In this document: in pieces, positions 1 through 45,800 of the stretch | Layout of the letters: every line of letters starts with the position of its first letter | Numbering within the stretch: position 1 is the stretch's first letter | Assembly (NCBI GenBank): GCA_024277595.1 | Contig: JAJRUV010000092.1 | Location: 1 to 45,800, forward strand | Direction of reading: 5' to 3' | DNA: 45,800 nucleotides | Source of the DNA: Gammaproteobacteria bacterium | Lineage (GTDB): Bacteria; Pseudomonadota; Gammaproteobacteria; Thiohalospirales; Thiohalospiraceae | The notes under the pieces: generated by a model | Databases searched by the model: none | Told to the model about the DNA's origin: nothing | What the model saw: the letters and a program-made list of their open reading frames with translations, nothing else | Program-made: the position numbers and the translations under genes

Positions 1-136
1 CCCCCAACTGCTCCCCGGCCTGCACCTCCAGCACCTGGTTCAGCACGCTCTCCACCCGCTCGCCCAGCCCTTCCTTGCCGCCGCTCAGCAGATTGGACAG
101 CAGCGCCTCATTCACTTTAACTTCATACTCGGCCAT
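1..136 (-). CDS. IS256-family transposase, N-terminal part (cut by window edge)
   Basis: The reverse strand from an ATG at 136 encodes 45 residues running off the window, beginning MAEYEVKVNEALLSNLLSGG and continuing with a VLNQVLEVQAGEQLG segment. This pattern (short lead, LLSGG, then LNQVLE..EQLG) is the N-terminus of IS256/Mutator-type DDE transposases, which cut and paste the element. A purine-rich stretch (AGGAGAAG) lies just before the ATG. About 115 bp between this ATG and 252 would hold the element's left end. The catalytic DDE residues lie outside the window, so activity cannot be judged. The element abuts a truncated glycosyltransferase gene, suggesting it interrupted that gene. Confidence 0.7.
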   Translation of the reverse strand, partial: MAEYEVKVNEALLSNLLSGGKEGLGERVESVLNQVLEVQAGEQLG

Positions 137-252
137 CGTGGTCTTCTCCTTCTCGCTGGTTGATGATATCAACACCAATCCTGCGAAAGGTGGTCACGGT
201 GGCCTACCTGAATTTACAGCACCAATGGGGCACTACCTTCCCGCAGCAATAA

Positions 253-546
253 ACCTGGCTGGTTAGCTGCTGGCTGGCCTGGCTGTTTGCCTGGCTGAGT
301 TACTATTTTTGCTGGCGGGCGGTTACCGGACGTTCAATGAAGCAGTGGTTGCTGGCGGGTGTCTGTGGCGGTCTGGCCTTGCTGGGGAAATACCCTGCCG
401 TCCTGTTGCCGGGAACGGTGTTCATTGCGCTGTTGTTCAGCCGAGAGGGGCGCCGGGAGCTGACTCCCAGTGGGCCGTGGCTAGCCACGGCTGTTGCGGC
501 GCTGCTGTTTGTTCCCGTGGTATTGTGGAACTACCAGCATGACTGG
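253..546 (+). pseudogene. Glycosyltransferase family 39/PMT-like membrane protein fragment
   Basis: After a stop at 250-252 the frame is open and reads a hydrophobic, Trp-rich helix (positions 253-330), then KQWLLAGVCGGLALLGKYPA, a second hydrophobic helix and the closing motif VVLWNYQHDW. The pattern 'W-LAG--GLALL-KY-A-LL-PG' followed by 'LWN-QHDW' is typical of GT39/ArnT-like polyprenyl-phosphate-sugar glycosyltransferases (RgtA-D-like PMT family). Only about 98 codons of an expected 450-550 remain: the N-terminus is lost at the IS256 end and the C-terminus stops at the HDW motif at 546, where sequence of another gene on the opposite strand begins. An internal ATG at 337 allows a 136-residue reading frame, but its tail past 546 is antisense to the neighbouring fragment and is not GT39-like. 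Confidence 0.6.
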
Positions 547-549
547 ACC

Positions 550-1071
550 AAAACCCCGTGCCCCGAGCAGGGCAAGATTCCGGGTGGGTGTTATCAGTTC
601 GTCACGGGAATAGACGGTATGGGTCTGCAGTTCGGCAACAATGAGATCCGGGTCGGTCATGTTCAGTTTCCAGCCTGGCAGGTGTACCAGCAGTGTGAAA
701 CCGAGATAACTGAGAAAGATACCGGTAGCAGCGGGTGCAGCCAGTAGTGCGTGCAGTAGATGTGCGGGTTTGATGCAGCAATCATGGCGCTTTCGCCGGT
801 GGAGCGTGTAGCCGGCCGTTATGATGATGATCCAGATGAGGGTGGAGATGGTTGTAATGCGCACATCGGGCTCGCCGGCAAGCGCCATGCCGGGTGCTAG
901 CAGAGGCTCAATTATTGCCCCGGTAGTCGGAAAGCCAAGCTCAACCCCTCTGGCAGGTTGATAGTCGCGGGCGTCAAATGGCCCCTGCGGGTTACCCGGC
1001 AGCAGGGCCAGCAAGGTTAGCAGGAGCAGCAACAGTACAATGATGCCTGCTGTTTTGCCGGATTGCTTCAT
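550..1071 (-). pseudogene. Membrane protein with start of PHP-type phosphoesterase domain, 3' truncated
   Basis: The reverse frame from ATG 1071 gives a protein with an N-terminal signal anchor (residues 7-26, mostly Leu), a second hydrophobic segment at about 75-90 and a third at about 105-130. It then reads LIVAELQTHTVYSRD near residue 144, which resembles the first metal-binding motif of PHP-domain phosphoesterases ('DLQTHTxYSxDG'). Family similarity appears to end at ARGF (residue 174, position 550). From there the frame continues 22 residues that are antisense of the adjacent glycosyltransferase fragment. The rest of the PHP domain, with the other metal ligands, is missing, so this is most likely a broken gene. 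The PHP assignment rests on one motif and is moderate. Confidence 0.5.
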
Positions 1072-1141
1072 GCCGGTTTTTCAGGTTCAACCATCGGGGA
1101 TTTGTCGTATACTGGATTATACACAATTGGAACCGGGATTC

Positions 1142-1170
1142 TTGACTGAATTGCTTGGGATATATATATT
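1142..1170 (+). promoter_or_regulatory. Sigma-70-type promoter for erpA
   Basis: TTGACT at 1142-1147 and TATATT at 1165-1170 are separated by exactly 17 bp, a near-consensus -35/-10 pair. It lies 33 bp upstream of the erpA ATG. I looked for an IscR-type site around it and did not find a convincing one. Confidence 0.65.
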
Positions 1171-1203
1171 TGGTTCTGTAGATCTGAATGTGGAGAACTG
1201 GTT

Positions 1204-1560
1204 ATGAGTGAAAGTGCCGCTGTTGAAATGGAAAGCCCTGTGATTTTTACTGAAAATGCCGCGTCCAAGGTGCGGGAGCTTATTGCTGAAGAGGGCGATG
1301 AGAATCTCAAGCTCCGTGTTTTTGTCTCCGGCGGTGGATGCTCCGGATTTCAATACGGTTTCACCTTTGATGATGCTGTCAATGAAGGGGACACGGAGGT
1401 AGAGAAAGATGGCGTGGCCCTGCTGATTGACCCCATGAGTTTCCAGTATCTGGTGGGGGCGGAGATCGATTATACCGAGGGTCTGGAGGGCTCGCAGTTT
1501 GTGATCCGCAATCCCAACGCGACCACTACTTGTGGCTGTGGTTCCTCCTTTTCAGCCTGA
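1204..1560 (+). CDS. erpA: Iron-sulfur cluster insertion protein ErpA
   Basis: This 118-residue A-type carrier delivers Fe-S clusters to apoproteins. The three conserved cysteines are present: Cys46 in [11 protein letters not shown], and Cys110 and Cys112 in TTCGCGSSF at the C-terminus. Length and the N-terminal lead before the HesB core ([14 protein letters not shown]) fit ErpA rather than IscA or SufA, and no isc or suf genes are adjacent. The ATG at 1204 is preceded by a GGAG stretch about 8 bp upstream. A near-consensus promoter lies just ahead, so the gene is probably transcribed alone. Its natural terminator may be the hairpin at 1570-1598 or the one at 1837-1869 beyond the inserted MITE. 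Confidence 0.95.
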
Positions 1561-1569
1561 TTTTTTCTC

Positions 1570-1598
1570 TGCAGGAAGCAGGTTTTCTGCTTCCTGCA
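1570..1598. terminator. Perfect 12-bp stem-loop after erpA
   Basis: A 12-bp perfect inverted repeat (GCAGGAAGCAG core) with a 5-nt loop starts 10 bp after the erpA stop. A run of T lies before rather than after the stem on the plus strand, so it is not a canonical intrinsic terminator for erpA. It could protect the 3' end of the mRNA or act as a weak terminator. Confidence 0.45.
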
Positions 1599-1665
1599 AG
1601 GTCTGCCGGTAGTTCAGTCCCGGGTCGTTCGCAACTATCCCGCTCGTCCCTTTCTTTGTTATCCT

Positions 1666-1817
1666 GTAACTACTCAGTTCACCCCTGAAATCCGCCATTT
1701 CTGCGTTAAAAAATGGTCAGTTACCCATGTAAACTCCCGTTTTTCGCCTTGAACTGACGAATTTCAGGGGCAATCTGAGTAGTTACCGGCAATATTGACT
1801 ATTCGCTGAGTAGTTAC
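1666..1817 (+). mobile_element. MITE copy 1 (152 bp) with 8-bp target duplication
   Basis: The element starts GTAACTACTCAG and ends CTGAGTAGTTAC, a perfect 12-bp terminal inverted repeat. It is flanked by the direct repeat GTTATCCT at 1658-1665 and 1818-1825 (8/8). Inside are CCCCTGAAAT (1682-1691) and its reverse complement ATTTCAGGGG (1761-1770), plus an extra internal copy of the right end at 1775-1786. It has no coding capacity. Three further copies lie at 23195, 28766 and 30567 in the same orientation. A GTAA start and 8-bp duplication match known properties of IS66-family ends, so non-autonomous IS66-type origin is inferred. Confidence 0.85.
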
Positions 1818-1836
1818 GTTATCCTTATGAACTCGT

Positions 1837-1869
1837 CGTACCGCAGCTGTTCGGTACGGCAGTTTTTTT
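1837..1869 (+). terminator. Intrinsic terminator or attenuator in the gltA leader
   Basis: CGTACCG (1837-1843) pairs with CGGTACG (1852-1858) around an 8-nt loop and is followed by a T7 run at 1863-1869. The shape is that of a Rho-independent terminator on the plus strand, ending only 38 bp before the gltA start. It may be the old erpA terminator displaced by the MITE, or a regulated leader terminator of gltA. Confidence 0.65.
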
Positions 1870-1907
1870 GCAAAATAAATAAACACCGATTTCGGAGTGA
1901 TTAACCC

Positions 1908-3059
1908 ATGAGCGAGTATCTACCCGGGTTGGAAGGGGTCCCCGCCACCAAATCAAATATTTCCTGTATCGATGGGGAGAAGGGAATTCTTGCCTACCGT
2001 GGTTATCCCATCGAACAGCTTGTCGAACACAGCAACTTCGAGGAGACGATGTTGCTGCTGCTGGATGGGGAATTGCCAACTGCCGAGGTGCTGGCGGCAT
2101 TCGATGATCAGATGCGGCGCAGCAGACGGGTAAAGTACAACATCCGCGAGATGATGAAGCATCTGCCGGCTACCGGGCACCCGATGGATATGCTACAGAC
2201 CGGCGTGGCCAGCCTGGGCATGTTCTATCCGGGCAGCGAGTGTCTTACCGGTGGCGTATGTACTGATCTGAACTATATCCATAACATGACGGTAAATATC
2301 ATCGCCTGTATGCCGGTGATTGTGACTAACTGGGAGCACTTGCGCAACGGTTACGATCCCGTCCCGCCGCGTACCGATCTCGATTTTGCGGAAAATTTTC
2401 TGTACATGTTTACCGGTGAAGAGCCGGATCCGGTTCTGGCCAAAATTCTGGACACCTGTCTGATTCTGCATGCCGAGCACACCATCAATGCCTCTACTTT
2501 TTCGGCGTTGGTGGCAGGCTCCACTCTGGCCAGTCCCTATAGCGTGATTGCTGCAGCCATCGCCACCCTTTCCGGGCCGTTGCACGGCGGTGCCAATGAA
2601 CGTGTGCTGGACATGCTGAAAGAGATCGGTTCACCGGCCAACGCCAAAACCTGGCTGGATAAAAAACTGGCTAAAAAAGAGAAGATATGGGGTATGGGGC
2701 ATCGTGAATACAAGGTAAAAGATCCTCGCGCCCCTATCCTGCAGAAGCTGATGGTTAAGTTGATGGAACACCGCGGCAGCGAAGCCAGTCCCAAGCTGGA
2801 GATTGCCCTGGCTCTGGAGGAGGCTGCACAGGAGCGGTTGGCGGTAAAGGGGGTCTACCCCAATGTTGATTATTACTCCGGGATTCTGTATGACGAAATG
2901 GGCATTCCTGCCGATCAGTTTACGCCTATTTTTGCCGTATCCCGTGCTGCCGGCTGGCTGGCTCACTGGCGTGAACAGCTCGGCGATAACCGCATATTCC
3001 GCCCAACCCAGGTCTATACTGGTGAGCCGCTGCGGGACTATGTGGCGAATACCCGTTAG
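1908..3059 (+). CDS. gltA: Citrate synthase (short, ~383-residue type)
   Basis: The protein condenses acetyl-CoA and oxaloacetate to citrate at the entry of the TCA cycle. The catalytic triad is visible: His226 in SGPLHGGANE, His265 in GMGHREYK and Asp321 in PNVDYYSG. The HAEHTINAS motif of the family is at 188-196. At 383 residues it belongs to the shorter class, not the roughly 430-residue hexameric NADH-regulated enzyme of enterobacteria. Short enzymes include some 2-methylcitrate synthases, but no prp genes adjoin it, so citrate synthase is preferred. The ATG at 1908 follows CGGAGTG. No clear promoter is seen between the upstream terminator hairpin and the start. Confidence 0.9.
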   Translation: MSEYLPGLEGVPATKSNISCIDGEKGILAYRGYPIEQLVEHSNFEETMLLLLDGELPTAEVLAAFDDQMRRSRRVKYNIREMMKHLPATGHPMDMLQTGVASLGMFYPGSECLTGGVCTDLNYIHNMTVNIIACMPVIVTNWEHLRNGYDPVPPRTDLDFAENFLYMFTGEEPDPVLAKILDTCLILHAEHTINASTFSALVAGSTLASPYSVIAAAIATLSGPLHGGANERVLDMLKEIGSPANAKTWLDKKLAKKEKIWGMGHREYKVKDPRAPILQKLMVKLMEHRGSEASPKLEIALALEEAAQERLAVKGVYPNVDYYSGILYDEMGIPADQFTPIFAVSRAAGWLAHWREQLGDNRIFRPTQVYTGEPLRDYVANTR

Positions 3060-3155
3060 GAGCGAGTAAAATTTTACTGTCGTACAGGGAATATGTGCCG
3101 TACATGTTTCATGTCACACTCAGACAGTGGCTTTTCACAGTTGATCTACCTCACA

Positions 3156-3180
3156 AAACAAGCAGGAGAACCATCCTGCT
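3156..3180 (-). terminator. Terminator of the legionaminate operon
   Basis: AGCAGGA (3161-3167) and TCCTGCT (3174-3180) form a 7-bp stem with a 6-nt loop. On the minus strand it is followed by TGTTTTG. It overlaps the stop codon of the cytidylyltransferase gene and separates it from the convergent gltA. Confidence 0.6.
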
Positions 3181-3881
3181 TAACCGAGCGCTGCCGTCTT
3201 GAGGCGGGCTTCTGTCTGAAACACATCGGGTAGTTCGTCAATATCAACCCCGGAGGCGGAAGGCATCAAAAACAGGTCGGTTTTGTTCTCCGTGACGAAT
3301 CCCTGCGTGTTGCGGATGAACTGTGGCGTTGCAATATAGAGCGCCCCGTTGATGGTATAATAATTACTGCTGTAATCCTGCCGGCGGGTAATGTTTTTCG
3401 GTGGTCGGGCGAGAAACTGCCAACCGGAGGTTGAGACATCCAGGCACTTCCAGGGATGCTCGGTCATGGCGTGGACGCTGACCAGTGAGTCGCGGCCGGA
3501 GGTCAGAAACTGTTCGATGGCGTTGTCGATATGCTGACTGGTGCGCAGGGGAGAGGTCGGTTGCAGCAGCACCAGAAAATCGGGCAGTTCGTTACGGGCT
3601 TCCAGCCACTCCAGCGCATGCAGTACAGTGTCGATGGTGGTCGCCTCATCGGTGGCCAGTTCGAGAGGGCGGAGATAGCGGGTATCGACACCGTGGTGTG
3701 TGGCGAAATCACGAATCTCCCGGTCTTCTGTTGAGAGCATGCTCCGGGTAAGATAATGACTGTTTGCTGCTGCCTCCAGAGTGTACTGTAACAGTGGTTT
3801 GCCCATTACCGGAAACAGGTTTTTTTGCGGGATCCCTTTTGAGCCGCCGCGAGCGGGAATGAAACCGAGTATGTCAGGCAT
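3180..3881 (-). CDS. legF: CMP-nonulosonate (acylneuraminate/legionaminate) cytidylyltransferase
   Basis: This 233-residue protein activates a sialic-acid-like nonulosonic acid with CTP, the last soluble step before glycosyl transfer. The N-terminal CTP-binding signature IPARGGSKGIPQKN is at about residues 6-19, followed by LLQPTSPLR and a C-terminal GVDIDELPD metal/sugar-site motif, as in NeuA/PseF/LegF. I chose ATG 3881 rather than the earlier frame opening, because AAGGAG lies just upstream and the family starts there. It overlaps the end of the upstream nucleotidyltransferase by 8 bp. The neighbouring LegI, LegG and PtmE-like genes favour legionaminic acid over sialic or pseudaminic acid. 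Confidence 0.88.
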   Translation of the reverse strand: MPDILGFIPARGGSKGIPQKNLFPVMGKPLLQYTLEAAANSHYLTRSMLSTEDREIRDFATHHGVDTRYLRPLELATDEATTIDTVLHALEWLEARNELPDFLVLLQPTSPLRTSQHIDNAIEQFLTSGRDSLVSVHAMTEHPWKCLDVSTSGWQFLARPPKNITRRQDYSSNYYTINGALYIATPQFIRNTQGFVTENKTDLFLMPSASGVDIDELPDVFQTEARLKTAALG

Positions 3882-4953
3882 AGGCCTTCTCCTTCGGAGT
3901 GATGCGGGTAAAGTGCAGATCAAAATCGGCCTGCGCCTGCTCGAAGTCCGGTAGCTGGCCGATATCCAGCCAGTATTCGGTAAGGGGGAATCCCCCCACG
4001 GCCTGTTGCTGCATGATCAGCTCATTGAGCAGTTGCGGCATATCGTAGGGCTTGTTCTTCGGGATCTGCTGCAGTGTTTGAGGTGACAGGGCGTAGATTC
4101 CGGCATTGACAAAGTAACGGTAGATCGGTTTTTCCACCAGCTGGGTGATGCGGGTTCCGCCCATCTCCATTACCCCGTAGGGAACCTGTTGCTGATGTTC
4201 CCGTACGCAGACGGTGGCCTGATGTTGGTGTTGCTGATGAAATGAAAGCAGCGCGCTCAGATCCACCTTGGTGAGCAGATCGCCGTTCATCACCAGAAAC
4301 TCCTCTTCCAGCGGTTTTTCCAGCAGGCCGAGTGCACCGGCGGTTCCCATGCGCTGTTTCTCCTCGATATATTCGATGTGTACTCCCCAGCGGGAGCCGT
4401 CGCCGAAGTGTTGCTGAATCATCTCGCCAAGATAGTTGATACAGAAATAAAACCGGCTGAAGCCCTGTCCGGTAACATGTTCAAGGATGGTCTCCAGGAT
4501 GGGCTTGTCCCCTACCATCAACATCGGCTTGGGGACCTTCTGCGTCAGTGGACGCAGCCGCATTCCCAGACCGCCCAGCATCAGTATTACCGGGTTGGAC
4601 CACTGTCTGGTTTCATCTGCCTTGTCATGGATCAGATCCACCAGCCGTCCCTGTTTATCGATTATCGGCAGGTGCCGCAGTGACTTCTGCTGCATGCGCT
4701 GACGCCAGACCAGAGGGCTCTCATGCTCTGCCCCTGTGCTTGGCTGGCTGTTCATCGCCTGCTCCACTTTGTTGTCCAGGGTTGCCCCTTTTAGCAGTGC
4801 GCGCCGAAAATCACCATCGGTAACGGTTCCCAACAGTTGATCCTGCCGGTCTGTCACCAGCACGATCTGCATGGAGTTTTGATCCAGGTTGAGCAGCACC
4901 TTGCGGATGGTGGTTTGCGGTGCAACAGTGATCTGTTTCCAGTCGTATGGCAT
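3874..4953 (-). CDS. ptmE: CBS-domain sugar-1-phosphate nucleotidyltransferase (PtmE-like)
   Basis: The 359-residue protein has two CBS motifs in the first ~120 residues, then a nucleotidyltransferase domain beginning ILMLGGLGMRLRPLTQKVPKPM (a G-G-G-x-R...KPM pattern), with MGTAGALGLL and MNGDLL further on. This architecture matches PtmE of the Campylobacter legionaminate pathway, which makes GDP-glucosamine as the dedicated precursor. The signature here reads LGGLGMRL where many relatives have AGGxGTRL. The start is set at ATG 4953 because the family begins there; upstream codons in the same frame are not conserved-looking. It is co-transcribed with legF. The CBS pair may sense nucleotides. 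Confidence 0.8.
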   Translation of the reverse strand: MPYDWKQITVAPQTTIRKVLLNLDQNSMQIVLVTDRQDQLLGTVTDGDFRRALLKGATLDNKVEQAMNSQPSTGAEHESPLVWRQRMQQKSLRHLPIIDKQGRLVDLIHDKADETRQWSNPVILMLGGLGMRLRPLTQKVPKPMLMVGDKPILETILEHVTGQGFSRFYFCINYLGEMIQQHFGDGSRWGVHIEYIEEKQRMGTAGALGLLEKPLEEEFLVMNGDLLTKVDLSALLSFHQQHQHQATVCVREHQQQVPYGVMEMGGTRITQLVEKPIYRYFVNAGIYALSPQTLQQIPKNKPYDMPQLLNELIMQQQAVGGFPLTEYWLDIGQLPDFEQAQADFDLHFTRITPKEKAYA

Positions 4954-5117
4954 AGATATTCTCAGTCTTTTGAGCCGCAATTTTCCAGGCGGTCTTGTTC
5001 TTGTGGATTGATGCAAGGTAAATGCCAGATGCCGTGAGAGTAGGTAGTATCGAGGAGAACAGGGTAGGGAATGGTGCCGTTGGCTGCCAGGTTGATAACA
5101 GAATAGTTACAAAACTG

Positions 5118-5342
5118 TCATTTTTTTGTCATCCGGGATTCCCGTCCGGAGGGAACGATACTGAAGCGATCCAGCACACACATGCGAAACCCGAATTCCG
5201 CCGGAACCAGATCGGATACGCAGTGGACGGGAACATTGCGCTGTTCGAGCGGTTCAATATAGCCGGGATGATGGTGTACTCGTGATCCAGGTTGAGGGCT
5301 CCAACGGCCTGGGGGGTTAGCTGCTGTAGCGGAATGTTACCG
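5118..5342 (-). pseudogene. Unidentified gene remnant between legG and ptmE
   Basis: No intact gene fills the 389 bp between ptmE and legG. On the minus strand, one frame gives DGNIPLQQLTPQAVGALNLD. A second frame (+1 shift near 5275) continues with HHHPGYIEPLEQRNVPVHCV, then a segment reading VPAEFGFRMCVLDRFSIVP, and stops at 5118. Both stretches look protein-like (balanced composition, no stops), and together they read as one open frame broken by a one-base shift. There is no start codon in a good context. I cannot name the family. The position inside the operon suggests a former nonulosonate or flagellin-modification gene. From 4954 to 5117 I see nothing recognisable. Confidence 0.4.
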
Positions 5343-6518
5343 TCAGAATGGGCCGGGCATATCGTAAAACTCGTTGCAGGTGAGGCCGTGTAGCTCAATC
5401 CCTTTGAGTTGATGAAGGATTGCCGAGGCGGTTTTCCCGCTGCCGTAGGGGAGTTCCATTTCATCAACGCGCTGCCGGAAGTCGGGCTGCATTACTTGCT
5501 CGATGGCGGTCGTGATAGCGTTTCTTTCTGCTTTGCAATCGATGATTGAGGCGGCGCGCGGCCGTCCCTCCTGGCGGCTGCCGATATTGACGGTTGGAGT
5601 ACCGGCCGCCGGGGCCTCGATGATCCCGCTCGATGAGTTGCCGATGGCGACATCGGCCATTTTGAGGGCAGAGAGGTAATGCTGCTGGCCGAGTGATGCA
5701 ATCAGCAATACCTGATTTGGATAGGATGTGGCCCACTGTTCGGTTATCTTCCGCAGCATGTGGCTTTCGGCATCGGCATTGGGGAAAGTCCAGACGATCC
5801 GGCTTGTTGGGAATGCTTCCAGCGCGTAGCATAGTTCCTTCAGTGCTGTCCGGGAATCTTCCGTGCCGCGAGTAACAGGGTGGAATGTCACCAGAAACAG
5901 GGGGGCGTCAAGATCAAATGCCAGCGTATCCGCCAGCTGGTCACGATTTAACAGTGGTGTGCGCTGTAAATGTTCCAAGCCGGGAGCCCCGGTGTTGAAC
6001 ACCTTTTGCGGTGCTGCCCCCATCTGGATGACGCGGCGGCGGAAGGGCGCGGCTGCGGTGAAGTGCAGTATTGCCATTTTGGTGATGGCGTGGCGGATAC
6101 TGTCATCCACTGCTCCGGTGGTGATCTCTCCACCATGAATGTGGGCGATGGGGATGTTCATCAGCAGTGCAGTCTGGGCGGCGGCCAGCATCTCGAATCG
6201 GTCACCGAGAATGACGAGAATATCCGGCTCGAGCCGGTCAAAGGTATCGGCAAAGCCGATGATCCCCAACCCGGTGGATTTTGCCATTGCCAGTTTACTG
6301 TCACCGGTGAGCAGCATCTCCACCCGTGCATCAACAGTAAAGCCATCTGCCTCGATCTGGGTTACCGTCATGCCGTACTCCGGACAGAGGTGTGCGGCGC
6401 AGGCGACCAGCTGCAGATCGAGATCCGGATCCTGTTTGATTTCACGCAGCAGCCAGTAGAGCAGGCCGTACTCGGCCCGGGTTCCGGTTACAATACAGAT
6501 GCGGCGCGTCTGGCTCAC
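5343..6518 (-). CDS. legG: UDP-N-acetylglucosamine 2-epimerase, hydrolysing (NeuC/LegG)
   Basis: The protein (391 residues) hydrolyses and epimerises a UDP- or GDP-linked amino sugar to free the ManNAc-type (here probably 2,4-diacetamido-mannose) precursor for nonulosonate synthesis. Family marks are VTGTRAEYGLL at the N-terminus, ILGDRFEMLAAA, HIHGGEITTGAVDDSIRHA, and GNSSSGIIEAPAAGTPTVNIG near the C-terminus. All are typical of NeuC/NeuC-like hydrolysing epimerases. It starts with GTG at 6518, and its start overlaps the legI stop (GTGA), indicating translational coupling. Substrate preference between NeuC and LegG cannot be read directly; the ptmE neighbour favours LegG. Confidence 0.88.
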   Translation of the reverse strand: MSQTRRICIVTGTRAEYGLLYWLLREIKQDPDLDLQLVACAAHLCPEYGMTVTQIEADGFTVDARVEMLLTGDSKLAMAKSTGLGIIGFADTFDRLEPDILVILGDRFEMLAAAQTALLMNIPIAHIHGGEITTGAVDDSIRHAITKMAILHFTAAAPFRRRVIQMGAAPQKVFNTGAPGLEHLQRTPLLNRDQLADTLAFDLDAPLFLVTFHPVTRGTEDSRTALKELCYALEAFPTSRIVWTFPNADAESHMLRKITEQWATSYPNQVLLIASLGQQHYLSALKMADVAIGNSSSGIIEAPAAGTPTVNIGSRQEGRPRAASIIDCKAERNAITTAIEQVMQPDFRQRVDEMELPYGSGKTASAILHQLKGIELHGLTCNEFYDMPGPF

Positions 6519-7519
6519 AACAGAATCCCCTCACCGACCCGATAGGTTTTGTCTGCCTTGCGCCCGATCACCTCATCCCAGTGGCTGGCGCAGAGACCGG
6601 TTGGAGCGCGTTGCGTCGTGAGGTTGGTGTTGCTAAACAGTTCGCTGCTGCTTACTGTGGTCGCTGCAACGATTCGCTTGCGAGCCATTGGGCGGTTGAC
6701 TTGTTCCGATGCGGTTGGTTGTTTGATCGGGCTGCCCATGGCGACTGTTACGTTGCGAATGGCATGTACCATGGCGGTGAGTTCGTCTGGCTCCAGGCTG
6801 GCAGCGTGATCCGATCCGGGAAGGGTTTTGTCCAGCGTGAAATGTTTTTCTATGACACAGGCTCCCAATGCTACTGCGGCGATGGCAACCTCGATGCCGG
6901 GAGTGTGATCAGAGTAGCCGCATGGCAGTGCAAACGCTTGCTGCAGGGTTTGCATGGCGCGCAGGTTTACATCCTGCATGGGGGTGGGATAGGCGGTGTT
7001 GGCATGCAGCAGGGTAATCTTGTCTCGCGGTGTGCCTGCGTGGGTGAGTACGTCGAGTGCCCGTTCTATTTCCCCCAGGGTTGCCATCCCGGTAGACAGG
7101 ATCAGCGGTTTTTTCAACCGGCCAATATACCGCAGATAAGGTATGTTGGTAATCTCCCCGGAGGGGATTTTAAAACGCTTCAGGCCAAGCTGGTTAAGCA
7201 GATCAATGCTGGGAATATCAAATGGTGTGGAGAGCAGCTCAATGCCGCGCTGATCCGCATGCCGGAGCAACTGCTGGTGGGCCTCCGCGTCGAGTTCCAG
7301 TTGCGCCAGCATCTGTTGCTGTGTCTCTGTCTGACCGCTGCCGTTTTCCTGATAAGGTGCCTTGTTTACATCCGGAGTGGCCAGCAGTTTGGCCTGAAAG
7401 GTCTGAAACTTGACCGCATCGGAACCGGCCTCGGCGGCCACATCGATCAGCCGCCTGGCAAGGGCCGGATCACCATTGTGGTTGACGCCTGCTTCAGCGA
7501 TGATCAGGCAGCGTGTCAT
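6515..7519 (-). CDS. legI: Nonulosonate (N,N'-diacetyllegionaminate) synthase, NeuB/LegI
   Basis: The 334-residue NeuB-type aldolase condenses phosphoenolpyruvate with a hexose precursor to give a nine-carbon acid. It begins CLIIAEAGVNHNGDP, carries KFQTFQ, STPFD, KIPSGE and the metal-site motif IEKHFTLDK, and ends in an SAF/antifreeze-like domain (residues about 275-334). ATG 7519 is chosen because GGAGAAACAGG lies just upstream and the family starts there. The ATG overlaps the stop of a neuD remnant. The gene is the central enzyme of the operon. Confidence 0.9.
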   Translation of the reverse strand: MTRCLIIAEAGVNHNGDPALARRLIDVAAEAGSDAVKFQTFQAKLLATPDVNKAPYQENGSGQTETQQQMLAQLELDAEAHQQLLRHADQRGIELLSTPFDIPSIDLLNQLGLKRFKIPSGEITNIPYLRYIGRLKKPLILSTGMATLGEIERALDVLTHAGTPRDKITLLHANTAYPTPMQDVNLRAMQTLQQAFALPCGYSDHTPGIEVAIAAVALGACVIEKHFTLDKTLPGSDHAASLEPDELTAMVHAIRNVTVAMGSPIKQPTASEQVNRPMARKRIVAATTVSSSELFSNTNLTTQRAPTGLCASHWDEVIGRKADKTYRVGEGILL

Positions 7520-7695
7520 CCTGTTTCTCCTTGATGATGGAGTGGCCGGGCCGGGTATCCAACGCAGTTTCCCGGTGTTGTGATATCCCGGGTAGATCGA
7601 TAATACTCCTGATACGATTTCCCCCCCTGTTGCTTGATGATATCGATGCAAGTCTTGCAATGACCTTCGCCTCCGATGAGTCGCAGCTGTTTCAT
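7516..7695 (-). pseudogene. neuD: neuD-type acetyltransferase remnant with internal deletion (59 codons)
   Basis: Between the MAF gene stop (7696-7698) and the legI start is an open frame of 59 codons, ATG 7695 to TGA 7516. Its first ~24 residues (MKQLRLIGGEGHCKTCIDII) match the N-terminus of NeuD/PglD-type sugar acyltransferases ('LxLIGGGGHCKSxIDxI', a UDP-sugar-binding Rossmann start). Its last part (STRDITTPGNCVGYPARPL) matches the C-terminal end of the same family ('SVVTKDIP-N-xxVGxPAKxI'). The roughly 150 middle residues, including the hexapeptide-repeat acetyltransferase helix, are gone without loss of frame. The stop overlaps the legI ATG, so the coupled operon arrangement is kept. Confidence 0.65.
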
Positions 7696-10254
7696 CTACT
7701 GCGCCGTTGCAACACCGGCCCTGTTTGAGCCGGCGCTTTCCAGCAAGATGCGGGCTGCCTGATTGTCGGAATCCCGTTTCAACACGTAGTTGAACGCATC
7801 CGTGGCGGCATCCGGCACGTTGAGTTCCAGATAAAATTTTCCAAGTGTTATCACGGTGGCCAGATCATCCGGTGTCTGATCCAGATAATGATGATAAATC
7901 TTCAGTGCTTCCGCTTGCTGACCGGTAAGGCGCAGAATATTGGCATAGGAGGGCATAAAGGACGGAGATATTTCACTCAGCACTTCAAGAGCCATCGTGG
8001 CTGTCTCATGATCCTCTCTCTGTAAGGAGATGTCACTGATGCGAAGCAGAATTTGCAGCAGTGGTTTATTCTGTACTATCTGCAAATAATGATCCAGTGC
8101 ATCATCCAGCCGACCCTGGATTTCAGCATGATAACCGCAGGCGATGGTGGCCAGCCATCGCGATTTTTCCGAATCAATTTTCTTCAGACCGGAGATGATT
8201 ATTGCCATTCCCTGTTCGTCCCGTTGCTGAAACAGCTGGTTGAGTTTCGGGAAAATTTCAGCCAGTTTGTTCTGGCGTTTTTTCAGCCGATCCAGATAGG
8301 ATGTGCCATCGGAAAACCCCTTGACGTTGCTGGCATTTTCAAGGGTTGTTTGAAAAATTTTTTCCAGGCCGTAGAACTGTTTGATGAACGGTTTTGGTTG
8401 CTGTTCCAACAGTTTTCGATGCTGTTGCATCCAGACCAGCGAACGCCCCGGTTGGGCATCCTGCTGCCACTGTTTGAACAGGGCCGGGAAGTCGGGTGTT
8501 TTACTCTGTTCATCGATTCGTGAGTGTACCCGGCGTTGTGCGGTGGAAATCAGTTTGATGAGCTTTTCTGCCGTATCACGATAGGATTCATAATAGACCT
8601 TCCCGACGTACTGGACATCCGCATCACTCCACGTTCGGTCACGATCAACAATCCCCATTTTCAGGAAGCTATGGATACCGTAGCCTTTAATAAAGCGTGA
8701 TGCGGCGGCGTGCTTGTTGCTCAGCCGTTTTTCGATTCTGTCCATCCGTTTTTTATGTCCGGATTTCACTTCATCACTGAGATTCGGTGAGCAGATAGCC
8801 CTATGACATTTCAGTGCCTTGCTGCTCAGATCCCGGATGGTTTTCAGTTCAATCAGCATTCGGGATAATTCTTGCAGGGTTTCCCGTTGATGGTGCAGGT
8901 ACTCCTCCCCCTGTAGGGATGTAGCCCGTTTGTAGAACTGTTTGTGATCCTGGTTCAGTGGCTGTGGCAGAGTGATATCGTCCAACGGGAAGTGGCGGAT
9001 ATTTTTTAGTTTTGCGGCCCCTGGTGCAGGGTTTATGATGATGATCCCTTTTTGTTTTGCTGGTTCCGCCAGTCGTTCGAAGACTGCCGCAGCGGAGGCG
9101 AGTGAATAGGTGGTGTCGGCCCGGTGGCCATCGTTGGTCTCGATATGGGTTTCCATCAGACTGAGTTGCGGACCCGCCTGGTAGTCGAGACTGCCCCGGG
9201 CATGACTGTAGCCATCCCGGCGCAGACAGAAGTCGACCCCCGCCAGAATGATCTCCGAGAACTCCATCACTATGGCGATGGCTAGTGCGCTGTTGGTCAC
9301 TTGAATGGGGGCAACGGCGATGTTGTTGCCGTTTAAGGCAGATTCCCAGGGGAAACGTTCACCGAGATAGAGGCTTTTCCCCGCCCACTGCCCGATCAGT
9401 GGTGCATAGATGTGATAGGCATGAACCAGGAGGGTATTTTCATGCTGGGCCAGCATCTCCTTGCTGACCTCGAGGTTGGCTGCCCAAGGATCGATAGAGC
9501 ACCAGATATCCGGTGTCAGCTGCTCCTGCTGCAGTCTTCTGGCAATTCGTGATACCGCGATAACAATAAAACGGTCTCGGTGTTGTTTCAGCCAGGGCAG
9601 GATATCATCCAGTGAGGGTCCGCCAGCCAGAAGCACACAGGATTTACCCTTTCCCCAGCCTTGCATCTGCCGGGCCGGAACGAGATTGTCCGCCAGCGTT
9701 TCCAGATGCCGCTGGACAAAGATCTTTGAACCGAGTGATGCCCGGGCAAGATACTGTTGGTGATTGAACTCCATCTGCAACTGGCTGAACAGTTCGATAT
9801 AGGCGGGGTGACGGGCGTCGAGAACAGCTACAGATCTGACAGTCTGAACCCTGTCGACGAACAGATAGCTCTGCAAACCGATTTGTGTTGCCTTTTCCTG
9901 CCACTCATCCAGGCTGCACACCGTTATCCGGCCGTTACTCTCCCACAGAGCAGGATCCAGCTGATTGATAACTTTCGCCAGCTCAACAAACAGAAAACGG
10001 CTTCCTTCGGGGATACCGGCTTCCACAATATATTTGACCAGCAACCCGGAGTCGGTGCCGGCAACTATATAGAAGGTATCCGCTGCGGCAAAGGTATCAG
10101 CAAATGTTTTCCTGAACAGTGCAGTTGCGCCAATCTGGTTAAAATCATGCTGATTGATCTCGTAAAGATACTCGTCGCCGAATTGATTGGTCAGAAATTT
10201 TTTCCGGGATGACATCATGTTTTTCTGCGTAGCCAGATATGTCGGTACAGGCAT
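7696..10254 (-). CDS. MAF-family flagellin glycosyltransferase (DUF115) with C-terminal TPR region
   Basis: The 852-residue protein belongs to the motility accessory factor family, which transfers nonulosonic acids to flagellin in the cytoplasm before export. The DUF115/MAF core is at about residues 200-420: SCVLLAGGPSLDDILPWLK, RFIVIAVSRIARRL, DIWCSIDPWAAN and IILAGVDFCL. A Lys/Arg-rich helical region follows, and TPR-like repeats (YHAEIQGRLDDALDHYLQI, QAEALKIYHHYLDQTPDDL) occupy about 730-840. It lies divergent from flagellin and heads the nonulosonate operon, matching its role. ATG 10254 is used; a weaker-supported alternative is the MM pair at 10218. No strong ribosome binding site is seen for either. 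Confidence 0.85.
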   Translation of the reverse strand: MPVPTYLATQKNMMSSRKKFLTNQFGDEYLYEINQHDFNQIGATALFRKTFADTFAAADTFYIVAGTDSGLLVKYIVEAGIPEGSRFLFVELAKVINQLDPALWESNGRITVCSLDEWQEKATQIGLQSYLFVDRVQTVRSVAVLDARHPAYIELFSQLQMEFNHQQYLARASLGSKIFVQRHLETLADNLVPARQMQGWGKGKSCVLLAGGPSLDDILPWLKQHRDRFIVIAVSRIARRLQQEQLTPDIWCSIDPWAANLEVSKEMLAQHENTLLVHAYHIYAPLIGQWAGKSLYLGERFPWESALNGNNIAVAPIQVTNSALAIAIVMEFSEIILAGVDFCLRRDGYSHARGSLDYQAGPQLSLMETHIETNDGHRADTTYSLASAAAVFERLAEPAKQKGIIIINPAPGAAKLKNIRHFPLDDITLPQPLNQDHKQFYKRATSLQGEEYLHHQRETLQELSRMLIELKTIRDLSSKALKCHRAICSPNLSDEVKSGHKKRMDRIEKRLSNKHAAASRFIKGYGIHSFLKMGIVDRDRTWSDADVQYVGKVYYESYRDTAEKLIKLISTAQRRVHSRIDEQSKTPDFPALFKQWQQDAQPGRSLVWMQQHRKLLEQQPKPFIKQFYGLEKIFQTTLENASNVKGFSDGTSYLDRLKKRQNKLAEIFPKLNQLFQQRDEQGMAIIISGLKKIDSEKSRWLATIACGYHAEIQGRLDDALDHYLQIVQNKPLLQILLRISDISLQREDHETATMALEVLSEISPSFMPSYANILRLTGQQAEALKIYHHYLDQTPDDLATVITLGKFYLELNVPDAATDAFNYVLKRDSDNQAARILLESAGSNRAGVATAQ

Positions 10255-10377
10255 GCAGTTATTGTGCCTGGCAGAAGCTGATTGGGAACTGTCTCGCCCG
10301 GGAGGGGTGATTTTCCTTGTGGTGGTTGTTTTTGGCCAGCTGCAACTCTATCGAGCGACAACTTTTCGTCTTTTGGT

Positions 10378-10405
10378 TAAAGCTATTTTTTGGCGGTGCC
10401 GATAA
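10378..10405 (+). promoter_or_regulatory. Sigma-28 (FliA) promoter of flagellin
   Basis: TAAA at 10378-10381 and a perfect GCCGATAA at 10398-10405 match the flagellar sigma factor consensus. The spacing is 16 rather than the usual 15 bp. It lies 103 bp upstream of the flagellin start, in the divergent region between the MAF gene and fliC. Confidence 0.8.
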
Positions 10406-10508
10406 GATTTTCGGAGGCGGTGAATACACAGACAGGTTGTATATCCGCCAGTAATTAACCAATACTGCCCGGCTCGATATCAATTATCCGGGTGGGCTGG
10501 AGAAAAAA

Positions 10509-11342
10509 ATGCCACAGATTATCAATACCAATGTAATGTCACTTAACTCGCAGCGGAATCTGAACCGCTCCCAGGATGCGATGGGGGTTGCGCTGCAACG
10601 CCTCTCTTCCGGCCTGCGCATCAACAGCGCCAAGGATGATGCTGCCGGCATGGCTATTTCCGAGCGTTTTACCGCCCAGATTCGCGGTCTTAACCAGGCC
10701 ACCCGCAATGCCAATGATGGTATTTCACTGGCGCAAACCACAGAAGGCGCGCTGGGAGAGGTAGCTTCTTCACTGCAGCGGATGCGAGAGCTGGCGATCC
10801 AGTCAGCCAACGCCACTAACAGTGACTCCGATCGTCTTTCGTTGAACGAGGAGTTTACCGCGCTGGCGAACGAAATTACCCGTGTGGCTCAAGCGACCAA
10901 CTTCAACGGTGTATCGGTTTTGAATGACAGTGCTGCCTTGACCTTCCAGATTGGCGCCAATGCGGCTTCTGCCACTAACCGGGTCTCGGTTAGTGCTCAG
11001 GTTCTGACCAGTGCCGCAGGTGTGACTTCTACCATAGCCGTGGGGGAAGTATCTTCTGTTTCCGGCGCCCTCAGTACTCTGGCCATGATTGATTCGGCTA
11101 TAGATACGGTAAATACCATTCGCTCTGATTTTGGTACTGTGCAAAACCGTTTTGAGTCGATTGTGCGCAGTAACCAGAATGCCGCGGAAAACCTTTCTGC
11201 AGCCCGCAGTCGTATCCGTGATGCTGATTTTGCAGCCGAGACTGCCGAGCTGACGCGTACCCAGATTCTGCAGCAGGCAGGTACGGCAATGTTGTCACAG
11301 GCCAACCAGTTGCCGCAGAACGCATTGAGTCTGCTTCAGTAG
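10509..11342 (+). CDS. fliC: Flagellin
   Basis: This 277-residue filament protein has the conserved D0/D1 N-terminal helices (residues 1-140, from [14 protein letters not shown] through [14 protein letters not shown]) and the C-terminal helices (about 195-277, ending [13 protein letters not shown]). The variable surface domain between them is very short, so this is a minimal flagellin. Ser and Thr are plentiful in the central part, which would offer O-glycosylation sites for the MAF enzyme next door; that link is inferred. GGAG precedes the ATG. A sigma-28 promoter lies upstream and a strong terminator downstream. Confidence 0.97.
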
Positions 11343-11362
11343 TACAAAGAAGTTAAGTAGTT

Positions 11363-11403
11363 AAAAAACCGCCCGGACGCGGTAGTGTCCGGGCGGTTTT
11401 TTT
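11363..11403 (+). terminator. Strong intrinsic terminator after flagellin
   Basis: ACCGCCCGGAC (11368-11378) pairs perfectly with GTCCGGGCGGT (11387-11397) around an 8-nt loop and is followed by a run of T to 11403, with the matching A-run upstream. It should allow high flagellin mRNA relative to flaG and fliD. Confidence 0.9.
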
Positions 11404-11423
11404 GTTCAAGAGAGGTAATTTCA

Positions 11424-11798
11424 ATGGCTCCACCCACCGATGTAGCAGTCCAGATTACCAGTTCGATGGATGCGTACCGTGTACCACAAACAAAACAACG
11501 GATGGAGCAGGAAGCACAGATTGAGCTGGATTTTCAGCAACAGAAGCCGCTGCAACAGGCAGATCAGAAAAAACAGCTGCAGGAATTGACAGCAGCTGTC
11601 GATGAGATGAACAGGCAGGCGCAGAATTTGCAACGGAGTTTGCAGTTCAGCATCGAGAAGGATCTTGATCTTACGGTTGTAAAAGTTGTTAACCCAAACA
11701 CCGATGAAGTGGTCAGACAGATCCCGTCGGAAGAGTTTATCGCTATTGCCAAGGGGTTCGAAGAGACCCGGAGCACTCTGTTTGATGCCGAGGTATAG
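11424..11798 (+). CDS. flaG: FlaG family protein
   Basis: The 124-residue protein has a Gln/Lys-rich helical N-terminal half and the C-terminal FlaG domain: LQFSIEKDLDLTVVKVVNP, DEVVRQIPSEEF and AIAKGF. FlaG proteins are encoded between flagellin and FliD in polar flagellates and influence filament length. I place the start at ATG 11424, preceded by AGAGGTAA. The longer upstream opening would lie inside the terminator hairpin. It probably forms a unit with fliD. Confidence 0.88.
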   Translation: MAPPTDVAVQITSSMDAYRVPQTKQRMEQEAQIELDFQQQKPLQQADQKKQLQELTAAVDEMNRQAQNLQRSLQFSIEKDLDLTVVKVVNPNTDEVVRQIPSEEFIAIAKGFEETRSTLFDAEV

Positions 11799-11847
11799 CT
11801 TTAGCAGCCACTGAATAGCACCACCTGAACAAAAGAGAAGCAACGCT

Positions 11848-13251
11848 ATGGAAAATATAACATTATCAGGTGCGGGTTCCGGCCTGGATATCAAATCACT
11901 GGTTAATCAGCTAGTAGCGGCCGAGCGCGGTCCGGCTGACAAACGTCTTGATAAACGTGAAGGTGAGATTAAAACCTTACTGTCTGCTTTCGGGCGGTTG
12001 AAAAGCTCGATGTCCACTTTTGATGATGCGCTGGATGACTTGAAAAACGGGATGACGTTCAAGGACAGAACAGCCTCCACCAGTGATGAGAATATTGCCA
12101 CCATTGCCGCCAGCAGCGGTGCCTCACCCGCATCCTATTCCCTTGATGTCAGCAACATCGCCCAGGCGCACAAGCTGACGGCAGGTGGTGGCAACTACAC
12201 CGGACAGACCGGCGCCATTACGCTGGAAATAGGCCAGTATGACAGTGGCAGCAACAGCTTTACTGCTGCGGAAACCGTAACGCTTGCCATCGATGCCAGC
12301 AACAATAGTGTGCAGGGGATCATGGATGCCATCAATGACGCGAATATCGGTGTTAGCGCCAGCGTGATCAACGATGGCACCAATGACATTCTCAGTATTA
12401 CAGCGGATGATACCGGCACCACCAATACCATAAAACTTTCCGTATCCGGTGATTCCGATGGCAGCAATGCAGACAATGCCGGGCTGTCGGCATTTGCGTT
12501 TGACCCAACCTCGACCGGATCCTCCAACGCAACTGAAGTCTCTCAAGCGATAGATGCCGAATTCACCATTGATGGTATTGCCATCACCAGTTCCTCCAAT
12601 ACATTGACGACCACCGTCACCGGTTTGACGGTGGAGCTGGTTTCCGCCGGTGTGGCTGCGCTGGATGTTGACAAGGATATCGAGAGTGCCAAGGAGAAAA
12701 TCCAGTCATTTGTGGATACCTATAACGAGGTGGTTGGCACCATTCGTGACCTGACCAAATATGGAGGGGAAGGGGGGGATCATGGGGCGCTGTTGTCTGA
12801 CTCCGCCGTATTTGGCATAGATATGCGTATTCGCAGCATTATTGGCAATACCAGTGTCAGTGGTGGTGATTTTACCAGTCTGATGGAGATCGGTTTTGCC
12901 TCTGACCCTGAGACAGGTTTGCTCAAGCTGGATGCAGCAGAGCTGGAAAAAGCGTTAAAAACGGATTTTGACAGTGTGGGCGATCTGGTTAGCGACTATG
13001 CTGGTCAGCTGGATGACTACATAAAAATACAGCTGGATACGGATGGTGTTATATCCGCGAGAACGGATGGGCTGGATGTCCGACTGGAAGACATAAGTGA
13101 TCAACGAGATGCTCTGGAGCTGCGTATGGAATCAGTGCAGGCGCGTTACACCAAGCAGTTCAGCAGGCTGGACGGCTTGATCGCCTCGCTCAACAGCACC
13201 GGAAATTTTCTGGCCCAGCAACTGGCCGCTCTACCCGGGGTCAGAAGTTAG
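11848..13251 (+). CDS. fliD: Flagellar filament cap protein FliD
   Basis: FliD caps the growing filament and helps flagellin fold and assemble at the tip. The N-terminus ITLSGAGSGLDIKSLVNQLV is the family signature, followed by a Thr/Ser-rich middle and a C-terminal helical domain (about residues 370-467, with LEDISDQRDALELRMESVQA). The length of 467 is usual. It lies 49 bp after flaG and upstream of its relatives fliS and fliT. Its middle domain is rich in Asp, Thr and Ser, as expected of a surface-exposed region. Confidence 0.95.
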   Translation: MENITLSGAGSGLDIKSLVNQLVAAERGPADKRLDKREGEIKTLLSAFGRLKSSMSTFDDALDDLKNGMTFKDRTASTSDENIATIAASSGASPASYSLDVSNIAQAHKLTAGGGNYTGQTGAITLEIGQYDSGSNSFTAAETVTLAIDASNNSVQGIMDAINDANIGVSASVINDGTNDILSITADDTGTTNTIKLSVSGDSDGSNADNAGLSAFAFDPTSTGSSNATEVSQAIDAEFTIDGIAITSSSNTLTTTVTGLTVELVSAGVAALDVDKDIESAKEKIQSFVDTYNEVVGTIRDLTKYGGEGGDHGALLSDSAVFGIDMRIRSIIGNTSVSGGDFTSLMEIGFASDPETGLLKLDAAELEKALKTDFDSVGDLVSDYAGQLDDYIKIQLDTDGVISARTDGLDVRLEDISDQRDALELRMESVQARYTKQFSRLDGLIASLNSTGNFLAQQLAALPGVRS

Positions 13252-13330
13252 ATAGCCCCTATCCCAACCTTTACCCGCTGGGGAAAGAAGTGTTCTCGTC
13301 CTTGCGGGAGGGGATCGAGAGGAGGGTGGT
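13251..13330. repeat. Small palindromic repeat between fliD and fliS
   Basis: The stretch holds an 18-nt sequence (TCCTTGCGGGAGGGGATC, 13299-13316) that recurs in inverted orientation at 30728-30745. CCC- and GGG-rich arms surround it. It resembles a degenerate copy of the dispersed CCCTC-type palindromic repeats common in gammaproteobacterial genomes. The rest of the 273-bp gap up to fliS shows a GTTAAC palindrome but no clear promoter. Confidence 0.4.
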
Positions 13331-13524
13331 TAAAATGACTCTTTCATTCCCCGGGCGTAGATTGATGTTCGGAACTTTTGTTTAACGTTAACAGGTAAAA
13401 ACTTCAACCAGGATTGACCGTCAATGCGTTAACACTCCCCTGTTGAAATCAGCTTTTTCATTTGAAATGTTCGTGATGAATAATTGCATTAAAGCTTCTT
13501 TTTTATTAACCGATAAATGAGTTT

Positions 13525-13965
13525 ATGAACAATAAATCTGCTATTCAGAAATACACGCGTTCCAGCAGAGAGGCTGATGTGGCCGCTGCATCTCCCCATC
13601 GTCTGATTCAGATGTTGCTGGAGGGGGCGCTGGAAAAAATTGCTATTGCGAAAGGTCATATGGAGCGCAAAGAGATTGCGCAAAAGGGAAAGTCAATCAG
13701 CTGGGCCATCGATATTCTGGATGGTCTGCGCATGAGTCTCGACCAGGAGGCGGGTGGAGAACTGGCTGCCAACCTGGATTCGCTCTATGACTATATGAGC
13801 GTTACTCTTCTGGAAGCCAACAAGGACAATAGTCCGGAAAAACTGAACGAAGTAAGCGTGCTTCTTGGGAGTATCAAGTCAGCCTGGGACCGAATAGCGG
13901 ATGACCCGGCTGTTCAGGCGGTGGGTGCGGGTGATACCACCATTATCTCTGCGTCAGTGCGCTAA
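13525..13965 (+). CDS. fliS: Flagellin export chaperone FliS
   Basis: FliS binds the C-terminal helices of flagellin in the cytoplasm and prevents premature polymerisation. The 146-residue protein shows the family helices: VAAASPHRLIQMLLEGALEK, a central segment with ISWAIDILDGLRMSLD, then LDSLYDYMSVTLLEANKD. Length is usual. The ATG at 13525 has only a weak upstream purine stretch. The 273-bp gap after fliD suggests its own promoter, which I could not identify. Confidence 0.93.
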   Translation: MNNKSAIQKYTRSSREADVAAASPHRLIQMLLEGALEKIAIAKGHMERKEIAQKGKSISWAIDILDGLRMSLDQEAGGELAANLDSLYDYMSVTLLEANKDNSPEKLNEVSVLLGSIKSAWDRIADDPAVQAVGAGDTTIISASVR

Positions 13966-13970
13966 CTGTC

Positions 13971-14288
13971 GTGGATGTATCTCGTCGGCACCAGCTTCAT
14001 CAGCTGCTCATGCTGACAGAAGAGATCCTGCAACATGCCAAACAGAAAGAGTGGGATGTTTTGGTAAAAAAAGAGCAGGAGAGACGTGTATTGATGGGGG
14101 AATTTTTTCATAAAAACCCCGGCGATCACGAGATGCAACAGATAGAAGATACAGTTCGTCATATGATTTATCTGGATGAAAAAACAGTTTCACTGGCTGA
14201 GTCAGGAAAGATGAATGTGCTGAAAAAAATGCGAAATATATCTACGGCAAAGAACGCAATTGATGCCTATGTGAACAGCTCTTCCTGA
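13971..14288 (+). CDS. fliT: FliT-like flagellar export chaperone
   Basis: The 105-residue, mostly helical protein begins at GTG 13971, 5 bp after the fliS stop. It contains QLLMLTEEILQHAKQKEWD followed by a charged helix and a C-terminal helix (NVLKKMRNISTAKNAIDAYV), in the manner of FliT, which chaperones FliD and modulates flagellar transcription. FliT proteins are poorly conserved, so the call rests mainly on size, helicity and the position directly after fliS. Confidence 0.6.
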   Translation: MDVSRRHQLHQLLMLTEEILQHAKQKEWDVLVKKEQERRVLMGEFFHKNPGDHEMQQIEDTVRHMIYLDEKTVSLAESGKMNVLKKMRNISTAKNAIDAYVNSSS

Positions 14289-14301
14289 TCGTTGTTGTTC
14301 T

Positions 14302-14350
14302 GAATTAACCTAATTCTGATTGTTTGTTTTTTGTTTGTTAGTCGTTTTTT
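14302..14350 (+). terminator. AT-rich terminator after fliT
   Basis: GAATTA (14302-14307) can pair with TAATTC (14311-14316) and is followed by a T-rich stretch. The stem is short and AT-rich, so this is a tentative call marking the end of the fliC-fliT block. Confidence 0.35.
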
Positions 14351-14405
14351 TGAATTTTTATAAGTGTAAGAACAAAACAAAAACACTGTTTTCATCTCCT
14401 CCGGC

Positions 14406-14432
14406 TAAAGAAGATTCTTGAACTGGCGATAT
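14406..14432 (+). promoter_or_regulatory. Sigma-28-like promoter ahead of the DUF11 island
   Basis: TAAA at 14406-14409 and GGCGATAT at 14425-14432 are exactly 15 bp apart, the standard sigma-28 spacing. The -10 matches the consensus GCCGATAA at 6 of 8 positions. It sits 70 bp before the first gene of the surface-protein island and after the fliT terminator, so it would make the island co-expressed with late flagellar genes. Confidence 0.55.
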
Positions 14433-14501
14433 TAAATATGCAACTGCCTGAGCCGGCATGCTGTTTATTATTTATTGTTTTGAGGGTAGAGGATAACGGA
14501 G

Positions 14502-15008
14502 ATGAAAGCATATTGCAGAGCAACAATAATCTGCTCGCTGTTTGTGGTTTTTATGGTGCTGCTTTGCGGCAACGCCCAGGCGAATGCGGATAAAGGCATG
14601 ACGCTGAAGGTGATGGTGGAACAGGAGACTGTAATCACCAATGAAAAGGGAAGAAAAGAGACCAGGCGTATTGCCGCAACAAAAATTGTGCCGGGTGATG
14701 AGGTGATCTACACCATCCATTACCTGAACAGCGGTGACAAGCCGGCAGAAAACGTGTTCATCAGCATGCCGGTGGCGGAGCATACCCGCTATCGCAGCGG
14801 TAGTGCCAGAGGCGGAGAGACTGGCATCAGTTTTTCTGTCGACAAGGGAAAAAATTTCGGTGCGCCTGCTGATCTTTCCGTAAAGCTGGACAATGGCCGG
14901 ATGCGCCCCGCCACTGCTGCTGATTATACCCATATCAAATGGAAGTTCAAGACGCCGGTACCAACCGGAGCCAGCGGTGCGGTCAGCTATCGCGCCTTGC
15001 TGAACTGA
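14502..15008 (+). CDS. Small secreted DUF11-like protein
   Basis: The 168-residue protein has a clear signal peptide (residues 1-27: a basic start, a hydrophobic stretch VVFMVLLCG, then AQANA). The mature part carries one DUF11-type beta-sandwich: IVPGDEVIYTIHYLNSGDKP, AENVFISMPVAEHTRYRSGS, and the closing strand GASGAVSYRALLN. DUF11 (conserved repeat domain) occurs in cell-surface proteins. The last strand resembles the C-termini of three larger proteins in this island. ATG 14502 follows GGATAACGGAG. A sigma-28-like promoter lies upstream and the next gene starts 23 bp downstream. The function is unknown. Confidence 0.75.
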   Translation: MKAYCRATIICSLFVVFMVLLCGNAQANADKGMTLKVMVEQETVITNEKGRKETRRIAATKIVPGDEVIYTIHYLNSGDKPAENVFISMPVAEHTRYRSGSARGGETGISFSVDKGKNFGAPADLSVKLDNGRMRPATAADYTHIKWKFKTPVPTGASGAVSYRALLN

Positions 15009-15031
15009 CAGTAATTGTCAGGGGGAACAGG

Positions 15032-16168
15032 ATGAAAAATTCAAAATATTTTAGCCACATACTGGCCATGCTGGCCGGTCTGGCAATGACAGGAGGAATG
15101 GTTTCCAATGCCTCTGCGGCGGGTACTGCTGCGGGAACTACCATCAGCAACACCGCTACTGTTGGTTATCAGGTCGGGAGTATTGCGCAAACACCCGTGA
15201 CCAGTGCTGCTGCGACCTTTGTGGTAGATACCATGATTGATTTGACGGTGGCCACTACTGATACGGCAACGGTGAAGGTCACGCCTGGTGCCACCAACCA
15301 GGTGTTGCAATTTACTGTAACCAATACCGGTAACGCCATCCAGGATTTTAGCCTGACCCGGATTGCCCAAAATGGAGGAACCGGCAAATTTGGTGGTACG
15401 GATAACTTCGATGCCACCAACGTCGGTATCTTTGTTGAAAGTGGTGCTACCCCCGGTTATCAGCCCGCGGAAGATACTGCCACCTTCATTGACGAGCTGA
15501 GTGCCGATACCGCCAGAACCGTATACATCGTGGTCGATATTGCGTTGAGCCAGGCCAATGGTGATATCTCCTCTCATCACCTGATTGCTACAGCAGGGCT
15601 GGCTGGTGCCATTGGAGTTGAAGATCCTGCAGTCACTGAAGACAGTGGTACAGCAGACAACAAGGACACAGTGCAGACTGTGTTTGCTGATGGTGATGGT
15701 GATGGCGCTGGCAGTATTGATACGGCTACAAACGGCAAGCACTCCGACCAGAGTGACTTTGAGGTGCAGTCAGCAACGTTGAGCATTAGCAAATTATCAA
15801 CGGTGATTAGTGATCCATTCAGCAGCACCAACCCCAAGCGTATCCCCGGTGCAGTGGTGGAGTACACCATCACCATCGACAACAGCACCGGCGCGGCGGA
15901 TGCCACCAGCATCGTACTGACCGATCTGCTGGATACCACCAATCTGACCTTTTCGGATAGTGCTGCATATTCCGGGAATGATATTGAACTCAACATAAAC
16001 AGTGGCACCATAACAACCTATATCGGTACTGATGCGGATGATGATGGCGGTGATTTTGGTGTCATTACTGCCAACACCCTCACTGTTGACTTTAATGCTG
16101 CTGGAGCTGGTTTCACAGTACCAGCCGGTCAGTCGGCAACGGTGAAGTTCCGGGTTACCATTAACTGA
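15032..16168 (+). CDS. Secreted DUF11-domain surface protein
   Basis: The 378-residue protein has a signal peptide (residues 1-29, ending SNASA). Its N-terminal domain (30-75: TTISNTATVGYQ...TFVVD) also begins the giant envelope protein next door. A DUF11-like domain with NTGNAIQDFSL follows, and a C-terminal domain at about 250-378 starts at STVISDP and contains NPKRIPGAVVEYTI and ATSIVLTD. The chain stops right after VKFRVTIN. The same C-terminal domain ends two larger proteins at 23369 and 25547. Start ATG 15032 is chosen for GGGGGAAC upstream and the signal peptide; the longer frame lies inside the previous gene. It has no transmembrane anchor, so it is exported or bound to another surface component. 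Confidence 0.75.
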   Translation: MKNSKYFSHILAMLAGLAMTGGMVSNASAAGTAAGTTISNTATVGYQVGSIAQTPVTSAAATFVVDTMIDLTVATTDTATVKVTPGATNQVLQFTVTNTGNAIQDFSLTRIAQNGGTGKFGGTDNFDATNVGIFVESGATPGYQPAEDTATFIDELSADTARTVYIVVDIALSQANGDISSHHLIATAGLAGAIGVEDPAVTEDSGTADNKDTVQTVFADGDGDGAGSIDTATNGKHSDQSDFEVQSATLSISKLSTVISDPFSSTNPKRIPGAVVEYTITIDNSTGAADATSIVLTDLLDTTNLTFSDSAAYSGNDIELNINSGTITTYIGTDADDDGGDFGVITANTLTVDFNAAGAGFTVPAGQSATVKFRVTIN

Positions 16169-16172
16169 TGGA

Positions 16173-19100
16173 ATGCCGGTGTTGTCGTTCAGGGGAGCAC
16201 GGCTTGTCGCTGTCGGTCAGTTGACCGGCGGCCGAACTGTTTTCCCCGGGCTTCTGTTTCTGGCGGTTCTGCTGCTTGGCACCAGTGCATCAGCCGCCAC
16301 TCACGGCACCCAAATCGAAAACACAGCCCGCATCGACTACACGGTTTCCGGCGTTGGTGGCCAGACTGCCACCTCCAACACCGAGACCTTCGTCGTGGAG
16401 GGGATGGGCGTCAATGACAGCGCCAGCCTGCAGGTAACCCCTGATGTCACTGCACTGTTTGCCGGTGATCCGGTAAACCTGACAATCGGGCTTGGCAATA
16501 CTGGCGACAATGCCCTGACCGGCGGCAGCCTGATAATTACCGCGCCGCCAGGTTCTGCGGTGACCATCGCCGGGGTGATGGTGTCGGAGTCCTCTCCGGG
16601 GGTCTACCGCTATCCGCTGGCGGATCTTCCTGCTTACCAGACTTTTGCGTTGCAGGCGAAGCTGATCCCGCCCGTTGATGCTCCCGCCAGCAGCAGCCCG
16701 TTCAGAGTCGACTACCAGGCCAACGGCGCCATCCGCGCTACCACAACGCTGCCGCTGCAACTGAAAGCCCGCACCCGGGCGCTGCTGGAGCTGATGCAGT
16801 ATGCACCGGTAAATGGTGTGCCGCCCATGGTGGTTAATCTCACCAGTCATCAGCTGGCCGACGGGAACTTTGCCTTGATACCGGCGCCGTCAGTGCCAGC
16901 CGGAGGGGGCGCACTGGTCACTGATGCACCGCTGCCGCTGCTGCCTGCCGATACCTTCCAGCATAACCAGATCCTGTTCATCCGGCTGACCGATGCGGAT
17001 CAAAACCGGGATGCCGGGGTGCAGGAGCAGGTAGAGATCGAGTTCTCCGTCCCCGGCAATGCTGATCAGGAAACGCTGCGGCTGCTGGAGACTGCGCCGG
17101 ACAGCGGCCTGTTCAGCGGTTACGTTGCCCTGTCCAAAAATGCTGCGCAGCCTTATGACGGAGTGATTCATATCATCGCTGGCAAGGCAGTGCAGGCCAG
17201 CTACACTGACTCCACCAGCCTTGCCGAAGTGGCCGAGGCGGTGGCGCTGGTGGATCCCTTTGGTCGCCTGTTTGACAGCAACAGTGGTACCCTGCTGGAT
17301 GGTTATACCATCCACTTGCTCGATGCCGCCACCGGCCAACCGGCCACGGTCTATGGCGATGACGGGGTCAGCAGCTATCCCGCTATTCTGACAAGCGGTG
17401 GCAGCGCCACTGACGGGAGCGGTACGGAGTATGACTTCGGCCCCGGTGAGTACCGTTTCCCGCTGGTAGCGGCTGGCAGCTACCAGCTGGTGGTAGTGCC
17501 GCCGGAGGGTGCCCGCTACCACTGGCCGTCCGAACAGATGGATGAGCTGATGGCCGCGCTGCCCAACGGCCCGTTTGCACTCGATACCGGTTCGCGGGGG
17601 GAGGTGTTCAACATCCAGATCGGACCGCCGCTGAATCTGGATCTTCCCCTCGATTCCATGGATACGCTGCTGTTTGTCCGCCGCAGCGCGGGCAAGGCGC
17701 AGGTTGCTCCCGGTGATCTGCTGCCGTTCCGGGTTGAGGTGGAGAACAGCGTCGATGAGCTAATCAACAACGTGCTGTTGATCGACCGTCTCCCACCCGG
17801 TTTCCGCTACCGCAGTGGCACTGCCCGTGCGGATGATGCTCCCCTTGCCGATCCGGTCATCTCTGCCGATGGCCGCCAGCTGACTTTCTCTCTGGGTGAG
17901 ATTCCGGCACAGACGAACCGCCGGATCAGCTATATCGCTACCGTGGGCAGCGTCCGCCCCGGCAGGGAGATCAGCCGCAGCCGCGCCAGTGGCAACGGCG
18001 GGGCGATCATCTCCAACGAGTCCAGCATCTCCACGCGCATTGATGAAGAGCTGATGCGCAGCCGCGCCATTCTCATGGGGCGGGTATTTATCGAGCCGTC
18101 CGATAATGGCGGCGAGGAGTGGCAGGGCAAGGGGCTGGCCGGGATCCGCCTCTATCTGGAGGATGGCAGCTACACCGTTACCGATGAGCAGGGTCAGTAC
18201 CATTTTGCCGGGGTAACGCCTGGTACGCATGTGTTGCAACTGGATCTTGATACCCTGCCGGAGCAGTATGAACTGATTCCAGTGGAGAAAAATACCCGTT
18301 TTGCCGGCCGCCCCTGGTCCCGTTTTGTAGAGCTTCAGGGCGGGGCGCTGTGGCGTGCTGATTTTCATGTCGGCCTCAAACCGCATGAGCAGGGCAGCGT
18401 TCAGCTGGCGTTGACCAACGACCCGGAGATCAGGGACGGCGTAGTGCAGTATCGCCTCAAACTGGGTGGACAGGCGGCGGAGCTGAAGAATCTGCATTTG
18501 ATGGTGATGCTGCCGGAAGGGGCCAGCTATCAGGCGGGTAGCACGGATGGTGCTGGTGATCCTGCGGTAGGTGGCAACGCGCTGACCTGGCGTCTGGAGG
18601 ATACTCCGGCACAGTGGCAGAAGTTGCTGGCGTTCCGGGTGCGCATTGCCGGGTTGAAGCCGGGCAAGGCGGTGAACACCCGGGCGATGCTGCTGTTCGA
18701 TACACCGCAGAAAAAAGGGCAACGCAGCGCCATTGCCAAACACTGGCTTACTCCCCCCCGGCCAGTGGAGACCGCGCGCAAGCTGATCAAGTTCTCTCTG
18801 CGACTGGGGTTTGGCAGCCTGAGCGCCGAGTTGGGCGCCGATGATCGAGCCATGCTGGATATCCTGATCCGGCGCATGCGGGGCAAGAGCAATATCAATC
18901 TTACTGTGGTGGGTCACAGCGACAACCGGCCGCTCCGTAGCGCCGTCAGTCGCGAGCGTTTTGGTGATAACTATCGTCTGTCGCGGCAGCGGGCCGCCAG
19001 CGTGGCGCGCTATATCATGGACAAGCTGGAGATGAGCGATCTGCCGGTCAGTATCCTCGGCCGGGGTCCGGATGATCCCGTAGCCAACAATGACACCCGT

Positions 19101-22100
19101 GCCGGTCGTGCTGCTAACCGGCGAGTGGATCTTTACATACAGGCCGATGAGGTAATCGAATCGCTGCAGATGGAGCAGCCACAGACCGCGTCCATCCTGG
19201 AGAAGATTGTCGCTGCCATAATCCCTTCTGATGGTGCTGAAGCACTGCCGGAGAAGGAGAACCGGCCGCTGTACGACGAGGCCTGGCTGCAGGGAGCGGT
19301 TCCCGGTCTGGAGTGGTTGTCACCCCCGGAAGACGCGCTGCCAGCCATCCCCAGTGTGCATATTGCCATTAAACACGGCTACGATGAACGCGTCGAACTG
19401 TTGCTCAATGGCGAGCCGGTACAAACGGTCAATTTTGAAGGTATCAGCAAAAACCGGCGTGGAACCGTGGCGGTCAGCAGCTGGCGTGGTGTGGATCTGG
19501 CCGCCGAGGATAACTGGTTCGAAGCGGTGATCTACGATGCAACCGGCCGCGAAACCGGCCGCCTGGAGCGTAATATCCACTTCTCCGGCCCGCCGGTGCG
19601 GGGAGAGCTGGTGCCCTCCAAATCGCTACTGATCGCTGATGGCGTGACCCCGCCAGTGATCACCGTGCGACTGTTCGACCGGCAGGGCTATCCGGTGCGC
19701 GAAGGCAGTATTGGCGAATACCGTATTGCCCCCCCCTACCAGGCCGCGCGGCGGACGGATTTCCAGCGTACCGTGTTGCCGGGTGCGCCGGCCCAGCGGC
19801 GCTACTACCGGACCGGCAGGAATGGCGAGGTGCGTATCCGTCTGCAACCCACCACCGAAACCGGCGAGGTTCGTATCAAACTGCCTTTCGTGCGGGGCGA
19901 GCAGGGGGTATTCAGCGCTAATCTGCAGGCCAAACCGCGCGACTGGATACTGGTGGGGATGGCCGAGGGGACGGTGGGCTACAACGCGCTGAACGGTCAC
20001 GGGGAACCGCTACAGGGTGGCGGTGACGAAGATCTCTATCATGAGGGCCGGGTGGCCTTTTTCGCCAAGGGGCGCATCAAGGGGGAATGGTTGCTCACCA
20101 TGGCCTACGACAGTGCCAAACGCAAGCCTGAATCCCGTCTGTTTGGCACCATCCAACCGGATGCCTACTACACTATTTACGGTGATGCCAGCCGCCAGAA
20201 CCACGAGGCTGCCAGCCAGGAAAAGCTCTATCTGAAACTGGAGCGGGACAGTTTCTACGCACTGTTCGGCGACTTTGACACGCGCCTTGCTGATAGCGAG
20301 CTGTCCCGCTACAGTCGCAGCCTGACCGGTTTCAAGGCTCGCTATCATGGCCAGGAGTACGACATCGTCCTGTTTGGCAGCGACTCCAGTCAGGCTTTCG
20401 TACGTGATGAGATCCGCGGTCAGGGCAGCACCGGCCCCTACCGGCTGTCACGCAGCGAAGTCGTGCGCAACTCGGAGCAGATCACCGTTGAGGTGCGGGA
20501 TCGTTTCCAGAGCGAGCAGATTGTCGAGCACCGCACCCTGACACGTTTTGTGGACTACGATATTGACTACGACCGTGGCGTTCTCAACCTGCGTGAACCG
20601 CTGTTCAGCGTCGATGCCGCCCTCAATCACATCTTCATCATTGCCCGCTATGAATCGCTGGATCCGGGCGACAGCACCCTGACCTGGGGTGGCCGGGCGG
20701 AGCTGGCCGCAACCAGACAGAACTCAATTGGCGTCACCCATGTCGATGAAGGCGTGATGGGCGGCACATCACAGCTCAGCGGTGTCGATGTGGAGCACCG
20801 CTTCAACAGCAACACCCGGCTGCACATGGAGCTGGCGCAGACCCGCAAGCAGGACAGCAGCGGCAGGGGTGACTCCAGCGCCTGGTTGGCCGAGATCAAA
20901 CACCGTGCCAAGCGCTGGGATGGCCGTGCCTGGGTGCGTCGTGATGAGGAAGGATTCGGGCTGAAACAGCGCAACAGCGCCAGCAGCGGCACCCGCAAGA
21001 TGGGGGCGGAGGGCGGCTATCGCGTAGGCAACGGCGTCACCCTGAAAGGCAAGGCGTACCGCAACAGCAATCTGGTCACCGGAGCAGAGCGTGACCTGGC
21101 CGAGGTGCGTAGTGAACTGCTCAAGAACAGCACCACCCTCAAACTGGGTGCGCGCTCTGTGCGTGACAGACGGGCGGACGGAAACCGGCAGGCCTCCGAC
21201 CAGATGCTCACCGGTATCAGCCATCGTACACTCGGCAGGCGCCTCAACCTGCGCCTCGACAACGATTACTCGCTGAGCGGCGCGGAGAGCATTGACTTTC
21301 CCAACCGTACGCGCATCGGTGTTGATTACCTGGTTGCCACCGCCACCACCCTGTTTGCCGAGCAGGAGTGGACTGACGGTGCTGTACGCGCCACCACCCA
21401 TATCCGACTGGGCGTCAAAGCCAGCCCCTGGACCGGCTCCAATGCCTTCACTACCCTCAAGCAGACCCGGCGGGATGGCATTACTGCCACAACAGCCAAC
21501 GTGGGACTGCGCCAGAAATGGAAACTGAACAAGCTCTGGAGCCTCGATGCCGGGGCGGAGCAGGCGCGGGTGATCAGCGGCCGGTCTGCCGATCCCCTCA
21601 ATTCGAATGCGCCTTTCGCCAACGGCGCCGCGAATGACTTCAGCGCCGCCTCCCTCGGTCTGACCTACAACCCTGGCAACTGGTTGTGGAACGGACGGGT
21701 GGAAAAACGCGACTCCGACAGGGAAGATCGCTGGACCCTGGTCACCTCCGCCCAGACCACTCTGCGCGCTGATTTGAGCCTGTTGGCTTCCCTGCGCCTG
21801 CAGGACAGTCGCGCTCCATCCGGTACGGAGAAGCGCAACGAGAAACTGCATCTGGCGCTGGCCTGGCGGCCTGAGCGCAGCCGCTGGCTGTTGCTTAATC
21901 GCCTGGAACTGATCAATGAAAAGAGTCGTGGCTCGCTCGACAACACCAGCCAGCGCATAATCAACAATCTGAACAGCTACTACCGGGCCAGCGAACATTT
22001 GCAACTCGGTCTCCAGTACGGCGCTAAATACCTGACCGAAACCATCAGCGGCAGCGACTATCGCGGCCGTGCCGATCTATGGGGTGTGGAGAGCCGGTAC

Positions 22101-22364
22101 GATATCACTCCGCGCTGGGATATCGGTCTCCACGGCAGCCTGTTGCAGATACGTGATGTCGGCCAGCAAGAGTACAGCAGCGGAGCTTCAGTGGGGCACT
22201 CCTTCGTCGATAATATATGGATGAGTCTGGGTTACAACTTTAACGGATTTTACGACGAGGATTTTTCCCGCAGCCGCTATACGATGGAAGGGCCGTTCAT
22301 CAAATTCCGGATGAAATTCGATCAACAGTCAGTACGGGAACTGGTCAACTGGGCAGGGCGATAA
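16173..22364 (+). CDS. Giant envelope protein: DUF11-like, OmpA-type and beta-barrel-like regions
   Basis: The 2063-residue protein has a signal peptide (hydrophobic LLFLAVLLLGTSASA at about 27-41). At 42-75 is a domain like the preceding protein's (IENTARIDYTV...TFVVE). DUF11-like sandwiches lie at about 486-620 (VAPGDLLPFRVEVENSVDEL) and 740-843. A carboxypeptidase-regulatory/SdrD-B-like fold sits at 635-705 (LAGIRLYLEDGSYTVTDEQG). At 868-991 is an OmpA-type peptidoglycan-binding domain with VVGHSDNRP, LSRQRAASVARYI and GRAANRRVDLYI. From about 1257 to the end come many alternating, aromatic-rich strands typical of an outer-membrane beta-barrel. The last strand (GPFIKFRMKF) is followed by a 14-residue tail. 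It starts 4 bp after the preceding stop, so it is probably co-transcribed. Function unknown; an outer-membrane anchor or translocator is inferred. Confidence 0.75.
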   Translation: MPVLSFRGARLVAVGQLTGGRTVFPGLLFLAVLLLGTSASAATHGTQIENTARIDYTVSGVGGQTATSNTETFVVEGMGVNDSASLQVTPDVTALFAGDPVNLTIGLGNTGDNALTGGSLIITAPPGSAVTIAGVMVSESSPGVYRYPLADLPAYQTFALQAKLIPPVDAPASSSPFRVDYQANGAIRATTTLPLQLKARTRALLELMQYAPVNGVPPMVVNLTSHQLADGNFALIPAPSVPAGGGALVTDAPLPLLPADTFQHNQILFIRLTDADQNRDAGVQEQVEIEFSVPGNADQETLRLLETAPDSGLFSGYVALSKNAAQPYDGVIHIIAGKAVQASYTDSTSLAEVAEAVALVDPFGRLFDSNSGTLLDGYTIHLLDAATGQPATVYGDDGVSSYPAILTSGGSATDGSGTEYDFGPGEYRFPLVAAGSYQLVVVPPEGARYHWPSEQMDELMAALPNGPFALDTGSRGEVFNIQIGPPLNLDLPLDSMDTLLFVRRSAGKAQVAPGDLLPFRVEVENSVDELINNVLLIDRLPPGFRYRSGTARADDAPLADPVISADGRQLTFSLGEIPAQTNRRISYIATVGSVRPGREISRSRASGNGGAIISNESSISTRIDEELMRSRAILMGRVFIEPSDNGGEEWQGKGLAGIRLYLEDGSYTVTDEQGQYHFAGVTPGTHVLQLDLDTLPEQYELIPVEKNTRFAGRPWSRFVELQGGALWRADFHVGLKPHEQGSVQLALTNDPEIRDGVVQYRLKLGGQAAELKNLHLMVMLPEGASYQAGSTDGAGDPAVGGNALTWRLEDTPAQWQKLLAFRVRIAGLKPGKAVNTRAMLLFDTPQKKGQRSAIAKHWLTPPRPVETARKLIKFSLRLGFGSLSAELGADDRAMLDILIRRMRGKSNINLTVVGHSDNRPLRSAVSRERFGDNYRLSRQRAASVARYIMDKLEMSDLPVSILGRGPDDPVANNDTRAGRAANRRVDLYIQADEVIESLQMEQPQTASILEKIVAAIIPSDGAEALPEKENRPLYDEAWLQGAVPGLEWLSPPEDALPAIPSVHIAIKHGYDERVELLLNGEPVQTVNFEGISKNRRGTVAVSSWRGVDLAAEDNWFEAVIYDATGRETGRLERNIHFSGPPVRGELVPSKSLLIADGVTPPVITVRLFDRQGYPVREGSIGEYRIAPPYQAARRTDFQRTVLPGAPAQRRYYRTGRNGEVRIRLQPTTETGEVRIKLPFVRGEQGVFSANLQAKPRDWILVGMAEGTVGYNALNGHGEPLQGGGDEDLYHEGRVAFFAKGRIKGEWLLTMAYDSAKRKPESRLFGTIQPDAYYTIYGDASRQNHEAASQEKLYLKLERDSFYALFGDFDTRLADSELSRYSRSLTGFKARYHGQEYDIVLFGSDSSQAFVRDEIRGQGSTGPYRLSRSEVVRNSEQITVEVRDRFQSEQIVEHRTLTRFVDYDIDYDRGVLNLREPLFSVDAALNHIFIIARYESLDPGDSTLTWGGRAELAATRQNSIGVTHVDEGVMGGTSQLSGVDVEHRFNSNTRLHMELAQTRKQDSSGRGDSSAWLAEIKHRAKRWDGRAWVRRDEEGFGLKQRNSASSGTRKMGAEGGYRVGNGVTLKGKAYRNSNLVTGAERDLAEVRSELLKNSTTLKLGARSVRDRRADGNRQASDQMLTGISHRTLGRRLNLRLDNDYSLSGAESIDFPNRTRIGVDYLVATATTLFAEQEWTDGAVRATTHIRLGVKASPWTGSNAFTTLKQTRRDGITATTANVGLRQKWKLNKLWSLDAGAEQARVISGRSADPLNSNAPFANGAANDFSAASLGLTYNPGNWLWNGRVEKRDSDREDRWTLVTSAQTTLRADLSLLASLRLQDSRAPSGTEKRNEKLHLALAWRPERSRWLLLNRLELINEKSRGSLDNTSQRIINNLNSYYRASEHLQLGLQYGAKYLTETISGSDYRGRADLWGVESRYDITPRWDIGLHGSLLQIRDVGQQEYSSGASVGHSFVDNIWMSLGYNFNGFYDEDFSRSRYTMEGPFIKFRMKFDQQSVRELVNWAGR

Positions 22365-22390
22365 ACGGTCGGAGTACCGGATTTATTGTA

Positions 22391-22424
22391 TTGACGCATT
22401 CCATATAGACCAGCATTCTGGTCT
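22391..22424 (+). promoter_or_regulatory. Promoter with palindromic operator of the vapBC pair
   Basis: AGACCAG (22407-22413) and CTGGTCT (22418-22424) form a perfect 7-bp palindrome around CATT. A TTGACG -35 at 22391-22396 lies 17 bp before CATTCT, a weak -10 that falls inside the palindrome. This arrangement fits autorepression by the antitoxin-toxin complex; binding is inferred. Confidence 0.5.
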
Positions 22425-22449
22425 GAATGTGTATAACAGGAGATGTGTG

Positions 22450-22689
22450 ATGTTAAAAGAGATTGGCTCATATGATGCCAAAACCAAACTGCCGGAGATC
22501 CTTCGCAGGGTAGAAGCGGGTGAAGCATTCACCATAACAAATCGAGGGCGGGCGATTGCCGATCTTGTTCCAAGCCGGGTCAGCAGTCGCCTGAAAACTG
22601 AAGCCGCAATCAGCAACATGCTAAAGGCAAAAAAACACAGGGTAGCAGATGATGTGTTGGCCGGATTCAAGGAAAGCGGGCGGCGATGA
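22450..22689 (+). CDS. vapB: Type II antitoxin, Phd/YefM family (VapB)
   Basis: The 79-residue protein shows the Phd/YefM DNA-binding fold: LKEIGSYDAKTKLPEILRRV, then EAFTITNRGRAIADLVPS. The C-terminal 40 residues, basic and helical, would wrap the toxin. Start ATG 22450 is chosen because AGGAG lies 8 bp upstream and the family starts there. The stop overlaps the toxin start (ATGA), so the two are coupled. A palindrome in the promoter region suggests autoregulation. Confidence 0.9.
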   Translation: MLKEIGSYDAKTKLPEILRRVEAGEAFTITNRGRAIADLVPSRVSSRLKTEAAISNMLKAKKHRVADDVLAGFKESGRR

Positions 22690-23111
22690 CTGATTTCATC
22701 CTGGATAATTCTGTGGCCATGCGCTGGTTGATGGAGAGCGGGAAACGTTCGGATCAGAACTATGTTGAAGCTGTTCTGGCAAGTTTTTCTGACGCAGATG
22801 CACTTGTTCCCGGCCTGTGGCACTTTGAGGCAGCGAATGTTCTCATAAATGCGGAAAGGTGCTGTGAAATCAGTCTCGCAGAGGTAGATCGGTTTATTTC
22901 GCAACTGGAAAATCTCCCCATACGGGTTGATTCGTTAATCGCACATCAATCATTTGGCCGGACATTGACAATGTCCCGGGCCTGCAACTTGAGCAGCTAT
23001 GATGGAGCTTGTCTTGAGTTGGCAATACGTGAGGGTTTGCCGTTAGCTACTTTAGATAAAAAACTGATTAAAGCGGCAAGGAAAGCTGATGTGGAAATTT
23101 GTTTGAAATGA
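22686..23111 (+). CDS. vapC: PIN-domain ribonuclease toxin (VapC)
   Basis: The 141-residue protein is a PIN nuclease. The conserved acidic residues that hold the metal are Asp7 (FILDNSV), Glu48 (WHFEAANVL), Asp106 (SSYDGACLELA) and Asp124 (ATLDKKLIKAA), so the active site looks complete. Toxins of this family cleave tRNA or rRNA when the antitoxin is lost. The gene overlaps vapB by 4 bp. The pair sits between the giant envelope gene and the adhesin genes, and may stabilise the island. Confidence 0.9.
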   Translation: MTDFILDNSVAMRWLMESGKRSDQNYVEAVLASFSDADALVPGLWHFEAANVLINAERCCEISLAEVDRFISQLENLPIRVDSLIAHQSFGRTLTMSRACNLSSYDGACLELAIREGLPLATLDKKLIKAARKADVEICLK

Positions 23112-23194
23112 AAACGTTTGTATTTTCTCCCCGTTCCAGTGTGTAAATTCAGGTCAGTTCGAGTAAGACACAGCCAGAGAAAGGGATAAATGAT

Positions 23195-23346
23195 GTAACT
23201 ACTCAGCTCACCCCTGAAATCCGCCATTTCTGCGTTAAAAAATGGTCATTTACACATGTAAACTTCCGTTTTTCGCCTTGAACTGACGAATTTCAGGAGC
23301 AATCTGAGCAGTTGCCGGCAATATTGACTACTCGCTGAGTAGTTAC
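23195..23346 (+). mobile_element. MITE copy 2 (152 bp) with near-perfect 8-bp duplication
   Basis: It starts GTAACTACTCAG and ends CTGAGTAGTTAC, with flanks TAAATGAT (23187-23194) and TAAATAAT (23347-23354), 7 of 8 identical. It shares the tail CGGCAATATTGACTA with copy 1, so these two form one subtype. It ends 22 bp before the start of the next adhesin gene and therefore forms nearly all of that gene's leader. Confidence 0.85.
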
Positions 23347-23368
23347 TAAATAATTTCGATATTTCTCC

Positions 23369-25513
23369 ATGACGGATAATAATTTTCATATAACCAGACA
23401 GAGTGTAATTGATGATCAGCCAGTATTACCTGACTGCAATATTGAATCACAGGCAACAGAAAAAAATTTTCGGTTCGTGATGTTGACGGTGGTTTTACTG
23501 GCGATTATGTTAATGCCAACCAGTGAGGCTAATGGTGCTGTTTTGTATGTGCAGAAAGTTGGGGAGTTTTCTGCTGGATACAGTATGTTTGGTGTAGGAG
23601 ATTTTGTTGTTCCTGTTTTAAATGGCGTTTCGGCAGGAAACAGCATCATTGTGACATTTGTTTGGAGGGCGCCATCGTTTACCCTTTCATCGGGCCCAGA
23701 CAAATGCGAAGACACACAAGCCAACAGCTATGCTATCGATATAACCCTCTATGACAGCAGCACAGGTATGCATACAACGATATGTTCTGCCCATAACGTT
23801 ACGCCTCTGAGCACTAGCGATACTATTACCCTGTCTTCCAGCGTCATCGTCGCCAGTGGCGCGGCGGCAACGGCTCATGAGTTTTCCGGCCTGGCCTCCT
23901 CTTCTCCCCTTGATCAAACTGCCAGCGCGAGTGGGAGTTCCACTACTCCCTCTTCGGGCAACACTGCAGTGACAACGCAGGCGGATGAGCTACTCATTGG
24001 TGCCATCGGTGTTGGCGGGCCACCGACAGATGGTTTTACTCCTGGTGGCGGTTATACCGCATTAACCTCTGCAGGTTTCAGCGGTGGTTTTGAAGGCACA
24101 ATCCGTCCTGAATACAAAATTATTTCGGTAGCTGGAAACTATCAGGCTGATGGTGTCCTGAATCCTTCACGTAGCTGGGGTGCTGCAATCGCTACCTACA
24201 AGGCTGCCGCATCAACGACAAATATCACCCTCTCCGGTACTCTGTACAGCGACGAGGGAATCACTCCACTTGCCGGCCAAACCGTGCGTCTGCTGGTAGA
24301 TGGCGCCAGTGCAGGAACGGCTACCACCGATGCTTCCGGAAATTACGCCATTACTGCTGCCGTGGCCGCCGGTGATCAGTATATTCCGCTACTGGTTTAT
24401 GTGGATGATGGCCCGGTCGTTGGCACTACCGTGATGGTGCTGGATTCGACATTCCTCACTGCCATTGGCGATCTGGACATCTATGCCGACCATCTTGTTG
24501 TCCGCCGGGAGGGCGGTTATACAGCAATAAGCAACGGGGATATCAGTTACGCGGACGGGAACTATGCAGATACGGATATTTTATATTATGTGCCCGGTAG
24601 TGATCTCACTGTCCGTGGAACCAACACCGAGTTATATATTCCCAACGGCCACAGCTATACTCCGGGTGGCAACGTCACTACCGCCCACATCCGGATTGAA
24701 GGCACATTGACGGGAGGCAATAACACATTTACAGTCAGCGGCGACTGGACTAACAGTGATGTTTTTGTTCCCGGCACCTCGACAGTCATTCTGGACGGCG
24801 CAGGCCAGACATTGAACGGTACCACCACTTTTTACAACCTGACCAAGACGGTAACCAGCGCCGATACGCTGATTTTTTCCGCCGGCTCCACCCAGACCGT
24901 CACCGGGTCGGCAACACTGCAGGGGAGCAGCAGCCAGCTACTCAGCCTGCGCTCAGGTACTCCAGGTACGCGCTGGAACTTCAATCTTGCCTCGGGCGCC
25001 ACCAGAGCCATCTCCCACGTGGATGTGCAGGACTCCGATGCCTCCGGCTCGGATGCCGGTCTGCTCGAAATCAATCCGGCATTTTCCACCGACAGCGGCA
25101 ACAACGTGAGCTGGTTCGGAAATGCGAATATTACGGTTGTAAAGTCCAGCACGGTTATTTCCGATCCGGTAAACGGCACTGTAAATCCGAAACGCATTCC
25201 CGGTGCAGTGGTGGAGTACAGCATTCTTGTGAGCAATACATCGGGCGCGCAGGCGACCAATCTGACGGTTACGGATGATTTGGGCGCGGAGTCGGCCAGC
25301 CTGAATTTCGAGACAAACGGTTATGCGGCTGGCAAGGGGGTTCGGGTGATTGCACCCAATATCAACGGGGGTGTAGTGCTTGACTTGACCAATGCCGCTG
25401 ATGCGGATCAGGGTGACTATGGCGTCACCGCTGCCGATACCGTGACGGTGGGCGGGATTGTTCTCGATGGGGGAGAACAGGCCGAGATCAGGTTCCGGGT
25501 AACCGTCCGGTAG
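23369..25513 (+). CDS. Large secreted adhesin-like protein with C-terminal DUF11-type domain
   Basis: The 714-residue protein has an N-terminal signal sequence after a long lead (hydrophobic LTVVLLAIMLM at about 39-49, then EANGA). Residues 58-285 are a Ser/Thr/Gly-rich domain (EFSGLASSSPLDQTAS type). A carboxypeptidase-regulatory-like domain (LSGTLYSDEGITPLAGQTVR) follows at about 285-370. Adhesin-type beta repeats (SGDWTNSD, LIFSAGSTQTVTGSATLQG) lie at 455-580, and the shared C-terminal domain (STVISDP, NPKRIPGAVVEYSI, ending FRVTVR) spans 588-714. ATG 23369 has no visible ribosome binding site; an alternative is ATG 23480 at the signal helix. It is followed closely by a paralogue. A surface or extracellular adhesion role is inferred. 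Confidence 0.65.
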   Translation: MTDNNFHITRQSVIDDQPVLPDCNIESQATEKNFRFVMLTVVLLAIMLMPTSEANGAVLYVQKVGEFSAGYSMFGVGDFVVPVLNGVSAGNSIIVTFVWRAPSFTLSSGPDKCEDTQANSYAIDITLYDSSTGMHTTICSAHNVTPLSTSDTITLSSSVIVASGAAATAHEFSGLASSSPLDQTASASGSSTTPSSGNTAVTTQADELLIGAIGVGGPPTDGFTPGGGYTALTSAGFSGGFEGTIRPEYKIISVAGNYQADGVLNPSRSWGAAIATYKAAASTTNITLSGTLYSDEGITPLAGQTVRLLVDGASAGTATTDASGNYAITAAVAAGDQYIPLLVYVDDGPVVGTTVMVLDSTFLTAIGDLDIYADHLVVRREGGYTAISNGDISYADGNYADTDILYYVPGSDLTVRGTNTELYIPNGHSYTPGGNVTTAHIRIEGTLTGGNNTFTVSGDWTNSDVFVPGTSTVILDGAGQTLNGTTTFYNLTKTVTSADTLIFSAGSTQTVTGSATLQGSSSQLLSLRSGTPGTRWNFNLASGATRAISHVDVQDSDASGSDAGLLEINPAFSTDSGNNVSWFGNANITVVKSSTVISDPVNGTVNPKRIPGAVVEYSILVSNTSGAQATNLTVTDDLGAESASLNFETNGYAAGKGVRVIAPNINGGVVLDLTNAADADQGDYGVTAADTVTVGGIVLDGGEQAEIRFRVTVR
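24734..25180 (+). repeat. Duplicated adhesin segment, copy A
   Basis: This stretch aligns without gaps to 27338-27784 at a constant offset of 2604 bp. In the best part, around 25021-25080, only a few bases in 60 differ. It encodes the end of the beta-repeat region and the start of the shared C-terminal domain in both paralogues. Recent duplication or gene conversion is likely. Confidence 0.75.
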
Positions 25514-25546
25514 TTTCCGGAACCTTTGCACGAAAAGCAGACGGGG

Positions 25547-28111
25547 ATGATAAAGCGATATTGTAAAAAGGCAGATTACGGACAGGGCTGTCCTGTCGGG
25601 TTATGGAACTGCGTGAGTGGAAATGCCGGGGAGACGAAAAACCGAAACGGATGGTGGTTTGTCTGTCTGCTCCTGCAACTGTTTGTGGTTCTGCTGTTTT
25701 CTGCGGAAGTAGCGGGGGCTGCGGTTTTGACTTTGCACCCGTCAGGATCGGCCAGCGGTGATGGTGTTGATTATATAGGCGGCACGGCGGCCGATGCACT
25801 GGACAGCAATGATGAATGGGACTCCTATGGCCAGTCTCTCAACTCGACGAATGATTACTATCTGGAAATGGATGATGCCGCTGCAAGTGGCGTGATTAAC
25901 TCAGTTGTGGTCAGGGCTGTGGTTGCCGAGGCTGGCTATCCATCGGGAACCAGCATGTTCCGTATGGGGATAAAGACCAATGGAGCGGAATATTTCAGCA
26001 GCTCCATAAGCCAGTCTGACCCCGCTTTTGTGTTGCACAGCGGAGATGTTTACACAACGAACCCGGGAACAGGTTCAGCCTGGACATGGAGTGAAGTCAA
26101 TAATCTGGTGGCAATCGTTGACCATGAAAACGATAACCAGATGCGGGTTACCGAGCTGTATGTCGAGGTTGACTATACTCCGGCGGCTACCACCATTATC
26201 CTCTCCGGCACGCTTTACAGCGATGAGGGAATTACCCCGGTTTCCGGCCAGACCGTGCGGCTGGTTGTGGAGGGCGTCAGCACAGGAACAGCCATTACCG
26301 ATACCAGTGGCGGTTATTCCATCTCTGCCGTGATCAGTCCCGCCAACATCTGGTATATTCCCTTGCTGGTGTATGTCGATGACGGTACCGTTGATGCCAC
26401 CACCGTCACGACCATGGATTCGACGCTTAACTCCGCAACCATTTCCGGCCTGGACCTCTATGCGGATCATCTCGTCATCCGCCAGGATGCGGGAAGTGCG
26501 CCACTGGATACCGGCGATATGCATAATGCAAAAAACGCCTACTCCGATATAGATGTTCTTTACGTGATTTCATGGCCTGATACAACGGTAACCGGAGCCG
26601 GTACCGAGTTATATATTCCCGGTGGTTACAGTTATACACCACTCGGCAATGTTGCCACCCCTCATATGAAAATTCTGGGCACCCTGACGGCCGGCAGCAA
26701 TACTTTCACCGTCAGCGGCAACTGGGATCACACCAGTGGTACATTCAATTCTGATACCAGTACGGTGAATTTCACCGGGACGGGAACCATCAGGATCGAC
26801 GTTTCCAACTGGTGGACAAAACCTTTCTACAATGTCAATGCTGCCGCAGCGGGGCAGACAACAACGGTTGTGCGTGGCATGACCGTGGAAAATCTGCTTG
26901 TACTGGGAACAGGGGTTGTTGCCGGAGGAGAGGTTTTGCTTGACAGGGATGGCGGCACACCCCTGGTTACTACGGGTGCAACACTTTCGAATTATGCGGT
27001 CAAATATGCTCCCCGAACCAACCCGGTTAACGTGGCAGCCACAGATTATCCGCGTCTGTGGCTTTCATCATCCGGCCCGAGTATTACTTTCACACTACTC
27101 GGCGATATTATCTGCAACAAACTTTGGCTTATGGGTAACTATGGAGATGAGTCAGTTCTGGATACGGCCAGTCACTCCATTACCTGCAATCTGCTGGAGG
27201 TCGGGTTTGCCTCGATGCCTGACAGATACGGAAAACTTTTGCTCAACAATTCGTCTGTTGACCTCGGCGGCTTGATCATTCATCCCTCCGATAGTGGTGG
27301 CATGAACCAGGTAGACGCTGGCAGCGCGACCATTAATGTCAGCGGTGACTGGACCAACAGTGATACCTTTACAGCCGGAACCTCGACGGTGAATTTCAAC
27401 GGTGCGGGCCAGATATTGAACGGCTCTACCACTTTTCACAACCTGACCAGGACGGTAACCGGAGCTGATACGCTGACTTTTGCCGCCGGCTCCACCCAGA
27501 CCGTCACCGGGTCAGCGACATTGCAGGGGAGCAGCGGCCAGCTGCTCAGTCTGCGCTCAGGCATTCCGGGTACGCGCTGGCACTTCAATCTTGCCGCAGG
27601 CGCCACCAGCTCCATCTCCCATGTGGATGTGCAGGACTCCGATGCCTCCGGTTCGGATGCCGCTCTGCTCGAAATCAATCCGGCATTTTCCACCGACAGT
27701 GGCAACAATGTGAGCTGGTTCGGCAATGCAAATATCACCGTGGTTAAATCCAGTGCGGTCATTTCCGATCCGTACAACGGAGTCACCAATCCAAAACGCA
27801 TCCCTGGCGCCATAGTGGAGTACACTATACGTGTCACCAATACCGCCGGAGCGCAGGCGACCAACGTTACGATTACCGATGATCTGAGTGCAGAGTCGGC
27901 GCGGCTGAGTTTTGTGCCAGATGGCTATGCTGTAGCGGACAAGGGAATTCTGGTGACTGCGCCCAACATCAACGGTGGATCGGTGCAGTCCCTGACCAAT
28001 GCAGTTGATGCAGATCAGGGCGAATATGCCTCATCTACCGTGACGGTGAAAGGCATCGTCCTGAATGCAGGTGAACAGGCTGTGGTTACGTTCCGGGTAA
28101 CTATCCGGTAG
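25547..28111 (+). CDS. Large secreted adhesin-like protein, paralogue of the preceding gene
   Basis: The 854-residue protein has a long basic lead then a hydrophobic signal helix (FVCLLLQLFVVLLFSA, ending VAGA). Its own N-terminal domain spans about 60-205. The regulatory-like domain LSGTLYSDEGITPVSGQTVR at about 213 and the beta repeats (TELYIPGGYSYTP, SGDWTNSDTF, LTFAAGSTQTVTGSATLQG) are shared with the paralogue. The C-terminal domain at 728-854 has NPKRIPGAIVEYTI and ends FRVTIR. I chose ATG 25547 over an in-frame TTG seven codons earlier. Both starts have weak ribosome binding sites (GACGGGG). The gene begins 33 bp after its paralogue, so they are probably one transcript. An extra segment at about 400-590 is absent from the paralogue. 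Confidence 0.65.
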   Translation: MIKRYCKKADYGQGCPVGLWNCVSGNAGETKNRNGWWFVCLLLQLFVVLLFSAEVAGAAVLTLHPSGSASGDGVDYIGGTAADALDSNDEWDSYGQSLNSTNDYYLEMDDAAASGVINSVVVRAVVAEAGYPSGTSMFRMGIKTNGAEYFSSSISQSDPAFVLHSGDVYTTNPGTGSAWTWSEVNNLVAIVDHENDNQMRVTELYVEVDYTPAATTIILSGTLYSDEGITPVSGQTVRLVVEGVSTGTAITDTSGGYSISAVISPANIWYIPLLVYVDDGTVDATTVTTMDSTLNSATISGLDLYADHLVIRQDAGSAPLDTGDMHNAKNAYSDIDVLYVISWPDTTVTGAGTELYIPGGYSYTPLGNVATPHMKILGTLTAGSNTFTVSGNWDHTSGTFNSDTSTVNFTGTGTIRIDVSNWWTKPFYNVNAAAAGQTTTVVRGMTVENLLVLGTGVVAGGEVLLDRDGGTPLVTTGATLSNYAVKYAPRTNPVNVAATDYPRLWLSSSGPSITFTLLGDIICNKLWLMGNYGDESVLDTASHSITCNLLEVGFASMPDRYGKLLLNNSSVDLGGLIIHPSDSGGMNQVDAGSATINVSGDWTNSDTFTAGTSTVNFNGAGQILNGSTTFHNLTRTVTGADTLTFAAGSTQTVTGSATLQGSSGQLLSLRSGIPGTRWHFNLAAGATSSISHVDVQDSDASGSDAALLEINPAFSTDSGNNVSWFGNANITVVKSSAVISDPYNGVTNPKRIPGAIVEYTIRVTNTAGAQATNVTITDDLSAESARLSFVPDGYAVADKGILVTAPNINGGSVQSLTNAVDADQGEYASSTVTVKGIVLNAGEQAVVTFRVTIR
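27338..27784 (+). repeat. Duplicated adhesin segment, copy B
   Basis: Counterpart of 24734-25180 at a constant offset of 2604 bp with no indels seen. The flanking upstream domains of the two genes are much less alike, so the high identity is local. Confidence 0.75.
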
Positions 28112-28162
28112 CTCCCGGATCTCTTGCGCGGAAAAACAGGTGAGGAGTGATAAATCAACGTT

Positions 28163-28759
28163 ATGAAACAGAATAATCTCGATAAACAAGTGTTAGCGGC
28201 TCTTTGCTACCAGGGCGTCATTCCCGTTGAGTGGGAGCTGTTAAAGCAGCCCGGTGATGCCGTATCGCAGCAAGGCTATCAGCATGACAATACCGTTCTG
28301 CTTCAGGGGTTGCTTGCGGTGGATGAGCAACCGGTTATGGAGCATGATGAGGAGCTTTCGTCACTGGGCCACGAGCTGCAGCGCATCGATCACAAATTAA
28401 ATCTGGTTCTTGAGTTGTTGAGCCAGACGCTGCGTAGTTGGCGCAGTCTGCCCGTACCGGTGCCTGTCAGACTGACGGTTGACGGGGTGGAGTGGGATTC
28501 CGGGCAGGAGCTGCCCGTTGGTGAACCGGTTCTGATCAAGCTTTATCTCAGTCCGGTATTCCCCAACCCCTTTATCGCCAGCGGCAGAGTGCAATCCTCT
28601 CACCAAGGGGATGGTTGCAGTAACTCGGCATCTGTTTGTTTTGATGACCTGGGCGGGCAGGTTCGTGATGTGCTGGAAAAAGTGGTTTTCCGTCAGCATC
28701 GGCGAGAGGTGGCTCGCGCGAGATCAGCACGGCCGGGAGGCAGTCGGAGTCAGGGTTAA
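28163..28759 (+). CDS. Atypical PilZ-domain-like protein upstream of flrA
   Basis: The 198-residue protein has a helical N-terminal part with a coiled-coil-like stretch (HELQRIDHKLNLVLELLSQ), then a beta-rich C-terminal domain: VPVRLTVDGVEWDSGQELPV, GEPVLIKLYLSPVFPNPF, SGRVQSS, and the final helix VRDVLEKVVFRQHRREVARA. This order resembles atypical (tPilZ-type) PilZ proteins that bind or have lost cyclic di-GMP; the canonical RxxxR and (D/N)xSxxG motifs are not clear, so binding cannot be assumed. The position just before the FleQ/FlrA-type master regulator fits a flagellar control role. The ribosome binding site is poor (GAGGAG lies 14-19 bp upstream). The C-terminus is Arg/Ser-rich and may be poorly folded. 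Confidence 0.5.
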   Translation: MKQNNLDKQVLAALCYQGVIPVEWELLKQPGDAVSQQGYQHDNTVLLQGLLAVDEQPVMEHDEELSSLGHELQRIDHKLNLVLELLSQTLRSWRSLPVPVPVRLTVDGVEWDSGQELPVGEPVLIKLYLSPVFPNPFIASGRVQSSHQGDGCSNSASVCFDDLGGQVRDVLEKVVFRQHRREVARARSARPGGSRSQG

Positions 28760-28765
28760 TCACGC

Positions 28766-28917
28766 GTAACTATTCAGCTCACCCCTGGAATCCGCCATTT
28801 CTGCGTCAACAAATGTTCATTTACCCGTGTAAACTTACATTTTTCGCCTTGAACTGACGAATTTCAGGGGCAATCTGAACAGTTACATACTCATTTTCAA
28901 CTATGCTGAATAGCTAC
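28766..28917 (+). mobile_element. MITE copy 3 (152 bp) with near-perfect 8-bp duplication
   Basis: It begins GTAACTATTCAG and ends CTGAATAGCTAC, with flanks AATCACGC (28758-28765) and AATCATGC (28918-28925), 7 of 8 identical. Relative to copies 1 and 2 both ends changed C to T and G to A together, keeping the ends complementary. Its tail (CATACTCATTTTCAACTATG) is shared with copy 4. It overlaps the PilZ-like gene only in its left target repeat. Confidence 0.85.
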
Positions 28918-29051
28918 AATCATGCGCCGTCAGAGCGGCCAACAGCGGTTTCCAGGTTTAACTATTCTTATCCGTGCTCGCTATGACCACCTGAATCCAG
29001 TGGGTTCCGGCGGGATATTGGGAAGACATAATATTTTTTTGTGACAATATT

Positions 29052-29080
29052 TTGACATGATAATAAGCGCGTGCTAGACT
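29052..29080 (+). promoter_or_regulatory. Sigma-70 promoter of flrA
   Basis: TTGACA (29052-29057) and TAGACT (29075-29080) are separated by 17 bp, 42 bp before the flrA ATG. The -35 is perfect consensus. This fits the master regulator being expressed by the housekeeping sigma factor. Confidence 0.75.
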
Positions 29081-29122
29081 CTTCGCCTTAATTTGACAGT
29101 TGATGCAGCGAAGGAGGGGGGA

Positions 29123-30553
29123 ATGCGCGCAACGACCACTGTTTTGTTAATCGAACAAGACACCAGACGCCAGCAAGATCTTGTTACTATTCTGACTTTC
29201 ATGAGCTGGAAACCGGTATTGATATCGCCCGACAATGTTGAACAGGTATTGTCCGGGTTTGGTCATCAGCCCGGTTTTATCATGGTGGGTCAGGCTATAC
29301 CTGATGATGCCCGTTCTGTTACGGATGAAGTGCGTAGCAGGTTTCCCGACACCCCTGTCTTGTTGCTTGAGCAACAGGGGGAAGCACCTGCTCTCGATCT
29401 GAGTGCTGATGAACACCATAATTGTTCGCTGAAATATCCTTTCCAGCAGACGGAGCTGACGGAGGCCTTGTACCGGGCGAAAAAAGCTCCCGGAAATCGC
29501 TCTTTCCAGGAGTCCGGCGACAGTACTGTGGAGCTGTTTCGCAGTCTGGTCGGCAACAGTGTCGGGGTGCGCAAGGTGCGGCAGCATGTTCAACAGGTGG
29601 CTGATTCGAACGCCAATGTACTGATCCTCGGCGAGTCTGGAACCGGCAAGGAGGTGGTTGCACGGAATCTGCACTATCATTCAGCCCGGCGGGGTCCTTT
29701 TGTTCCGGTCAACTGTGGGGCGATACCTGCTGATCTGCTGGAGAGCGAGCTGTTTGGTCATGAAAAAGGTGCTTTTACCGGCGCAATAAGTGCTCGCCAA
29801 GGGCGTTTCGAGATGGCGGCTGGTGGAACCCTGTTTCTGGACGAAATCGGTGACATGAGTCTGCCCATGCAGGTCAAATTGTTACGGGTTTTGCAGGAGC
29901 GAACCTTTGAGCGGGTCGGCAGCAACAAGAGTATCATCGCCAATGCACGTATTGTCGCGGCAACCCATCGCAGTCTGGAAGAGCTGATTAAAGAGGGCAG
30001 TTTCCGTGAGGATCTCTATTACCGGCTGAATGTTTTTCCCATCGAGATGCCGCCCCTGCGTGAGCGGAAGGAAGATATCCCGATGTTGATTGATGAACTG
30101 ATTACCCGTATCGAACATGAGAAACGTTCATCGGTTCGCTTTACTCCGAATGCAATCAGTACCCTGTGCCGTTACCCCTGGCCGGGCAATGTGCGGGAGC
30201 TTTCCAATATTATCGAGCGGCTGGCTATCATGTATCCTTGTGGTGTCGTGGATGTGACTGATCTGCCGACCAAGTTCCATTCCGGTGCAGTTGCTGCGCC
30301 ATCTGTCGAAGAAAATTCTTTGGTTCCACCCGTCAATATGGATGATCTTCCCTTCGAGGGATTTGACCTCAAACAGCACCTGAACAATCTGGAATATGTG
30401 TTGATTAAACGAGCCATGGATGAATGCAATGGTATCGTGGCTCACGCCGCAAGGCGTCTCAATCTCCGCCGTACCACCTTGGTGGAAAAACTGCGAAAAT
30501 ACGGTTTGCAGCGCCGCGATCGTGAGCGGGAAGAGCATACTGCGTTGCTTTAA
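29123..30553 (+). CDS. flrA: Sigma-54-dependent flagellar master regulator FlrA/FleQ
   Basis: The 476-residue activator turns on middle flagellar genes with sigma-54. The N-terminal receiver-like domain ([20 protein letters not shown]) has no obvious phosphorylation pocket, as in FleQ. The AAA+ domain carries Walker A GESGTGKE at about residue 170, the sigma-54-contacting GAFTGA at about 216, and LFLDEIGDM (Walker B). An Fis-type helix-turn-helix ends the protein ([20 protein letters not shown]). ATG 29123 has a very strong AAGGAGGGGGG site; the in-frame TTG at 29093 is rejected. A PilZ-like gene lies upstream and flrBC downstream, with MITE copies on both sides. Confidence 0.93.
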
Positions 30554-30566
30554 CCTAAAACTGCAG

Positions 30567-30717
30567 GTAACTATTCAGCTTACCCCTGAAATCTGCCATT
30601 TCTGCGTTAAAAATGATCATTTACCCGTGTAAACTCACATTTTTCGCCTTGAACCGACAAATTTCAGGGGCAATCTGAACAGTTACATACTCATTTTCAA
30701 CTATGCTGAATAGTTAC
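30567..30717 (+). mobile_element. MITE copy 4 (151 bp), no matching target duplication
   Basis: It starts GTAACTATTCAG and ends CTGAATAGTTAC, with internal CCCCTGAAAT and ATTTCAGGGG. It has one base less than the others in the A-rich centre. Flanks AACTGCAG and GAGCCCTT do not match, unlike the other three copies, so one side was probably rearranged after insertion. It begins 14 bp after the flrA stop. Confidence 0.8.
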
Positions 30718-30720
30718 GAG

Positions 30721-30770
30721 CCCTTTTGATCCCCTCCCGCAAGGAGGGCAAAGCTCCCGGGATGAGGGGT
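30721..30770. repeat. Small palindromic repeat near MITE copy 4
   Basis: GATCCCCTCCCGCAAGGA (30728-30745) is the exact reverse complement of an 18-nt segment at 13299-13316. The region up to 30770 has further CCC/GGG-rich arms. Dispersed palindromic repeats of this type are usual in such genomes. Confidence 0.4.
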
Positions 30771-30877
30771 GACAAGAACTGAGCCAAATTCATAGCCCCT
30801 TACTCCGACCATCTTCCGGTTTTAGGAGAGGGAGACAATCTGTCCGTCAATTATAGTTCTTCTTTTGTTGAAAAAAG

Positions 30878-30893
30878 CGCCGGTTTCCTGGCG
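30878..30893. terminator. Hairpin upstream of flrB, possible terminator of flrA
   Basis: CGCCGG pairs with CC-GGCG with a T bulge and is flanked by an A-run on the left and TTTT on the right. The stem is short, and it lies over 300 bp beyond flrA across an inserted MITE, so the assignment is weak. Confidence 0.35.
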
Positions 30894-30965
30894 TTTTCCA
30901 TCTGGTTTCCCCTCCCCTGGATTTCCAAGCCCCTGTTTTCAGCCCTGCCGCAAGCATCGGTGTAA

Positions 30966-30981
30966 CGGCACATTTTTTGCT
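30966..30981 (+). promoter_or_regulatory. Sigma-54 promoter of flrBC
   Basis: CGGCACATTTTTTGCT has GG at 30967-30968 and GC at 30979-30980 with 10 bp between, the diagnostic sigma-54 -24/-12 layout (consensus TGGCAC-N5-TTGCW). It lies 23 bp before flrB. FlrA, encoded just upstream, is the expected activator. Confidence 0.8.
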
Positions 30982-31004
30982 CGGCAATTAGCTGTGCTTT
31001 TTCT

Positions 31005-32177
31005 ATGTCGGGAATTATGAAGCAACAGACCAATAAAACCGTTTGGCGGACTGCTTCGTCCGGACTGCCGCCCGGAGTGTTTTCCTGCGAGCTTGAACAA
31101 CGTGAGCAAGAGCGCCAGAAGTCGGTGCCCGTTGAGCCGTTAGCGATGATGCAGCGCAAGTATGAGTTGCAGCTTGCTGAAAAGGAGCGGCTTGCCAGCC
31201 GTCTTGAAAGCTTGTTGAAGGGGCTTCCTGCAGGCGTGATTGCTCTTGACAGTGAAGGTTGTATTCAGCAGGCAAATCCTGCAGCAGAAGCGCTGCTGGG
31301 TGTGTCGCTGGTGGGCGTGATGTGGCGTGATGTTATTAAACGCTCCTTTGCTCCGGAGCCGCAGGCAGGATGTGATTTGCGGTTGGCAGACGGCCGTTTG
31401 GTGAGCTTGTCCACTTGCCCGCTGGGGAATGAGCCGGGTCAGATTTTGCTGCTCAGTGATGTTACCGAGTCACGTGCCTTGCAAGAGAAAACCAATCGTG
31501 ATCAACGACTGACATCGATGGGCAGGATGGTGGCTTCGCTGGCCCACCAGATTCGTACACCGTTGTCATCTGCGCTGCTCTACGCATCCCACATGAAACG
31601 CCCTGTGCTGGATGATCAGAAGCGGCAACAACTGGCGGATAAAATTCTGGGTCGTATCCGCCACCTGGAACAGTTGCTGAATGACATGCTGGTGTTTGCC
31701 CACGGCGGTCTTGGTGGCGGTGAACAACTGACAGCAACCGAGTTGTTACTGGCCTTGCAGAATGCTGTGGAGGCTCAGCTGCAGATGCACAAAATATCGC
31801 TGGTTCTGGATGATCAAACCTGTGGTCAGGTTGTGCGTTGCAATCGGGAACTGCTGTTGAGTGCGATGCAGAATCTGGTGACCAATGCCGTCCAGGCAAT
31901 GGGCGAAGAGGGGACGATCACCCTGGGCGCCCATGTGCCGCAAAATAAACAGATAGTGATCTCCGTAGCCGACAACGGGCCGGGTATTGCTCCGGAGTTG
32001 CAGCAGAAAATATTTGAGCCGTTCGTGACGACCCGAAACAGTGGTACCGGTCTGGGGCTGGCGGTAGCACGCGGGGTGGCGCAGGCCCACCAGGGGGATC
32101 TTGAAATGGAGTCGGTTGTGGGCAAGGGGACGATTTTTCGTATGTGTTTACCTGTGATTACAGGTTCGACTGGTTAA
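31005..32177 (+). CDS. flrB: Flagellar sensor histidine kinase FlrB/FleS
   Basis: The 390-residue cytoplasmic kinase has a PAS domain (LLKGLPAGVIALDSEGCIQQ) at about 65-160. The phospho-acceptor His181 lies in SLAHQIRTPLSS. An ATPase domain carries NLVTNAVQAMGEEG (N box), VADNGPGIAPELQQKIFEPF (G1/F box) and GTGLGLAVARGVA (G2). No membrane segments are seen, consistent with FleS/FlrB. It phosphorylates FlrC. An alternative start is ATG 31017, four codons in. A sigma-54 promoter precedes it and flrC follows within 25 bp. Confidence 0.92.
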   Translation: MSGIMKQQTNKTVWRTASSGLPPGVFSCELEQREQERQKSVPVEPLAMMQRKYELQLAEKERLASRLESLLKGLPAGVIALDSEGCIQQANPAAEALLGVSLVGVMWRDVIKRSFAPEPQAGCDLRLADGRLVSLSTCPLGNEPGQILLLSDVTESRALQEKTNRDQRLTSMGRMVASLAHQIRTPLSSALLYASHMKRPVLDDQKRQQLADKILGRIRHLEQLLNDMLVFAHGGLGGGEQLTATELLLALQNAVEAQLQMHKISLVLDDQTCGQVVRCNRELLLSAMQNLVTNAVQAMGEEGTITLGAHVPQNKQIVISVADNGPGIAPELQQKIFEPFVTTRNSGTGLGLAVARGVAQAHQGDLEMESVVGKGTIFRMCLPVITGSTG

Positions 32178-32199
32178 TTAGAACGTGGAGTTGGAAAAT

Positions 32200-33537
32200 A
32201 TGCCGGAATCATCCGTACTGGTGGTTGAAGATGATGAGAGCCTGCTGGAGGCATTGTGCGATACGCTGGAGCTGGGCGGGTTCAATGTCTATGGTGCGAC
32301 TGATGGTGTGGCAGCACTGGCGCTGCTGGAACGGCAGCCAGTGGGCATGGTGGTCAGTGATGTGCAAATGGAACCAATGGATGGACAGGTGTTGATGGGA
32401 CGGATAAAAAACAAACACCCCGATCTGCCGGTGCTGCTGATGACCGCTTATGGAACCATCCAGAAAGCGGTGGCGGCGATGCGTGATGGTGCTGTGGACT
32501 ATCTGGTTAAACCGTTTGAAGCGGAGGTGCTGGTCAGCACGGTTGCCCGCTATCTGGGCAACTGTGCTGCGGATGATATGGATCTGATTGGCGAAGACAA
32601 ACAGACTGGTGCCTTGCGGGAACTGGCACGCCGGGTAGCTGACAGCAATGCAACCGTTTTGATTACCGGTGAAAGCGGTACTGGCAAGGAGGTGCTGGCC
32701 CGCTACCTGCACCGTCATTCTGCGCGGGCCGGGCAGCCGTTCGTTGCCGTCAACTGTGCCGCCATTCCGGAGAACATGCTGGAAGCGACTCTGTTTGGTT
32801 ATGAAAAGGGGGCATTTACCGGCGCCTGCCAGGCGTCTCCCGGTAAATTCGAGCAGGCCCAGGGAGGCACGCTGTTACTGGATGAGATATCGGAAATGGA
32901 TTTTGGCCTGCAGGCAAAACTGTTGCGAGTGTTGCAGGAGCGTGAGGTGGAACGGCTGGGAGGACGTAAAACCATCCCGCTGGATGTGCGGGTGCTGGCT
33001 ACGTCAAACCGTGACATGAAACAGCAAGTTGCGGAATATCGATTCCGTGAAGATCTGTTCTATCGGCTCAACGTATTTCCGTTGCAGATAACACCGCTGC
33101 GAGAGCGGCCTGATGACATTATTCCGTTGACGGTGTACTTGCTGGAGCGCCATGCCCGCGATGCCGGGCGCGCCATTCCCGTCCTGAGCAAGGCGGCGCG
33201 GAAGCGACTGTTGGCCTGCCGGTGGCCCGGCAACGTGCGTGAACTGGACAATGTGATTCAGCGTGCCCTGATTTTGCAGAGTGGTGATGCGATTCTGGCA
33301 CAGGATCTGCATCTTGAACAGGTGGTAGAACAGGATGGAGTAACTGCGCCGCTTGCTGAAGTGGCGGATACGCTGAATGACGGTGTGAAGTCGCAGGAGT
33401 ACAAGATCATTGCCGATGCTCTGGATGAGCCGGGCAGCAGCCGAAAAGCGGTTGCTGCACGACTCGGAATCAGTGAACGAACCCTGCGCTACAAACTGGC
33501 GAAAATGCGTGACAGCGGTATCGAAATTCCGGCCTGA
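32200..33537 (+). CDS. flrC: Sigma-54-dependent response regulator FlrC/FleR
   Basis: The 445-residue activator drives later class III flagellar genes once phosphorylated by FlrB. The receiver domain has the acidic pair Asp11-Asp12 (VVEDDES), phosphorylation site Asp54 (VVSDVQM) and the KPF lysine. The AAA+ domain has GESGTGKE and GAFTGA, and the end is a helix-turn-helix (SRKAVAARLGISERTLRYKL). ATG 32200 is preferred because GGAG lies about 9 bp upstream; the in-frame GTG 32185 is an alternative. It is followed by fliE. Confidence 0.93.
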   Translation: MPESSVLVVEDDESLLEALCDTLELGGFNVYGATDGVAALALLERQPVGMVVSDVQMEPMDGQVLMGRIKNKHPDLPVLLMTAYGTIQKAVAAMRDGAVDYLVKPFEAEVLVSTVARYLGNCAADDMDLIGEDKQTGALRELARRVADSNATVLITGESGTGKEVLARYLHRHSARAGQPFVAVNCAAIPENMLEATLFGYEKGAFTGACQASPGKFEQAQGGTLLLDEISEMDFGLQAKLLRVLQEREVERLGGRKTIPLDVRVLATSNRDMKQQVAEYRFREDLFYRLNVFPLQITPLRERPDDIIPLTVYLLERHARDAGRAIPVLSKAARKRLLACRWPGNVRELDNVIQRALILQSGDAILAQDLHLEQVVEQDGVTAPLAEVADTLNDGVKSQEYKIIADALDEPGSSRKAVAARLGISERTLRYKLAKMRDSGIEIPA

Positions 33538-33573
33538 AATGTTATTCGGGGTGGGCTTTCCAGGGAGAAGAAT

Positions 33574-33888
33574 ATGAGCGAAATAAATACTGATGATCTG
33601 TTGTCGCAGATGCGGGTTATGGCAGCCCAGGCACAAGGCGGAACTGCGGCAGAGCAAACGGAAGACACAGACTTTGGCGGGTTGTTGAAGCAGTCCATTG
33701 ACCAGGTGAATGAGATACAGCGGCAGTCCCGCAGTGCCAAAGAGGAATTTCAGGCCGGAACCAGCGACATGAGCCTGGCTGAAGTAATGCTGGCTTCCGA
33801 GAAAGCTGGCATTGCGTTTCAAAGTGTGCTGCAGGTGCGCAACAAAGTCATCCAGGCTTACCAGGATGTAATCAATATGCCGCTGTAA
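33574..33888 (+). CDS. fliE: Flagellar hook-basal body protein FliE
   Basis: The 104-residue protein links the MS ring to the rod. The conserved C-terminal part is SDMSLAEVMLASEKAGIAFQ, then VLQVRNKVIQAYQDVINMPL. Length is usual. GGGAGAAG precedes the ATG. It starts the basal-body gene set, but a 569-bp segment of foreign-looking sequence separates it from fliF. Confidence 0.95.
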   Translation: MSEINTDDLLSQMRVMAAQAQGGTAAEQTEDTDFGGLLKQSIDQVNEIQRQSRSAKEEFQAGTSDMSLAEVMLASEKAGIAFQSVLQVRNKVIQAYQDVINMPL

Positions 33889-33980
33889 TGTGTTGCTCGA
33901 TCCGGATAACCAGAGGAAGCTGATGAGTTTGGAAGTTCATGATGACGTAAAAGCCCCATTATGCATAACAGGGGAACCAA

Positions 33981-34262
33981 ATGAATTGGATAATAATTTC
34001 GCTAATTATCGCAGGGGTTTTGGTGATAGTGGTATTAAGGCTCTCAAAAAATCAGGGTGTGCAACCAGCTGAATATTCTTGTGGAAAGACAGGTGTTCTT
34101 TTTACGCCCGCCGAGCGTTCCTTAATGAGACAAAGCGCATTTTATAAGCTTGTCTTCCTGATAGCCAGTTGCAAAATTTTATTCAAGAACCTGTTGAAAC
34201 ATCTAGTACCGATCAATTTCCAGATAGCGAGAGAATTTCCCCAAAATGCTTATCAACGATGA
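33981..34262 (+). pseudogene. DUF2726-type protein N-terminal remnant
   Basis: ATG 33981 follows AGGGGA and begins a membrane segment (MNWIIISLIIAGVLVIVVL), then GKTGVLFTPAERSL. This matches the start of DUF2726 proteins: a TM anchor followed by 'LLTPAERSF', usually then GVLxQA. After RSL (about 34125) the family pattern is lost, and the frame runs on to 34262 with unrelated residues. The nuclease-like DUF2726 core is missing. The remnant lies between fliE and fliF, which normally adjoin, so it entered by insertion. From 34263 to 34375 I see nothing recognisable. Confidence 0.5.
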
Positions 34263-34375
34263 CAAAAAAACAGCAAAGAAAGGGGGTAATATCGGCAATG
34301 AGTTTTTAGCTTGTAGCGCATTTCCAAAATGCAGGCACATTGAGGAAATAAAGACATAACACAATAGCTTTTTAA

Positions 34376-34416
34376 ATCCCCTCACCCCGGTTTTCTCCCT
34401 GAGGGAGAGGGGTTCA
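34376..34416. repeat. CCCTC-type small palindromic repeat before fliF
   Basis: The sequence has CCCCTCACCCCGG followed by CTCCCTGAGGGAG (34395-34407), a short palindrome of the widespread 'cccctcaccc...ctccctgagggagagg' dispersed repeat. It is non-coding and ends about 40 bp before fliF. Confidence 0.5.
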
Positions 34417-34457
34417 ATGAACTACGATACTTGAGTTATAAAACGAATCAGGAAACT

Positions 34458-36086
34458 ATGGAATCAGCAACATCACCCGGCATTGTAAACTATTTTGAGG
34501 GCTTCAGACGTTTGCCACTGCCCCGACAGGCTGGTTTGATCGGGGCGGTTGCCGGAATTATTGCGTTAACGGTGCTGGTGCTGTTATGGGCTCAGAAACC
34601 GATCTATAAAGGGTTGTACAATAACCTTGAATTGCGTGATGCCGGCGAGATTGTTCAGGCGCTCGAACAACTGAATATCCCCTACAAACTGAATGAAAAA
34701 AGTGGCGGGATTATGGTGCCGGCCAGCAAGGTGCATGAGGTTCGCTTGCAACTCGCCGCTCAGGGATTGCCCCGGAGTGGTGGTGTAGCGGGTTTTGAAC
34801 TGCTCGACAAACAGCAAGGATTTGGTGTCAGCCGGTTTATGGAGTCAACGCGTTATCAGCGCGCTATCGAGGGAGAGCTGGCGCGTTCCATCGCCACCAT
34901 AGAAAACGTTCGCAGTGCGCGGATTCATTTGGCAATTCCCAAGCAGTCCGTCTTCATCCGGGATCGTGACAAACCCAGTGCCTCGGTTGTGGTCAATGTT
35001 TACCGGGGGCAGATACCGACCGAGCAGCAGGTGCAGGCCATCGTCCACCTGGTGGCATCCAGCATTCCCGGCCTGATTGCCGATCGAGTGACGGTGGTGA
35101 ATCAGACCGGGCAGTTGTTGACCACTAAAGATAAAACAACCGATCTGGATCTGAGCAACCGCCAGTTTGCCTATACCCGCCGTATTGAGCAGAGCTACAT
35201 TTCGCGCATCGAAGCGATTCTGGCTCCGATCCTGGGTAACAAGGGAGTCAAGGCCCAGGTCTCTGCGGAACTGGATTTCACCCGGACTGAGCGTACCGAA
35301 GAGAGTTATAACCCGGATGCCACCATCATCCGCAGTGAACAGAAGTCAGATGAGCGGGTATACGATGGTGCCGAAACCGGCATTCCCGGCGCGCTTGCCA
35401 ACGAGCCGCCGGGTGCAGGGCTGGCTCCCGAAATGGTCAATCCGGTGGACGGACAGGCTGGTGGCATACCGTTGCGCAGCAAGCGCAACTCGACCATCAA
35501 TTATGAGGTGGATAAAACCATCAGTCATATCAGAAACCCCGTCGGCACGGTGCGCCGCCTGTCGGTTGCTGTGGTGGTTGATGACCGGTTGAGTACTAAC
35601 GACGAGGGTGAACTGATCCGCACTCCGCGTGATGAAGAGGAGCTGGTTCGTCTGACTGCTCTGGTGAAGGAGGCTGTCGGGTTTAACGCCCAGCGTGATG
35701 ACAGTGTCAATGTCATCAATGCTGCCTTCGTTGTCGAGCCGGAACAACAAATAGAGACGCAGCCATTATGGCAACAACCCTGGGTGCTCGATATTGGCAA
35801 GCAGGTTATGGGAGGCCTGTTGGCGCTGATATTGATCTTCGCGGTGTTGCGGCCGCTGCTGCGTAGTTTGACCCGGATTCCTCCAGCGGTGCGGGAGTCG
35901 AAGAACGAGCCGGTGGATGAGGTTGAGCTCCAGCAGCAAGTGATGCAGACAGAGATGCAGCGGGAGATGCAGGCCGCTGGTCATGAAGAGAATCTGAAAG
36001 CAGCCAAAGAGATAGCCAAGCAGGATCCCAAACGGGTGGTGCAGGTAGTACGTTCCTGGCTGGAAGAGGAGCAGCCTGATGGCTAA
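34458..36086 (+). CDS. fliF: Flagellar MS-ring protein FliF
   Basis: The 542-residue protein forms the MS ring, the base of the basal body in the inner membrane. It has an N-terminal transmembrane helix (LIGAVAGIIALTVLVLLW, about 30-47), the YscJ/FliF ring-building domains (KPIYKGLYNNLELRDAGEIV onward), and a second helix near 452-472 (VMGGLLALILIFAVLRPLL). The C-terminal tail (VVQVVRSWLEEEQPDG) binds FliG. I set the start at ATG 34458, preceded by AGGAA, instead of an upstream TTG. It overlaps fliG by 8 bp. Confidence 0.95.
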   Translation: MESATSPGIVNYFEGFRRLPLPRQAGLIGAVAGIIALTVLVLLWAQKPIYKGLYNNLELRDAGEIVQALEQLNIPYKLNEKSGGIMVPASKVHEVRLQLAAQGLPRSGGVAGFELLDKQQGFGVSRFMESTRYQRAIEGELARSIATIENVRSARIHLAIPKQSVFIRDRDKPSASVVVNVYRGQIPTEQQVQAIVHLVASSIPGLIADRVTVVNQTGQLLTTKDKTTDLDLSNRQFAYTRRIEQSYISRIEAILAPILGNKGVKAQVSAELDFTRTERTEESYNPDATIIRSEQKSDERVYDGAETGIPGALANEPPGAGLAPEMVNPVDGQAGGIPLRSKRNSTINYEVDKTISHIRNPVGTVRRLSVAVVVDDRLSTNDEGELIRTPRDEEELVRLTALVKEAVGFNAQRDDSVNVINAAFVVEPEQQIETQPLWQQPWVLDIGKQVMGGLLALILIFAVLRPLLRSLTRIPPAVRESKNEPVDEVELQQQVMQTEMQREMQAAGHEENLKAAKEIAKQDPKRVVQVVRSWLEEEQPDG

Positions 36087-37113
36087 TGGTGTTCAGAAAG
36101 AGCTGCCGGAAAAACGCCCCCTGAGTGGCGTCGAACGTGCTGCAATCCTGTTGCTCTCCATCGGAGAAGAGGATGCCGCCGAAGTGATGAAGCACCTGGG
36201 TCCAAGGGAAGTGCAAAAACTTGGTGCAACCATGGCCAGACTGGGCAGTGTGACCCGCGAACAGGTTGAAGAGGTGTTGAGTTCTTTTACCGAACTGGTG
36301 GAGAGTCAGACTTCACTGGGACTGGAGGCGGAGGACTATATTCGCACCGTATTAGTCAAGGCGTTGGGTGAAGACAAGGCGGATAGCCTGGTGGATCGGA
36401 TTATGCTGGGTAAAAGCTCCAAGGGGATCGATTCCCTGCGCTGGATGGAGCCGCGCGCCATCGCCGAGATGATCCGGCTGGAGCATCCGCAGATTATCTC
36501 CATCGTTCTCTCCTTTCTGGAGTCGGATCAGGCGGCCAAGGTGCTGGCTGTGCTGCCGGAGAACTCTCGTCCCGATATCATGTTGCGCATCGCCACGCTG
36601 GAAGGTGTGCAGCCCAATGCCCTGGCCGAGCTGGATGATATTCTTGAACGGCAGTTTTCCGGTGGAAATGCGGGCAGTCTTAAATCCTCGACCGTTGGCG
36701 GCGTCAAAAAAGCGGCCGACATACTTAACTTTACCGATACTTCAATTGAAAGCGGCATCCTGGAGAGTATTACTGATGTCGATCCCGATCTGTCCCAGTC
36801 CATTCAGGATCTGATGTTCGTGTTCGATAACCTGATGGAGGTGGATGATCGTGGTTTTCAGGCGCTGCTGCGTGAGGTGCAATCCGAGTCGTTGATTACG
36901 GCGCTCAAGGGTGCTGACGATGCACTCAAGGAGAAATTCTTCAAAAACATGTCCAAGCGCGCCGCTGAAATGATGCGGGATGATCTGGAATCGAAGGGTC
37001 CTGTGCGCCTCAGTGATGTAGAGTCTGCGCAAAAAGAGGTGCTTGCGGTCGCCAGGCGAATGGCGGATTCCGGTGATATCAGTCTGGGTGGTTCAGGTGA
37101 AGAGTTTGTTTAA
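36079..37113 (+). CDS. fliG: Flagellar motor switch protein FliG
   Basis: The 344-residue rotor protein contacts the stator and sets rotation direction. It shows LSGVERAAILLLSIGEEDAA at the N-terminus, the middle-domain EHPQIISIVLSFLESDQAAK, and the C-terminal torque helix with DDRGFQALLREVQSESLITA and the charged KNMSKRAAEMMRDDLE. The usual length and motifs leave no doubt. It overlaps fliF. A 136-bp gap bounded by an inverted repeat separates it from fliH. Confidence 0.97.
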   Translation: MANGVQKELPEKRPLSGVERAAILLLSIGEEDAAEVMKHLGPREVQKLGATMARLGSVTREQVEEVLSSFTELVESQTSLGLEAEDYIRTVLVKALGEDKADSLVDRIMLGKSSKGIDSLRWMEPRAIAEMIRLEHPQIISIVLSFLESDQAAKVLAVLPENSRPDIMLRIATLEGVQPNALAELDDILERQFSGGNAGSLKSSTVGGVKKAADILNFTDTSIESGILESITDVDPDLSQSIQDLMFVFDNLMEVDDRGFQALLREVQSESLITALKGADDALKEKFFKNMSKRAAEMMRDDLESKGPVRLSDVESAQKEVLAVARRMADSGDISLGGSGEEFV

Positions 37114-37243
37114 CCTGGAAACTGCGGTTGATCGCTCTCATGTAGTGTTGATCAACTGATATGCAATCTGTTGATTTTGACCTGTCTGTTCACCTGCCGG
37201 GTGAATCACGCTCCGGTGTACCGTCCAGCTCCAGTTTCCAGGT
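37113..37243. repeat. Inverted repeat spanning the fliG-fliH gap
   Basis: ACCTGGAAACTG (37113-37124) and CAGTTTCCAGGT (37232-37243) form a perfect 12-bp inverted repeat bounding the gap. It starts in the fliG stop codon. It could be a MITE remnant or an mRNA stem that reduces coupling of fliG and fliH. Confidence 0.5.
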
Positions 37244-37249
37244 AAAATA

Positions 37250-38008
37250 ATGGCTGCCAACATCATCAAAGATGATCCCCCCCCCATTCGCCGCTGGGTA
37301 CTGCCTGCTATGGAAAAGGGATCATCTGCTGGAGAACGTAGTGAGACAGCAAAACCGGAACCATTGATCTCAACGGGTGAAGGGAAGCTGCTCGATGCGG
37401 TACCGGTGCGGGACATTGATCAGGAGATCGCTGCTGCCCGGAAAGAGGGTTTCAAGGTGGGGAGTGAAGCCGGTTTTCAGAAGGGCCGGGAGCGGGGGAT
37501 CAGCGAGGGCCTGCAACAGGGGAAGGCACGGGCGGAAAAGAGCGGGTCACTGATTGAAATCGAGCGTCAGCAGCTCCAGGCGAGGACGCAACATCTGGAG
37601 CAGTTGCTCGCTGTTTTGGCCGATCCCGTCAGCCAGCTGGACAAGGAGGTGGAGGATCAGCTGGTGGAACTGGTACTGGCGGTATCCCGTCAGCTGATTC
37701 GCCGCGAACTGAAAGCAGATCCCGGCCAGATTATCGCGGTGGTGCGCGAGGCGGTGTCGCTGTTGCCTGTCGCGGCACGGGAGTACCGGTTGGCGCTTCA
37801 CCCGGAAGATGCTGCTCTGGTTCGCGAGGCGTTGGTTATGGATGACGGTAAAGGCGATCGGCCCTGGACCCTCGTTGAAGATCCCACCCTGACCCGGGGC
37901 GGCTGCCGGGTGGTGAGCGAGACATCCTATATCGATGCAACGGTGGAACGGCAGCTCGCCGCAGTGGCTGCAACGCTGCTGGGTGACGAGCGGGAGGGTG
38001 GCCGATGA
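37250..38008 (+). CDS. fliH: Flagellar export ATPase regulator FliH
   Basis: FliH dimers inhibit and dock the FliI ATPase at the export gate. The 252-residue protein has the Gly-repeat helix ([20 protein letters not shown], near 65-85), a coiled coil, and the C-terminal domain with [20 protein letters not shown] and [20 protein letters not shown]. It overlaps fliI by 4 bp (ATGA). Confidence 0.93.
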
Positions 38009-39357
38009 ATCCGAATCCGCTTCGTGCCCCCATCTGGTCGCGGCGGCTGGTGGAGCGCCGGCGGCGTCTGGCTCCGCCCGAACTGGTAGTGGAGGGCAAG
38101 TTGGCTCGCATGGTCGGCCTGACCCTGGAGGCGGTGGGTTGTCATGCCCCCATCGGCGCTAACTGCATGGTAGTCAATGCCGATGGCAGTCATATTGAGG
38201 CGGAAGTAGTGGGTTTTGCCGCGGATCGTCTCTATCTTATGCCCACCGCCACCATGAGCGGCGTGGTACCCAATGCACGGGTTATTCCCACCAACAAAAT
38301 CTACCAGGCACCAGCCGGTGATGCGCTGCTTGGGCGTGTTCTCGATGGCCGGGGACGACCGCTGGACGGGAGAGGGCCATTGCGTGCCGAGACTACCATT
38401 CCTCTCAACGGCCATCCCATCAACCCGATGGCGCGGGCGCCGATTCGTGAACCACTGGATGTGGGCGTACGGGCCATCAACGCCCTGCTCAGTGTTGGTC
38501 GTGGTCAGCGCATGGGGCTGTTCGCCGGTAGCGGCGTGGGCAAGAGTGTCCTGCTGGGGATGATGACCCGGTTTACCACTGCGGATGTGGTGGTGGTTGG
38601 ATTGATTGGTGAGCGTGGTCGGGAGGTCAAGGAGTTTATCGAAAATATCCTTGGGCCGGAGGGGCTGCGCCGCGCCGTGGTGGTAGCGGTGCCTGCCGAT
38701 GATACTCCGGTGATGCGTCTGCATGGTGCCGCGCTGGCCACCAGCATCGCTGAGTATTTTCGGGATCAGGGTAAAAATGTGCTGCTGCTGATGGATTCCC
38801 TGACCCGCTACGCCCAGGCGCAACGTGAGATTGCCCTGGCGGTGGGAGAGCCGCCAGCCACCAAGGGATATCCACCGTCAGTATTCGCCAAGTTGCCGCA
38901 GCTGGTGGAACGCGCCGGCAATGGCCCGGAGGGGGGCGGATCGATTACCGCTTTTTATACCGTACTGACCGAAGGGGACGATCTCCAGGATCCGATAGCG
39001 GACTCTGCGCGGGCAATCCTTGACGGGCATGTGGTGTTGTCACGGCGGTTGGCGGAGGCCGGCCACTTCCCGGCCATCGATATCGAAGCTTCCATCAGCC
39101 GGGTAATGACTGAGATAACTGCATCGGAGCAACAGCAGGCAGCCCGCCGTTTCAAGCAGATCTACTCCACCTATCAGCAGAACCGGGATTTGATTAGCAT
39201 CGGTGCTTACAGCAAGGGTACCGACCGGGCCATCGATGAGTCCATCGACCTCCATCCGAAACTGATGGAGTTTCTTGGCCAGGAGATGCACCATGGAGTC
39301 AACACCTGCCACAGTCTGGAACAACTGATGGCACTGATCCCGAACCTCCCAGGCTAA
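38005..39357 (+). CDS. fliI: Flagellum-specific ATPase FliI
   Basis: The 450-residue ATPase powers flagellar protein export. Motifs: Walker [14 protein letters not shown] at about 174-186, [14 protein letters not shown], Walker [21 protein letters not shown], and [18 protein letters not shown]. Length and order are typical of the F1-beta-like FliI family. The start overlaps the end of fliH, so the two are translationally coupled. Confidence 0.97.
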
Positions 39358-39390
39358 ACAACCCATCATTTTGACGGAGCAGTCGATTAA

Positions 39391-39849
39391 ATGGCAGAAC
39401 AAAAACGCAGCAGCCGTCTACAGCCGGTAGCGAGGCTGGCAGAAGACAAACAGCAAAAAGCTGCTCGCAGGCTGGGGGATATTCGTCAGAAACTGCAGCA
39501 ACAGCGACAGCAGCTTCAGGAACTGGAATCCTACCGGGTCGAGTATCTTGACCGGCTGCACGATGCCGCCCGCAACGGAATAAAGGCGGCCCAGCTGCGC
39601 CATTACCAGAGCTTCGTAAGCAAACTCTCCGAAGCAATAGAACAGCAACAAAAAGTGGTTCTGATGGCGGAACGGGATGTGGGGACTGCCCTGGACAACT
39701 GGTTTCAGACCCGGAATCGAATGAAGATGGTCGATTCCGTAGTATCGAACTGCCATGTGGAGGAGCTGCAGGGAGAGTTGCGCAGTGAGCAGAGAGAGAC
39801 AGACGAACGTGCCCAGCGCAGCTCAGGAGGTCAAATCCTTCCGGCATAG
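39391..39849 (+). CDS. fliJ: Flagellar export protein FliJ
   Basis: The 152-residue protein is almost wholly coiled coil (QKAARRLGDIRQKLQQQRQQ ... EAIEQQQKVVLMAERDVGTA), as FliJ, which forms the central stalk of the export ATPase. The start ATG lies 33 bp after fliI. It is the last flagellar gene here; fliK and the fliL-R set are not next, so the operon is split. Confidence 0.88.
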   Translation: MAEQKRSSRLQPVARLAEDKQQKAARRLGDIRQKLQQQRQQLQELESYRVEYLDRLHDAARNGIKAAQLRHYQSFVSKLSEAIEQQQKVVLMAERDVGTALDNWFQTRNRMKMVDSVVSNCHVEELQGELRSEQRETDERAQRSSGGQILPA

Positions 39850-40083
39850 AAAACTGTCAGATTTACGTTTTTGGCTTCCTGTTATTGTAACCCAGCATAT
39901 ACCCAAACTACCTGGAAATGCGGGGATCGGTCAGAGGCAGCGCTATTTGTTTTCTTGCTCATCTTAATACCGCACTGATTTTTTTATCGCCACCTTGCAG
40001 CATCGGGGCGGCTGAGTACCACAAAAAACAAAATGAGGCAGGGCGCTTGTCGGCCGGCAGGTGTTCAACGTAGAATAGCAGGT

Positions 40084-40115
40084 AGCGGGAGGTTCCGGAA
40101 TGGAGCGCTCCCGCT
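40084..40115 (+). promoter_or_regulatory. Stem-loop in the fliJ-carA intergenic region
   Basis: AGCGGGAG (40084-40091) pairs with CTCCCGCT (40108-40115), an 8-bp stem with a 16-nt loop that holds its own small palindrome TTCCGGAA. Only TT follows, so it is a poor terminator. It may end fliJ or act in the carA leader. In the rest of 39850-40186 I see no clear promoter or gene. Confidence 0.4.
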
Positions 40116-40186
40116 TTGTGCATCTTAAAGAGGCTGCCTGGCATTAATGTCATCATTTTTCCAGACAATTTCTCAATGGAGGTAAT

Positions 40187-41335
40187 GTGAGCGATCCTGC
40201 CCTGCTGGTTCTGGAAGACGGGACATCGTTTCCCGGCAGATCGATTGGTTACAACGGTCAGACCGTCGGGGAAGTGGTGTTCAATACCGCCATGACCGGC
40301 TATCAGGAGATTCTCACCGATCTCTCCTACAGCCGTCAGATCGTGACCCTTACCTATCCGCATATCGGTAATGTTGGCTGTAATCTGGATGATGAAGAGT
40401 CTTCCGGCATTGCGGCAGCGGGACTGGTTATCCGTGAACTCTCCCCGATTGCAAGTAACTGGCGCAGCCAGGAGCCGCTGGAAGAGTATCTGCGCCGCCA
40501 GCGGATTGTCGCCATCAGCGATATTGATACTCGAAAGCTGACTCGTATCCTGCGCGAAAAAGGTGCCCAGAACGGCTCTATTGTGGCAGGGGATGGGATT
40601 GATGAGCACCAGGCTCTGGCTGCGGCACAGGCTTTTCCCGGTCTCAAAGGGATGGATCTGGCCAAGGAGGTGACGACCCACCAGCCCTATGAGTGGGCCC
40701 AGGGAAGCTGGACCCTTGAAAGTGGCCTGCCGGAGTGCCCCCATCCGATCGATGAAAAACTGCCCTGGCACATCGTGGCCTATGATTACGGTATCAAGCG
40801 TAACATCTTGCGCCTGCTGGTGGATCGCGGTTGTCGCATTACCGTAGTGCCAGCTCTGACTCCAGCCTCCGAGGTGTTGAAGCTTCAGCCGGATGGGCTG
40901 TTTCTCTCCAATGGACCGGGGGATCCGGAGCCTTGCGGCTACGCTATTGATGCAATTCGTGAGCTGCTGGATAAAAAAATTCCCGTTTTCGGAATCTGTC
41001 TGGGGCATCAGCTGCTCTCTCTGGCCAGCGGCGCACAAACAGTAAAGATGAAATTCGGCCATCATGGCGCCAATCATCCGGTACAGGATCTGGACAGCGG
41101 GCGGGTGATGATTACCAGTCAAAATCACGGTTTTTCCGTTGATGAGTCCAGCTTGCCAGATAATCTGCGTGCCACTCACCGTTCACTGTTTGATGGCACG
41201 CTGCAGGGAGTGGAACGCATGGATCTGCCAGCCTTCAGTTTTCAGGGTCATCCGGAAGCCAGCCCGGGTCCACATGATGTGGCATCGCTGTTCGATCGTT
41301 TCGTTGCTCTGATTCGCGAAGCAAGAGAGTCCTGA
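40187..41335 (+). CDS. carA: Carbamoyl phosphate synthase, small (glutaminase) subunit
   Basis: The 382-residue subunit releases ammonia from glutamine for carbamoyl phosphate used in arginine and pyrimidine synthesis. The class I amidotransferase triad is present: Cys271 in [10 protein letters not shown], and His355 and Glu357 in [11 protein letters not shown]. The N-terminal half is the usual CarA domain ([16 protein letters not shown]). It starts with GTG 40187, preceded by TGGAGG. An ATG two bases upstream reads directly into a stop. carB follows 6 bp later. Confidence 0.97.
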
Positions 41336-41341
41336 TCCCCT

Positions 41342-44300
41342 ATGCCAAAACGTACCGACATAAAGAATATCCTAGTTATCGGCGCAGGTCCCATCGTCAT
41401 CGGACAGGCCTGCGAATTCGATTATTCCGGAGCCCAGGCCTGCAAGGCGCTGCGCGAAGAAGGCTACCGGATTGTATTGATCAACTCCAATCCGGCCACC
41501 ATCATGACCGATCCGGAGATGGCGGATGCCACCTACATCGAGCCAATTCGCTGGCAGACCGTTGCTCGCATCATCGAAAAAGAGCGGCCGGATGCGCTGT
41601 TGCCTACCATGGGTGGACAGACGGCGCTCAACTGCGCTCTGGATCTGGTCAGCAATGGCGTGCTGGAGAAATACGGGGTGGAGATGATCGGCGCTAGCCG
41701 GGAGGCGATTGACAAGGCGGAAGATCGTGACCTGTTCCGCCAGGCGATGAAAAAAATCGGCCTGGATACCCCGCGCTCCGCTATTGCGCATAGCATGGAA
41801 GAGGCGCTGCAAGTGCAGGCCCAGATCGGTTTTCCCTCCATTATTCGCCCCTCTTTCACCATGGGCGGCAGTGGCGGCGGCATTGCATACAACAAACAGG
41901 AATTCGTGGATATCTGTGAACACGGACTGGATCTCTCCCCCACCAGCGAGCTGCTGATCGAGGAGTCGGTGCTGGGCTGGAAAGAGTTCGAGATGGAGGT
42001 GGTACGGGATCGTAACGATAACTGCATCATCGTCTGCTCGATCGAGAATTTCGATCCCATGGGGGTACACACCGGTGACTCCATTACGGTTGCGCCGGCC
42101 CAGACCCTCACCGACAAAGAGTATCAGATCATGCGTGATGCTTCTCTTGCGGTGTTATGTGAGATCGGGGTAGAGACGGGTGGTTCCAACGTCCAGTTTG
42201 CTATCAATCCGGAAAACGGGAAAATGATCATCATCGAGATGAATCCGCGCGTCTCCCGCTCATCGGCGCTGGCCTCCAAGGCCACCGGATTTCCTATTGC
42301 CAAGATTGCCGCCAAGCTGGCGGTTGGCTATACGCTGGATGAACTGGATAATGATATTACCGGCGGTATTATTCCGGCATCGTTCGAGCCAAGTATCGAC
42401 TATGTGGTCACCAAGATCCCCCGTTTCACCTTTGGAAAATTCCCGGATGCGGACAGTCGGCTGACTACCCAGATGAAATCGGTGGGTGAAGCGATGGCCA
42501 TCGGTCGCACCTTCCAGGAGTCATTGCAGAAAGCCCTGCGCAGCCTCGAGATTGGCAGTGATGGCCTGAACGAGAAAATCGATCCGGACAGCGAAACCGT
42601 GAAAGAGACCCTGCGCCAGGAGCTGCGCAGCCCCGGCGCCGAGCGTCTGTGGTATGTGGCGGATGCCTTCCGTCTCGGTATGACCCTGGAGCAGGTTCAC
42701 GAGCTGTGCCGCATTGACCCCTGGTTCCTGGTACAGCTCGAGGAGCTGGTGCGGATCGAGGGAGAGGTTCGGCAGGCGGGAGTGGCCGCCCAGGATCGGG
42801 AAAGGATGCGCTTTCTGAAACGCAAGGGGTTCTCCGACAACCGCCTTGCCACTCTGCTGGGTGTCAGCGAGCAGGAACTGCGGGAGCTGCGCCACCGGCT
42901 GGGTGTGCGGCCGGTCTACAAACGGGTGGACACCTGCGCCGCCGAGTTCGCCACCGCCACGGCGTATATGTACTCTACCTATGAGGAGGAGTGCGAGGCG
43001 GCTCCCAGTCAGCGAGACAAAATGATGGTGCTGGGGGGCGGCCCCAACCGCATCGGCCAGGGGATTGAGTTCGACTACTGCTGTGTGCATGCGGCCCAGG
43101 CTTGCCGCGAGGACGGGTTTGAGACCATTATGGTCAACTGCAATCCGGAGACGGTCTCCACCGACTATGATACATCGGATCGACTCTATTTCGAGCCGCT
43201 CACCCTGGAGGATGTGCTGGAGCTGGTGGAGCTGGAGCGCCCCAAGGGGATCATCGTCCAGTATGGCGGGCAGACACCCCTCAAACTGGCGCGTGCGCTG
43301 GAGGCTGCGGGGGCACCGATCATCGGTACAACCCCGGACTCCATCGATCTTGCCGAAGATCGGGAACGGTTCCAGCAGATGATTGAAAAGCTGGGGCTGC
43401 TTCAGCCGCCCAACCGTACCGCACGGGCTGAAGACGAGGCGGTTCGGCTGGCGGAGGAGGTTGGTTATCCGTTGGTGGTCCGGCCATCTTATGTGCTGGG
43501 CGGGCGCGCCATGGAGATTGTATACAATGAAGCGGAGCTGCGCCGTTACATGACCGAGGCGGTACAGGTCTCCAATGATTCCCCGGTGCTGCTGGATCGC
43601 TTTCTGGATGATGCCATCGAGGTGGATCTGGATGCAATCTGCGATGGAAAACAGGTAGTTATTGGCGGCATTATGGAGCATATAGAACAGGCTGGAGTAC
43701 ACTCCGGTGATTCTGCCTGCTCCCTGCCGTCCTATACACTGGATGCCGGAGTACTGGATATTATCCGTGAGCAGGCTCGCAAAATGGCGCTGGAGCTGGG
43801 CGTGGTTGGCCTGATGAATACCCAGTTTGCCATCCAGAATGGCAAGGTCTATGTGTTGGAGGTCAACCCGCGGGCTTCACGTACGGTGCCTTTCGTCTCC
43901 AAGGCGACGGGCCGGCCGCTGGCCAAGATCGCTGCCCGTTGCATGACGGGACAGACCTTGGCGGAGCAAGGGATAAGTGCCGAGATAACCCCCGGCTACT
44001 TTTCGGTGAAAGAGGCCGTATTCCCGTTTGTAAAATTCCGCGGGGTGGATCCGATTCTGGGGCCGGAGATGAAATCTACCGGGGAAGTAATGGGTGTTGG
44101 GCGCAGCTTTGGGGAGGCGTTCCGCAAGGCCCAGCTGGGAGCGGGGGAAACCCTTGCCCATGGTGGACGTGCTTTCCTCAGTGTGCGCCAGACGGATAAA
44201 AAGGGTATTGCCCGGGTGGCAAACCAGCTGGTGGAACTGGGCTTTGAACTGGTGGCAACCCACGGCACGGCACGTGTGCTGGAACAGGTGGGGATTCCCT

Positions 44301-44563
44301 GTCAACATATCAACAAAGTGACCGAAGGGCGTCCCCATATCGTAGACATGATCAAGAATGGTGAAATCACTTTTATCGTCAATACCACCGAAGGCAAACA
44401 GGCTATCGCCGACTCCTATACCATCCGGCGTGAGGCGTTGATGCACAAGGTAAGCTACACTACTACTTTAACCGGCGCTGAAGCCATCTGCATGGCATTG
44501 CAGCGGGAGAGCGATGTCGAAGTAAACTGTCTTCAGGATCTGCACAAGGAACTGACAGCGTGA
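41342..44563 (+). CDS. carB: Carbamoyl phosphate synthase, large subunit
   Basis: The 1073-residue subunit makes carbamoyl phosphate from bicarbonate, ammonia and two ATP. It has two homologous ATP-grasp halves (first with [28 protein letters not shown] and [20 protein letters not shown]; second with [30 protein letters not shown] and [20 protein letters not shown]). A C-terminal methylglyoxal-synthase-like allosteric domain ([19 protein letters not shown]) follows. All are complete and the usual length. It overlaps greA by 4 bp. Confidence 0.98.
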
Positions 44564-45039
44564 ACAGCAAAGTACCATTGACCGCACGTGGCGCAGAGAA
44601 ACTGCGTGAAGAGCTAAAAGAGTTGAAGAGTGTGGCCCGCCCAAAGGTGGTCGAAGCGATTGCCGAAGCGCGTGCGCACGGTGATCTGAAAGAGAATGCC
44701 GAATATCACGCCGCCCGTGAGCAGCAGGGTTTTATCGAGGGGCGCATCAAGGAGATTGAAGGCAAACTCTCTCATGCCCAGGTTATTGATGTTACCATCC
44801 TCAATGCTGGAGGACGGGTTGTGTTTGGAACCACCGTTACCTTGGCGGATGAAGAGACCAGTGAAGAGGTGACCTATCAGATAGTTGGTGATGATGAGGC
44901 TGATATCAAACAGGGATTTATCTCTATCAATTCCCCGGTGGCACGCGCCTTGATTAGCAAGGAGGAGGGAGATATTGCTGAAGTGAAGACTCCTGGCGGC
45001 ATTAAAGAGTATGAAATTGTTAAAGTACAATATATTTGA
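44560..45039 (+). CDS. greA: Transcription elongation factor GreA
   Basis: GreA enters the RNA polymerase secondary channel and promotes cleavage of backtracked transcripts. The 159-residue protein has the N-terminal coiled coil with [20 protein letters not shown] and [15 protein letters not shown] (including the acidic tip), and the C-terminal domain ([20 protein letters not shown]). It starts with GTG 44560 overlapping the carB stop, so it is coupled to carB, as in many gammaproteobacteria. Confidence 0.97.
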
Positions 45040-45159
45040 CAGGAAGCTGCTTTGCTTGGGAGTCCATCGGGTTCAGGGTGGTGAAAAAGTCGTGGAAGTT
45101 TGCACTCGTTCTCCCACCATGCTTGCCAGGATTATCTGAATTTGACAGGTTGCCGGATT

Positions 45160-45537
45160 TCACTCCGGTTTAAAATGGATGATTTTTTCCGGTTTGCCGT
45201 GCTTTGTAATCTCCTTCTTTATCAGTTTTCCATTGTCGCCGTAAAAATAGTGCTCGGTCCAGATTATATCTCCTCGTTTGTATGCGCGGAACAATAAAGG
45301 CCGTCTTTCCTCATCGTAGATTGTTTCATAATATTCATAATTCTTGAATACTTCTTCATAGTTTTTTTCCTCACCCAGCTCGGCTATGTTTTCCTTGAAG
45401 GTGTAATCATCGGCGTAGTAGGACAAGTCTGGTTTGATGTTTTCTGGTCTGGAAATTGCGTCACTACTGATACCTGTCATAAAAATCAATAAAAATGACG
45501 TGTGCAAAATTGTGTGTTTTTTCTTGGTATTTCCCAT
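45160..45537 (-). CDS. Small secreted hypothetical protein
   Basis: The 125-residue protein starts at ATG 45537, with AAGGAG about 8 bp upstream. A signal peptide (hydrophobic TSFLLIFMTGI, then SSDAIS) is followed by a Tyr/Glu/Lys-rich mature part (YADDYTFKENIAELGEEKNY) and a C-terminal YGDNGKLIKKEITKHGKPEK, a toxin-YwqK/MORN-like 'GxLxxE' pattern seen in many small envelope proteins. I do not recognise the family. The gene is more AT-rich than its neighbours and lies convergent to greA beside a repeat, suggesting recent acquisition. Nothing else is seen in 45040-45159. Confidence 0.6.
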   Translation of the reverse strand: MGNTKKKHTILHTSFLLIFMTGISSDAISRPENIKPDLSYYADDYTFKENIAELGEEKNYEEVFKNYEYYETIYDEERRPLLFRAYKRGDIIWTEHYFYGDNGKLIKKEITKHGKPEKIIHFKPE

Positions 45538-45708
45538 TTTCCGGTTCTCCTTGTTGCGGTGAATTTTCATACTATCAATTTCAGTTTGGAACCTCATATA
45601 CTCAAACAACTTCAAAATGCAGATACGACTGATTCCGGTTTTTGAAAATTGTCATTGATATTGCTGTTTACTAGTACTCCGTCAAGGTGATAAATCAGGA
45701 TACAGCGT

Positions 45709-45798
45709 TCCTGTGGTGTTTCGCAGCAAGGCGCAGTGTGCAGGCAATGGCTGTCGCCCTTGTCAAACACTGCAACGCCGCAGCGGGACACCACAGGA
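45709..45798. repeat. Palindromic repeat element at the right edge
   Basis: TCCTGTGGTGT (45709-45719) and ACACCACAGGA (45788-45798) form a perfect 11-bp inverted repeat. Inside, GGCGCAGTGT and ACACTGCAACGCC add further imperfect pairing. The element may start further left at CTAGTACTCCG (45671) and its end is probably past the window. It looks like a dispersed non-coding palindrome, not a gene. Confidence 0.5.
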
Positions 45799-45800
45799 GC

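Follow-up and report, generated by a model that had tools for sequence, protein, structure and literature searches.

A high-copy MITE family with IS66-type ends carries a structured core also found in MITEs with unrelated ends

Bacterial MITEs are usually viewed as decayed copies of a single insertion sequence (IS), and many of them are deletion derivatives. Bacterial MITEs in general, among them Correia elements, QMITE1/2 of Coxiella burnetii (PMC5896051) and R0/R2 of P. fluorescens SBW25 (PMC2718517), are short, non-coding, bounded by terminal inverted repeats, present in high copy number and moved in trans, a description that appears to fit the elements reported here as well. We analyzed a 45,800-nucleotide stretch of DNA (herein the window; GenBank JAJRUV010000092.1, our contig C60) from a 2.5-Mb draft gammaproteobacterial genome in 196 contigs (GCA_024277595.1). 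The window contains four copies of a MITE that very probably belongs to a high-copy family moved in trans by an IS66-family transposase, with a pre-existing structured core as its interior.

Direct reading of the sequence places the four copies, each 151 to 152 bp long, on the forward strand at 1666-1817 (copy 1, 152 bp), 23195-23346 (copy 2), 28766-28917 (copy 3) and 30567-30717 (copy 4, 151 bp), with the start positions and lengths given by an earlier, sequence-only reading of the window. As that reading also held, the copies are non-coding; they lack a transposase ORF and have 13-bp terminal inverted repeats, the combination that defines a MITE. The GTAAC...GTTAC ends it had assigned to all copies are general, except that copy 3 ends in GCTAC. 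In copy 1, the left terminal repeat GTAACTACTCAGT (1666-1678, forward strand), which is common to IS66 element ends, agrees with GTAACTACTCAGC at 12 of 13 bases; the structured core (1693-1763, forward) is followed by an inner copy of the end on the reverse strand (1775-1786; element position 121) and by a 31-bp tail (1787-1817, forward) that closes with the true right terminal repeat, CGCTGAGTAGTTAC. The cores of the other copies, all on the forward strand, lie at 23222-23292, 28793-28863 and 30594-30663. Positions 1 through 121 of the MITE self-fold (DNA fold z-scores of -7.7 and -6.4), in keeping with the nested inverted repeats first noticed, and the true right end is carried by the tail beyond position 121. 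Copies 1 and 2 are of subtype C/G and copies 3 and 4 of subtype T/A. The co-variation of the ends on which this division was based extends to the whole genome (C..G, 14; T..A, 38; mixed, 5; Fisher p = 9e-9), where it tracks two tail subtypes.

Three of the four copies show an 8-bp target duplication, as had been claimed. Copy 1 has GTTATCCT on its left (1658-1665) and again on its right (1818-1825), a match of 8/8; the flanks of copy 2 (TAAATGAT, 23187-23194; TAAATAAT, 23347-23354) and of copy 3 (AATCACGC, 28758-28765; AATCATGC, 28918-28925) match at 7/8; those of copy 4 (AACTGCAG and GAGCCCTT) match at 2/8, and there is no duplication. Among 76 distinct full copies from the window's genome and its relatives, the duplication is exact in 42, at least 7/8 in 57 and at most 5/8 in 17. 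Mean flank identity is 0.82 at a length of 8 and 0.28 to 0.36 at lengths of 4 to 7 and 9 to 12, so that the enrichment falls on length 8 alone. The inner end at position 121 has nearly the same 12 bases as the outer ones; it was considered as an alternative right end and rejected, as none of the 76 copies has a duplication of 6/8 or better there.

Flanks joined with a single copy of the duplication were then used to look for empty sites, and three cases could be interpreted. The joined flanks of one copy (L216) correspond to a second locus of the same genome (L109) with 94% identity over 162 bp across the junction and one AATCATCC; at another (L024), an uninterrupted Paraglaciecola relative (L199) continues ungapped across the AAAGCGTG junction; in the third (L083), one MITE is nested in another. 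For copy 3, no orthologous empty site exact to the base was obtained from relatives G003-G006, which lack the insert and have diverged flanks in which the junction cannot be placed so finely.

The duplications and empty sites signify mobility, which counts against the idea that the copies are kept primarily as a hairpin serving the host, such as a transcription terminator or an RNA stabilizer at gene ends, with transposition secondary. We consider this unlikely. Many copies do lie 15 nt or less from a stop codon, convergent gene pairs outnumber divergent ones around them (17 vs. 9), and copy 3 sits on the stop codon of a PilZ gene (28163-28759), which its left flank overlaps. However, such positions, including those just behind stop codons, are explained equally well by purifying selection against insertion into genes. 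Moreover, relative to co-directional genes the copies favor neither orientation (13 vs. 22, p 0.18), which argues against a strand-dependent role in host transcripts.

The 12-bp end motif occurs 181 + 172 times in the genome, compared with 12 + 5 times for a reversed-pattern control; with 353 occurrences against 17, the abundance sought by the sequence-only reading is not due to chance. DNA searches recovered at least 66 distinct copies, and if each copy contributes two or three ends, we estimate a total of ∼115 to 170. The family is present in all seven genus relatives searched (7/7), was not found in four genomes from other genera of the same family, and is abundant in one genome (G020) from another family of the class.

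Single-ORF IS66 elements (DUF6444 + DDE_Tnp_IS66), a group that we take to be ISBst12-like, bear the same 13-bp end, GTAACTAYTCAGC, as the MITE. PF03050 searches located the N-terminal part of an IS66 gene downstream of a GTAACTATTCAG end in one relative (L115 in G003) and a C-terminal part followed by CTGAATAGTTAC in another (L117 in G002). Pfam assigns DUF6444 and DDE_Tnp_IS66 to the first fragment and DDE_Tnp_IS66 to the second; both match the NCBIfam IS66 transposase model with scores below the whole-protein cut-off, as fragments would be expected to do. The G003 gene is interrupted by an ORF (L115, ∼1719-2696) that, read by eye, resembles a REP-associated tyrosine transposase. Complete IS66 elements of ∼1.7 kb with the same ends occur in other, distant bacterial genomes, and four of these have perfect 8-bp duplications (L128, L132, L161 and L192; one variant base in the ends of L128, one mismatch between the two ends of L161). 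In the window's own genome, a left IS66 end (L038) and a right one (L039, L118) are each located at the end of a contig, the pattern that a collapsed repeat should give; within this draft, the two ends at contig breaks are what was assembled, and no complete copy with GTAACTAYTCAGC ends was found. The same genome also carries IS66 genes on contigs C149, C38 and C79 (G000; L061-L063, L065), which were rejected as parent, as their GTAAGCG ends mark a different element.

IS66 genes with the same ends, together with the 8-bp duplications, thus support the mobilization by IS66 proposed earlier, and we infer that IS66 transposase performs the transposition. The earlier reading would have been refuted by a lack of 8-bp flank enrichment or of empty sites; the enrichment is strong, and empty sites were found. 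Because MITE and parent share only their 13-bp ends, an unrelated transposase of the same specificity might move the MITE instead. That a different 8-bp-duplicating family with GTAAC-like ends does so is highly improbable: the complete parent is missing from the draft assembly, which would leave room for such a mover, but both in two relatives and in distant genomes, these ends are found physically attached to IS66 ORFs. Under IS66 mobilization, a transposase supplied by a single-ORF element of ∼1.7 kb would recognize the two outermost occurrences of GTAACTAYTCAGC, left and right, ignore the near-copy at position 121 and insert at an 8-bp staggered cut. The outer ends of the MITE agree with the IS66 ends over 13 bases, and the sequence of the inner end is GTAACTACTCAGA or GTAACTGTTCAGA, with A rather than C as base 13; this base may be why the inner end is silent, although the left end of copy 1 itself has T there. 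A 206-bp unit in G003 (L119) has the MITE at its start, the last 50-odd bases of the IS66 element at its end and AAACAATG on both flanks. The simplest reading is that its MITE end and its IS66 end were mobilized together; it could also be an IS66 copy that was partly deleted after a MITE had inserted into it.

Comparison of the MITE with the IS66 parent shows no similarity beyond the 13- to 14-bp ends and no shared subterminal sequence. Following up a weak match in other families brought up a second MITE in this genome, with CAGGCTGTTGAAAAA ends (L064 1664-1803), that is 84% identical to the IS66 type over the central 44 nt only. Its end motifs occur 26 + 26 times in this genome, with YTAR flanks and the same core. 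When the loop pattern of the core was searched without structure, it matched in 12 of 185 genomes of the class, with zero matches to the reversed control in every genome. Elements of ∼120 to 165 bp with unrelated ends were read around these matches, and the core lies in short elements of at least seven terminal-repeat classes besides the IS66 type (at least eight in all): CAGGCTGTTGAAAAA; TCCTACTGTGTCACAAAGCG; GGGCACCTCTATAAATT and variants; GGGAACCTCTGATTAA and variants; GAGCGCTTTGCACGAA and GAGACCTTTGCACG; ACTGAAGGGGCTTCA; and AGAGCAGTCTAAAATC, with TCCTACTGTGTCACAAAG and GGGCACCTCTA also among the other end classes. Several have 4-bp YTAR flanks (TTAA, CTAG, CTAA, TTAG), a duplication that presumably resembles that of an IS5 subgroup; a search of three genomes for a parent IS with CAGGCTGTTGAAAAA-type ends yielded no parent, the ends that were inspected leading to MITEs and unrelated genes only. 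In three of the core elements (L221, L240 and L245), an extra hairpin-like stretch of ∼22 to 26 nt stands just before the core's CTCATTTAC.

The core, to which window positions 1693-1763 and their equivalents belong, consists of a conserved loop and compensating stems. In an alignment of 24 non-IS66-type cores found by sequence only (A2), 90.4% of cells are paired, compared with 82.2% after shuffling and at most 58% when slid, and 54 double-sided changes are seen where shuffles predict 16. A covariance model (R1) built from these cores, without any IS66-type copy, finds all four copies in the window (copy 1, 34.8 bits, E 4.3e-7; copy 2, 41.6 bits, E 6e-9; copy 3, 29.7 bits, E 1.1e-5; copy 4, 35.7 bits, E 2.4e-7); the best score in 190 kb of other sequence is 13.4 bits (E 1.2). 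The tool itself describes its E-values as rough; the argument rests on the bit scores and on the control. In 22 further elements (A4), the innermost hairpin is always paired despite base changes (TTTAC/GTAAA, CGTAC/GTACG, CATAC/GTATG, TTTGC/GCAAA, TTGAC/GTCAA), and the structure as a whole shows 105 double-sided changes against 32 from shuffles; as these elements were picked by a structure-aware model, this count leans toward structure, whereas that from A2 does not. The IS66 type lacks, symmetrically in both arms of the core, a 10-bp stem that the CAGGCTGTTGAAAAA type has. The pairing could be kept at the DNA or the RNA level, and Rfam 15 contains no credible match for the MITE or the core elements. 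At E up to 1e-3, the model has hits in 75 of 185 sampled gammaproteobacterial genomes, and at E up to 1e-6, in 72 of 299 genomes across the phylum; three plasmid records contain the core, which was not found in viral contigs, phages or genomes of E. coli.

These results bear on whether the MITE arose simply by internal deletion of IS66, with an interior of no independent history and a resemblance to other cores that reflects chance or hairpin convergence. The identity of its 13-bp ends with those of the parent would suit such an origin, as would the frequency of deletion derivatives among bacterial MITEs. Against this, parent sequence is absent from the MITE beyond the ends, R1 detects all four copies (E 6e-9 to 1e-5) while its control stays clean, and pairwise comparison with the genome's own CAGGCTGTTGAAAAA-type MITE gives 84% over 44 nt; we regard a deletion origin as improbable. 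On the sequence comparisons, the interior does not derive from the IS66 element. Because MITEs with dissimilar ends contain this hairpin core too, the most likely origin of the family is the acquisition of flanking IS66 ends by a core MITE that already existed. More tentatively, and with some doubt, the core might be the real long-lived unit, one that spreads through Proteobacteria by exchanging terminal repeats, is moved in turn by different transposase families (IS66 in this case, and elsewhere families that leave a 4-bp YTAR duplication) and is kept by its own function, specific to both sequence and structure, such as the binding of a host factor for replication or transposition.

Further repeats were seen near the MITEs and in the window. 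A second repeat of ∼186 to 198 bp with AACCTGAACTCGGGTTAAG ends has the same insertion point in the outermost bases of a MITE end in five of five cases (L012 1316-1501; L047 1652-1846; L048 1651-1848; L059 1651-1845; L089 2235-2429), and some of these show a 4-bp duplication (AGTT, AATT, AACT). The MITE end may be a target of this repeat; all five loci were picked for their MITE, which biases the adjacency, though not the exact position. On the reverse strand at 45690-45800, a hairpin repeat (fold z-score -4.5) has the core clamp GCGTT...GCCTTG with a different loop, and is followed by CGCTGTATCCTGATTTATCACCTTGACGGAGTACTAG, which partly recurs in L049 and L228. Long ORFs at 24729-28134 contain diverged tandem paralogous segments (repeat families D2-D6) that have a NPKRIPGAVVEYTI-like stretch in common, also present at 15830; two of the encoded proteins have no Pfam match.

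In the elements described here, the interior outlives the ends, with one folded core and its conserved loop bases residing within at least eight end classes. If this is true, MITEs are modular, and what keeps the core could be asked directly by deleting or transplanting it. The covariance model is also a ready annotation tool for repeats that lack an Rfam family.

A search of mainly open-access literature on IS66 and MITEs returned no description of an IS66-driven MITE, and IS66 goes unmentioned in a 2024 review of MITEs in prokaryotes; nor, within the same reach, was any recognizable instance of the core strings in a repeat context found. The novelty of both is accordingly provisional. The papers on the bacterial MITEs cited above name neither an IS66 mover nor a core common to MITEs with unrelated ends. 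R178, an intergenic repeat of P. fluorescens, is 101 bp long with an internal 11-bp inverted repeat and 9 to 28 copies in three strains (PMC2718517); compared by this description only, its size, inverted repeat and host range may fit a Pseudomonas form of the core. The CAGGCTGTTGAAAAA-type MITE and its relatives share the hairpin core of the IS66 type but differ in their ends, in a 4-bp YTAR duplication and in the extra stem. The single-ORF IS66 group shares with the MITE the 13-bp end and the 8-bp target duplication; its members carry an ORF, whereas the MITE has none and only the ends in common with them. Relative to these systems, the family is a mobile element of an ordinary, well-proved kind, with a mover, IS66, that we found undescribed in this role and a core that is unusual, widespread and structured.
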